Positions 1-64,000 of a DNA stretch of 64,000 nucleotides are shown here, piece after piece. The notes below the pieces were generated by a model. It was not told where the DNA came from, did not search any database, and saw nothing but the letters and a program-made list of their open reading frames with translations. The first letter of the stretch is position 1, and each line of letters begins with the position of its first letter. The position numbers and the translations under genes were made by a program. Where the stretch lies: NCBI RefSeq assembly GCF_026210795.1, contig NC_089450.1, positions 2,790,001 to 2,854,000 of the forward strand, read 5' to 3'. Origin of the DNA: Rhizophagus irregularis (Eukaryota; Glomeromycota; Glomeromycetes; Glomerales; Glomeraceae).

Positions 1-1569
1 AAAAAAGAAGTTGTAGAAAGTTTAATTCAAGCATTTGCAAATGCAAATATTCCACTAGAAAAAATTAATTATCTCCTCCCTTTTTTTAAAAAATATCTTA
101 AAGAAGGAGGAGCAATTCCTCAAGCTCCAACATTACGTCAATTGTATTTGCCTTCTGTTTTTGAAAATCATACAAAAACTCTCCTTTCAATTTTTAATTC
201 AAAACCTGTTTGTATTATAATGGATGAGCTTAGTGATGATTGTGCACGTAGTGTTGTTAATACACTTTTTGCTTATCGACAAGATACAAAACTAATTTCT
301 GTTAATTTTTTACAATGGGTTAACAACACAACTATTGGACAAACACTTCTACCCATTTTACATTCTTACAATATATCTCTTAATATTCCACGTTTATTTT
401 TATCTGATTCAGCCGCGTATATGAAAAAATGTTATCGCAAAGTTTTAAAGCCAGTTATGCCTCAATTAATTCATGTGCCATGCCCAGCACATATTTTAAA
501 TCTCATTGGGTAAGGAATTGCATAATTTTTTTAATTAAAAATGAGTTACATATTAGCGAACTTTATAATGAATATTTTTAATGTAATTAGAGAAACCTGG
601 AGAGATTTCTCACAATTTTTACCATTAAAGACTTTTTTAGCTAAAATCAAGGAATCATTTGTCAAATCACCTGCACGAAGGAACCGTTATATAACTCATC
701 TTAAAATGAATGGCATTAATTCTCCTCGCAAAATTCCACTTCCAAATCAAACGCGATGGAATAGTTGGTTTCGAATGGTTTTTTATGCAAAAAATCACAT
801 CCAGTATTGGGCTGATTTTTTTAGACGCGAATATGAAGAAGAATCACGAAATGAAACAGTAAAAACTATTTACACAACATTACAAAATTTACGAGATACT
901 GGCATCATTACAATTTATATTTACTTTATTTCAATTTTTGCCAAAGAGTTTGTACAGGATTTGGATTTTTTTCAACAACAAAACAAACCAGTTTTTCCTT
1001 TTGTTGAAGGCCGATTACAGCAACTTACAGCATTTATTGAATCAAATATTACTGCACCTTATTTTGGTTCTGAAATTGAAAACATAATTCAACAACATTT
1101 ATTTAACCCTGATGATTTTTACCCAATATTTCGTCAAGCTTTTCAAGTAGCACATGACAAATTTTCAGCTCACATTCCTAATCATCCTGCACGCTCACTT
1201 TTTAATGCATGTCAGGTTTTTAACCCACAATATATTCATTTAGGAAATATTCAAAGAAAGGATATTCGTCATTATTCAGCAATTATGGAACTTGATAATC
1301 CTTCTAACGGTCTATTATGTGAATGGGCAGTATATTGTGGGTTGGAATTTAATGAAAATTTGGATGAAACTAATTTAGGTGATTATTGGAAAAGTTTATC
1401 AGTTCGTTTGCCAATTCTTTCTAGCATTGCATTAGACTATATTTGGTTACCAATTTCAAGCTGTGCAGTGGAACGTAGTTTTTCTTTATATAATACACTT
1501 TTAGATTCTAATCGTCAAAGTTTATCTGAAGAGTCATTAAAACAACTTAATATGTTGTATTTTAATTGA
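1..1569 (+). CDS. hAT-family transposase, 5' part beyond window
   Basis: The frame is open from the first base, so the N-terminus lies outside the window. Visible parts are a RNase-H-like catalytic region with CIIMDELSDD (near 210-240) and CPAHILNL (481-505), and the hAT C-terminal dimerisation region with WLPISSCAVERSFSLYN (about 1444-1494), in which an S/CAVERSFS core is diagnostic. hAT transposases cut and paste DNA elements in the nucleus. Stops at 511-513 and just downstream lie between two same-frame open blocks. A 36-nt intron (510-545, GTAAGG to GAG) would join them in frame, but that is very short, so in-frame decay is equally possible. I found no terminal inverted repeat after the stop. 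The family assignment is firm; activity is doubtful. Confidence 0.8.
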
Positions 1570-4204
1570 TCAATTACAAATAGATAAAGAAATAAATGAA
1601 ATAAATTTTTTTTCACACATAAATTCACATATTTTATTAAAATGCGCCACAAAATTACACATAATTTATAAAAATTTGGTATCACCGCAAATCACAAAAA
1701 AATTTTTTATCACACACAAAATTTACCTTTTAGCGCCGCAAAAAATCATCGGCCCTGGCTCAAGGCTCGAAATTGAAACATATTTATATAACTCAAAAAT
1801 ATAACCAGGCCGTTTCTGTAACTCAAAGTCCAAAAAAATTCAAGTTACCACGAATTAGTAAAAGTGAATAATTATTTTGAATACTACATAAAATATACAT
1901 ATTAATATTATTAATCTTTATAAATTTTATACTTGTAGAATCAAATAATAAAAAATATTCTAATTTCCATTGCAAAGGGAGATTAATAAACAAAGTATTA
2001 CGTTTGGCTAAAAAATCACAAGATACATGGTGATAGTAAAAATTATTTCAATTAGAACATAAAATCACATGATAGACGTTATAAGGTCATCAAATTAATA
2101 TGATACCCGTTTGTTTGTTTTTTATGTTACATATGTGTGCATTCTGTCAATTAAATTAAAGTTCCGTAAAAATGCCCCTTAGTAAATTTATTGACCGATT
2201 TGCATAATTTATGGAGAGAAAATATTAAATAGTAATGTTAATAATTTTAAATTATAGGAACATTTCTAGTATTATAGCTTTAAGGATGATGATTCAATTA
2301 TATACGTGATTACGTGATATAACTATTTTTATTAGTTTTAACTGCTCGCATTAATTTTTTGTATATTTCTGAAAGAACGAAAAATATTCGGCGGATGTTT
2401 AATTTTTTGGAGTCCTTAACGTACAGTGAAGTGTAAAATATTAACGTACAACTTGCCTGAGTTTAGGAGTTATGCGCTTGCACGTGATAGCGTTAAAGTT
2501 GCCTCCGGATAGTTCGTACATTAATATCGTACACTCCCTCTGTACATCTAATTTTCTATATTAAATTCACTATTAATCTTACTAATATAGTCAATAACTT
2601 GCAGTAAGACTCAGGTTACATTAGTGTAGATTTAGACAATAATTCATTATATCGTTAAAAAAAGAAATATAAAATAACTCGCCAAAATGGCAACCGTCAA
2701 TACTTATTTCAGTACAATGTTTCACATGATCACAAAATTGCAAATCAGGTGTTCACAATTTTTCGAACTATTGACTTAATAAATTTACCTTAATAGTCAA
2801 TGCGATCATTAATTTACACAAAAATAAAGTTCTCTTTTTCTTTTTGTTTATTGTCTAAACAACAAATGAATTACGCCACGTTAGTCTTTGTAATTGTGTC
2901 ACAGATCAGTTCACCACGTTTGGTACGCCCAGAAGATAAGCTGCTTCAAAAAAAAAAAATTTTCTTATGATGTGATCGATGTAATACGTAACACAAACGT
3001 CTCAGGGCGTAATCTTATCGCTAAAGTCCGTTCTTAATTCATTGCTAAATATATTTTTGGTTTATATTATTTTTATCATGTTATTTTTATCATTTATCTC
3101 ATGATCTAAATACTTTTATTCGTGAAAGAAAACCACTTTTAACTTCTCTAAATAGAAAGATATTGAATGTAACACGAGTTTATAATAGCCAAAATTTGCT
3201 CAATGAAAGGATTTAAAATAGAATATAAAATGTGAATGAAAATTTGTAACTAAATTTTAAATTATAATGTATGTATTGAAATGGATTTTTATATAACCCA
3301 ACATGTTAAACTAAAATGTTGATTAAAAGATTTTATTACGATTGTATTACTCTTTTTATACTAGAGAATCTTCTGTTACTTTTGTCTGTAGTAGTAAAAT
3401 TGAAAGAGTATAGATATAAAAATGGTTTCATTACTAAGAAAAGTATGTATTTTTTTAATATACATATATTAAAATAAATAAATACATACTAATAATTTTT
3501 TACAAATTAACTTTAAATAAAAAAAAAATTATTCTGAATTTAACTTTATAATATGTACAAAATTGTATTATCATTCTTATTTTTTGCGGCATCTTTGAAG
3601 CACTTTTGATGGACGTTTTGGTTATAAGTGGTATTGTTTACCGCCATAATGAAAACTAAAGTGTGATACAAAAACCAGCCGACTTCAGGATTAAAAATTG
3701 ATACGACTTAAAAGGTCAAATAATTCCATGAAAAGCAGATTTCACAATATAAAATTCGGTAAAGTTCGAAATAAATAAAAACAATAACGCCATACTCGGT
3801 AAGTGCTCCAAATATAACGATATAACTTTATCTTATTCTGAGTTTACCGAATGTGCCGAGTTGTCTCCAGGAACCTTGCAGTAATAAAAACTAAAAAGAA
3901 ACCTTATTCCCATAATCACATGCTCCGTCTTTAATGATATTTTTGGATTTTTGGAATTACTAATCGTAATATCATGTCGATCACGTTACCACACTTGGTC
4001 TTTGATTTATCCTTGCAGTTAATATGAATATAAATCGTTATTGCTCTTTAAAAAATACATAAATAGACAGAAAAATTATATTATACGGATAAACAACAAT
4101 CAAATACTTAATGAAAATATTTTTCTTCGTCGTTTCTAATACCGACTGACCTACTACATATCAGTTTTTCCATTTCGAATTAATAAATAACTTTTCAGAA
4201 ACAA
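1570..4204. other. AT-rich intergenic region, no gene seen
   Basis: There is no convincing reading frame on either strand. The stretch holds A/T homopolymers and scattered ATATA tracts. I see no clear terminal repeats that would mark the 3' end of the hAT element, although the short GC-rich patch near 1730-1830 (CGGCCCTGG, CCAGGCCG) could be an element edge. Confidence 0.6.
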
Positions 4205-4691
4205 ATGTCTAACAACGCTTCATTCAATAATGCTCCTTATCAACAGCCCATGCCTACTAATAATGCCTCTCATAATCATGCTCCTTATCAGCAACCAATG
4301 TTAAATGATTCTTCAGCATATAATAACGTTTTTTATCAACAACAAATGTCTAACAACACTTCATTCAATAACGATAATTATTCCTATCAGTCTTCATCTA
4401 ATAATGCTGCTATTTCTCCTAATCATAATTGTCAGCAATATGACGCTTCAAACTATATGTATCCTCATGATAACCATGTTCAATAATGCATCGTTTCCAC
4501 CACGATATATTATTCAAAATCCACCTCAACCTAATATCTTTCCTCAAGCCAATCCATTAAGCATCACTTTTAATTCGACATATGTTATTATTATGCCAGT
4601 AACTAATTCAGATTCTCAAAATCAATTTCAGCAAGTTCATACTTATTTGAACAATACTTCTTCGACAATTAACTCACAAACTCGAACTTGA
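4205..4691 (+). pseudogene. Asn/Gln-rich low-complexity protein, frameshifted
   Basis: Residues 1-92 (4205-4486) are rich in Asn, Gln, Ser and Tyr with repeated pieces such as NNASFNNAPYQQPM. The frame then stops, but the next frame continues the same composition with MFNNASFPPRYIIQ and ends at 4689-4691. No GT-AG intron fits the switch at about 4465-4486, so one base has probably been gained or lost, by mutation or assembly error. Joined, the protein would be about 160 residues. The C-terminal part (SITFNSTYVIIMP ... VHTYLNN) resembles the end of the intact gene at 58633-59400 (NITINSPQTNFIIIP ... VLAFLNN), so the two are paralogues. The composition is prion-like; the function is unknown. 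Confidence 0.6.
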
Positions 4692-5837
4692 TTTTAATAG
4701 GTCAAATTAATCATTAAGTAACTTTATCTTTCGCTCAAAATAAGTTGTGTAAATATTCTTATTTCTTTTATTTTATTTTATTCAATATATATATATTTAT
4801 TTATTTATATTCTTCATATATTATTTATAATCTTCAATCAATAACTGAATATGTCGTTCTTACATTTTTATCGTTTGAAAATTTAACGAATCAATGTAAT
4901 TATATTTCGAATTTTAAATTTATTAACTAGTTTGTGCCTAAAATATTTGTAAAATTGTAATACGTATTAGTCGGGTAAGGTAAACTTTTGATTCTCGTAG
5001 CATCAAAATTTTATAAAATGACGGTATCACAAATACAAAATAATACATAAACTTTACACATCCGTTACTTTTATATTGTTGTGGAATCATAAAGAGACAG
5101 TCTCGATGATGAATCATTATTGTATAGAATTATATATTAGGTTCTCATATCCCGGCCGGGTCTATGGAATGGAATTTCAGAATTTTAATTTTTTCATGTA
5201 TAATTGGACAATAAAAATGCTCAAATTAGTATCATGTGATAAATCAATTTATTAGCAGCATATCACAATATTTTTTTTACATTTATTATATAATTTATTG
5301 ATTTATTAAAATGAGTTAAAATATCTGTATATATTAAAGATGCAATTTTAATTTAGAATGGAAGGGAATTGTTTATCAGCAAGTATAATCAGATTTATTA
5401 TGCTCAGTTACTCACACAATCAAATAAAATATTGTCTTTTATTTATTTAAATATTTATTATCAAAACAATTAATTCTTTATTTAAAAAAATTATTAATAA
5501 TATAGAGAGTCTTCGCTTAAGATGAGTAGTGTGACGTTCCAACAATCTTTGTCATACACTAAAAATCAATATAAAATCAGATCTCCTATTAAAATTCTTT
5601 ATAAAGGTCGTCCATTATCAAATTATATAGTCAAAATTAAATTGGTAACCATCATTTATTTTTATATTTATGAATTAAACTAATTCAAACGACTATTATT
5701 ATTTAAAATTTGTTAAGCTTTTAATCAAATTTATGTAAACGAACTCTTATTCAAAATTATACGAACATTTTTTTAAAATAAAAATTTTATACAAAATAAT
5801 ACAATAAAAATAAACATTATTGAATAAATATATTAAA
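4692..5837. other. Intergenic region with a MITE-like scrap
   Basis: No coding signal; the 61-codon frame at 4745-4930 is only AT-rich sequence. Around 5141-5166 the stretch TTCTCATATCCCGGCCGGG resembles the inner end of the inverted-repeat element at 25092-25322, so a fragment of that family may lie here. Confidence 0.4.
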
Positions 5838-6041
5838 TTAATTCGTGATCCATGAGTTAACTGCAAAAAAAATCAATATATGATTTCGGTGCAAATTTAT
5901 GTCGATCATAATACTTATCCCAAAGTTTGTTTACAATAATTTTTTCACAACATTTTTCACTTTCATTTGACGTCACGGTCGTCATGCCAGATTCCCATTT
6001 TCTGCAGATCGTTTGCAGTTGACTCGTGGATCACGAATTAA
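5838..6041. mobile_element. Short TIR element (MITE), about 204 bp
   Basis: The ends are inverted repeats of about 30 bp. The left end begins TTAATTCGTGATCCA at 5838. The right end, reversed, begins TTAATTCGTGATCCA at 6041. Both continue to AACTGCAAA with only two mismatches. The outermost bases are TTAA on both sides, which would fit a TTAA or TA target duplication. The interior has no ORF. It sits just beyond the stop codon of the decayed Tc1 transposase, so it may use that element's transposase, but this is inference. Confidence 0.75.
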
Positions 6042-6090
6042 TTGTCCTTTATTAGTTTACATAATAAAATTTATATATTAATAATTAATA

Positions 6091-6985
6091 CTATATCCAT
6101 TTGGCAGCAATAACTGCTTTAATTCTCCAAGGCATACTGTCAGTTAATTTTTTATAATAATCCGGAGAAATGTCATGCTACGTATCTTTAACATACTCCC
6201 TCAAGCTCTTTGATATGGATAGCGCTTTGTGTGGATCATTGAAACAGCATCTTCACATGCAGCCATACTAGCAGCTTTTGAACGATGTGATGGAGCATTA
6301 TCTTCTTGATAAATTTTATTACCACAAGGAAAATGCTCATCTAAAGTAGGTACAATATAATCATAATTTTATCATGAGTTTGACCTGTAACTGAACCATT
6401 ATTTAATGGAACAATTGGTCCAAGTCCACACCAAGAGTCCCCAAAACATTCTGCTAGGGCTATGTTTTCGATAACTGCAATGCAATTAGGATCCATATTA
6501 TAGTATATTGTGTCAATTCAGTTCTTCTCCTGGTTCGGTTCATACCTTTCTCTGCTGACGACCTTGTTGAAATCGAGTAAAAGTAATTTCATCTGAAAAA
6601 AGTACCCTTCGCCATTTTCTTGTTGTCCAATTTCTGTGCGCAAGAGCCCATTCAAGATGAGCCTGACGATGTGCTTCTGTCATTGCAGGTTTCCGACAGG
6701 GAATTCAGGCACTAAGACCAAACATTTTAAGGTTACAGCGTATAGTAATTGCAGAAATAGGTTGTTTTTTACGAACTGGCCAAACAGTTGCAAGCTTTTT
6801 TGCACAAAGACGAATTTCAACATTTTTTTGAACAAAAGCTTTAAGTTCTTGTCATGCTGGTGAGTTAAGGAGTGGAGGACAACCTGGTTGTTTTATTGGC
6901 GTCAGTTTTACTACATCCCAATTGTTCTGAAATTGTATAACCCGCGCATATCGAGTTTCTGGGGTGAATGGCTGAATGTTTACTA
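6091..6985 (-). pseudogene. Decayed Tc1/mariner transposase (DDE_3)
   Basis: Read on the minus strand, the pieces come in the Tc1 order: an N-terminal DNA-binding part (TPETRYARVIQFQNN, then CPPLLNSPA), VFQKNVEIRLC-like helix-turn-helix text, the catalytic stretch VLFSDEITFTRF with the first Asp, YQEDNAPSHRSKAA with the second Asp, and the C-terminal motif SMPWRIKAVIAAKW before the stop at 6091-6093. Stops and frame changes break every section, and the N-terminal end abuts a TIR element at 7012. Tc1 transposases cut and paste at TA sites. This copy cannot be active. The Tc1 assignment is secure; the exact 5' limit is not. Confidence 0.85.
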
Positions 6986-7011
6986 AAAAAAACAATGGGG
7001 TGATTTTTATT

Positions 7012-7454
7012 GCACATCTGAAATGTGTGTCAGGTTGACGGCGCAGTGTGGCGCAGCGATTTTTCCAAAAAAAATTAAATTGCAATTTTTTTATTTAAAA
7101 TAAAACCTTTAAATTACTGCACTAGATGTATTTTCGTCCGCTCTGCAAATTTACTTAGAGTATATACGGGCGGTTTAGAAGGCTATTTTCGAGTTATTTA
7201 ACAAAAACCGTTTTTTTGACAAATCCAATTTTGGAAATGATCGGCAAAGACGATAAAATCAGTTGTTATATACTAAAGTCAAAATCTACGTCCAAAACCT
7301 CCTTCCGTTTATAAGTGAATTTTGTAAAACAGATGAAAATACATCTAATGTGTAAATTTGAAAGCATTACATTAAAAAGAAAATCTTCAACTTAGATTTT
7401 TTTGAATTACTGCGCCACACTGCGCCGTCAACCTGACACACATTTCAGACGTGC
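7012..7454. mobile_element. TIR element with 45-bp GC-rich ends
   Basis: The left arm 7012-7056 and right arm 7410-7454 are inverted copies, matching at all but about one position (GCACATCTGAAATGTG on the left against GCACGTCTGAAATGTG on the reversed right). Both run through a GGCGCAGTGTGGCGCAG core. The interior, about 350 bp, is AT-rich and lacks an ORF. I could not fix a target duplication. The element lies against the 5' end of the Tc1 relic and supplies part of the open frame at 6852-7085, which is therefore not a gene. Confidence 0.8.
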
Positions 7455-7882
7455 CGTAATTGTTTATAGTTACGTCATCATATGATCATCATAATTTTTA
7501 GCAAAGCAAAATTGTCCGTATAATTCTGGTCGCCAGGTTTATGTTACTTGCTTCTTGCTATTTTAGGAATTGCCGCTCATGATATTATCGGATAAAAGCA
7601 TAACAAGTTTCTGTTGAACTCTTCCATATTCAAGTCATACATCACTTAATGATGCTACATCCGAAAATAAAGAACATGACGGTTGCATATTTAAATGATT
7701 AGCTTGGTGATGGTAGTACAGTAGAGTGTCAATTTTTAGTATTTGATTGAAATAATATTATATAATTTAAGTGAATGTGCTAATTTTAAATGGAAGTATT
7801 TACCGTATTTTGCAGACCACAGTCTAAATACGGTACACTAAAGAGCTTACAGTTTTATTTTTGGATGGTAAGTCGGTAAGAA
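7455..7882 (+). other. Region with a coding-like scrap
   Basis: At 7624-7692 one frame reads HTSLNDATSENKEHDG, close to RTSSPNDAISEMKDMT in the frame at about 12386-12440. A splice-acceptor-like CTATTTTAG lies upstream at about 7558-7567. No longer frame is open. It is best read as a fragment of the same unidentified gene that has pieces beyond the following element. Confidence 0.35.
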
Positions 7883-7899
7883 CTTTGCAGAAACCTCTG

Positions 7900-8270
7900 G
7901 TTTTCACAAAATATGTTATACATAATCACTACATGTTACTAACAGATGGTATATATATGTTCTACATATTTTAATATACGTAATATGTTTGTAATATTAA
8001 TAAAATAATGTTATAATATTTTTAATATATGTTGAAATTTAAACTTAAACTAATATATAAATGTAGTAAATATTTTTGTAATATGAATAAAATAAATTTA
8101 CAATATTTTCGAATATGTACTTAAATTAATGATATAGTGAATAATTTGAATACATTGTTAATATATTTCAAATATGCTGTTGATATATTAATAACATATT
8201 TTGAATATTGTTGTTAATATATGAATAATATATTTTGAATATGTTGTTGATATATACTGAAACTGTGACT
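7900..8270. repeat. Degenerate AATATGTT-type subterminal repeat
   Basis: Short direct and inverted units of the form AATATGTT, ATATGTTGTT and AATATATTT are repeated through this stretch. A matching zone with ACATATG and ATATTTGACATAT units occupies about 11500-11880, just inside the other terminus of the element. Such arrays near both ends are typical of transposase-binding regions, but here that role is inference. Confidence 0.45.
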
Positions 8271-9029
8271 TTAACACTTCTAGCATGTGACTATCATGTG
8301 ACTAACAGGCCAATCAAGGTATTTTTTTCGTCTCGATTGTCCAGTTCAGTGCATCACTACTTTATATTGGCTATATGAATAATTTTTTTTTTAATTTTAA
8401 ATAATACAACTATTTTTTTTTAAAAAAATTTAAATTATAGATTTTATCCTTTTTATCCTTTCACTTCAACTTGACAATATAGAAGCAATAATAATGTTAA
8501 TACAATATTAATCCATTAATGAAAATACTATCTGAAAATACGTAAAAATTTGATTGGCTTTGCCATTTATGATAACATTAATGCATTATTATAATATAAC
8601 AAGTCACTCAGTCATTATTTAGTTGTTAATTTATTGATATAGCAATAATGTATAATAACGTAAATAAATTGTGTAATTAAACATACATAGGATATATTGG
8701 AGTTTACTTAAGAATCATAAACTTCGTAGCCACGCTCAATTAAGGCAATGTATTACTAGACCTACACTAAAGATAACTTTAGCAAGGCTTTCTTTGTGAA
8801 TTAAAAGAAATTTCATACACTTTGCCAGCTGGTGGGATAGCTTATGACCTTTAACCTCAAGTCTGTTTATACTAATAAACCCAGAATGCTTGCATCACTA
8901 ATAAAAAGTATAGTTAAGATGCTTCAAAAAATCCCTAAAAAGAAAAAATAAAATAAATGAACAATTAGTAAACATTCATCAAATTAAAATAAAAAAAAAA
9001 TACTTTCATTATTGTTTATAATCACATAA

Positions 9030-10010
9030 TATCAATTGAGATTAATTTGCATGACTCCAACTTGTACAGACAATCCCGGAAAAGTTACAGCCAAGTATAA
9101 GGGATATATATGATCAATATACCAATTACCATCAAAATTTTACACATCTACTAGATCCATTTAAAGAGCAAATATTTATCGGAAATCCAAAATTTTAAGC
9201 TTCTTACTCTAGTGGTATGTGAAAAACACAGAAATATAAAAATATTTGTGTTTCAACAAGCATAAAAGATTAAATAGTAGAAGTATTAGCAAGAGGAATA
9301 TTGAGAATAGTCTACAGATAATATAGAAGAAATTTGGAAAGGATACCTCTGACCTTTGACGTTGGCTGCGAGAGGTGCAACAAAAATTTTTACATGAAAA
9401 TAACACAACGTCTAAGAATTCAAGTAATTGTACTAACTAAAAAAGTAAATGATCCAGAAGATGAAGAATTGGTGATTTAATATATTATGATAACCGTTAA
9501 GGATGTTTAAATTGCTTTTTATTCTTATACCTAATTTTTTTAACATCAAAGAGTAAGAACCTATATAAAAAGAAACCCTTAAAAGTAGAAATAGTGAAGA
9601 GAGAAGTACAGACTTAAAGGAGAAGAGAGGATTACAATTATTCACACAGAGCTATATGGAAACAATTTTTTTTTTAAAAAAAAGAGATGATGAATTTGCA
9701 CGTTAATTTTCCCTATTTACATGCAAAATACCAAGAAATTAAGTGAAGAATTTAGGGTATTATCAGATGCAGACTTTAGTTTTGTATAATAAGGTTCCAG
9801 TATACTTAGCAGCAAAGGAAGTTTCACAAGAAGAACTTGAACTTTATTAAAAAATAATACTTAGGAAAAGATATCGGAGGTGGAAAAGGTAAGTATAAAA
9901 GAGGGTAAAAGCATTTTATTGTTGAAGAGAAGGAGAAAAAGAAAAGCAATTACAGGGAAAGGGGAAGAACAAGAAGATGCATTAAATAGTAACGTATGCA
10001 TAGTCATAGA
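9030..10010 (+). pseudogene. Decayed coding sequence inside copy A
   Basis: Several short frames read as protein although none is long: GKVTAKYKGY, DQYTNYHQNFTHLLDPF (about 9111-9200), VNDPEDEELVI (about 9447-9479), KKLSEEFRVLSDADFS (about 9732-9780) and VPVYLAAKEVSQEELELY (about 9795-9850). Frame changes and stops separate them. The last possible splice donor, GGTAAGTA, lies at about 9888. I do not recognise the family. This may be what remains of the gene that once moved the element, or a captured host gene. The minus-strand frames at 9209-9406 and 9433-9645 are shadows. Confidence 0.35.
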
Positions 10011-10184
10011 TAGCCCAGTTTCTTTTAGATAGATAAAATTAGTTTATATAAGGACTAAATGTTATTTAATTGCTGTAATAATTATATAAACTACACAATG
10101 GTTTTTACATTATAAAAAAGAAATGAAAAAAATTTTTATAAGAAACTTTTTTATCGGAAAAATGAGACTATATTTATATTAAAT

Positions 10185-10360
10185 TATCACGTGTATCACG
10201 TGATTTAATACTTTTTTAAACAAAAAAGTCTAAAGTATAAAAAAAAGTTTAAAAAAAAGTTTAAACATCTTTCCTTCTCTTTCGTAATTCCCCCTCCTTT
10301 ATTTTTCCTTATCTCTCTCTCTCTCGTACTTTCTCTTTCCTTCACTTTTTTTTTAGACAA
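10185..10360 (+). promoter_or_regulatory. Leader with CACGTG palindromes and pyrimidine tract
   Basis: TATCACGTGTATCACGTGA at about 10187-10205 contains two CACGTG (E-box type) sites. It is followed by a long C/T-rich run ending in TTTTTTTTAG at about 10355. Copy B has the same order on the minus strand: GTATCACATGATAC near 28634-28650, then purine-rich sequence (pyrimidine-rich on the minus strand) at 28440-28560 and 28270-28310. Conservation of the layout suggests a transcription start region for the cassette array. This is inference from position and composition. Confidence 0.4.
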
Positions 10361-11400
10361 ATGTAAATTTCCATATTTTTTGAAAGTTCTTGGACAAGGT
10401 TTGGTAAAGAGGAATGTTTTTAGCCTGCCTCTTGAAATAATTATTAATATTTCATTTCTTTTCTTCTCTAGGCAGCTTTTTGGTTCTCTGAACGGGAAGT
10501 TTGGTGAGTGTATTATTTTTTTAAAAATTTTATATTTCGTCTTTTAAAAAATGATTACTAATTTCTTTTTTCTTTTTTTCTTTTATTTTAAATGGCTTGG
10601 ACACATAGGATTTCAGTGAGAAATCAGCCTCGGGTTTTCTAATTTTAGAGAAGTCTGGATATGCAGCAGCACAGAACAGGTAAGTTCCAAAGAAGCACGC
10701 CTTCACTAACCAGATACGTGTTGGTATCTAACACTTTGAATAGAGTGGGAATGATTATTTTCGTTACCAGATCCTTCTGCGACTTGAAAGTTTTATTGAT
10801 GTCGAGTTGACTGCTTGTAGGTATTTATTTTCACTTCGGACATCACACTAACGGAAATTTGAAACTTTAAAAAAGTTTTCTTTTTTTCCATTTTTGAAGG
10901 GAAATCAGGAAACTTGAATCCTAATTAGTAGTAAGTTTCGAAAAAAAGGAACTTAAAATTTCATACAAAAGACTTTTTTACCATTTTCTTTTTTTTTAGG
11001 GGAATTAGCTCCGATGTGACTTCCCAAGTGAGTTTTTGAAAAGGAATTTGAAACTATAAAAAAAAGTTTTTATAGCTTTTTTTCCTTTTTGTAAGGAAAT
11101 TGGATCCAACTTGGAAAAACAGAATCCCAGATACTTGAGTTTCGAAAAAAGATGTTATAAAGTAAAAAGTTTTTTTAACGGGTTTCCCCTTTTTGTATGG
11201 AAACTAACTTCGTTGTGGGCATTGGATTCTCAAGTGAGTTCCGAAAAAAAAAGTTTCAAAACTTTATTATAATACAGCTTTTTATTAATATTTTTCTATT
11301 TTCTTTTGTAGGACTTTTTATTTCGGAACTCTTGTGAAAAGTCGTCAATTACAGTAACTTCATCTTTCACTTTGTAGGTCTCCTCTGATTCATTATCAGA
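10350..11400 (+). repeat. Tandem micro-exon-like cassette array, copy A
   Basis: At least six units show a pyrimidine tract ending in AG, a GC-richer core of 28-43 nt, and a GTAAGT/GTGAGT-like donor. The cores I place are 10472-10503, 10649-10679, 10900-10930, 11000-11027, 11096-11138 and 11200-11233, and another begins at 11313. The unit period is near 100 bp from 10900 onward. A core at about 10591 begins ATGGCTTGGACACAT, matching ATGGGCTGGACACAT in copy B. The cores are not multiples of three and give no long frame when joined. It could be a spliced non-coding transcript, a gene of duplicated micro-exons, or introner-like tandem units. Confidence 0.55.
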
Positions 11401-11891
11401 ATTCGCGAATTTCCTGAATCAATCATATGCACAAATTTAATTTAACGAAAAAGACAAGAAAAATCAAAATATCTTTATAGTACAATTGTTGCATTATTTT
11501 ATATTATTGACACATGATTATTTTACTATTTTGTTATTATTACTTTGTTTTTAATATATTTTCATATGTATAATCGTTATAAAATTAAATATCTATTATA
11601 TTATTGATACATATTTGACATATGATGACCATATAAAATTGGCATTTCGAAATAATGTTTTTATCATATCTTTGATACATATTCGACATATAATAGCCAC
11701 ATTTAAAAAAATATTTTTACCATATATATAACATATAGTTATTATATAAAAATTAGATTTCTATATTATATGTTCGGCATATTGTCAACATATAGTTAAA
11801 ACAGAGTTAACATAAATATGAATATCATATGTTTGGTATATTTTAAAAATATCTCTAACATATTTTTTATATTGATAGGGTTTCTGCAAAG

Positions 11892-13035
11892 AATATCTTG
11901 CTAAATAATTATTTGAAACTATTTTTATTGATTATTCATATTTCCATATTATAAACAGATGATGAAAAGAATTGATATATTTTTTTGGTAATAGCACATC
12001 AATTATTTTACTGGCGTCATTGTAGGTTGCATTATATTTTATACAAATTCATTTAGGATATCTCGACCGATAACCCATTAGTTGGCACTGTGAGATTTGG
12101 AGAATTAAACGTTTGGTTTTGCTGGTACATATAATAATTTCCGGTATCTTTCATAATTTCTAGCATATTCAGTAGAATTAGTTTATAGGAACTCGAGTTA
12201 TTATATATAATTCATATTATGTATAATTTGATGATTTATTATGGAAGAGAAAGATAAGTCACCTTTAAGCATGTTTAATTAATTAATTTACCTTTTTTTT
12301 AAAAGATTGCATTTTTTTTTGCTTTGATCAAAGCACAATAATATGCATCAATTACCATTGAAGTTTCTTATGTATCAGATAATTTGGATCGTACATCATC
12401 TCCTAATGATGCTATATCAGAAATGAAGGATATGACAGCAAGGTCATACATTGAATCATTTATTTATTTAGCTAGTAATCTTCCTCGAAGTGATCAAATC
12501 TTAGTGAAAGCGCATATTTTAATAGCATTAATTGAAAAAGTATTTATTTATATTTGATTCATTGTAATTATAATCAGTTAACATTATTGAATATACTGAT
12601 TTCAAAGAATTTATACTCTAGAACTCACGGTTTTTATTTAGAAGGTGAAATGTTTTTCAAATATTAAATAATAATTTAAAGCCATTTTCATTGATTATTT
12701 TCTTTAATGATAGTAACAATCAATTTTGTATTGGTAAGGCGAGACTTTTGAAATTGGAAGAACATTTGGTAAGTTTCGTTGATGTGTATATTCCCGTTAT
12801 ATTATAAATTTACAAGTTACTGCATATAATTAAGGTTGTCTTGATAGTTCTAATTGTATGACTAATTGTGGATAGCATATTTTACGTTGAATGCTTTATT
12901 TCTAGATTACCATAGTATCATCATCATCCACATCCACGGTACATAATATACGGTACATCCCTTGTCATCGGTATTTCCTAACGATTTGCGTGATGAAGAT
13001 TTGAAAATCTTTTTAGAATTGGAAATTGTGTTAGT
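11892..13035 (+). pseudogene. Exon-like fragments of an unidentified gene
   Basis: Four blocks look coding and lie beside splice-like signals. After CATTTAG (about 12055) one frame reads STDNPLVGTVRFGELNVWF. At 12350-12540 a long frame includes SSPNDAISEMKDMTARSYIE and SDQILVKAHILIALIEK. A block near 12711-12770 ends in a perfect GTAAGT donor. At 12958-13035 the frame reads FPNDLRDEDLKIFLELEIVL. The phases do not join cleanly, so this is either a multi-exon gene I cannot resolve or a decaying one. I recognise no domain. A relative of the second block lies at 7624-7692, on the other side of element A. Confidence 0.35.
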
Positions 13036-15767
13036 ACGAATTAATAATATTCTTTATTATAACAAAACTACTTACATTTATTAGCGGTACTAAAGAAATT
13101 TTTATGATTTTATGTAATTATTTTAATATAATGGGTTTTTGGGTCAACACCTTTATGAGATTATTTCTGTACAATATTTCCTATAGTTAAAGAATCCCCC
13201 AATATTAAATAGCGTTTTGTCAATTAATTATTTATAATAAAGTTTATATTATACAATATACTCTAAATATTATAATACATTTTTTTATTTCTTTCTCAGC
13301 ATCAATGTTTATTTATCAATCTTATTTAGTTATTTAAGTCTCTAATACAAAGTCTGAAAAAATTATAATATTCACGTGCTGTGATTCATCTGTTGATTAA
13401 CTTATTTATAGCAGGTTAAACTAAAAAAGAAAGAAAAACATTTCGTAATGATAATATATAGGCAAAAAATTTTTATTAATACCAGATCGAAGATTTTTTT
13501 TCCAAGTATGGTGGTACTTTGTTAAAATATAATTGCCGCGTGAGTGGCAAAATTTTTTTTTTTTTGCCATAGTTTACATTGGAATTCTTGTAGATTTCCA
13601 TGGAATTTTGTAAAATCCATAAAAATTACATGAAAACTAGTCCGAAATTTTACGTTTTTATTATTGCTACTTATTAAAATTATCCAACTTTAACCCATAA
13701 TATTAATTAAATTTCTTATTAAATTCTATAAAATAACCCGATAGAAATGTTCAGTACATGTTGCTCTATAATTTTATCGGTTTAGTTTTTTCTTTTTACT
13801 ATTCAATTTACAATTTATAAAAATTTGAAGTCACATAATATTATAGATCCACAGAAGTGTGGATCCCATGTAGGATATGGTGATGTATGGAATTCCACAT
13901 ATTTCTGAACTTAATCCATATGTAATTACATGAACAGATCTACCTAAAAATTTTCATGATGGGTATTTAATTTAAACTTAATTCTTGGTTTGATTTTTTT
14001 TTATGTTCTTTAAAGAAATATAAATTTTCTTGAATATTAAGATTTAATTTAATACCATGATTAATTCCAGTAATTATTTTATCGCCATGTTGTTGATAAT
14101 AAAATAGTACATGACAAATTATATAATAATTTTTCTGAATTTAAAGAAAAATTATTAGATGAAAAAATTTGAAGTGCATTATCGATCGATGCTAAAATTT
14201 TCGTGTTTATTGGAATTCATATTTCAAAAATTCAAACTAAATTTATGATTTGCCAGTTAACAGGTTTTTTCTTTGAAAAAAAAAAAAATGATTTTTTTTC
14301 GAGTAAAATTATTAGTATATGAAATTCATCAAGTATAATAACCAATAATTTTGGTGGATCTGGTATATCTTTTTCTTCCTCCAATTAAAACAAGATTAAA
14401 GAAGCGATTCAAGAATTAAAAATTTTCATGAATGTACTTGTAATATCTAACATGTCGAAAATACAATTATAATGTTGAATCCATTATCTAACTTTTAGGT
14501 GGTATCAAATAAAATATCATTATGACTAATTAACAAACAATAAAGGACAATTTATATTTTATAACGATTTGACTATGCTTTCATATATTGCAAAGGAGCA
14601 AACCACACTATCACATTTGTTATACTAAAATATTAATATTATATTAGTTTAATAAATAATTACTTATTTTAAATGAAATTCTTTATTTATTCATTATTAT
14701 TATTATTATTTTGTTGCGTAATATTATTATCATTTTTCCGTTTCGTAATATTTGTAATGTTTTGATTTCAAATGCTAAAATAGATAATATTTGGGTCGAG
14801 ATAATTTATTAAAACTTCTAATTTTGAACTTAACGAAGAGGGATCCACTTACAATATCTTTTTATTGCTGCCGGACCGAAATTTAAATTATTCGTTCACG
14901 TGATGAATGTAAATTAAGTAGTTACTATTCAAAGATAAAAAATAAAATAAAATAACATATTTATACTACAACTTTGTATACTTTGTGAAATAAAAATAAA
15001 AATAAAAATAAATAAATAAAATAACGTAAATTAGGTTAGTCATTATTCCCTGGAATCAATTAACCTTGCGTAGAATTCATTTTTTACCTGCATTACTATC
15101 TAGAGAAATAATCAACTATCTTGTTTTCTCAATAAAGGACATAACATGTATAATGCTCATCCCATTAAGTGTCATTTTTTTATTGGTCATTATTGGTCAT
15201 CATTTCATTTTCGCGATTTCGGTAATAATCTAATCGGCATAAAAGCTAATTGACATTTAGTGGGAAAGAATACTTACTAAAGGAAGTGCATATTTTGGAA
15301 GTTCATAAAATTTCCTTTTATATATATGATCATATATATGTCTTCTTAAAAAATTATTAAACACTATTTTCGATTTATAAACTTATATAAACACATATAA
15401 ACACTTTTTTCTATTTACGGTATAAACTTATAAATTCGAATTTATTTATAAGAGAGGAATCAAAAAAAAAAAACAACGAACTTTGTACTATTTTGCTATA
15501 AATCGAACGAGTGATGAAATAAAAACGATTTTAGTTACTAATTAAAATATCGATTATCGATAATATATTCAAATGAATCGTAACGTTTAAGCCGATAAAA
15601 AATTTACGATATTTAAAGACCTTTAAATATACCAAAAAAAAAAAAAAGAAAAGAAAATTTAAATGTGATGAACAGGTAAAATTAAGAGTCATAGTATTGT
15701 ATATCATGCAAATAATTAGAATAATACTTACTAAATTTAATAACGAAAGAAGAAATCATCTTTATTA
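13036..15767 (+). other. Mostly empty AT-rich region with broken frames
   Basis: Between about 13850 and 14470 short coding-like pieces occur, such as ILDPQKCGSHVGYGDVW, HDKLYNNFSEFKEKLLDEK and IKEAIQELKIFMNVLVIS, interrupted by stops. They may be the remains of a gene that I do not recognise. The rest is low-complexity A/T sequence. A near-duplicate of about 50 bp around ATTTATAAACTTATA lies at 15360-15440. Confidence 0.35.
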
Positions 15768-15980
15768 TTAATTAAAAGATGATCCTTGTAATATTTGAAT
15801 TACGAATGTAAGCGCAATTTGACGTAAAATTGTGTTTGTGTTATTATTAGTAGAAGTTCGTCCTCTACTTGTTCTATTAATTCCAGGTCTTTGACGTTGA
15901 ATGCGCTGATTTCTTCTATTAATTATTTGACGACGATTATAACGATTTTGATTAATAAAAGGAACGTCTGGGTTATCCAT
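15768..15980 (-). CDS. Small Arg/Asn/Gln-rich hypothetical protein
   Basis: The 70-residue frame starts at ATG 15980 and reads MDNPDVPFINQNRYNRR, then a basic middle part (RRNQRIQRQRPGINRTSRGR) and a hydrophobic end (ILRQIALTFVIQILQG). The codon pattern is less AT-random than its surroundings, and a C/T-richer leader precedes the ATG. No domain is recognised. It could be a short intact gene or the first exon of a longer one. Confidence 0.35.
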   Translation of the reverse strand: MDNPDVPFINQNRYNRRQIINRRNQRIQRQRPGINRTSRGRTSTNNNTNTILRQIALTFVIQILQGSSFN

Positions 15981-16665
15981 TTTGTTTAATGAATTTAAAG
16001 AACGAAATTGGATGTGGTAGAGAAATTAAACTGGGCCGATATTTACAGAGAAATCGAGTAAATAAATGCCTACGAAAAATTTTTCTAAAAAACACTCCGA
16101 TAAATGAAGCTTTTTATTATAAAAAAAAAGCCCAGACATGTGATCAACTTAAAAATTTTTTATAGGGAATTTTTAGAAGTATTACATATTATCATAAAAA
16201 TAGTGCGTTGAAAAATAGTAATAAAATCATGAAAATGAATATAACAAATAAGGCGATATTTTACCGAATTAGTGAAATTGACTACTGGAAGCGATAGTAT
16301 ATGAATCCGTTCTAATAAACAACAAAAATCTTTTATTAGATATACATATTAAGTAATTGTTTTGATCATTTAAATACATTAAATACAAAAGATAGTAGTT
16401 TTTTGAATGACTTCTTTTTTGGTCTGATTAAGAATTTTAAAAAAAAATCCATCATGTTCATTTTTGTTTATACGCGTTTATTTTCAAACTTTCATTACGC
16501 GTAAAGTAACATCAGGAATTTTTATTAAACTATCTCATTGTTTCAATAGCAAGATAGGTCGATCCAATCTGCTAACTGCAGAATTTCAAATTACTGTAAC
16601 CAATTACTAATTGTTATTGTCATACGATGTGGGAAATCAAGTATTGAAAAAAAATTTTTTAGCCG

Positions 16666-16860
16666 TCATAGAGATAAACTTAATAAGGATTTTAAGGAAT
16701 ACAATCCATGATCATATATATTCGGATGGTTAATACATAGTTTCAGATGTACGGTACTTATTGTTCGAGGCCGATCGGTGTCTACAGGTTGAATATAAGC
16801 ACATATAATACATGGAAAGTATATTTGTTGTTTGTATCTCTCTTGAAAAATATTATGCAC
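16666..16860 (-). pseudogene. Short protein-like frame, possible relic
   Basis: The frame includes YFPCIICAYIQPVDTDRPR and LKLCINHPNIYDHG, which reads more like protein than random AT-rich translation. It has a CxxC and no recognised domain. It is isolated, with nothing coding on either side. It may be a fragment of a transposon ORF. Confidence 0.2.
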
Positions 16861-18260
16861 TAGGGATCAATAACGAAAGAATTTGTTTGTAAGAATAATG
16901 ATACCAATAGTTTTTATTTTTTTCGTTAAATTGACAATAACGATAAATATAAAAAAGTATAATAAATAAAATTTATTTTCTTTTTTTATGCGATTACTGG
17001 TTTTAATACTTGTTACTGTATGTCATACAATGATAAGGAGTCGTTATAACGCGTCATCTTGATATAACAAATTTTCCCCCAAAATCTCTTTCACTCGGGA
17101 TCTCTTTTTTTAGGAAAAAAAAAAGAAACAAATGATAAAAGATCAAATATTATAATCAATTATAATCATAATTTTCAGATTGATAATTTTCATACTGTAA
17201 TTTTTCCTATTTTTCGTTCATTCGCATTATCTGTTATGTCATTTATGCATGTGCGATATAATAAGGAAACTTAATTCATATAGTTGTAAAACAACAATAC
17301 AATTAACTATATGATCTGTAACTATTATTTTTCTGGAATTCAAAACTTCGAAATATGGTTACACTCTGTTATTATAATTATTACAGTAAATTTGGATTAA
17401 TTGATCGGTAAATATGCTTGGCGCTATTTTTTTACTATAAATAATATACGGCACATGATAAATATTCACTTACTGTTACGTTACGTTATATTATTATTTT
17501 GATTATTAAGTCTTGGCTGGTTTATTTATTATTTGAAAATTCCATTTTTATATTACTGATATTTTATATTAAATAAGAATAGAGTTAAGCTAAAAAAAGA
17601 AATTCATTTGAGTTTTTTTTTTCATTACTATTGTTACGCACGGGCCTATTTGAAATAAAATGATTTTATGACCCATTTTTATAAAACTTATCATGATAAC
17701 TTTTTAGTATTTATAACATTTATAAATTAATTTGTTAAACAAAAATTTCTGGAAGTAAGAAATAAAATCTCCGGCCTTTAAGGGAACGAATACATTTTAT
17801 TTATGTAACAAATAAAAAACAAACAGAAATATTTTATTTTTATTTGATATCAAAACTCACCCAACCCAACCAACATTTTTTTCATTCACACACCCTTAAA
17901 ATATATCTATCCGACTGGATATGCATTAAATCTGGTGATTTTTTTTTTTCTTGTGAAATTTTTCTTCCAATAGAAAATCCACGTGCGCATGTTTAAAATG
18001 TTAATAAAAAAGAATTCATTATAAATGGTGGGAATATTTTTGATTTTTGGTTACGCAAATAAATTAAATTTTGCATATTGCAGTTTTTGCAAATCCTAAT
18101 ATTTACATTTTTGGAATAAAATAAAGCAGATTATGATACGGTAATATTCTCAAAAATTTCGTACTCTACAAATACATTTTTATTGCTAATAAAATAGGAA
18201 AAAAAAAATAAAAATAAAAAAATAAAAAAAACAGTCTTTTTGTTTTTTACTTTTCATTTC
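16861..18260. other. AT-rich intergenic region
   Basis: I see no gene, terminal repeat or RNA here; only homopolymer tracts, including a run of AAATAAAA units at 18196-18232. Confidence 0.6.
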
Positions 18261-18492
18261 AACATAGAAGAGAGAAATATTGAGAGAAATATTGAGAGAA
18301 AGGGTAAATATTAAATTTTGATGTCTTTAAGGAAAAAAATCGTCCTTGATATATATTTTTCTCAGCATAAAGAAAGATAACATAGAAGAGCGAAATATTT
18401 CAAGAAAGAGGTAAATAAAACAAAAAAATTAAATTTGATAATAGATATGTCCTTAATATATACCATGTTTTCTCAGCATAAAGATATACCAT
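18261..18492. repeat. Tandem duplication, unit about 118 bp
   Basis: Two imperfect copies follow one another. Each begins AACATAGAAGAG, contains GAAATATT ... GAGGTAAATA-like text and ends TTTCTCAGCATAAAGA. The first copy also has an internal repeat of ATTGAGAGAAAT. Confidence 0.65.
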
Positions 18493-19990
18493 TTTATTAA
18501 AGATTATATAAAATTAAAAATAAATTAACATACATGCAAACAATAAAATCTTCTTTTTGTTTATTTTGTTTTCCTTTAACGATGAACTTTAAAAAATTAT
18601 TTTAGTAATTGATATTATTTGTTTATAGTTTAGTTATATTTACTTTAAAAACATATACATTTTTTTTATCACAGAATCTACTGATCATAATCTGTTTGTT
18701 GATTGCATTGTCAATTGATATTCCCGTTTTTTTTTTCATTGTAATTTACCGTAACAACCATAAACTTTTAATTAATAATTGAATTTCATAACAAATATTG
18801 TCATTGAGACTGCGCTTATTATGGCACAGCCCAAAAAGTATAATAGTATATTTAAATTATTTTATTGGACGTGTACGATATTAATGTACACATCCTAAGT
18901 TGCACGATAACCTAATGTAACACACTTTAATTTTGTGTAACATACTGTATATCTTAGAAATTTTTTCGTTTAAAACATTAATTATATTCAATAAATAGAG
19001 TAATACGTTGACTTACGTACATTGAAGTTCTGTATATTGAAATTTTGTATATTTCATCTATAAAACAAATGAAGTTCAGTTAATGTACCAACTATATTGT
19101 TTAATCTACAAAAAATCAACTTTTTTTTTTATTTTTAACCATTTAATTTCAGAAATTTATCTTCTTGACTAATCTAAATATAATTTTTTTGATTTAATGA
19201 AAAAAAAGAGTTAACTTAGTTGCAAAGTTCCATGAAAGTTCTGTTTAAAAATTTCGAACTTTACAAAATTTATTTTTTAAAATTTTTAAAACTTTTTTAA
19301 AAATAAAATAAATAAAAAATCGCATATATTATCTATAAAATTTTATTTCTATCTTCGCTTCCTGCACAATAAGTTGTTGATTACTTGCAATATATGTGCT
19401 AAAAAATTTTTTTTTTTAAAAAAAATAACAAACTATTAACTAATTACCAAAGAAAAAAAAAACTCAAATTACTAAACATTATATGAATTATTTATTTATT
19501 TCCTATAAAGACAATCCTAAGCATTTCTTTCAAATTTACAAGTTTTTGAGCAGAAATTACGAATTTTACTAGCATTGTACCATAATCTCAATTTTATTTA
19601 ATGGGATGTATATTAAAATTGTACACATGATGCCGTACGTTAAATCGTTAAGATTGATATTGTTATAGCCAGTTCTTTAGCGTTTACAAACGTAAACAAA
19701 TGGAAAAGGGTAAGCAGAAGGTATATAGGTAGACGGGTATAATCAATAAACAAACTATATGTATAAACACTTAATAAACAATCCAATCAGACGTGTAGTA
19801 TAGCACTGTACGTCGGCATATACTCCCATCACGAATAAAGGATAACAAATTTATATTTCGTTAAATTCAAACAACAGTTTATTTAATATAATCATTAGAA
19901 CCATTTTATTAAGAAAACTCTTCTACTTGAACTTCATTCAACTACCTTTCGTTCTGCTACAAATGCTCCACTATTTATAATTATTTTACT
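18493..19990. other. AT-rich intergenic region
   Basis: No coding signal, inverted repeat or RNA-like structure stands out. Confidence 0.55.
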
Positions 19991-19994
19991 CTAA

Positions 19995-20150
19995 TTAATT
20001 AATGTTAAATATATCTAACATATTGCATATATTAAACATATTTAATAAATTAAACATATTTGATATGTTGCATATATTTGATATGTTGAACATATTTAAT
20101 ATGTTGCATATGTTAAATATGTTAAAACATATCAAACATTCGTAACATTT
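19995..20150. repeat. Palindromic ATATGTT/AACATAT tandem array
   Basis: Units of about 15-18 bp alternate ATATGTTGCATAT, AAACATATTTAAT and TTTGATATGTTGAA. The open frame across it, with repeated NMFNISNICN, is a by-product of the repeat and not a gene. The units resemble the subterminal repeats of element A. Confidence 0.6.
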
Positions 20151-20638
20151 GAAACATAGATCAACAATCCCGTGATTAAATTGAATTCTGGTCACGTGAT
20201 TGATCGTTCGTTACAATATCATATACCTCTTGATAAAAATAATTTCTTAATTCTGGCCAAGATTACATTATACTCGGAATTATGATAATTTCGGCCAATT
20301 CCTAAAAATGGTAATAAATTCTCCGCCAGGATTACCCATAAAGGGAAGGATCAACGTGATAATTTGATTCATGTAATAGTACTGTACGAATGATTTGAGA
20401 CTTGAAAATCATTATGGTGAAATTGTCAATCTAGTCTTCGATTTGTTTTAAATATTTAAATTTATCTATCCCTTTGCATGCATCCTTTATTCAATAAGTC
20501 CCTTGTAACTTATTTTAAGTATTATCAAATAAATAAAGAATTATAAAGATTTAATTTCTGATACGAGAATTTGTCAAAAACTTTGGTCTATAGGTACCGT
20601 CAGAATTGCCAAATTGAAAAATTACGGCATTATGAAAT

Positions 20639-21277
20639 GGGATCCTCCCGAAATCCCGACAACCATAATCCCGATGTGATAAAATCTTGACACTCCTATT
20701 CCCGACTAAGACAATATCCCGAATGATTAAAATACTGAAAGAATTATATCCCGAATAGTCCAAAATCTGGAATTCAAAATTCCTGAAAGTTCAAATTACT
20801 GATGAGTCAAAATCCCGACACAATAAAGAAAAGAATTTTTTTCATGTGACCATTTATGTAATAATATCGTAGTGATTGCACAATTGTTAATAATTTGCAT
20901 AATTTGCCAAGGAGTTATTATGTCAATTACTACTGCGTGATCTCACTATATATTATACTGTAACATGTAAGTCATAAATCAAAATTGCAATTTTTTATCA
21001 TTTAAATTGGAAATAGTGTCGCAAATTATATAGCCAGTAGGAAATGATCTTCCTAGTAAACAAAAATCAAAGAGATACTCAAAATTATAATATTGTGTCG
21101 GGATTTTGACTCATCAGTAACTTGAACTTTCAGGAAATTTAAATTCTGGATTTTAGACCATTCGGGATATGATACTTTCGGGATTTTGATCGTTCAGTAT
21201 ATTGTCTCTGTCAGGAATACGTGCCTCGGGATTTTATCATATCGGGATTGTGCTTGTCGGGATTTCGTGGTAAACCC
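20639..21277. mobile_element. Non-autonomous Mutator-like foldback element
   Basis: Long inverted repeats of about 190 bp (20639-20828 and 21088-21277) begin GGG and share CGAAATCCCGAC near the tips and CTGATGAGTCAAAATCCCGA at the inner ends. Each arm holds repeated TCCCGA/TCGGGA boxes. The 9-bp sequence TTATGAAAT flanks both sides exactly (20630-20638 and 21278-21286) as a target-site duplication. Long TIRs plus a 9-bp duplication are the hallmark of Mutator-like elements. The 260-bp middle has no ORF, so a transposase would have to act in trans. Confidence 0.8.
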
Positions 21278-21286
21278 TTATGAAAT

Positions 21287-21770
21287 ACTGTATGAATTTT
21301 ACCATTTAAATATCTAACAAATCATCAAGAACAACATTATAAATTTACGGATTACAAATTATCTACGGCATAACCAAAAAATAATATTTACTTTCTTTGT
21401 GTAATTTTTGTATATTTGGCATTTACGGCATTACGGCGATTTAATATATTACGGTATAAGCTTCATATACCATAATTAATTCCGACGGCGGCAAGCATAC
21501 TTTGGTCATAATATCTAAAAACAGGTTAAACACTCTTTTTACAGGAATTTATTTTGAACAATATATTTTAATTTAGAGATCTCATAATTGCATTTCTGCT
21601 ATCAAATATACTAATAAACTTTTAATTTCAAGAATATCATGTACTCGATCATAAAATGGTAGAACTCCAAATATAAATTCTCTCAATCATAAAAAAACTA
21701 TACATATCACTGTAAGATATATCTAAGGTAGATAAATAATTCGATAAATAAAGAATAAATGACAGAATTA
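21287..21770. other. Intergenic region downstream of kinase relic
   Basis: No feature beyond AT-rich sequence; it would be the 3' flank of the minus-strand kinase fragment. Confidence 0.5.
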
Positions 21771-22236
21771 CTAATCTTCAATTCTACAATCAAACCCCTG
21801 AGGCTCTTCTTGAACTAAAATTTCAGTAAGTTTACAATTTATATAATAATTCTTGTGGATGAGCCTGTATAGAATTATTTGCTTGTTTTGTACTAAAGTG
21901 TTGTTTGCTTTTACAAATTCCAACATACCATTTTTTAATTGACTATCAATATTAGGTTCTTCATAGAAATAATTTCCATCCCTGTTCATTTCATAATATT
22001 CATAAATACATCTAATCCATTTAGATATATTATTTTCAAGCATTATTATGGTTAGTCTATTGGAAGGACTTGAATCCCAACATTTTTTCATTAACTTTAT
22101 AAAACATTTTGGAGTATTTTTTACAATTTCAGGGCGTTTCCCTCTACAATTACTCAAAATCATGTGCTTCATGATTAAATGGAGGAATACCTGGTGTGAG
22201 TTCCCACATTATCATTTAAAAACTGTAAATATCACT
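21771..22236 (-). pseudogene. Protein kinase C-terminal fragment (TKL-like)
   Basis: The minus strand reads the end of a kinase domain: DIYSF, an in-frame stop where Gly is expected, MIMWELTPGIPPFNHEAHDF, a frameshift, then CRGKRPEIVKNTP, LMKKCWDSSPSNRLT and a tail to the stop at 21771. The motifs match the C-lobe of the kinase at 30443-35447 (GMIMWELTTGCRPF, GKRPKI, LIKKCWNSDPKKRPS). The N-lobe, HRD loop and activation segment are absent. The homology stops at 22236, which is also where a CTTTGCAGAAA element appears to begin, so insertion or recombination there probably truncated the gene. No function remains. Confidence 0.75.
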
Positions 22237-22427
22237 TTGCAGAAATTTTCTAAATTGAAACCAAATCTTGACCAAATCGCATGTTCATATTAAATTTAAA
22301 GAAAAGTTATGGTCAAAACTCAGTTTCGACTTAATTAAAATTCTTCAAGATGCAGTTACTGCATATTAAGACGATCGATAGTTTATTTTAATCAATTTCA
22401 TTTCGAAGTCATAAATAAATTAATAAA

Positions 22428-22655
22428 AAATTTTAAATTTATATTACCAAAATTTTAAATTTATATTATCGAAATTTTAAATTTACATTATCAAAATTAT
22501 AAATTATAGTTAAATTAATATTATCAAAATTTTATCAAAATTTTAATAAATTAGTAAATTAGTATTATCGAAATTAAATAAATTAATATTATTGATATTA
22601 TCAAAATTTTAAAAATTTAATAAATTGATATTATGAAAATTGTAAAAATTAAATA
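22428..22655. repeat. AT minisatellite, unit about 22 bp
   Basis: The unit AAATTTATATTATCAAAATT is repeated about ten times with point changes and small indels. It lies just inside the left end of copy C, as comparable tandem zones do in copies A and B. Confidence 0.6.
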
Positions 22656-23089
22656 TTGTTGTATTAAGGTACTATTTTCGAAACTTTAAATAATTAATAA
22701 CTAAATATTATACAGCCTTGAAATAATACATATTATGAATATACGTATCATTTCTAAGATTGTGAATGTTACCAATACATTCGTCATCTTTACAATTGTA
22801 AATGAAATGTACACTATTAACTACATTAACCACGCTAATGGGAAAAATCTTTCTCCAGCTATTTTCTGCTCGTATATTGGCGAGTAATATAGCTTTATCC
22901 AATTTGTACTCTCAAACCTAGTGTTGTTAAGTCCAAGCCATGCCGAACTGAACTGATGAACCGCGCCGATGGGGTCAATTTTGCTTGACTTGATGCTCCG
23001 AAGTCATTCAGTTCAGTTTGACTTGAAAAAGATAAGCCGGTAGGGGTCAATGGGGTCAATGGAGTTGATGGAACTAATATTAGATTTCA

Positions 23090-23620
23090 ATCTAATTTTC
23101 ATAAAAAACGTAAGTAACGTTTCAAAAATTAATCCCTCTCCAGCTTCCCAGTTGGCTGTGTTCACCTAAAATAAGAGAAAAAATAATAATATCTTTTCTT
23201 TCAATAATAATATAAATTTCCATTCCCTTTACCCAAGGAGCTGGTACCAACCAACCCACCTTCCATGTCCAGAAACTGGAGCTTCAGACATCCAAAACTC
23301 CAATAAATACGCATCTAAAAAATAAAAGAAAAAAAACGTATACAAATAAATTAACCATTACATTCTCCCACTTCTAAATTCTAACCAATATACTTATCCG
23401 AAGTTTACAAGTCCAAACTTGGTATTTACGTCCTAAATAGTAAAGAAAAAGATATATATATTTAATGTTTTTTATGTAAAAAATTACTACACTCTAATCT
23501 GACTATTATACTTTCTATAGTTCCATGTTTGAAAGCCGGAAGGAAGTTCAGGTACCCAAAGAACTGATGTTCTTTCTGTTCCTACAAAATAAAGAAAAAG
23601 TAGTTAGTAATAAGTATAAT
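23090..23620 (-). repeat. Micro-exon-like cassette array, copy C
   Basis: On the minus strand four blocks follow pyrimidine-rich acceptors: cores ending (plus coordinates) at about 23165, 23311, 23433 and 23582, each preceded on the minus strand by a T-rich tract ending in TAG. Core text such as TTTCTGGACATGG is close to GGCTGGACACATGG of copies A and B. Fewer units are present than in the other copies, and the donors are weaker. Confidence 0.4.
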
Positions 23621-24516
23621 GATTATTTCTTAAAAAAAAAAATATACACCATATATAAAATTGTTTCTGAGAGCATCAATTTTTTAAAACAATTTCTAAT
23701 ATACAGGCCAAATTTTTAGGTGGATTACAGTTTGACAAATGTATCATTTGTAATTTATAGTAATTTCATCTCTCTTCAAACAGCTGGCGAAATGAAAAGA
23801 ATGGAATATAACATCTATAAAAAATTTTCCAGAAAAATGATTAAATATCTGAGTTGTATCTTCAGATGCATTTTTTTCATTTCCTTCATTTGATATTTGT
23901 AAAGATACCTTGTTAATTTTACTATAATGGTGTCTAATGGTAAGTATGATGTGAATTAAAATGAAGTATAATGACTTTGAAAGAGAAAAAAAGCGTGTGA
24001 AAAATTCATTTACAAGATACTAGCAATGTTTATTTAAGTCAATTACATAATATTTACTAACAAAAGAAAATAATTAAAGCATAAACTAACTTTATTTGAC
24101 TATTTCTTTTATATTAAATTGAAAAAGTATACGAAAATAAGTGCTGTACATTGATTAAACTAGCTTATTATAGTATAAATCAACTAAATAGTCAGTGGAA
24201 ATTAACTAAACTAACTTTTTATATTAAATTAAAAAAAAAGCATACGAAAAAAAGTACTATATATAGTCTAAATTAACTAAAAATACATACTGATGACATA
24301 ATTAGATTAACTTTTTTATACTAAATTAAAAAGTAAAAAGTACTGTATTGAATTAAACTAACCAAACAGTCTAAATTAACTAAAATACATACTGTTATAA
24401 TTAGATTAATTTGTACATGATTAGCGAAAAAAAATACCATTTAATTTTTAATCAAGAGATATTTAACAAATAAGACAAATAAACAATTATTTACATAAAT
24501 ATTCAATGATTTAAAA

Positions 24517-25672
24517 ATGCCTCAAACTTGTGGATGTAACAGTACTAGAAAGGATGAATCTTCTCAAGAAAAACCCAAAACCAAACGTGGTTGTGGAATC
24601 TCAGCTCTGCGTCTAGAATCTTTACAAGAAATTAATAGAAATACGGACGATCTTGAAAATTTATTGGCTCCTTCACGTCTAAGATCTAGAAATTCGGATC
24701 TCTTAACTGAAGTTCCAAGATCCAGGAATTCAGATATATCAACTCTTTCAACTCTTATTGCAAGAACACAAAGTAAGAATTCTTTGGTTTTTGTTTTGAT
24801 TGCTTAAAAAGCCACTAAAAGCCATTAACAATATTTATTTTGCTACTTACAGTCAATGGCTAGTCACAATTTTTTAGAAGAACTAAAATGTCTCTTCTTG
24901 CGCGTTAGAAATCCTCCAAAATGTGCTCTTGAAGAGTTGGTATGACAAAATAATCAAGTGAAAACTTAACTCAGTCAAAGGTTTAGAATGGTTAAGGATC
25001 GGGCTTAGACAATTTGGAGATTCAGAAACAAGTTTCTCAACGGGATAGAAAGATTGGTCAATTCATTCAAAGAAAAAAAACAAGTAAGGCAGGGCAAAAA
25101 AAAAATTTAGATTCTCGTGACCCGGCCGGGTCAGTTTTTCGAAAAATGGAAATTTTTTTTTTATAGTAAAATATTTTTATCATGTAATTTTAAGTTATTG
25201 GCCAATGTGGCGTAAAAAAATTTTACATATGAAAAAATTTTACAAATATAAAAAAAAATGCCGGCCAGCCGGGTCATTTTTAAAATTTTATGTCACGAGA
25301 ATCTAAAAATTTTTTTTGCCCGGCCTAATTATTCCTTTTCTTTTTTATTTCAGCTTTTAATTGACAGATATCATGATATTTGACTGAAACATTACAATAA
25401 TATTTTGTTAAAAAAGGTATGCCTGAAACAATTTTACCGCAAAAAGAAGATATTGATTTTATTGATGAAAAAGAAAATGACAGTGGTTGAATTCTGTGAA
25501 AATTTATGATTTGAGAAGAGAAAATTCGTTGATTTATTTAAATAATCTAGTTAAAAAGGCTGTAATTTTTAATTATAATACCAGAGATCTGGAAAGAACG
25601 AAAACTTTGGACATGATGACAAAAATTTTAGCAGTGCCATCTAGAAATGGCCAAAACTTTGCAAAATTATAA
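24517..25672 (+). pseudogene. Unidentified multi-exon gene in copy C
   Basis: The first block (24517 to about 24771) starts MPQTCGCNSTRKDESSQEK, continues with a Ser/Arg-rich repeat (LRSRNSDLLTEVPRSRNSD) and ends at a GTAAGAAT donor. A second block after TTTTTTAG (about 24876-24942) reads ELKCLFLRVRNPPKCALEEL and ends at GTATGA. A third (about 25007-25085) reads NLEIQKQVSQRDRKIGQF before GTAAGG. After an intron filled by a MITE, a block from about 25353 and the block at 25419-25487 (MPETILPQKEDIDFIDEK) follow. A frame change then leads into SVKIYDLRRENSLIYLNNL, which runs to 25672. No domain is recognised. The composition is unlike random sequence, but the frame change suggests decay. Confidence 0.45.
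25092..25322. mobile_element. MITE with 30-bp TIRs inside an intron
   Basis: The left arm 25092-25121 (GGGCAAAAAA ... TTCTCGTGAC) and right arm 25292-25322 (GTCACGAGAATC ... TTTTGCCC) are inverted copies. GC-rich inner boxes CCCGGCCGGGTC and CCGGCCAGCCGGGTC follow on each side. It begins a few bases after the probable splice donor GTAAGG (about 25086), and a T-rich acceptor ending TTTCAG lies at about 25352, so it makes up most of that intron. No ORF. Confidence 0.7.
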
Positions 25673-26110
25673 AAATTTACATTTTTATTAAAATATAACG
25701 AATTTTATTATAATACTGCATTTTACAATGATAAAAATATAAATTTTTATTATTTGCATTTTTTATCAGTCATTTCTATTACAATATATTATTACGATGA
25801 AAATTGCTATTACAATAATTAAATAAAATTTGATTTATTCTATCAAATAATAAGCTTCGTTAAATATTATTTAATATATCGATAAAACGTCTTTAATTAA
25901 TTTTTTCGCCTAATCTTCTACTTTAGCAACTAATCTAATAATACTTTTATTGCAGTTCGAAGCTATTTCAAAACTTCTTATTGACAATAAGTTGGCAAAA
26001 TTTTTACGAATCGTAAAAATTTCGCCGAGATAACATGCCGCCACGTGATCGATGCGAATTTGGGTCAATCTCGTGACGGCTAGGTTGCAAATCATCAAGT
26101 TTCTGCAAAG

Positions 26111-28990
26111 CTTTGCAGAAACTTTTAAAATCGAAACCACATCGTAACTATATCAAAACTTTATCATAGAACTTATCGTAAAGATTTAATACCATATCGT
26201 GACCAAATCTTGATTATAAGTTTACGCGGATCGTATGTATAAAGTTGATGCATATTAAGGAAATCGTCACCTGATTTAACCGGCTCGTGCAAAAATAGTA
26301 TTGAAATCGAAAACATATAGTAAATGTATATTTAAATTATATTAAATGCATGTTTAAGTTATAGTAAACAAATATTAAAGTTGCAGTAAAGTTATAGTTT
26401 ATTTATTTTAAAATTGATGTACTATAATAAACTTTATTTTAGAAATATTAAATTGTTCTATCCTAAATCTAATCATACGAATTATTCTAATCTATAAATA
26501 AAACTAAATTGTTCAATAAACATAGATATAAATTTCATATAACGTTAAATGTCCTCTTAACTCTATTAAAAACATTTTTTTCAAAATTTTTTTTTTTAAA
26601 AAATAAAGGTTACTTATTAAAATGCTTTTTAAAAAAAAAGTCTTTGAAAGTATTCTGAAACACACCTCTGGGGTTCCGGTAATAAAGGCGGGCTTGTGTC
26701 TTATGAAAAGATGAACAAAAATGTTATTAAAACATCTTTTTAAATTTAGTTTCGAAATTATTTTGAAACTCACATTTATCCTTTATAATTCTATCGTGAA
26801 GTTTTAAGATTTTCGCTTCTCATTCTATTAATTTTTTGCGAAACAAAGTGATTTCTGACATTGTATTACAAGGCCCTAGTCGTTGGTGAAATGATTATCA
26901 AGGAAGTAGCCGTTCTCCTTTTTTTAATAATGATAAGTAGTGGACATTTCCTATAATAACAATTAATTATTGGATCCCCATATTCCCATAAAGGAGGTAT
27001 TAGTTTTATTTGATTTCTTTGAACTTCGGAAGGTATTTTAACGAATCCTTACTAAGTTTCATAATGAACTCAATCTTCCAGTAGTCAGGACTTGAATCCT
27101 ACAAAAAGAAAATAGAGGAACGTCAACAATACGTTTTCTTTTTTAAGAAATCAAAAAAAGTAAAGTTTATGTTGAAACTTACTCTGTCTTTTCCGATGAC
27201 CTAGTTTGCCTGAATATACAAAAAAGAAAGTTTAAAAATTTTGAAACACTAAACATATGAGCCAGAACCTATATAATAGGAAAAAAACGTTAATAAAATG
27301 TTTTTAAGGTCTGCATCTGGAAATAATTTTGAAACTTCCCGATTCTTCTGTGTCCAATCTTACGAAAAAAGACAAAATCCATTTTTTTTAAAGGTTCAAA
27401 AATTTTTTTTTCGAAACTTATCTGTCCTACACGTCTAAAGAAAAAAGTTGCAATGCTAATGAATGTTTCGTTAAAATAGTTAGCTCAAAGAAAACCTACT
27501 CACCAAATTCTCACATGTTTAAAGTAATCCGAAGAAATGGCTACTATCTAAAAAAAGGAAACAAACCATTAGAAAACATTTCGTTAAGAGAAACAAATTA
27601 ACTGATTTTTCACCAAGAATTTACGCGTCCAATGTCTAACTATCACCCAAGTCATACTTGAAATATCGAAAGATAGATTATTGAATTCAGTCTTCAATAG
27701 TACAAAAGTATCGTATGGAGGGTACTCATCTTTAATCTAATCAACAGGGACTTTGGTTTAATTCAACTCTCACGATACCCTACGAATCCCTAAGCTTAGA
27801 AAAGGTATCTCATCGATATCTAAAAAAAAAAAGAAAAACAAAATCATTTAAAAAAAAACCTCCCATTGAAATCTCATCCCCCATCTAGAAAAGTCACCTA
27901 AAACAAAAGAATTAAATTCAAAATCATATACCCTAATTTTCTTTCCCATGTGTCCAGCCCATCTAAAAAAAAAGATAAAATTGAAGTTAATGTACAGTAC
28001 GTTTCGTTAGAATAAATAAACTAAAACAGAGAAAAAACTTACCAAAAATGAAATCCCACGCGTCCAAAGAAACCCGAAAAACTACCTGAAAAGAAATGAA
28101 CTGTTTGTTAAAATAAATTAAAGAAAAAAAATTTTTATCTAAAACTTACGAAATGTCACATAGGAGACCGAGGGAGCCGCCTAAAGAAAAAGAAAAAATT
28201 GAAATGTTATAACATTTCATTATCATTATAGAATTTGATTTTTTTTTTCTGGGTTCTCTTCAACTTTTTTTTAAATAAAATACGGGAGAAGAAGGAAAGG
28301 ATGAGGGATGAAAAACGAAATTTTTATAAAAAAAAATTTAAAAATATGGTGGTTAAAAAACCATAAAAAAAATATTTTTTTTTTTTAAGCAAATTATAAA
28401 ACAGTTTTTTTAGTAGAAAAAATTTTTTTTTAAAAAAAAAGATATAAAACAATAAAGGGAAGAAGGAATGAAGAGAAAAATGAAGGAAAGAAATGTGGGG
28501 AAATGAAAGGTAAAGGGCGAAAGGAAAGATTTTCGTTGGAAAAAAAAATTTAAAAGTTAAAAATAGTTTATTTTTATATTAATGATCGCTAAGTTAAAAA
28601 AAGTTTAGATCAAACTATTAATTATTTTATAATGTTCCGTGTATCACATGATACATAAGGCTTTTCCCGATGTTAAAAATTATCATACAGAATAAAATTT
28701 ATATAAAAAATATGAATAAAATAAATTGGCAGATTCATCACTAAATAATATTTAATACATCTAAGAAATATCTTAGATTAATTTTCACTACTAATTCTTG
28801 ATGTTATTTACCACCTATTCACCACCTATTTACCACCTATTTAATAGCATTTTACAACTTCGTAAAAATATGTTATCGACAATTTCACGAGATAATTTGA
28901 TACCATGTCGCCACATGTTGGATAATAGATCGTTGTGATTTGATGGCGATTTTTTAACTGCATGGTAACAAATCACAGGTTTCTGCAAAG
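26111..28990 (-). mobile_element. CTTTGCAGAAA-family element, copy B (about 2.9 kb)
   Basis: The left end CTTTGCAGAAAC at 26111 and the right end GTTTCTGCAAAG ending at 28990 are inverted repeats. It abuts copy C with no base between. Inside are an AT-rich subterminal zone (26300-26500), the best cassette array of the window (about 26560-28185, minus strand), a leader (28190-28660) and a terminal block similar to that of copy C. The array orientation is opposite to copy A. No transposase-like frame is present, so it is probably non-autonomous. Confidence 0.6.
26560..28185 (-). repeat. Tandem micro-exon-like cassette array, copy B
   Basis: On the minus strand the clearest units are 28180-28150, 28085-28043, 27962-27932 and 27547-27504. 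Each follows a T-rich tract ending in AG, and three of the four end in GTAAGT/GTGAGT. The core at 28085-28043 (TTCGGGTTTCTTTGGACG) and that at 27547-27504 (TTCTTCGGATTACTTTAAAC) align with each other and with core 1 of copy A. This means the cassette was duplicated together with its splice-like flanks. Further weaker units continue to about 26560. Joined cores give no long frame that I can see. Confidence 0.55.
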
Positions 28991-29516
28991 CATGTTTGAC
29001 CAACCCGTACGGAGCACTAAGCGTGCTAGGTTAGATAAAAGAAATAAATAATCATTTGTATATAGATAAAGTAGATGATAAACAAATCAATGTAACACGT
29101 GATGTGGTGTTCAACACGCTTAAAATGAATTTGAAAAAAAGGATTCAAAGTGTTAGTAACAATCTTATATCATTACGTTTTATTTAATATTTAACTGATG
29201 CCATGATTTTTACGGCGCAACAGTAAAAATCATGATATTCCACAGTGACTCCGCGAAATAACTTATTTTTATTTCCTTTGTTCTTTTTTACTATAGAATC
29301 ATTTAATTTTTTTTTTTAATTTCTTTATTAACCCCTCTGAAGATATTTAATTAATGTAATTTTAATCTAACAATATCTGAAGTATTGAAATTCTGCATAA
29401 CCTTAGTGCAACTTGCCAGATTGTAAAAATTTAAATACAGAGATGAGCAATATATTTTGTTATTTGGAGATATTTTTCCGTTATTAAAAATACTTACCCG
29501 TTCTAAGAATACAATT
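28991..29516. other. Intergenic region
   Basis: No gene seen. A palindrome-like ATCATG/CATGAT pair lies around 29200-29235. Confidence 0.4.
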
Positions 29517-29698
29517 CCCTATAAAAATTTTGTCCATTATTTCTGTAAAAACTCCATAAAAATGAGCTCTTCATGGATCCATTCATGGAAAATGTAAATA
29601 AATTGATAAATTCCGGGATAAAAGGTTATAATTCTTGAATTATGAGCCTTTTACGGAAAAGAGATGGAATATAAAAAATGGATCGACTTTTTTTAGGG
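29517..29698. mobile_element. Short MITE, copy 1 (about 182 bp)
   Basis: The ends are CCCTATAAAAATTTTGTCCA and, reversed, CCCTAAAAAAAGTCGATCCA. A second copy at 52411-52585 matches over nearly its whole length, including TTATTTCTGTAAAAACTCC and GAGCCTTTTACGGAAAA. The two copies define the element. No ORF. Confidence 0.75.
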
Positions 29699-30442
29699 AT
29701 GGCTAGTTTAATTCTGATTATTTTCTCCATGATTAAGCCCATTATAAAAAAAGTCTTAACCTATAGAGGCTAACTTCGGCTTTAAAAAATTCGTCATGAA
29801 TGATAAAAGGAAATTTTCTGTTCGTGTTCGTGCAAGAATTTTAAGCCAATGACGTGATGTTTTTCATATTACTTTTTTTAGAAATTTCCGGTGATAGATT
29901 CAATTTTTTTTTTAGTGGCTTGATTATCCACTTTTTTTATATTACTAGTGCAGTAAAAATAAAAATTAATTACGTACCTCGTTAATTTCATTTTTTTAGA
30001 TATTGGCTTCCACCGACAAGAGATGGAACTACCTGAGAGGTGTGAAGAGTATGTTGTTAAAATATAAAATCAGACCCTTTATTATCCTTTATAAAGTTAT
30101 TTATTAAATATGGCATGAATGAAATTGGTAATATATTAATTAGAAATTTTTATTACTCACATGGTGATAAATTCATAATTATCTCATCACTTAATACGTG
30201 ATTAATGACAATTCAGAATTTTTCGAGTGTTACTGAATTGGCGTAGTAACTGTTTATAGATCTGCAATCACACTTCCATAGAATCCTTCATTTGAATAAT
30301 AGAAAATCCCATTAATTCCGTAATTAGAAACTTTTCCATCAGAAAATAGCTGACTAAAGGGGAAATAATGGTCCAAATGAATATATAAATATTGTCGTAT
30401 TTTCAATTTTTTTTTAAAAAAAAACTAACTTTCTAATACATC
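29699..30442 (+). other. Upstream region of the kinase gene
   Basis: No clear gene. A splice-like TTTTTAG at about 30000 precedes a short ATGGAACTACCTGAGAG, which could be part of a small leader exon, but the frame is too short to call. The 60 bp before the kinase ATG (30443) are T/A-rich. Confidence 0.3.
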
Positions 30443-33400
30443 ATGGAACTTGACCACTCAAGTACTATCAAAAATTCTTTTGAACTGACGCCAAGATTAA
30501 AATCAAGTCCTACTCAAATTTTGTTTACCCCCTTTGATATAGATAATATTAGTTGCGATTGTGGACGTACATACTCTGAAACACTTTTATTACAAAAATT
30601 CTGCAAATATTGCTTATTTGTATATATTAAGAATACAACCAATTTCGATGAATACTTGGATATTCACTATAGAAAATATCTAAGCATCGAAGAACAATTT
30701 GAAAAATGGCCTGAGAGCTTATACTTCAAGCAAATAGTATCAAATCAATCATTCTTTTATGATAAGTCATATGAAACTTGTGAATTATGTGGTCACAAGC
30801 ATTATGGTATTATTTGTTCAGAATGTTATCCAATTTCTTTTGCGTGGTTAGAATCAACTTCTGCCATTCCAATTCTTTATTTACCTTGGTGGGATACTCA
30901 TAAACGGTGTATAATTTGTGATTCAAAACTAAAATTTAACTCAAATAGTCAAAAATTGTGTACAAATTGCTTGACAGTTTATATTGGATGTAGATATTGT
31001 TTAACAACAAATATTGTTTTGGGGATTACAGAACAATCTCAATGTATAAAATGTAAAAGAATATCATTGATTAATGTTAATATGTCTGCTAACATGACAT
31101 ATATTGGAGAATACTTTTCTAAATTCAACACTCATAGCTTTAATCAAATTGCTAACTATGTTAGTAACATTGGTAAAAATTCTAATATATTAGAAATATA
31201 TGGCCTTATAAAGAAGCTTAATTATTTTCATTTAAAGATATATTCTCAAATTGCAAATTTAGAAAAGAATGAAAATTCATTAAACGTAACTATACCAATT
31301 ATGTTTATCCCATTCAATAATAATGAACGTCATTGTTATTGTTGTAAAAAAAAAATATTCTAAAACTATCTTATTCAAACAAAAATATTGCAAGAATTGC
31401 TTATCCTAGTATATTAAGTATGCAACCAGTAGTGTGGATATTAGATATCCAATTTGTAACTTGGATGCATGTAAAACCATAATTAATAATTGTTGTAATA
31501 AACATGAACCAAGAAATTTGGGGTTTCATATTCAAGGATGGTGTGAGAACTGCTCTGATATTTCATACTTTCAACAAATAGTTACAAATCAGAAATATTA
31601 CTATTTATACAAAGGTTCAAATTTCTGTAGGTTATGTGGAAGTATCATTGTCGAATTCCAGTTATGCCCAAATTGTTATTTAATTTCTTTTGAATTTACA
31701 GAATCGAATTTTACTATTCCAATTCTTCATTTATCATGGTGGGATGCCTATGATCTATGTATAATTTGTGATCGGCTCCTAAAATCCAGATCTGATTGTC
31801 AAAAGTGGTGTTCAAAATGCTATATAATTTATACTGGATGTAGATATTGTTTAACAACAAATATTATTTTTGGAATTGTAAATCAATCTCAATGTATGAA
31901 ATGCAAAAGAATGCTATTAATTACTACTATTAATGTGAATAATATAACAAATATTGGAGAGCACTTACTAAAACTCAACACTCATAACTATAATCAAATT
32001 GCTAATTATGTGAATAATATTGATAAAAATTCAAATCCATTAGAAATATATAATTATATAAAGAAGCTTAGATATTTTGATTTGAAGATATATTCTCAAA
32101 TAATTGCAAATTTAGAAAGTAATGAAGATTCTATGCCAATTATGTTTGTCCCTTTTAATAATAATGAAGATAAATGTTATTGTTGCAATAAAGTATATTC
32201 TGAAACACCCTTATTCAAACAGAAATATTGTAAGGATTGCTTATATTGGTGTATTAAATATGCAACTAGTAGTTTGACTAATGGATGTGTACTTGATAAT
32301 TTGGATGTATATGTAGTAGGCACAACAAATACCAATTGTAAAAATCATGAACCAAGAAATTTGAATTTTTGCATCCAAGGATGGTGTGAAAATTGCTGTG
32401 AGATTTTATACTTCAAACAGATAGTTACAAATTGTAAAAGTGATTTTTGTAATATAGATCATTTTTATGAAGAAAACCATTGTAGATTATGTGGAAAATT
32501 AATCTACAAACGAAATAAGCAAGATAATGTTGTAGGGTTTAAGTTATGTTCAAATTGTCACTTATTTTCTTTTGAATTTACAGAATCAAATTTCACTATT
32601 CCAATTCTTCATTTATCATGGTGGGATGCTTATGATCAATGTATAATTTGTAATCAGTACCTAGAATTGAACTCTGACTGTCATAAATGGTGTTCAAATT
32701 GCGTTGTAAGTTACACTGGATGTAGATATTGTTTAACAACAAATATTATTTTTGGAATTGCAAATCAATCTCAATGTATAAAATGCAGAAGAATACTATT
32801 AATTACTATTAATAGTAAGAATAATATGGCAAATATTGGGAAATACCTTCTAAAATTCAATACTCATAACTATAATCAAATTGCTAATTATGTGAATAAT
32901 GTTGGTAAAAATTTTAATCCATTAGAAATATATGATTATATAAAGAAGCTTAGGTATTTTGATTTGAAGATATATTCTCAAATAATTGCAAATTTAGAAA
33001 GTAATGAAGATTCTATGCCAATTATGTTTGTCCCTTTTAATAATAATGAAGATAAATGTTATTGTTGCAATAAAGTATATTCTGAAACACCCTTATTCAA
33101 ACAGAAATATTGTAAGGATTGCTTATATTGGTGTATTAAATATGCAACTAGTAGTTTGACTAATGGATGTGTACTTGATAATTTGGATGTATATGTAGGC
33201 ACAACAAATGCCAATTGTAAAAATCATGAACCAAGAAATTTGAATTTTTGCATCCAAGGATGGTGTGAAAATTGCTGTGAGATTTTATACTTCAAACAGA
33301 TAGTTACAAATTGTAAAAGTGATTTTTGTAATATAGATCATTTTTATGAAGAAAACCATTGTAGATTATGTGGAAAATTAATCTACAAACGAAATATACA

Positions 33401-35447
33401 AGATAATATTGTGGAGTATAAATTATGTTCAAATTGTTATTTATTTTCTTTTGAACTCATAGAATCAACTTCTACTGTTCCAATTCTTTATTTATCATGG
33501 TGGGATACTTATAATCAATGTATAGTTTGTGATTTAAGACTAGAATTTAAATCAAATTGTCAAAAATGGTGTTCAAATTGCTTTATAATTTATACTGGAT
33601 GTAGATATTGTTTAACGACAAATGTTATTTTTGGTTATATTGATCAATCTCAATGTAAAAAATGCAAAAGAGTTATTACCATTGATATTACTGGAAGTTG
33701 CAATATAGATGAATTTCTTTATCTTACAAGAGTTAATATTATTAATGATTATCAATCTGTTGATTATTTTAATATTAACAAAATTTCTAATCCATCAGAT
33801 ATATATAGTTTAATTAAAAAATTTAATTACTTCTCTTCAAAACCAAAAATAGAATGGATTTCATATTCACAAATAGAAAATTTTACGAAAATAGCAGAAG
33901 GTGGGTATGGTAAAATTTATAAAGCATCGATCAATGGATATATTGTCGCTGTAAAAGAAATCTTAAATTCTCAAGTTTCCAGTAAATGTTTTTTAAATGA
34001 GGTAATTTTTTAATTTTAAAACCTTTTTTTTTTTCTTTTTTGAAACATGCATGTATAATTTTTATTATTAATTAGATAAAATCACTTTATCAATGTTACG
34101 ATGATAAATTTGAATATATTATTAAATGTCATGGTATAACAAAAAATCCTATAACAAGAGAATTTATGTTTATAATGAAGTATGCAAATGGAGGAAATTT
34201 ACATGATTATTTACGAGAAAATTTTACAAAGATTACGTGGAAGAAAAAATTATATATTTTATGGAGAATTTCGGATGGGTAGTATAATTTTTATAAATTA
34301 ATTTTTATTATATAAATAAATTAATTATTTTTTTATCTATTTTATTTCAGCCTTCAAACTATTCATGAAAAGGATTTCATACATCGAGATTTTCATAGTG
34401 GAAATATATTGATCGAAATAATTGAAAATGAATTGTGCAATATTGAACAATATTTAATTGGAGACTTAGGATTATCACAACCTGCAAATAATACTTTATC
34501 AAGCAGTGAAATATATGGAGTAATATCATATGTTTCTCCAGAAATATTTAAGGGAGCTACATTTTCAAAAGCGTCAGATATTTATAGTATGGGTATGATT
34601 ATGTGGGAACTGACAACTGGTTGTAGGCCTTTTTCTAATGTTAAACATGATCATGGTCTAGTTTATCAAATTCTCGACGGAAAAAGACCTAAAATTACAG
34701 ATGAAACTCCCGAAGATTTTGCCAATTTAATTAAAAAATGCTGGAATTCTGATCCCAAAAAGAGGCCTTCGGCGAAAAAAATTTGTGAATGTCTTAACTC
34801 TTGGTCAAATATGGATAAAGATATTAACCAATTTAATCAAGCTGAAGAAATACGATTAGAGTTAACAAAATCTAAGTCAATTGGACCAGAATTTAATGGA
34901 ACAACTCATTCAGAAGCAATATATACAAGTAGATCATTAGGTTCTTTTATTTCCAAATTTTTAACACCTTTAAAGCAAGGTAATTATAATATTGCTTTTA
35001 TTAAATGGTCTAAAATTAATCGAATAATCACGAAGGTAACTTTGGCTAATATTAAATATTAACATATATTTTTTTTAGAATATGTAACAAAAGAATTTGA
35101 GTTTGATATTGATGATATTCAAAGGTACGACCAAAATGTACGAGTAATTTTTCTGATATTATCAACCTTACTAAATATGATTATTAATATATTTAGGACA
35201 AGTGGAGATTTTATTATTCAAAATTCAAGAGATCAGCATATACTTAATACTAGCAAACCACAGAGCAAAGCAATAAATCTTTTAGGAAAACGTAATATCG
35301 ATGAAACTCACGTTAATAGTAAGCTTTTTATTTATATGTTGTGTATTAATAATATTATTATATGAAGTAATTATTTTTTATTGTTCACATTAAATAGGAA
35401 AGCATATTAAAATTAGTAACGAAATTAACACAGAATCTCAGGAATAG
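30443..35447 (+). CDS. TKL-like protein kinase with four tandem Cys-rich units
   Basis: Four repeats of 780-882 bp precede a kinase domain. Each unit has CxxC-type knuckles (CYCC, CKDC, WCENC, CRLCG, CIIC, CSNC, GCRYCLTTN, CIKCKR), ending near PIMFVPFNNNE. They probably bind zinc. The kinase shows AEGGYGKIYKA (Gly loop), VAVKEIL, IHRDFHSGN, GDLGLS in place of DFG, VSPEIF and KASDIYSMGMIMWEL, so it is probably catalytic, in the cytosol, since I see no signal peptide. Introns are 34002-34075, 34279-34350, 34980-35078, 35125-35196 and 35319-35397. The stop is at 35445. A frameshift in the ten-A run 31346-31355 and a TAG at 31407 separate unit 1 from the rest. The kinase half is otherwise intact. 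Confidence 0.85.
32073..33395 (+). repeat. Near-identical internal duplication, period 882 bp
   Basis: About 430 bp from 32073 recur at about 32955 with very few differences, including a 3-bp difference in the stretch encoding YVVGTTNTNC versus YVGTTNANC. The identity is much higher than between units 1 and 2, so this unit duplicated recently in frame. Confidence 0.85.
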
Positions 35448-37459
35448 AAATTTTATTACGCAATTCAATTTTTGTTTTTTATTTATTGAACTTAACAATT
35501 ATTTTAACCAAATACTTACGATTCACTTTATTGTCAGCGCATAATCATATAATTCATATTAAAATTTGTCTTCTACAACCTTGAATTTTTCTTTTTCTTT
35601 TTTTATTATTTTCTCTCCAAATTCTATAGAAAATTTTTCTTTATTGTTTTCAAATATACAGTAAATAAAACATTTATTTTATATATCATTATATTTATTA
35701 CTAAGACACAATACAGGGGTAGGATACACGGATGCGTCGCCATCGTAGTATATTTAGACGGAGTAAAGTTTTGATTTGCGTACAATTTAAGATTTTTTTG
35801 TCCATAGTTTGGTCATCAAAGATTGCGTATTTTTATCAAAATTTTTTTATATGTAAAAAATTAGTTTGTGTATTTTTGGCCTAAATTTGTAATCTTATAT
35901 ATATAATACTATTGTACCGACATACTTATTCAGCTAACCGCATTGTAATAGCATTGTAATACTATTGTAATATTTAATTGATTTAAATGAAGAAAATTTC
36001 TAAGGATTGAAAAGTGAAATTTTAACTATTTTGAAAAAATATTATTGAAAAATGGTAAAATTATTTTTTCACATTAGTATTTGGTTTATAAATAATATAG
36101 AAGCCATGATAAAATAATTAATATGAACTTAATGTCTGAAATTTTATTTGTGTAATTTTGTAGGATTTTCAATATCAGGTGTCATAAAAAGTCTCTGTGT
36201 AACGGCAGTCGGCTAAAATTTTTCACCTGACCCCTATATATATATTTCTTGGTCCTTTATTACTGATAAAAGTTAAAGATTATGCTATGTGCCTATGTCA
36301 CCACATATAAGCATTAACAAATACGCATAGCTTACACTTCAAAATATTTATGAAAAAGAAATTTACATTCCACATATGTTTATCAGATTTTTAGTTACTA
36401 GTATTACATTTTGTAATTATTGTAATTATTCTAACAATTATATTTATTTTTTTTTAAAAAAAAATAGATTGCTGTTGTTATCAAATTATCTTGTCCAATT
36501 GAAATTTAGTGTAATAGTTTTAAGCAATTTATCTCAAACTATGTTCAACCAAGTAATTTACATGTATTTATTTCAATAACTTAATAGTAAATAAATGTAT
36601 TAAGTTAATTGTGTTGTAATATATATAATCATATTACTTGTACATTGATTATGATATCGAGTTATATCTCAATGAACAACAAAAAGAAAATTTCTATAAA
36701 GAACATAGAAAAAATTTATTTAAAATTAATTATCGCCAAAAAAAAAAAAAGGCTTAACTTGCCCGTGTGAATATGTGATGATTTAAAAAAAAGTAATTGT
36801 TGGGATGGGATTCGGAAAAAATTAATATATCGCGGTGGTGATACGATGTCGTATCCAATGCATCCACATGCATATCGATAATTTTAAACAACTACGCTGG
36901 GAATATTATTATTATCCTCCTGAATACCCTCATCTTATAGAAATAACCGAAAGGATTTTATAATTAAAATTAATATCTTACTATTATGTTAGTGTTTATT
37001 ATATATTATATTTTAAAAAATATTCATTGTTCTTTATACCCTATGTCTTCGATTTTATGTTATAATGATGGAAAGTTCTTTAAATTTCTAAAAAAATTTA
37101 TGGTTGTAAAATTACCTATCAAATTATTATGTATCACGTGCATATTGCTTCAATATAATGGCATGTATAAAAAATACCTTTTCTTTCGTTTAGTCATGCC
37201 TTCAGTTAGGGTAAATAAAACTCACATATGGCGGGGTTGGACGTAACTAACCAGGATTATTGTTATACACGATTATTACACAATTTATTTAGTGCTACTA
37301 TAATAATCGTTTTAGTGATTTGTTGTAATGGTTTGGTTATATAAAATTATCATTATTGTTGTGATTATGTGATAATTAGTAAATTAAAATGTTTACAATA
37401 AGTCAATAACTCATGAATTTTTCATATGTTCTATACTGTAAGAATTGTTCTACTAAAAC
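35448..37459. other. Intergenic region
   Basis: AT-rich. The frames at 36376-36579 and 36986-37246 look like random AT-rich translation. I see no terminal repeats or RNA genes. Confidence 0.5.
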
Positions 37460-38150
37460 AGGAACTTCTAAGCCATATTTTTTAAGCCATATTATGCTAA
37501 GCCTAATGTAATTAATCTGGTTCAGCCCAACTTAAGGTCAAACTTGTTAAAACTCAAACCAGATTATATTGCATTAGCTTGAAATTACCAGTTGGAATTG
37601 GGCTACTAATTGGACCAATAGTTTCAACTCAAACAGAAACCTCAAAGCCAATTGGCTTGGACTAGCAATAATTTTTGATATTTAATAATATATTTTTATT
37701 TTTAAAAATTTAATCATTTATTACATATATTATAACCATTAAATTAATAACTCTAATAATAGCAAAGTTTGGTTCTAATGATTCTATAAATCTTTTTTAG
37801 ATTCTATAAAATCTTTTTATTAAGTTAAAATTTATTTGTTAGAATCATTTTCCTTTTTTTTTTAATAAAGCAATTAAATATATATATATTTATTTATTTA
37901 TTTTGTTTATTTATAAAGTCAGAGGACACTGCTTATTTTACTGAGTTTCTAAAATTCTCTAATAATATTTGAACAAACCTATCAATCTAGTACTGCCCAG
38001 TTCTCACATTATACTAAGCCTATGCTAAGCCATAAGCTCATAATATGCTAAGCTATAATATGTTAAACTACTATATCATGCTAAGCCCATATTGTCATAT
38101 CATACTAAGCCATATTATACTTCCAAGCCATATTGTGCATATTGTTCATA
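37460..38150. repeat. Dispersed TAAGCCATATTATGC-type repeats
   Basis: Variants of CTAAGCCATATTATGCTAAG recur at 37466-37505 and many times at 38010-38130. Between them lies GC-richer text with inverted pieces such as AATCTGGTT and AACCAGATT. It may be a diverged repeat element whose two ends share the motif, but no clean termini are visible. Confidence 0.45.
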
Positions 38151-38268
38151 TATTAGTGTTTTATTCTTTTTTATTCATTCCTGACATTTGAAAAATTTAT
38201 AAATGATAGATGACAAGAAAAATTAGTATATTTTGTCAAAAAATTTAATGAACTCATAACACAAAGTA

Positions 38269-38665
38269 CACTCCCCGTCAAAAGTATTGGACCACTTTAA
38301 AATTATCACAAATTAGTTGAATAACCATTGCTATCCATTACAACTTGAATTCTTTTTGGCATACTTTCTACTAAATTTTCTGAAATTTTTGGTTCAATTT
38401 CTTCCACTTTTCCTCCAAATCAACCATCAATTCTTCAAGATTTTTTGGATGTGAGCATGTTTATAACTCCTGATATCCATGTTCGCAACCTGTATTATAA
38501 TATCGATATATACAGAACCCATTATTTTGCCAGAAACTTGATACTGTAGAAATTAAACAACTTACATCGTATTTTTCATGAAGAGATGAGCGTCATTTTG
38601 GAACAATAAAAAATGAGATTCATCATTCCATATTATTGTATCTCACTCAGAATCCCAATCATTTA
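38269..38665 (-). pseudogene. Tc1/mariner transposase relic, C-terminal part with TIR
   Basis: CACTCCCCGTCAAAAGTATT (from 38269, preceded by TA) is a typical Tc1-type terminus. Read on the minus strand, the transposase pieces are IIWNDESHFLLFQNDAHLF with the first catalytic Asp, then HPKNLEELMVDLEEKWKK, and SMPKRIQVVMDSNGYSTNL before the stop at 38306-38308. Stops and frame changes occur, and the middle with the second Asp is lost or garbled. The N-terminal part continues beyond an inserted hAT fragment, at 39006-39365. Confidence 0.8.
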
Positions 38666-38688
38666 GGAAAATAATTCAAAGATTGCAT

Positions 38689-39003
38689 TTACATCAGATA
38701 TGTGGACATCAGATACTGGTGTGCCTTATATGGTTCTTACTGCACATTGAATAAATAATGAGTGGAATTTAAAACATGCAGTAATTGCACATACTGGATT
38801 GCAAATTCAAAAAGTCACCTATAAAATTCTTCAAGACTTTTCTATTGCAACTAAAGCTTTAGCAATTACCATAGATAATGGTGCAAATCACGATAAAATT
38901 GCTTGCAGCTACACTTTCAAATGAATTGCAAGTGGATTTTAATGTTATTAGATGTGGTACTCATTCTATCACCTTTGTAGTTAATGTTGGTTTGGGAAAA
39001 GTT
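38689..39003 (+). pseudogene. hAT transposase fragment inside the Tc1 relic
   Basis: The plus strand reads FTSDMWTSDTGVPYMVLTAH, EWNLKHAVIAHTG, KALAITIDNGANHDKI and LQVDFNVIRCGTHSI. This is the order of the RNase-H-like core of hAT transposases (SDxWTS with the catalytic Asp, TDNxxN, C.aH). Stops and a frame change break it, and no terminal repeats are visible. It lies in opposite orientation between the two halves of a Tc1 transposase. Confidence 0.75.
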
Positions 39004-39005
39004 TG

Positions 39006-39365
39006 ATAGAGTACGGGCCATAACACCATTCTAAACTTTTTTTTACAATTTGTTTCTGATACCAAAGGTTTTCTTTTCCAAGCGTGACCATAAAAGCCTT
39101 CAGCATGTAGGGTTTGCTTTATAGTACTAGAACTTACTGAAGTTATTGATGTCTCATTGAATTTTTCTGTAATTTCTTCTAAAGATTGTTATCTGTCCTC
39201 TTTAATGGTTTTTACAAGATGAGTATTTAAAATTTGATGTTCTGTCTTATATTTTCAATAATATTATGTATAGTTGACTTAGGGTGGTTAAGAATATCTT
39301 TAATACTTCATTCACTATGATCACATTTTCAGAGGTCATTCAATTCACCAAGTTTTCAGGTTTTT
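39006..39365 (-). pseudogene. Tc1/mariner transposase relic, N-terminal part
   Basis: The minus strand reads a helix-turn-helix type N-terminal region: DLSENVI, LHLVKTIKEDR, SLEEITEKFNETSITSVSS and TIKQTLHAEGFYGHAWKRKP. It fits the part of a Tc1 transposase that precedes the catalytic piece at 38269-38665. Stops are present. No matching outer TIR was found to the right. Confidence 0.75.
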
Positions 39366-42300
39366 AGCATTAAAAAAATATATATTTGATATTAGAGGTC
39401 TGAGCTATGTTATGAAATATTTGAAAAAAATAAGCGAAAGAAAATGGTTAAAAAGTTTTCTCATTGCTTTACTAGTTTACTGCATCAAAATAGACATATA
39501 ATAGACAACTTTCTTGGCCAGATTGAACTGAATAAAGCAAAATTTTTAATTTTTAAAGTTTATAAATGTGTTCTTTAAGACGAACAAAAAAAGTTGACTC
39601 ATTTTATGCATTATATCAAAAGTTATGATCAATAAAATTACATTTGTGTAATGATAAACATGTGGTATAATACTTAAGTGTACATCAGCTTGGTCAGCTA
39701 ATTGATTATAAACAGAATTAAACCTACAACCAGAAAAGTGAATACAAGATGAAAATACCCAAAAAGCACATGATAATTTATACCTGCCAATTAATCCAAA
39801 TGATAAGGATTTTGATATATATTCACTTCAACAAGAAATATACAAATTTATATATACAGAAAGAGTTGGAACTATATTAATTATAAATGGAGAAAAAAAT
39901 ATCCAGCTATAGTTGTTAATTTGTACTTATTTTTTATATATGAGATTCTATCATATAATCAGCATACCAGTTGCAGCCTATTTCAATCTCCTGGCAATTA
40001 ACACACTTACAAGTATGTCTAATAATTTAATGAATTTTAAAAAATTATTTATTTAAGGAAAAAAAAGTATTAGCAGTAAAGTGAAATCAACCTTCTATTT
40101 CAACCTTTAAGAATAATAAGTTAGAACTTTATTATTATTCAGTTATCTGATATACTATTCAACCTATAAATTTTAACTATACCATCACTCATATTCTATA
40201 TTAGAAAATTTATAATTGCAACCATATGATTGTTCTTACATCTGGTGAAAGGTCTTCAAGGGGCTGTTTAAATAAAATGACAATTAACTTTGGTACTTAA
40301 TTAAACAATACATTAATAACTGATAATAAAAACAAAAGGATCTATTTTATAAAAAACAACTGTTCATTACTTAAATTTTTGAAAATAGTGTTAATTATAC
40401 AAAAGAAACCTTGGCAAAAGAAGCTTTTCCAAATAATCCTTTTGTAGTTAAGGAGGTTTCAGATAGCTCTTACTGGAGTAACTCATCATTCCCAATGGTA
40501 GCTTTATGTCAGTTGATTATAATAAGGAGGAAGAAGTAAAAAATCAAAACATCTTATAGCAAAACAAAGTAGTAAATTATAGTAAATAATTTTCCAGACA
40601 AAGATAGTACTCTAGAAAGAATAATTAGTTAATTAAAAAAGGAATGCCACAAAGTGAGAATCCGAAATTATCAAAATAAAGACTAACAATTTAAAGAAAT
40701 AATAACCATTACAATAACTAAAGAATTTAAAGTTTTAACTCATTTTGGTAATATTGGTAAATTTTTGATGGTTTAATTATAACAATAAGATTTACTATTC
40801 CAAATGAAAATGAAAAATATTATAAGAATCCTCACAAATTGGATGGCATCTTGATGATTAGCACCATTTTTACTGTGACTTAATAATAATAAAGAAAGTT
40901 GAAGCCCCTAAATATTGATGTGTAGGAAAAATTAGTTGCAAAGTATTACCATAATAGCTTAACTCCTTTTTTATAGATATCAAAAAGAAACAATTGAAAT
41001 AGAGCAGTAGTTTTATACAGCAAAAATTCTTCATATCTTTAAAATATTAAAAAGGTTTCTACGATCAGAACTAAATTAAGATACAATTTTAGAAAAAAAT
41101 ACAAGAATATATCAAAAAATTTAAATGGATCAAGTTGCTCAATTGGATCAAGTAGTCAAGGCAACTATTTAGCCTTTGGACTAGTTAATGATAAATAATT
41201 GTTACCAATCAACCTTTATTATCTACAAAAAGATTCAAAGAAAAAATTGAAAATTTTAATGTTAATAAGATAAAACAATAATTATTCAGTTCTTAATAAT
41301 AACTTATAATGGGGTCATCTAAAGCCATATTGATTCACATAATCAAGAACTACTCATACATGTATATTACATGATTAAACGTACAGTAGCTTTAGACATT
41401 ATAGAAAATTATTATAGAATGAATAATAAATTTTCAAAAGAGAAATAATTTGCACTCAAAGAGAAATTTGTTATATATATTGAATATTTAAAGTGCAAGT
41501 TTAAATGTAATAAAAAAAGGAACCCTATTAAATTTACTCATCATGAAATGGATTTATGGCCTGATGATCAAAAAAATGTGGTGTTAAAATAATAGCATAT
41601 TATTGTGATGCAATTGTAAAAATTCTCATATTTAATATTCAAATTCTAAATACCTTAACTATGATACATAATCATCAGGATGGTAACACAATCAGCATGA
41701 CCAAGCAAGATGATTTTAAATAATATTTTAAATTGAACAGTTATACTATGTAATGAAATTTGATAAACAAACTCTCAAATTGCTGACCAAAAATTTTCAT
41801 TTATATTCTTGTGATATTATAAAAAAATTCATTAGAACTTAATTGAATTATTTTAAAGTGCAATCATAATTAAACTCTATTTAATAATGCCAGCCTGGCT
41901 TAAACCTGATAAAGTCTGGCAAATTTTTGTCTTATTAGATATACATAATAAAACTACTGCATTTCTGAATATTTTGGATTTCAAACTGAAAAAACAAGAT
42001 AAGAAAATTCCTTCTCTTAAACCTAGCAAAGAAACAGATATGAAAGAAAATACCTGATATAAATTCAAAAATAAGAATATTGCCACAAGTTATATTAATT
42101 ATTAAGTTTTGATTTAAGTATTATTTTGGTATAATATATTTATAATTTTGCATCATTAGTATTTAAAATTCTCTATGAATATTTCTAATTACATATTGAT
42201 TAGTCAAAAATTTTTTTTTTAATATCCAATTATGATCAGAAAAGAATTCAAAATACTATTGGTTAACCAATAGTATGATTATAACTGGCTGTAAATAGAT

Positions 42301-45300
42301 TGGAAGTTCCTGGATCATTATATAATAGTATTCCATTGGGCTGGCCGAATTACATTATGGATGTAGTTGATGTCTTACCACACAATAATATTAGATTATT
42401 AATACTGAAGTTATTGATAATATTTTTATACATCACCCTTGTAAAAAAGCAAAAAAATTAATTAATAAGATTAATTGGAATGTGAGATATGTATTTGGAA
42501 AAGCAATGTAAAATTTAAGGATATTTTATAAGACTAAACATCTAATATAACCATAACCATAACTCTTTCTAAAAATTATAATCACTATAAGTATAAGAAA
42601 GAATTACAGCAATAATTATTCCATGGTAATAAAGAGTGTGAACTTAAGTTAATAAATTCAAATACAAAATAATAGATAAATAAACTTAAAATAATGGCCA
42701 AGAATTCTGAGCTGAAAGTCTACAAAAGTTTATCAAACTACACTATACAGAAGCTTTCATATTAAATTCATAAATTGGGAAACAAAAACCAGCCAATACA
42801 AAATTTTTACAAAACAAGTTATCAGAAATTTATGAAAAAGTTGTTATTTAATTAACAATGCAATATTGATAAATCATAAAAATTATAGTTCAAAAAGTTA
42901 GATTACAGATATTCTTAGTATAACTAGAATTCTTAATAGTACCCTTAGAATACTAGATGTTTAAAATTTTCTATATTACAATTATAACTAAAGTTAACTG
43001 AAAACTTATTATTAAAAATTAATCAAACTGGAAAAAATTGGACATACATCACTTTAAATATGATGAATCTTGAAATTACAAGGCAATTTATAGTGCTACC
43101 TAATACTACTGATTTCCTATCACACTTATTCACTTATTTAATTTAACAAGATTGAAATTAAATGGTGGTGAAGAATGAAATTGTTTGGAACACTATATTA
43201 TTACTTTAAACATGATGAATTCTGAAATTACAAGACAATTTATTTATAGTGCTACCTAATATCACTGATTTTCTATCACACTTATTTAATTTAACAAGAT
43301 TGAAATTAAATAGTGGTGAAGAATGAAATTGTTTGGAACACTATATTATTTTACTGTATTAATATAATTCCAATGCAATTAGGGCAGATATATTTTAAAA
43401 TCTAGAATAGTTAAAAATATTAAATTCTTATAATGGTCCATCAAATGTAATCAACACTTTTTTTTCTAAGGCATACCTCCTTCTTAATGGCCTTTTGCAG
43501 AATTTATTTCTCAGAATTTCTTCTCAAATACTGAAAGAAATATTCCTCAACATCCTTTATATTATAAGAGAATCCTACCATTTAAAATATATAGGTAGTA
43601 TTTTATTTTGTAAATATAAAAAAGTCAAAAAATCAGAATTAAAAGCAACAAATAAATTGATGGTACTGGAAAACCAACATCATGTTAATGAAGAAATTAT
43701 TAAAAATTTTATTAAAAAACAATGGGAATTCTACATAATTTGGCTACTAAAAAGGTCAGCTTAAAGCAGCACCTGTATATAGCTATATAAACCTATATTA
43801 GATAAAGTAGGATTAAGCAACAAAAATCTAAAACTAGATTTCAACAAATTTAAAAGTGATAATTTTAAATTAAAAAATGAAGCTGAAAGTAAGAAGGAGT
43901 TATTTTATAGAAATGCTTTAATATTCTTATTAAAATATTACAGCAACAGATAAGGAATAACCACTTACTTTAAACCAGATTGAAAAAAATATAAATGAGT
44001 TGAAAAGAAAACTCGGAAAGAATAAGTTCACACTTTACAAGCATTTATATTCTGACATGAGTAAGATTCCTATTTACACATACATGAAGATCCTAATTCT
44101 TTAAGATACATCTAAATTGAAGTATTTTGAAATATAATAATATATTATTAATAAAATGAATATTAAAAACACTACAACAAAATGTTGCAAAAAAACGCCT
44201 ATACTTTAATTAATTGAAAATCAAAATTGAATCAAAGGAATTGTAATTCTTTCACTCGGATACTCAATATTATACTCAATATACTCAAACTAAATATACT
44301 GAATATACTAAATATATAATACAAAAATTTGATATGAAAAAAAGATTATTAAACAAAAAAAAAAACTAACAAAAGACAGTACAATCTTATAAGGGTAATT
44401 ATAATATAACATCAATTTCCCAAATAACTTTATTTGCTGATTTTGATTCACTGTTACATTACTTTCAAAGTTGTAACTTATTCATATATTATAGAAATAT
44501 TTTGGTGGTTAATATAAGCCTTATATTTCATGCTCAAGCACCTAGATCACACAGGCATATGAAAAAAAGCTCAACTGTTTATTCTGATCCAGAATAACCA
44601 GTTTATTTTATATATTTGTTATGTATTTATTCTCACTTACTGTATTTGTATTAAATTAGTAAATTATATATTAATTATAGACTGGGGATTGCATCATTTT
44701 TTTCTTAATACTTCATAACAAATATGCTTCACTTTGAATATAACAATATAATTTCTGTCATATGCATTTTCATTTAGTACTACATCATGATTTAAACTTC
44801 ATTGTATATAATAATTCAAGAACAAATGAAAACACATATTAAAGAAAAATTGGATGCTGATGAATAATGTGTTAGTATTCTCCAGAAATCTGAAGTAAAG
44901 GGTTTGATGTTTGACAAGTTGTGGGATAAAAAAATTAAGACTGCTATGAATAATGTTTCAATTTGTATCATATGATTGTATTAGTTAACAAAGATGTACT
45001 AATTTAGTAAACCAATTAGCTGCTTGGTGCAATCCATTCAAAAAGAGGTTACTATGTTAGACGTGTTAAGAATGGTCTATAGTCCACATTTGGTATAAAC
45101 TGAATCAAACTATTTAGAAATTACTTCATGAAACACCAGATGAAAGAATGGAAACAGCATAATTAAAAAACTATAAATATCAGCAGCCTTTATGTAAGGA
45201 TTACCATGTAATATTTCTGGAGTTAATGTAAGGAAGAACACATTTTTTATATTAGGATGATATTTTTTTAAAAAAAAGAAAAAAAATGATTTTTAAAAAA

Positions 45301-45378
45301 AACAATCTCACATTGTTATTACTTATATTCTTTGATTTTATTATTCCATTGTTATGGTTTAAACTTAAGGCATCAATT
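39366..45378 (+). pseudogene. Debris of a large unidentified coding region
   Basis: Many plus-strand stretches of 30-55 codons read as protein: LYLPINPNDKDFDIYSLQQ (about 39780), TLAKEAFPNNPFVVKEVSD (about 40407), IKRTVALDIIENYYRMNNK (about 41373), KCNKKRNPIKFTHHEMDLW (about 41503), KATNKLMVLENQHHVNEE (about 43640), NKNLKLDFNKFKSDNFKLK (about 43818) and LNQIEKNINELKRKLGK (about 43973). Stops and frame changes separate them, and several stops fall where Gln or Arg would fit, as if by C-to-T change. No domain is recognised. It could be one old, long transposon gene or several. Confidence 0.35.
43051..43350. repeat. Tandem duplication, unit about 152 bp
   Basis: Two copies begin ACTTTAAATATGATGAAT and ACTTTAAACATGATGAAT (43051 and 43203) and end GAAATTGTTTGGAACACT. 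Small indels distinguish them. Confidence 0.75.
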
Positions 45379-45381
45379 AAG

Positions 45382-45581
45382 TACTATGCAAATGTAATGG
45401 GAAGAAATGTAAGAAACAAAGATCAGAAGCCCAAGAGAAAGGTGGCAATCATTGTTACACTTGTCAAAAACCAGTCATCTTTTATGATGCTTATGCCAAC
45501 TATAATATTGGAAAAATGAGATGTGACAAATGTCACGAAGGAAATAATAACAATAAAAGACTACCTACTCCAAGTATATAA
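45382..45581 (+). pseudogene. Zinc-ribbon-like terminal exon
   Basis: After a possible acceptor (CAATTAAG), one frame stays open to the TAA at 45579-45581. It reads LCKCNGKKCKKQRSEAQEK, then HCYTCQKPVIFYDAY and GKMRCDKCHEGNNNNKR. The CxC/C and paired CxxC spacing suggests a zinc-binding end of a protein. The overlapping longer frame that starts at 45286 is in another phase and carries no such pattern. It may be the last exon of the decayed ORF upstream. Confidence 0.4.
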
Positions 45582-47790
45582 CTATGACAGATTAGTACTT
45601 TCAAATTTTAAATATATTTATTCTTTGGTAGTCCTTTAAAACTCTTAACTATCTAAATCAGATATAATTTATATAGAAATATAATAAGCTCAACAAAAAT
45701 ATAAAAATGAATACTTTTGTTATTGTTCAAAAATAAAAATCTTACATTAAGGTTTTAATTTAATAATAAGAGAGATGAAATTATATTAGTTATATTAAAG
45801 AGCTTTATAATGAAAAATCAGTTTCAGGAATCATCAAATACTGTTTCAAACAGATTCCAATGGTAACCCAAGAGCAATAATGATACCAATATCAAATATG
45901 ACTACATCAGCAATACCAACTGCACCAGACATGTTGTATATGCTTCATATATTCTAAAGAAGGGGAAAATGAAGAGAAAACTAAATAAAGGGAGATGAAG
46001 AAACAAAGGGGAAAAGAAGAGAAAAAAAAAGAAAGTAGTAACTGAAGAAATTCATATGTCAATACCTGGAAGCTGGATGAACATTCTAGAGCCAACTCAC
46101 AACTCCAAAAAATGTCCAACAGCAGTGAATGTGTCATGGAAGACTGATTACAAAAGAATAATAGCCTCTTTCAGAATATCAGTTATTATCTTCAGAACTA
46201 CAAGATAGAGCTTTTCTGGTCAAGATTTGACAGAAAAATAACTTGTATCTTTTTCTGAGAAATCTGAATGGAACAATAATTCAAAGTCAAGAAGAGCCAA
46301 TATATTATAAGGGTAGTTTAAACCATAGAATACCCAAAATTTACTTTTGCAAAAAAGTTTATATGTATTTTAATAAATCAAGTAATGTTAATAAAATCAC
46401 AGCTTATTTTAACCTAAATGGATCTATAATGAAAGTTAATAGAACATTTTCACACTAAAAAAATGTTCAAAAGTTATTTGAAAGTAATTCTAAACAATCT
46501 CACAAGTTGTTGGACTTTAATAAGAGAAGATTATATTAAAAAAACTTACTCTTAAATACCTATATGCAATTATGCTTTATAAATCATAATGCATGCTAAT
46601 AACTAACGTACTTACAAAATAAAAATGAGAAACTTGCAAGTTCTCCTGATGCTTGATGCTTAATTCAGACAATTGAGAGTATTTACTGAGATTTCATGAA
46701 TTCATGATTAGTTTCTCATTTGGATAAACAGAATCATGATTGGAAAAAGCTAAATCATATATGTAAAGATGGAATCAATGATAATATTAATAATAAGGAA
46801 AATAAGGACAAAAAAAAATTACAGCAAATAATTAAAATAATAATTAAAGGAAAGTTTCTATGATTCAAATTCCTTATAAAATGAATTCATTAGGGAAGAT
46901 AATAACTTTAATTCTGATTTAGTAGTTTATAGTTAGTTAGTATAATAAAGTATAACAGAGAATTGATGGGCACATCTTCACAACATACTTTCTAATACTG
47001 ATAATAGTGACACATTATCAACATACATAAAGACCATTTCACTGCATCTTGTTCACATATTTCAGTATGCTAAAAAATACCATAACATCAAATACCCTAT
47101 CACATTTAACACTCATCCTTGCCACATAATGAAATAATAAAATTTGCTACTTTTTGATATCTAAGCCTAAAGGACTGGACCCTAATCTCATACAAAATCA
47201 ATAAAGACTTAAACAAGAAACCCATTTAAAAATTAGCCAATCTTCAAACTGGTACTATAATTTCTCTCTCTCTCTCTCTCTCAAGAGAATATGTTAAATA
47301 CATTAGTATATAAAGAATGTATTATACCAAACTGCTAAAGATTTCACCTCTGAAGGTTTTTTGCAAATTAGCAGATTATTTTTGGAAATTATCATGATTC
47401 AAGCTCACAGTTACTTATGAAAAATGAAAGTTAAAATTTTGAAAATTTAATTGTTCAGTATGGTTACAATATCGGATATTGAGTTATTTTCACTTTTATA
47501 ACCATCTTTCATTAATATTCAAGATATTATTAAAAATAAATAGTGAATTTATTGTTTACTTCACATTATAGTCTGGTAATTGTTTATACAACTGACCAAC
47601 CATTCTTTGTTTTTAAAAATTTTTAAAAAGCAAAACATCTCTATTAAAGATTGACTATAACAATTGGAATAAGTTTTATAACTGTTTTTATTTTACAAAT
47701 TATTTTTGTAACAGATCATAATAACTGGGTTATAAACTTTTAATCCTGTTGAACAAAAAAATTTTAATTTTATACCATGTTATCATGCAG
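45582..47790. other. AT-rich region with little signal
   Basis: Contains a (TC)n microsatellite at 47265-47282. The frames at 45907-46137 (minus) and 46243-46458 show no recognisable protein. I see no terminal repeats. Confidence 0.45.
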
Positions 47791-47795
47791 ATAAG

Positions 47796-48400
47796 CTATT
47801 AATGTTGTGCAAAGGATAAATATTAAATCAGAAATTACAGAAATTATTAAATTTGCATCAAAAGCTGGCATAGGTCTTTGTATATGCTATACCTTTAGAC
47901 CATGGGAAGATATTAATAGAATTATGGAGGCCTACCATGGTAAAATATATGAAGAGATACAAAAAGCACAAAAATCTATTCCCAACCTTTTTAATAGAAA
48001 ATGAAATATGGATCAAAAATTGAATAATGTTAAATTAGTTGAATATTCTTTATATATTTGGAAATCACAATCATTATATTTAATCTGATTTACAAATATA
48101 TGAAGAATATTTTCTCTTAAAAAATTTCTTTGTTTACAACAAATTTCGTCCCTTAAATTTATATTGGTTTAACTGGACTTTATAAAGGAGTAAAATGGTG
48201 GTCAAAAGAATCCAGGATATAAAGAATTAGATGCTTTAGAAAAAGTATTGAAAAATGAACCAGATGAAGAATTATTGAAAAGAAACTATTTTATCAATAA
48301 AAAATTAATAAAAACCGTAGGGCAAATACTCAAAGATGGTGACATGAACTTCAAGAACAAATCATTCACTCATAGTAATTGTAAAAGAATTTCAGAGTAA
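47796..48400 (+). pseudogene. Two exon-like blocks of an unidentified gene
   Basis: The first block (about 47796-48004) reads RINIKSEITEIIKFASKAG, LCICYTFRPWEDINRIMEA and KIYEEIQKAQKSIPN. The second begins after ATCCAG (48216) and reads YKELDALEKVLKNEPDEELL, INKKLIKTVGQILKDGDMN and THSNCKRISE, ending at TAA 48398-48400. Both look clearly coding and charged. Sequence between them carries stops and no clean donor after the first block, so the join is unknown. No domain is recognised; a 3' gene end or relic is likely. Confidence 0.4.
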
Positions 48401-48718
48401 GCAATAATTAATGATAATAAATTGTACATTAATATAAAGTCATTATTATCATTATTAAAAATTGGAAAAATTTTTCAAAAGTGTTTAGTAAATTAGTAAA
48501 TTCAAATAAATTTATTCTTTTATAGATCTTTAATTTATTTTCTGACAATAAAACAATATTTGTAACTACTGTATATTTATTAATTTTAATTAAGATCTTA
48601 ATCATATTTAGCTTAACAAATTACATAAAATATTAAAATCTTATATATATTTATATATATTTATATATATATATATTCGAATTAAATAATTCTAAATTTC
48701 ACTCATTGTATTGTTTAA

Positions 48719-50296
48719 TTAATGTGATTGTTGTGATCCTTCATTCGATTCAAGTCTATAATTTGAAGTATTATCATCGGATAATCCTTCATTATATAAA
48801 TATTGAATTACGTTTCCTATTCCTCCAAAGCTTATAACTATGTAATAGAAAAAAATTTTTTGAAAATTAATTAGAATTAATACTTTCAATATATTTACAT
48901 ATTTTTGTATATTTTATTTTTATTCAAATTACCTGCCGGAATGATAGCATCAAACACAATATGGCGAACCTATTAATTGAAAATCATTATATTACAATTA
49001 TAATTAAATCAAAAAAACGTAATTTATTTATTTATTTATTTTTTTACCTTTAAAAATATGCAAATGTCATAAATAATAATAGGAATATATTGTAAAATAA
49101 AGACTAAGATATAAGTTAAAACTTTTTTAAAAGTTCTTCTTTCAATATCGGTTAGTTTATTAAATGAGTCTGCAATGGATGAATTGTCGTCTTTAACATT
49201 GCGAATTACTTTCATTACATGTGCGTAACAAAACATGGTAGTTGTCAATGTGGTGAATATAAGGACAATAACCAACATTGCTACATTATTGTATCCGACT
49301 TTAGTACCGCACCTAAAAAGAATTACAGTGTGAATATCTTTCACGTGATATTTTATAATATATGACGTAACTATTTAACGTACGAATAATTTCGAGATCC
49401 GTAGGCGTTTATTGAACTTAGGGGGATTATTAATGATATGAAAATAATTGGAAGCCAAATTTTATAATCATATTTTCCCAAAGCCAAATGGCGCTCTTGT
49501 ACTACACGTAACCAAGTTACAATAGATATAGCTGCAACCTATTAATATAAATTCCGGTGATTAAGTTGATTAAGTTTCATGTATAAGAAACAGATGCTAC
49601 CAGATTTATTTTATTAAAACAAAAAATTACCAATAATATATTTAGCAAAATGAAGATTGTGAAAAATATTCCAAGGATTTCACAAAATAGAAATGGCCAT
49701 GAGATGGTTTCGTTCTTATTTATGAATTCTGTTCTCTTTGAAGCTGCATATGACTATATAAATTGTCGATATAATTTAGTTTAAAATTGTAGTTAATTTG
49801 ATACAAATTTTAAAATTTTATCAATTTACTTACGAACTCTATTAAGATGGATGACGAATATAGAAAATCTTAAATATAAGGATAATAATTATTATAAATA
49901 CCGTAAAGATTGTTATTAGAATAATTGATATCATGAATAAATTTTATTTAGTACCTGTAATTGCTATATAAAATGGAAATCTAAATGATAATGAAACATT
50001 ACTATGACCATATTTCCATCGTGAAAATGTTCCTAAAGAACCAAATACATTTAAAAAATTTTAAATCAAAAATAAAATTTTTTAGTTCAATCAAATTACT
50101 TACGATAAAATATATATAAAGTTCCTAGAAAACTAAAGGAATTAAAAACTAATGGAATAATCATTACAATGTAAAAATCAGTTTTAGCACCATAACCATA
50201 AGACGAATGTCCTTGAGCATTACTTATAGGTATCATAAAAAAAAGAAACGATAAAATAAAAATAACGATATAGGTCGAATATGATCGTAAATTCAT
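48719..50296 (-). CDS. Seven-helix receptor-like membrane protein
   Basis: Eight exons join in phase to 334 residues: 50296-50104, 50032-49955, 49868-49834, 49753-49631, 49538-49384, 49312-49048, 48969-48933 and 48837-48719. All introns are GT-AG. The protein starts with a signal-peptide-like segment (TYIVIFILSFLFFMIPISNA), a short Gly/Tyr/Ser luminal part, then about seven hydrophobic helices. A long basic loop (MKVIRNVKDDNSS ... FNKLTDIERRTFKK) lies before helix 6. It ends GGIGNVIQYLYNEG and a polar tail. The topology and the N..QYxxNEG end resemble fungal Git3/cAMP-receptor-like GPCRs, so nutrient or signal sensing at the plasma membrane is possible. The family name is inference; the gene structure is well supported. 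Confidence 0.75.
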
Positions 50297-50748
50297 TTTT
50301 GTTTTTTAAAAAATATGTATATATCAAATAATATTTAAAATTAAAGGGAATGTGAAATATAATTATATGAGATGATGATAATTATTGATTGGCTTTTATA
50401 TATTGTTTATATCCAAAAAAAACTGAGAATTATTGTTCGCTGTGTTACATTTAAAAGTAGCTTACATTTTCTAGTATCATTGTGCATAATTATTTTGATG
50501 GTAAGTGCGGCACTTAAAGTTGTGATACAATTTAATATAAGTAAAATTTTTTTTAATTGGTTAATTTGTTAAATTAAATTACAGTTACATAAGATTCACT
50601 TGATCACCGTAAAGTTTGTTTATTTGTTGAAAAACTTAAAAATATTATAATAATAAATTTATAATATTACAAAAGTAATATTACGAACAAAGGAGGAAGT
50701 AAAAACGATTATAATAATTTTATTAAATTAAAAATTTAACTTGTCGAA

Positions 50749-51333
50749 ATGTTAGACTTGGAATTTTTTACAGAATTTGTCGCTACTGCGCCACCTGATA
50801 CTAAAAAAGATAATGCAACGTATCACAAAATTATTTATTGAATAACCTAATGAATTACATATACAAAATATTTACATAACATAATTTTTAAGTAATTTGC
50901 TACAAAAAAAAAAAATATTTGCGACCATTCAAATGATAACATTATATAAAAAATTCAGCTTAAGTAAAAAAGTACTTAACCATAACCTCATAAATTATTC
51001 TAATAATAGAAGAGTTCACAGATACTCGTGTTAAATCTAAGTTTATTAATTAAATAATTATATTTATCTCAGGCTGGAGTAACAAGAAAACGCTACCAAT
51101 TAACGGACGTTCGTCATTTTTGGTCACCAGGTCTAAAAAATTTATGTTAATGTTATTTTTCTAATGGTAATACTTATTAAGTAAGTCTAATTAATGCAAG
51201 TAATATAACCTTTCATTTACAGGAGTCATCTGCCCTAAACGAATATAACTTCAATACATATTGTATGCCAATTTTTTTTTGGCTCAATGACCAGAAAAGA
51301 AAATTGGGAGTCACTTTGAATGATTCTTTCTAA
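50749..51333 (+). CDS. Possible small multi-exon gene
   Basis: Three coding-like blocks lie in order. 50749 onward reads MLDLEFFTEFVATAPPDTKK and reaches a GTATCA donor near 50818. 51073-51130, after TTTATCTCAG, reads AGVTRKRYQLTDVRHFWSP. 51223-51333, after TTCATTTACAG, reads ESSALNEYNFNTYCMPIFFW, then NDQKRKLGVTLNDSF and stop. The acceptors are good, but the donors are weak and the phases do not join without a further exon or another donor. No domain is recognised. It may be a decayed or incompletely resolved gene. Confidence 0.3.
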
Positions 51334-52120
51334 CAGCCCTCATAATATACCGAATTCAACAAAATCCATAAAAAAGTATGTATTTTTCTAAAGATTCGCG
51401 TTAGAGTGAGCGTGAATACTTTATCAAATAACTTCCTATTCTTTTTTTTTTTCTTGTATGTCAATTTTTCAATTTATCTATTATTTGCGCTAAATTTACT
51501 TGATAGTGCAGCACGATAACATGGAAATATATGTGTGTATTCTAAATAAAATGAGTTCAAATTCTGGATAGTTATTAATATTCTTAAATGGATTAAACAT
51601 CATATGTACAGTTTCACTTCTATAATTATACTGTACCACATTGTAAACAATGTTACATTTTAATCCCAACGATAATCAATTTTACCGACAGTGCCAATAT
51701 AGTTTCAGTTTTTTCTATTTACAAAAAAATCAAGTGAAACTTTTTGCTTATCATAAATAAGTCAATAAAAAAATAGAATATAATACAAAACTTTCCTAAA
51801 TTTAAAAAAAAAATTAAAAAATTTCGATATAGTTGATATTTCTTATTGAAATTTAATTTATTCAAACATTTCTTTTTTAGGGAGGCTTTCTAATAAAAAA
51901 TATTAAAAAATAAATTGTGTACTCTTTTAATTTATTTACTTTTTGATTATATTAAACGGGTCTATACAAAAATAGATGATGGGATGAGTACCATTGAGTT
52001 CAAAATCATTGAATACAAGACGCGGACGAAATACCCCTTAAAGATCAAACTATATATTGTATAATCATATAAACTGGTCTAATAATTTCAATGCTTGCAC
52101 CTCCCCTTTCTTCTCCATAT
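51334..52120. other. Intergenic region
   Basis: No coding or repeat structure recognised. Confidence 0.5.
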
Positions 52121-52410
52121 TAGAGATTGAAACTGATTAACGTTAATCGACTAATTAACCGATTAAGACGGTTAACCGGTTAAAGTATCTCAAAAATAGA
52201 TTAATCGTCCGTGAAATTTCGGTCACGTGTTCTTCAAACTAATGTTCTAACAAACGAATTTTTTATTAATGCTGTAATAATAAGAATAAAATACAACTAA
52301 ATATATGAGTAAACCGATTTGTAGCCAAAAAAAAAAAAAAAAAATTAATTAATCGATTATAAGCAGTCGGTTAATCCGTTTATAATTTTTATGGTCGGTT
52401 CCAACTTCTA
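52121..52410. mobile_element. Possible TIR element (about 290 bp)
   Basis: The left tip TAGAGATTGAAACTGATT and the reversed right tip TAGAAGTTGGAACCGACC agree at 12 of 18 positions. ATTAACCGA blocks follow inside both ends (about 52156 and, reversed, 52370). The right tip ends exactly where the MITE at 52411 begins. It is a weaker case than the other elements. Confidence 0.4.
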
Positions 52411-52585
52411 CCCTATAAAAAAATTTATCCGTTATTTCTGTAAAAACTCCGTAAAAATGAGCCTTTCACGGATCCATTCACGGAAAATGTAAATAATTCG
52501 ATAAATTCCGCGATATAAGGTTATTAATTCCGGAAATATGAGCCTTTTACGGAAAAAAGATGAATGGATTGACTTTTTTTACAGA
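52411..52585. mobile_element. Short MITE, copy 2 (about 175 bp)
   Basis: Matches the element at 29517-29698 along most of its length, starting CCCTATAAAAAAATTTATCC. The right terminus is degenerate (TTTTTTTACAG instead of TTTTTTTAGGG). No ORF; the frame at 52560-52742 is chance. Confidence 0.7.
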
Positions 52586-53217
52586 GCTAGTAGCTCATTT
52601 CTTTTTTCTCCCTGGCTCCTTCTTGACTCATTTTTTATTTTTATGTGCTGTAAATTTGGTACTGACGAATCACGATGAGCAAATAATCTACATTCTATAT
52701 ACAGTGTGGAATATATTATATTACATGATTAACATGATTTAAAAATTGGCTAATTTGGTACTACTTAAGTACATAATGTTTTGGTTACGTTCGACAACTT
52801 ATAACCTTATTTCATAACCGCAATGATAATACCGTAACTAAAAATAAGCACCCCTGGCTAGAATTATGAAAAATTATGTTTGTTTGGAATTATGTGCAAA
52901 AAATGAGGAGCTTAATTTCGGGGGAATACGGTATTTATTATTATGAACCTTATTAAATTTGTGGAAAACGGTATACATAATGCACAGGAATTACATAATA
53001 TTCGCTATAGAAAAATTGAAAAAACCATTAAAGCAATGTTCAGGAATGGTCGAATGGGCGACCTAAATAAATTACTGCAAGTGTTTCAGTGTATTTAGTT
53101 ACGTAAGACATAATTCAATTGATTCATTCTCCTTCCATAAGAACTGAACTTTAGCAAGATAATTGGAAAATATAGGTATAAAAATATCTTCATAGAACCG
53201 TTGGAAGACACGTTATA

Positions 53218-53726
53218 TTAGGGTGCGCGGTCAACTAAATTATATATGGTCCCATATAAAAAATTTACTATTAAAGAATTTTCAGGCAATAATACAACTT
53301 TCATGAAATTAGCGGTATTACCCGTTAATTTGTATTTAACTAACATTCAGAAAGTATAAAAATTAAATAAATACCCAAAAACTTGAAGAATAATGTGAGT
53401 CTTGCTTTTTGAAAAACACTAAAGAAAAAAATTTTTCCTTATGTAGATACGTCCGAAAGTATTATTTTATTTATTTTTGAGACACAGGCGATCTTTTTGG
53501 AAAAAAAACAGACTATCGCATAAAAGAGTCGACAATTTAGAATACTTTTGTAGAATTTTGAATGTAAATAATTAGAAGAATTTAATGTTATGGAAGTATG
53601 AAAACATATCAATTTAGTAAGAAATTTATTATAAAATGTAATTAATCAAGAAAAATCTTTAATAGTAAGTTTTTATTTGGGTCCATATATAGTTTTGATT
53701 TAATTAGTTGAGTCCGCGCACCCTAA
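53218..53726. mobile_element. TIR element, about 509 bp
   Basis: The left end TTAGGGTGCGCGGTCAACTAA and the reversed right end TTAGGGTGCGCGGACTCAAC continue with TATATATGG, CCCA, ATAAAAA and TTACTATTAAAGA on both sides. The inverted repeats reach about 65-75 bp with small gaps. Flanks CGTTATA (left) and CGTTGCA (right) might be a worn target duplication. The interior has no ORF. Confidence 0.75.
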
Positions 53727-53798
53727 CGTTGCATGATATGTCACGCGATGTCGATCATACTTGAAGTTTAACCCTGTCGAGTATTGATAACTTATGGG

Positions 53799-54304
53799 CT
53801 ATAACAAAAAATAAGATGAAATAGACGTTGTGGGAAAAAATGGCCGAATATCTTAAATCTAATGAGACATGCAATGGTTAATTATTGAAAATAATAGTGA
53901 ACGTATATCTTACCCAACCATTGATTTTTTTTCTGTAGATCTTGGAATAAGCGGTTAAGGGCTTTTTGTACCGGTTCTAAGTTCGTCATCAGTAGCTCAT
54001 CTTTGGCTATAAAAGTAGATGATTTTAATAAGCTATTTTGTAAAAAAAAAACGCAAAATAAATTTAAAATCATAAAATTAATTAAAAATTTATCGCGATA
54101 TTTGAATATTTTTTGATTTTCGCTTTTTTGGTCCCACGCAATATTAGATCGATATGTTTTTTTATATCGTAATTTATCAGAAATTAAATGTTTTCTAGTT
54201 TCTACTGATTGATAGATTTGTACAATTTGGTAACTTGATGCTTTTAGCAAGAAACGGACAATTTGAGATTGTAACATTATACATACATGAAGATGATTGA
54301 TCAT
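53799..54304 (-). CDS. Unidentified two-exon gene
   Basis: Exon 1 (54304-53914) gives 130 residues from MINHLHVCIMLQSQIVRFLL, through a basic middle part and a hydrophobic stretch (FLINFMILNLFCVFFLQ), to LEPVQKALNRLFQDLQKK NQWL. A GTAAGATAT donor and an AAG acceptor join it in phase to exon 2 (53851-53799), DIRPFFPTTSISSYFLL and stop. The total is 147 residues. An alternative acceptor TTTTATAG at about 54011 could mean that only the C-terminal part is coding. The hydrophobic stretch could be one membrane helix. No domain is recognised. Confidence 0.4.
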
Positions 54305-55400
54305 TCAAGCATTGGATTCTTTAGAAGTATACGACCTAAAATGTTGTCGATACAGTAAGTAAAACCCAATCCAATATGTATCTGGAGGTTAAATATGATA
54401 AAATTACGGTAAATAAGGTACCAAAATATTAAAATGTAAAATATTTATGTTGATTAAATAATTTAAATTTTTAATTTACTCAAGCTGATATACAGTATGC
54501 TGAAATTTGCTTTATTTTAAAATTTTATTATATTGCGTTCAATGCGTTGCTATAAATTTATGTTTACTACAATATTGTTAAACTCAAATTAATTATGATA
54601 TTACTATTAATGCGTATAACAAATAAAAAGAAAATAATAATGTTGTAGAAAAACAAATTTAAAATAACGAAACCGTATTAATATGTAACGATTTTTAAAT
54701 TATTATTAAATGATTTGAAATTAATTACTATAAGTTTTGTCTATGCGATTTTGCAGATTGTAAATTTGTCACATGGTTAATTTTTTAATACTGTAATGCT
54801 GGCCGGAAGAATTTTTTATGGCGATTAAATCAAGGAAAATCACGTGATTTAAGAATAAGTCTCAATTGTTCTACATTCATAAAACCTCTTTTTCTAATAA
54901 TGATAATAACCTACAGATCAATATGGCGTGCGGTCACATTTTTGAATATTTTTGGAATAAATAATATTTTTTATAGAGGTGAACGCTTGACCCGCTTGAC
55001 CGAAGAATAAGTGTGATTGCGTTTCCTATCGGGCGAGTATTGGGTATTCGAATATACAATCACAAAAACTGCGTACACCATTTTGAAAAAATGGCGATAA
55101 TATTAAGAATATTTAGTAGAAAAATTCATCGATTAATCACGAATAAATTTAAATTATTTTACTTCGTAATTTAAGCTTTAATTTAATACTTCAGTAGTTG
55201 TTTCATGCATTTGTTAGAGAAAATTCATTTTTATTAAACTTTTATGTTATTTATTAAAAATAATTGTAACTTTCTATTATAATTGTACATTTTTTCTAAA
55301 AAAAATTTAGCTTTTAAAATTTTTAAATTATATAATATTAATCTTCACTTAATTTAGACGATGTGTGAATGCTTTGCCATACTACTTGATTCTCTTATTA
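54305..55400. other. Intergenic region
   Basis: I see nothing coding. A GC-richer patch lies at 54980-55090 without recognisable structure. Confidence 0.5.
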
Positions 55401-56882
55401 CTAATTTTCTGTCGGATTTAGGAGATGGTTCGTATCGTACTATTTAAAGAGTTAATTAATTATTAGTATTGAGGAAAAAAAAATGAATAATTAGAATTAA
55501 GAATAAAAATTACATACTGTAGAATGCCATAAAGTTACCGAAATTTTTATGGCATCTAATAGTGTTCCATGTTGATAATGCCAAAACGATCCAACATAAA
55601 CATGCTATTACATATATATATTTTAAAAAAAGAGAATCATTAGTATAATTTTTATAGGCTAATTTAAAAACAATATAAAATTATGCAAAATTATTATTAC
55701 CGTATAATAAAAAATGTACACGTAAGCATGATACTATACTGAAAGCATTGTATCAATTTATTTTTTCGTTCACAGAGACTAACCATATCAAAATATAATA
55801 ATAAGGCTTGAATAAAATTTCCTATATACACGATAAACATTATATAATGTTTTTCATCCCTCACCTAAATACGTTGATGTAAATTGTTTTAGTATATAAT
55901 AACATTATATTAAAGAACAAAAAAATAATGTACTTACACCTTTGAGCATAAAAAATGAATAATAAAGGAATATTATGTTGAATGGCACTTGATAATTGAT
56001 AAATAGGTTTCGAGAACTAATTCGTCTTTTTGTTAGTGCTATTCCTACTAAATAAGCAACTAACAATAATCCTATCATCATTATCTGGGCATGAAACAAT
56101 GGAAATTGGACCTCATATATTGCATGCATTTCTAAGCCAAAAAATAAAAAAGAAAAATTTAGTAACTAAATAAATATATATACGCTAAAGGATTCGAATA
56201 AATGGATTGATTATTTACCTTTAATCTCATCATGCCTAGAATATTTGAATTCATATACCAGAGACCATATTCTAAGATAAAAAAAAATGAAATAAAATAA
56301 ATTTAATTTAATATTTTTTTTTTTTTTTTTTTTTTTGGTTACAAATTAAAAGATATTATCGCTTACCCTTTCTTCCATATTAAGTACACATCTAATGTAT
56401 ATAGTAATTGAAATAAAATTGAAATTGCAATTAAAAAAGATGAACCTATTATATAAAACTTAAGATTTGCAAAACATGACTTAGTATGGTCTCTACAATG
56501 AAAATATTGAGTATAAAAACTAGCTATCCCTCCAATAATAGGAAATATATGTACACCAAGGAATGCTAATCCATGATAAACAGTTTTACCATAGAACTAC
56601 AAATAATAAAATAAATTAATAGCTAGTATTAATACATTAAACGATCATCTTCAGCATAAAACATTATATTACCATAATCATCCCTGATATTATAGGAAAA
56701 AATATTAATGGAATAAGTATAAAATACATGTCGAATTCTCCTGTTAAGATTAAAGTGCTAACGAACAGAAAACTATATATGAACATATCTATAATATATG
56801 TGTACAAGAAAACCTTTTCTATACGCTTTAACCCTTTATAAAATTTACGAAGTATTCTATAAAGAACAACTAGTGGATTCAT
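55401..56882 (-). CDS. Multi-pass membrane protein, unknown family
   Basis: Seven exons join in phase to 297 residues: 56882-56673, 56596-56367, 56271-56219, 56131-55938, 55864-55784, 55604-55518 and 55439-55401. I start at ATG 56882 (MNPLVVLYRILRKFYKGLKR) because the longer frame has no ATG. Hydrophobic helices include YTYIIDMFIYSFLFVSTLIL, MYFILIPLIFFPIISGMIM, YIIGSSFLIAISILFQLLY, MMIGLLLVAYLVGIAL, NIIFLYYSFFML and MFIVYIGNFIQALLLYF, about seven in all. Loops are basic (KRRISSRN), and CRDHTKSC could form a disulphide. The last exon phase is the least certain. It is not clearly homologous to the receptor-like gene at 48.7 kb. Both are minus-strand and intron-rich. Confidence 0.65.
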
Positions 56883-57823
56883 TTTTAGGATAAGGTAAAT
56901 CCAAGAGACCAGCTGATGGATAAAAGAAAAGGAAGATAACAAGGAAAATGAAAATTATTAAGATAACAAATAGATGAAATTTTAAAATAACGAGGAGATA
57001 AAATTATTAAGATAACGAAGATATTAAGATAACGAAAGGATGAAAATTATTATAGAAAAACTGAAAGGAGATATTTATGAAGTACGTCAATAATTATTGC
57101 GAGCGCTTATTTATATTTTTAAATACAAAAGATTATATTCCCTTGTTAAAAAAAAAAATATTTTTTTAAAAAAATAAATGAATAAAATCTTAAGTGATAA
57201 CCTTTGTGAATTTTCGTGAATTTACTTGCTTTGGTTAAATATAGAAAATTGTATAATAAGAATTTTTTTGATAAATAAAATAAAAAAAAAAAATTTTTTT
57301 TTTAAGATTTGCTGATATTTCTTCTTGTTTTCTGACGAAAATTTGTTCTATATTAAATTCAATTTATGAACAATAAAAAAAAATAAAAATAAAAAAAAAA
57401 ATTTTTTTTTTACCCTAGAACGTCTGAAACGTGAACATAATAAAAAAAACATGTTTAAACCGGCATTTAGGGAGGACAATGTTTCAGTTCACAGCTAATC
57501 TTTAATAAGTCAAGATCATTGTGTTCCCGCAGGCCGCAGTAATAATCAGTAAATAATCAGTAATAATATAATAAAAATACAACCATACTTGAGATTAACT
57601 AGACAATGAACTCAAACATTGCATAGCATTTAATATGTTTAATCTTGGTAAATCTTTCTTTAAATCATATGGACACTTTATGAAAATGAAATTTGGCAAA
57701 TTTTCCCTTTTATTAATTAATCATTAGTTATGAAGAAATTGTGCATCGTGATTGGATAATTTAATTTTTAATTCTATTAATAGTATTTTTGTATTTGACT
57801 AGGGATCCCGGATAATTAAAATA
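56883..57823. other. Intergenic region upstream of the membrane gene
   Basis: Tandem GATAACGA/GATAACAAATAGATGAAA-type units occur at 56935-57060, close to the gene start. Long A/T homopolymers follow. No ORF. Confidence 0.45.
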
Positions 57824-58039
57824 GTAATCCCCTGTCGCACTTGTCGCACTAAGTGTCACTCATCACCTTCATACTAATTTAAAAATTGCGAGTGATTAGC
57901 TGAGTTTATAAATGACCGGGAATCTTCGTTTACTTATTTCCCGGCCTCACATAGATAGCCGGGAAATTATTAAGTTTAGTTAAAATAGTTAAGTTTAAAA
58001 TAGTTAATATTTAATGAGTGACACACTCCAGGGGATTAC
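57824..58039. mobile_element. Short TIR element (about 216 bp)
   Basis: The left end GTAATCCCCTG ... GTGTCACTCAT and the reversed right end GTAATCCCCTGGAGTGTGTC (then ACTCAT) form an inverted repeat with a gap in the left arm. The interior has GC boxes CCCGG and CCGGG. A target duplication is not clear. Confidence 0.6.
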
Positions 58040-58066
58040 CCATTTATTTCATGGGAAGGGAACATT

Positions 58067-58096
58067 AGGGTTTTTTTTCTTTCGGGAAAAAACCCT
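58067..58096. other. Hairpin AGGGTTTTTT / AAAAAACCCT
   Basis: A perfect 10-bp inverted repeat with a 10-nt loop (TTCTTTCGGG) lies 28 bp beyond the TIR element. It could be a transcription end signal, a scrap of an element or a cruciform. No gene obviously uses it. Confidence 0.5.
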
Positions 58097-58188
58097 ATTA
58101 TCCATAATACAAATTATAAGACAACTTGTCTTACAAAGAATCACTTTTTTACTTTGTAGAAACTATTGCGTCACAAAATAAAATTTTT

Positions 58189-58413
58189 TAATGCGACCAT
58201 AAGGACCACTCACAATTAGTGGATTTATACAATCAAATTGATTGTGCCCTTAGAGAGCTTCAAGAACGTAAATCGGAATATGAACGTTTATTTTTTAAAA
58301 TATTGTGCTTTTTTGCAACGCTTCTAGTTGTTAGTAATTGGTGTATTGACATTATGTTGTTAGTATATCACAGCATCGATAGAAGTACTTGTAAAAAAAA
58401 AATTTTTAAATAA
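58189..58413 (+). CDS. Small possible membrane-anchored protein or exon
   Basis: The frame reads CDHKDHSQLVDLYNQIDCAL, a charged helical part (RELQERKSEYERLFF) and a hydrophobic segment (ILCFFATLLVVSNWCIDIMLL) before a Lys-rich end. It looks like protein but has no ATG in frame, so it would have to be an exon whose upstream partner I cannot find. A coiled coil followed by one membrane helix is the most that can be said. Confidence 0.25.
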
Positions 58414-58632
58414 AAATACGCTCAGCGCTTATTGCAAATACAACACTTACTCGGCAGAAAGTTTAAAAAAAATTAAATATTTTATTTAAATATTGTCAAA
58501 AATAAGATAAAATGGTTACACAATTTATTTCTGCGATTCTATATATATTATGCCAGAATATAACTAAAGAAATAAAGAGAATAATGAAATATAGAATGAA
58601 ATCGAAAATTTTACTACCAATAAATCAAAATT

Positions 58633-59400
58633 TTATCGTTGAAATCCCGAAGGATTATTCAAAAAAGCAAGAACTTGCTGAATATCCATATTAGGAATAA
58701 TGATAAAATTTGTCTGAGGAGAATTAATGGTAATGTTAAGAAATATACCAGATTGAGGTGAAGAGAATTGCGGTGATGAATCATTATTAGACGAAGATGG
58801 TTGATTATGATTATTGCGATTAGTATTGTTTGAATCGTGATTATTATTACCACTGGGTTGTTGATAATTGTGATATTGCTGCTGATGATTAGGTGAAGCA
58901 ACATTGTGTCGCTGATATTGTTGATTATGATTAGGTGAATTAGCTGTGGGTTGCTGATCAGAAGAGGTAGTCACGTTATTGTCTGACGTGGGTTGCCGAC
59001 CGGGAGAGATAGTGGCGTTATTGCTATAGTTAGAAATGGCGTTATTATGTTGTTGATAGTTAGTATCACATTCATCGCTATTAGGTGAAACGATATCGTG
59101 TTGCTGATATTGCTGATTATGATTGGGTGATGCAACATTAGGCTGATCGGGAATTGTGGTTTGTTGGTTATTATATTGTTGATAGTTAGCATCATTAGCA
59201 TCATTAGCATCATGGTGATTAGGTGAAGAGGCATTGAGTTGTTGATCGAGAGAGATAGTGTTTGACATGAGTTGCTGATCAGAAATCATGTTATTAACAT
59301 CATTGCAATATGTATCGTACGTCTGGGAAACGGTTGTTTGTGAATTTGATTCGTAGTAAACATTGACATCAAAATTATTTGAAGAATTATGAGTGACCAT
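58633..59400 (-). CDS. Asn/Gln-rich prion-like protein
   Basis: A single uninterrupted 255-residue frame from ATG 59400. It begins MVTHNSSNNFDVNVYYESNS and continues with long Asn/Gln/His/Ser-rich repeats of the kind SPNHNQQYQ and NYQQHNN. It closes with a hydrophobic module, SGIFLNITINSPQTNFIIIP then DIQQVLAFLNNPSGFQR. The repeat units are of uneven length and encoded by similar codons, which suggests slippage. The C-terminal module is also present in the broken gene at 4205-4691, so it is probably the conserved, functional part. No signal peptide. Self-assembly is possible from the composition, but that is inference. The overlapping frames in other phases are shadows. Confidence 0.75.
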   Translation of the reverse strand: MVTHNSSNNFDVNVYYESNSQTTVSQTYDTYCNDVNNMISDQQLMSNTISLDQQLNASSPNHHDANDANDANYQQYNNQQTTIPDQPNVASPNHNQQYQQHDIVSPNSDECDTNYQQHNNAISNYSNNATISPGRQPTSDNNVTTSSDQQPTANSPNHNQQYQRHNVASPNHQQQYHNYQQPSGNNNHDSNNTNRNNHNQPSSSNNDSSPQFSSPQSGIFLNITINSPQTNFIIIPNMDIQQVLAFLNNPSGFQR

Positions 59401-59483
59401 GGTTTTTCTTATATTTTATTAAATTGATGGAAAATGATGAATTTTTTTTTCAAGATTAATTTTTTTTTTTTTTTTTTTGAGAA

Positions 59484-59545
59484 AGGAGAATTTCAGAGGT
59501 TTTTATATTTTTTTCGAGGGAGGAGAATTTCAGAGGTTTTTATAA
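59484..59545. repeat. Direct repeat just upstream of the Asn/Gln-rich gene
   Basis: GGAGAATTTCAGAGGTTTTT occurs twice, about 33 bp apart. It lies roughly 85-140 bp before the ATG of the minus-strand gene, so it could be part of its promoter or 5' leader. Confidence 0.55.
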
Positions 59546-59760
59546 GAAAAAATTCTTGTAAATGCATCTATTCTTGTGTAGCATGAAAAGCTATTTTTGT
59601 TGTTAAATTCTTTAATACGATCAAAAAGAATGGTCCAATGGTGTTTTGCATACTATTATTTTTCTTGCGATTTGCGCGTTCATTTTTACTTTATTTTTAT
59701 TTTAAGAAAGGTAGGAAATCTTTTGATACAATGCAAAATTACAGAGGTAATAATTACATA

Positions 59761-60210
59761 CTAACTAGGTAACGAGAAAATGCACATCCCATACACGATC
59801 CACCATTCGAAAGAACCTGATGATAGTGACATAGTCGCAAGCATCAGTAATCGAACAGGGTTAAATATTAAAATAAAAATTAAAAGGGATAGAAGAATAA
59901 TAAAAGAAAAAAGAAAATTAAAATCTACCAACTAAAGAAAAAAACCCCGTATCTTCCTTTGACCCGAGGGCCAACATACGTGAATACAGTTAGGTGCGTG
60001 ATTGGGTATCAATGACGAAGGACCCGCCACAGGACCAATTTGGCGCGATCGTTTCTTCCGATAAGATTTGATTTGTTGATAGAACGTAATAACGGGAAAT
60101 ATTGCCAATTTTAGGTAATTTGGTGATTTCAAGATCAAATTTTTTAAGTACGCGTATAACCAATAAGCAAATAACCGGGAAAAGGAGGACGTCCGCTTGA
60201 AATTTGCCAC
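59761..60210 (-). CDS. Candidate two-exon membrane protein
   Basis: Exon 1 (60210-59980) reads MANFKRTSSFSRLFAYWLYA, then a basic stretch (SYRKKRSRQIGPVAGPSS) to CIH. A 48-nt intron (59979-59932, GTATGT to TTCTTTAG, unusually GC-rich) would join it in phase to exon 2 (59931-59761). Exon 2 encodes a hydrophobic helix (FLFSFIILLSLLIFILIF) and FEWWIVYGMCIFSLPS. Exon 2 stays open for 56 codons, which supports the join. Unspliced, the product would be 92 residues ending at the acceptor. 133 residues spliced. No domain is recognised. Confidence 0.45.
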
Positions 60211-60467
60211 CTAAACTATAAATATCAGATTTTTTATCTTTTTTTGTAATTGATAATCTTTAAAATTATATTCAGGCATTCCTAATCCATTGGCCGTTGA
60301 ATTTGTTGAATTAGACGCTCTATTGATTTAGATCATTATCTTGATTTCAATAATTATTAAGTTGGCTTCGCTTAGCAACCTTTCCAGAATTAATTAACAA
60401 GAGAATCATTTTCCACCCTAAATCGCCTGTTATTTTCTTTATCAAGAAATATTTTCGTAAAATCATT

Positions 60468-61415
60468 CTAAAAACGATTGGAAGAAAATATTGATCGGAG
60501 GGGAAAAAGATTTCTTGATTTTAATAACCAAATTAGTTGCTTTTTAGTGTTGGTCGCCGTTATAATTGTAATTTCTGCAGCACGAGCATTTGAAGGTAAA
60601 TGGGCAAGCAAATAAACATTTTCGCCTGATCGAATTGCAAGGAAAGCGTCCCACAAGAAGTCTCCTATTTCAATAGATGGGTAAGACCAATCGGATGCGG
60701 GGGTTGGCGGGAATAAAATGAGAAGTGCTCCTTGCATGACCAAGTCATAAATCTCATAATACCCAATTTGTTTCCATAAGTTCATTAAGTCCGGATGAAT
60801 AAGAATTCCTTTCGCAATTACGTTAAGCTGTCTATTATTTTCGAATCCATCTTTGGAAGGATATTCCTCAGGAATTGGTTGTTGATGAATATGTGAATCA
60901 CTATTTAAATCTAATTGATACGCTTTTGGTCTAGGAGGAAATGGAACGAACCATTTATTTAAAATCAAATCTTCTTTATCTTTCAAATTCTTTCTCAACA
61001 TGCTGGGAGCGTAATTTATCACGTGAGGGCCTGCGGAGAGGAAATGGAATACTTGACGGTAAGGTTTCATCATATTAGCTAATTGTTTGTATCCTTCATC
61101 TAATAGATAAGTGAACACGATTATGGGTAAATTGCTCGCCCATGGAGATTTGATTTTTTGTTGGAAAGCGCGAATTCTATCCGCATCAAGTTGACCGACA
61201 TTATGCTCTATTTTGAGCTCTATCAACTTTTGATCATATTTTCCGAAATGCATAAGTAATATTTTAATAAAATATCTTGATATTGGAACTTTTCTCGTAA
61301 TTAATGTTTTACATACTGGGATATCTAAAAAAGTAGGGCCCAATCGCACAGCGTGGAATAATGCGTGAGATTTTTCCATAACGCACTTGCAACCATTCTG
61401 TTTTGGCGTAAGCAT
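60468..61415 (-). CDS. Unidentified 315-residue protein
   Basis: A long single frame with good protein character: ALFHAVRLGPTFLDIPVCKT, a basic segment, DADRIRAFQQKIKSPWASNL, a Pro-rich part (FPPRPKAYQLDL, QQPIPEEYPSKDG) and LAHLPSNARAAEITIITAT near the end. No domain is recognised and no membrane helix or signal is obvious. Another phase upstream reads MSKLVCHFKRCLRQNRMVAS and would lead into SHALFHAV after a one-base change in the short A run near 61380. The true start may therefore lie at about 61438, with a frameshift. A truncated tandem copy follows upstream at 61454-61830. Confidence 0.65.
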   Translation of the reverse strand: MLTPKQNGCKCVMEKSHALFHAVRLGPTFLDIPVCKTLITRKVPISRYFIKILLMHFGKYDQKLIELKIEHNVGQLDADRIRAFQQKIKSPWASNLPIIVFTYLLDEGYKQLANMMKPYRQVFHFLSAGPHVINYAPSMLRKNLKDKEDLILNKWFVPFPPRPKAYQLDLNSDSHIHQQPIPEEYPSKDGFENNRQLNVIAKGILIHPDLMNLWKQIGYYEIYDLVMQGALLILFPPTPASDWSYPSIEIGDFLWDAFLAIRSGENVYLLAHLPSNARAAEITIITATNTKKQLIWLLKSRNLFPLRSIFSSNRF

Positions 61416-61453
61416 CTTTTGAAATGACAGACCAGTTTGGACATGTCAATGCC

Positions 61454-61830
61454 TAAGATATTTTCGTAATATAGCTGCAAGATTTTGTAAAAATTGGTAA
61501 AGGCAAATTACTGGCCCATGGAGATATGTAATTTCTTTTGAAAAGCTCGAATTCTATCAAAATCAACTTGGTTCACATTATGTTCTATTTTAAGTTCAAT
61601 GAGTTAGGGCGGGTGGAAAAGGTACAAACTTTTTTATTTATAATATAGAGTTTTTGAGAGTTTGACATATCAAGTGAGGTTTGTAAATATTGAAATATAT
61701 ATAAAAGTAGGGCCCAATCGCACAGCGTGGAATAATGCATGAGATTTTCCATGACGCACTAGCAACCATTCTGTTTTGACGTAAGCATCTTTCGAAATGA
61801 CAGACCAGTTTCGACATGTCAATGCCAAAT
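61454..61830 (-). pseudogene. Truncated tandem copy of the 315-residue gene
   Basis: 61702-61830 is nearly identical to the 5' end of the neighbouring gene and its upstream bases (61325-61450), including MSKLVCHF and RCLRQNRMVAS. 61490-61615 matches an internal part of the same gene (61140-61255): KIEHNVNQVDFDRIRAFQ. The middle is missing and the rest is broken, so this is a deletion derivative of a local duplication. Confidence 0.8.
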
Positions 61831-62790
61831 TAAGTGGGTAGTCGATGTATATATATATTTATCTTAATTTCTTATTCGAAATTCTGAAAATATTGTTGCA
61901 TTTTAATAAATTAAGTAATGGTTGCAGCACAAAATTTAAAATCTTAATTTTCGATAAAACCGATTCAGATAAAAACATAAATATGAAAAATTTTTTGGTC
62001 AATAAAATAAGTATTTTTGTTCATGAACTACTCCTTTTTATAAAAAAATCGGATCCGAGTCAACCGAATAACCCAGTGATTTCAGGATAAAATTTTATCT
62101 AGCCTATTTTAGGATACATGAAAGCGAAAAGGAAATTATTAGTTGAAGATCATTTTCTCAGAGTCAGTGTATACATTTATAAATAAACAAGTCTCGTTCT
62201 AAAAAAGGAAGGAAATGAATGAATGATAATTAAATTTGTATTGAATATTCACGGATGTAATATAAATGAATACTCCGGAAAAAAATTACCTAACGAATTA
62301 TAACAACGAATAGTAGAAAAGTAAATGGAAAATAATTTTGGAAATTAAATAAACGTAAAAATGGATTTATAACATTTATTATATGATTGTGTCTTTGTCT
62401 CTCGAAAAAATATTATTTTACATATCATCCAAAAATTTTTAATAGTTTTAATACAAGTTACAATAATAAAAAAATTGGCGGTCAAAATATGTATGTGCGT
62501 GGAAAAATAAAATAATCTTACTACTAAAATTAGAAATTTTTTTTTATTATTATTATGTAAATTTAATTTTGAAAAACAAAATCAGTATATTTTTTATAGT
62601 TTTAAATGGGAAATGGTGAATTTTTAGTCAAGTAACCAATTTGTACAATCAAAAGGGTTACCACCCTAATAATTTTTATTCTCTCTCATGATGGAAACAA
62701 ATCTCTGAGCGAGAATAGAATTGTATAAAATAGTAATAATACTAAAAAATATTCGAATATTCGAATACTTTTTGTCGATCTAAAAAAACA
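61831..62790. other. Intergenic region
   Basis: AT-rich. The frame at 61845-62090 looks like chance. No repeats or RNA genes recognised. Confidence 0.45.
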
Positions 62791-62796
62791 CCAGTT

Positions 62797-62850
62797 TTTT
62801 ACTGCGGTATAATTATTATTATTTTTTTTTACTGCGGTGTAACTATTATT
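62797..62850. repeat. Direct repeat TTTTTACTGCGGT
   Basis: TTTTTTACTGCGGTATAATT and TTTTTTACTGCGGTGTAACT follow each other about 29 bp apart, just left of a large hairpin. Confidence 0.6.
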
Positions 62851-62867
62851 TTTTTTTTGACTGGTTT

Positions 62868-62981
62868 GCAAATGTATCGTTCTTATACGATCAGGTGCTA
62901 TGTTCTTATACGACGTATATGTCATATAATATAGGTCGTATAAGATAGTATGTCGTACACGTACAAGAAAGATACATTTGC
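62868..62981. other. Long imperfect hairpin, about 114 nt
   Basis: The outer arms are GCAAATGTATCGTTCTTATACG (trimmed to 62868-62889) and its near-perfect inverse at 62960-62981. Inside, TTCTTATACGAC and GTCGTATAAGAT pair as well. The whole forms an almost continuous foldback with a short centre. It could be a tiny MITE or, if transcribed, a small-RNA precursor. Confidence 0.6.
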
Positions 62982-62995
62982 GACTGGTTTAAGAA

Positions 62996-64000
62996 AAAAA
63001 ATAATTACAAAAATACATTTAAGGGAAATCAATAAAAAGTTTAACATATAAATTTGTAATAACAATAATTATTTGATCTCTATATTGTTATCGCTTGGTT
63101 ATTTTGTCTTCAAAGTGGACAAAAAATTAAACATTAAGTTCACAAAACGATATTTCAAGTTTCCTCAAAATACAACAAATACCTATATAAATCAAACTGT
63201 GCAATATACCCCTGCATAATCGTTGTACCAAACGTTACAACCTTGTTAAAAAACTTGAAATTTGATATTTGTGATACCATGCCATGTAATAATTATTAAT
63301 TGTGTAATTTCTTCAGCCCTTTCATAACTGATAATAAAAAAAAAAAATTCCCAAAGTCAAGTCACCAATCATTTTCGTTGGATATACCAGTATTACTATA
63401 TGGTTCTTTAAGCCGGTACAAAACAATGGGCTGTTGATAGTTAACGATAATATTAATTTTGTTAATTAAACACTTCCAGAAAAGTTAAGCATCTTATGCA
63501 TGAACCATATTTTTATTTAAACTTATGATGATGATGGTAATTTCGAGTTCATAATTCAAATGATAAACTTACGACAGGAGTTCTAAAACAAACTGTAGTA
63601 CAATATGACTAACTCAGTAAATTCACTCAATGAATTAAAACAAAACTTTTACGCCAAAAGTGTCTTTTGTACGATATAAAAAATGCTTTCATTATAAAAA
63701 AAATTTTAATATATAAATAATGCGCGTTCCGTTATTTCGGAGATAAGTTTTTTTTTATATTGTATATTTTAAATGATTTACTAAAAAAATTTTTTATATG
63801 TATATTTTTTTTTAAATGGTTCTAAAAAAGGAAAGACGGTAAATCTATTAATAAAACTTTCATCAATGGCATTATTTGCATTATAAAAAAAATTTTTATC
63901 TCGTAAATCTTTCCCAAATTTTTTGTAGTTATAATAGATTTTACAATCGGATCCATAAATTTTATATCTGAAGAACTTTTAATTACACGGTCCTATCCGA
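62996..64000. other. AT-rich right edge, no feature seen
   Basis: No coding frame, terminal repeat or RNA gene is apparent up to the window end. Confidence 0.5.

What the first reader, a model, noticed from the sequence alone, without database searches (positions are those of the whole stretch)
10350..11400. Mobile tandem array of micro-exon-like cassettes
Repeated units of T-rich tract, AG, 28-45 nt GC-richer core and GTAAGT/GTGAGT sit inside an element bounded by CTTTGCAGAAACC inverted ends. At least one core (ATGGCTTGGACACAT) and one further core are homologous to cores in copy B, and cores within B resemble each other. The cassette therefore seems to have multiplied together with its splice-like flanks. 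I know of no named family with this layout.
Basis: partly seen in the sequence, partly recalled or inferred. Interest (0 to 1): 0.8.

Follow-up and report, generated by a model that had tools for sequence, protein, structure and literature searches.

The report
Transposon-borne tandem micro-exon/intron arrays
A jumping DNA element in a root-symbiotic fungus carries a row of tiny exon-like pieces, each with its own splice signals, and the same ~110-letter cassette recurs in hundreds of copies inside at least two families of such elements; whether it is spliced or useful is not known.

Summary
The genome is very probably Rhizophagus irregularis DAOM197198. Element A (7883-11891) has CTTTGCAGAAACC ends and 2-bp duplicated flanks, as have 22 of 23 recognisable end pairs of the family (element B not counted; its left end abuts another end). 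Its array has 3 strict acceptor-core-donor units (0.15 expected, P 0.002), none on the other strand; B has 7 matches at 6 acceptors (0.19 expected). The unit is a cassette of about 111 bp: an intron (GTAAGT, TTAACGAACA-TTACTAAC-TGTTCGTT, T-tract, TAG) plus a core of about 33-36 nt. A profile found 237 units in 44 of 49 sources, most chosen for similarity. Arrays occur in two terminal-repeat families, probably CMC/Plavaka-like; core and intron multiplied together and travel by transposition. Three transposase-bearing element types (four loci) show no array; a fourth has five weak units. Cores give a weak coding hint. Splice dinucleotides are at most weakly spared among recent copies; no spliced retrocopy was found. 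Best reading: a tandem exon-intron array, splice-ready in layout, perhaps once coding, carried as a mostly decaying passenger by non-autonomous transposons. Splicing is unproven. A near-invariant, foldable ~140-nt block lies in the element's left arm.

The parts
7883..11891 (+). Element A: DNA transposon without a transposase ORF found, 13-bp terminal inverted repeats, flanks AA/AA
   Evidence: Exact terminal repeats; flanks read; no stop-to-stop frame above 112 aa inside; relatives at other sites
7883..7895 (+). Left terminal repeat CTTTGCAGAAACC
11879..11891 (-). Right terminal repeat
10260..10365 (+). Pyrimidine-rich stretch at the head of the array, present in the 12 aligned rows; promoter-like only by inference
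10370..11400 (+). Array of exon-like cassettes
   Evidence: 3 strict units against 0.15 expected; alignment to relatives
10406..10495 (+). Cassette matched by the profile, E 1e-9; core 10472-10503, donor GTGAGT at 10504
10592..10615 (+). Core beginning ATGGCTTGGACACAT; acceptor AA in A, TAG in L006-L010
10900..10930 (+). Core with acceptor and donor GTAAGT
11000..11027 (+). Core with acceptor and donor GTGAGT
8917..9007 (-). Single cassette-like intron end in the left arm of A, reading towards the left terminal repeat, E 8e-7
8704..8863 (-). Near-invariant block downstream of that acceptor, foldable on this strand
   Evidence: 31 copies, 22 distinct, mean column identity 90%; 8700-8880 folds with z -2.98 on minus, -1.06 on plus
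26111..28990 (-). Element B, array on the minus strand
27431..28234 (-). Five profile-matched cassettes of B: 28234-28163, 28140-28059, 28025-27958, 27605-27514, 27494-27431 (E 3e-9 to 0.04)
27948..27962 (-). Core ATGGGCTGGACACAT in B, partner of the core at 10592

Best explanation
The feature is a tandem array of exon-intron cassettes carried inside non-autonomous cut-and-paste DNA transposons, probably of the CMC/EnSpm-Plavaka type. One cassette is about 111 bp: an intron with a full set of U2-type signals (donor, branch-like CTAAC, T-tract, TAG) and a micro-exon of about 33-36 nt. Shown: tandem multiplication of core and flanks together, presence in two terminal-repeat families, spread by transposition, strand-specific order of splice signals. 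Inferred: the array comes from a gene of phase-0 micro-exons; when transcribed from the pyrimidine-rich head it would be spliced by the host; most present copies are decaying passengers without selected function. Not shown: transcription, splicing or any product.
For: Strict units enriched and one-stranded in A and B. TRF finds a 111-bp period, 5.5 copies, in L033. 237 cassettes in 44 of 49 sources held at that time. In 78 non-redundant units the branch-like CTAA and the TAG are among the best kept columns, better than the palindromic partner of CTAAC, which fits splicing rather than a plain palindrome. Whole-genome pattern of the intron core: 115 matches, 0 for the reversed control. An array in a CATCAGTAAA element (L033) and one in a CTTTGCAGAAAC element (L027) align over 561 columns, about five cassettes, in the longest of several registers, while outside the cassettes only a 40-nt match (E 3e-5) was seen. 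193 terminal repeats against 3 control matches. 22 of 23 end pairs with a 2-bp duplication. Coding hint: 59 non-redundant cores, 29 of length multiple of three (P 0.013), stops in 15 cores in frame 0 against 28 and 29 in the other frames (P 0.004).
Against: No RNA data. A joined-core query found no match covering two whole cores. Only 102 of 237 units show both a recognised acceptor and donor by my rule. The frame and length statistics are on homologous cores, so one ancestral accident could produce them; read from the 3' edge the frames differ little (stops in 21, 27, 24 cores), and the first, looser set of 85 units had lengths 34/24/27 modulo three. The ATGG-core acceptor is lost in A and unit 2 lost both edges in L014-L016. 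Sparing of splice dinucleotides is weak. The two-family collinearity is not unique, since tandem units align in several registers. The superfamily call for the CTTTGCAG family rests on a long element without a profile hit.
Confidence: 0.57

Rival explanations
1. The array is an active splicing device of the transposons: a multi-intron leader or non-coding transcript upstream of the element's terminal gene exons that raises expression or shields the transcript from silencing.
For: In L019, L021, L024 and L028, four of the six fetched loci with a match to the last transposase-like ORF of L022 (L022 itself included), that ORF or remnant lies downstream of the array on the same strand. Splice signals persist across subfamilies 67-80% alike. 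An unusually uniform intron with CTAAC and a long T-tract.
Against: In L022 and L029 the ORF lies on the other strand from the array. Four loci with transposase ORFs (L045-L048; L045 and L046 are 99% identical copies) have no cassette at E<=0.5; L022 has five, E 2e-6 to 0.03. Orientation is not uniform: arrays read towards the nearer end in A, L009, L013, L018, L021, L022, L027 and L028, but not clearly in B, L024 and L026. Many units have lost an edge.
Confidence: 0.2
2. Introner-like invasion: the intron is the mobile unit and has inserted repeatedly, cutting an exon into pieces.
For: Introns are much alike across loci.
Against: Cores are homologous too and the period is regular, as in tandem duplication. 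No match in three actin-family loci (best E 3.4) nor in the 64-kb window outside elements A and B. Host genes at large were not surveyed.
Confidence: 0.08
3. A DNA-level repeat (satellite or protein-binding array) whose T-tracts and palindromes imitate splice signals.
For: Palindromic consensus AACGAACA...TGTTCGTT; over the eight pairs A-C cells (51) are as common as G-U cells (43), so there is no clear RNA-helix signature. No RNA evidence.
Against: Donor, branch-like site, T-tract and acceptor occur in the right order on one strand only; CTAA and TAG are kept better than most of the palindrome arms.
Confidence: 0.15

Closest known systems
Plavaka / EnSpm-CMC DNA transposons of fungi (PMC12730594, passages read)
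   Same: 2-bp duplications; the second array family ends CATCAGTAAA...TTTACTGATG, fitting the PlavakaB ends CATCA..TGATG quoted there; long element L022 has a transposase-like ORF with a CxxC motif
   Different: CTTTGCAG...CTGCAAAG ends are not among the ends quoted; no PF18759 hit for L022; no exon-intron array in the passages read
Introners and introner-like elements (PMC9860276 passages; PMC4457414 listing)
   Same: A family of near-alike introns linked to DNA transposons
   Different: Here exon and intron form one tandem unit inside the transposon; no insertion into host genes seen in the little that was checked
Schistosome micro-exon genes (PMC10526429, abstract start in a listing)
   Same: Rows of very short exons
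   Different: Those are host genes for secreted proteins with long introns; here introns are short, many frames are broken and the array is mobile
Tandem exon duplication (recalled)
   Same: Exon copied with flanking intron
   Different: Up to about a dozen units per locus, at many loci, moved by transposons

Membership tests
Plavaka / CMC DNA transposon | Terminal inverted repeats with 2-bp target duplication | tested here: met
   22 of 23 end pairs in the CTTTGCAGAAAC family, B not counted; GA, AT, AA, AA in four CATCAG copies
Plavaka / CMC DNA transposon | Ends TGT..ACA or CATCA..TGATG (as quoted in PMC12730594) | tested here: not met
   Not met by the family of the finding (CTTTGCAG ends); met by the second array family
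Plavaka / CMC DNA transposon | Transposase profile PF18759 | tested here: not met
   No PF18759 match for four L022 ORFs at E<=10; PF18759 copies exist elsewhere in the genome
Plavaka / CMC DNA transposon | C(2)C and H(3-4)H between second D and last E | tested here: inconclusive
   GCRSC and GCRTC seen by eye in L022 and L047 translations; catalytic residues not aligned
Introner-like element | Intron alone is the repeated mobile unit in unrelated genes | tested here: not met
   Unit includes the core; none in three actin-family loci; other host genes not surveyed
Micro-exon gene | Micro-exons joined in one open frame | tested here: inconclusive
   29 of 59 lengths multiple of three, frame 0 with fewer stops, but 15 of 59 cores have stops there
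Micro-exon gene | Spliced transcript and protein | not testable with these tools
   No RNA or protein data held

The most novel reading that the evidence does not exclude
Non-autonomous transposons of an arbuscular mycorrhizal fungus carry a self-amplifying exon-intron cassette: each 111-bp duplication adds a ready-made spliceable micro-exon, so the arrays work as a mobile source of new exons, or as a splicing-based shield of transposon transcripts from silencing.
Probability: 0.18. Interest if true: 0.8.

Novelty: new variant of a known kind. Interest (0 to 1): 0.5.

Why it matters
If spliced, it would show DNA transposons multiplying exon plus intron as one unit, a route to new exons and introns that differs from introners, in an organism in which about two thirds of transposons are called unclassified (PMC11075540, abstract passage). 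Even as a relic it gives a marker (the intron core, 115 pattern matches in the genome) to sort non-autonomous elements and to ask how arrays passed between terminal-repeat families. Existing RNA reads could test it.

Tried and rejected
Hairpin around the branch-like site: 451 of 577 cells pair against a shuffle mean of 431 (none of 2000 shuffles reached it; slid partners pair far less), but A-C cells (51) are as common as G-U cells (43); one pair favours G-U (14 to 2), two favour C-A or A-C (19 to 9, 16 to 12), and the units are related. I do not claim an RNA helix. Rfam: nothing at gathering score in the window; the best weak match in the element is E 0.26, 25.6 bits against a cut-off of 46. 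Coding of the left-arm block: rejected because L018, L019, L021, L027 and L028 share a 1-nt deletion that breaks the frame while most of the block stays unchanged. Covariation in that block: 44 pairs, 1 with a double change, so no real test. Array as part of an intact transposase gene: not seen in L045-L048; only parts of those elements' ends lie in the stretches cut. SP7-type effector genes (PMC11333574, passages): considered, not tested. A MULE ORF in L012 and a Tc1-like ORF in L019 are taken as nested insertions; nesting not proven. Literature: searches listed no paper whose title or shown abstract describes such arrays; most subscription papers are not held.

Rows dropped: the 78-unit alignment uses 130 of 207 profile matches (E<1e-5, near full length), then made non-redundant; the 59 cores are 102 of 237 units with both edges, then made non-redundant. 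The copies are 24 rows in six groups that I chose, not every copy. BLAST rows under 80 columns, and rows beyond 70 per query, were not printed.

Full report
Where the window lies. G000 has 146,748,485 bases in 32 contigs and contig C13 is 5,085,394 bases long. The R. irregularis DAOM197198 assembly GCA_026210795.1 is listed with 32 scaffolds, a scaffold N50 of 5,085,394 and 146,773,001 bases (PMC10234402, passages). The totals differ by about 25 kb, but I take the window to be that fungus.

The element. CTTTGCAGAAACC is at 7883-7895 (+) and 11879-11891 (-). The flanks are AA on both sides. Among fetched loci with both ends recognisable (up to 2 mismatches), together with A, 22 of 23 pairs show identical 2-bp flanks: 11 TA, 5 TT, 3 AA, 1 each AC, CT, AT; L009 does not. 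Where a locus has several candidate ends (L006, L007, L018) I took one pair. Element B (26111-28990) is not in that count: its left end abuts an inverted end at 26098-26110 and its flanks do not match. Genome-wide there are 193 exact CTTTGCAGAAACY ends against 3 for the reversed control.

Copies. The array of A has five further near-complete copies at 88-96% and partial relatives at 67-95% (only 40 of 73 candidates scored). B's array has copies at 99% and 96%. The L027 array has 13 further copies at 91-99%. Where ends were read they stand at separate sites with their own 2-bp flanks, so arrays moved by transposition.

The units. A strict rule finds 3 units in the A array (0.15 expected, P 0.002) and 7 matches at 6 acceptors in B (0.19 expected, none of 500 simulations), none on the opposite strands; over the window the rule finds 3 and 10 on the two strands with 1.5 expected for one strand (largest of 60 simulations 6). 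In L033 the array is a 111-bp tandem repeat, 5.5 copies, 74% matches; TRF did not report the L027 array as such. A profile grown from the L033 unit found 207 units in 40 loci plus the window (E<=0.05) and 237 in 44 of 49 sources after more loci were added (E<=0.01). Most loci were chosen for similarity, so this is no genome estimate. In the window the profile finds seven units, all in A or B.

The intron. In 78 non-redundant units the consensus is TTTTAACGAACA-TTACTAAC-TGTTCATT-T(n)-TAG, with CTAA and TAG among the best kept columns. The pattern TTAAYRAAYR..CTAAYNGTTYRTTT has 115 matches in the genome and 0 for its reversed control. Three actin-family loci contain no such intron (best E 3.4).

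Two transposon families. Arrays in L031-L033, L035, L043 and L044 lie in elements with ends CATCAGTAAA...TTTACTGATG; flanks are GA, AT, AA, AA in L033, L032, L035, L044; L031 is unclear and L043's left end was not compared. PlavakaB ends are given as CATCA..TGATG with 2 or 3 bp duplications (PMC12730594, passages). The L033 and L027 arrays align over 561 columns at 67% in the longest of several registers; outside the cassettes only a 40-nt match, E 3e-5, was seen.

Relation to transposase. L022 (ends CTTTGCAG, 8 kb) has transposase-like ORFs without a Pfam match; 138 genome matches to its central ORF are listed. Among the 30 loci then held, six match its last ORF, L022 itself included: in L019, L021, L024 and L028 the match lies downstream of the array on the same strand, in L022 and L029 on the opposite strand. 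L045-L048, which hold transposase ORFs, have no cassette at E<=0.5; L045 and L046 are 99% alike over 6.1 kb, so these are three kinds. L022 has five units near its left end, E 2e-6 to 0.03. An array is therefore not needed in a transposase-bearing element. Arrays read towards the nearer end in A, L009, L013, L018, L021, L022, L027 and L028, but not clearly in B, L024 and L026.

Selection tests. Within six groups of copies (24 rows), splice dinucleotides differ in 5 of 462 cells; with gaps counted, 946 of 21968 other cells differ (P 0.00015) and 83 of 3591 core cells (P 0.09). With substitutions only, the contrast to other cells falls to P 0.14, to other AG/GT pairs P 0.015, to cores P 0.55.

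Coding. Of 59 non-redundant cores with both edges, 29/9/21 have length 0/1/2 modulo three; stops occur in 15, 28 and 29 cores in frames 0, 1, 2 from the 5' edge, in 21, 27 and 24 counted from the 3' edge, and in about 28 when shuffled (P 0.013 and 0.004). A looser first set of 85 units gave 34/24/27. Examples of frame-0 peptides are VILSLFGREIL and TVLSDHFEGDIL. The cores share descent, so this is a hint of a phase-0 micro-exon ancestor, not proof.

Splicing. A query of joined L027 cores gave 67 matches, none covering two whole cores; no processed copy was found. No RNA data could be used here.

Left-arm block. On the minus strand, 8704-8863, shortly after a cassette-type acceptor, lies a block found in 31 sources (the window included; 22 distinct) with 90% mean column identity. 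The block is 89-99% identical to A's, while the 310-340 nt that include its upstream intron are 83-99% identical and in L009, L010, L012 and L013 only the block side aligns. The segment 8700-8880 folds better than shuffles on the minus strand (-46.4 kcal/mol, z -2.98, 2 of 200 as good) and not on the plus strand (z -1.06, 33 of 200). A shared frameshift argues against coding. Its invariance prevents a covariation test. No Rfam family fits.

Verdict. The best reading is a tandem exon-intron array carried by non-autonomous, probably CMC-type transposons, splice-ready in layout, decaying in most copies. Splicing and function remain open.

Noticed in passing
window 8704-8863 (-): Near-invariant ~140-nt block with sharp edges and a better-than-shuffled minus-strand fold, shared by 31 sources whose flanks differ more; possible structured RNA or cis element of the transposons.
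   Followed up: partly
window 26098-26123: Two inverted CTTTGCAGAAACT ends abut head to head, forming a 26-bp palindrome at the left end of element B.
   Followed up: no
window 30798-33708: Four tandem copies of a 300-nt segment at 850-882 bp spacing, the others 70-86% identical to the reference copy.
   Followed up: no
window 7007-7061 and 7405-7459: Inverted repeat of 55 nt, 91% complementary, just left of element A.
   Followed up: no
window 22711-22875 (-): Weak match (44%, E 3e-7) to the last transposase-like ORF of L022.
   Followed up: no
L012 1107-3645; L019 2181-3248: MULE transposase ORF and Tc1-like transposase ORF inside array-bearing elements, probably nested insertions.
   Followed up: partly
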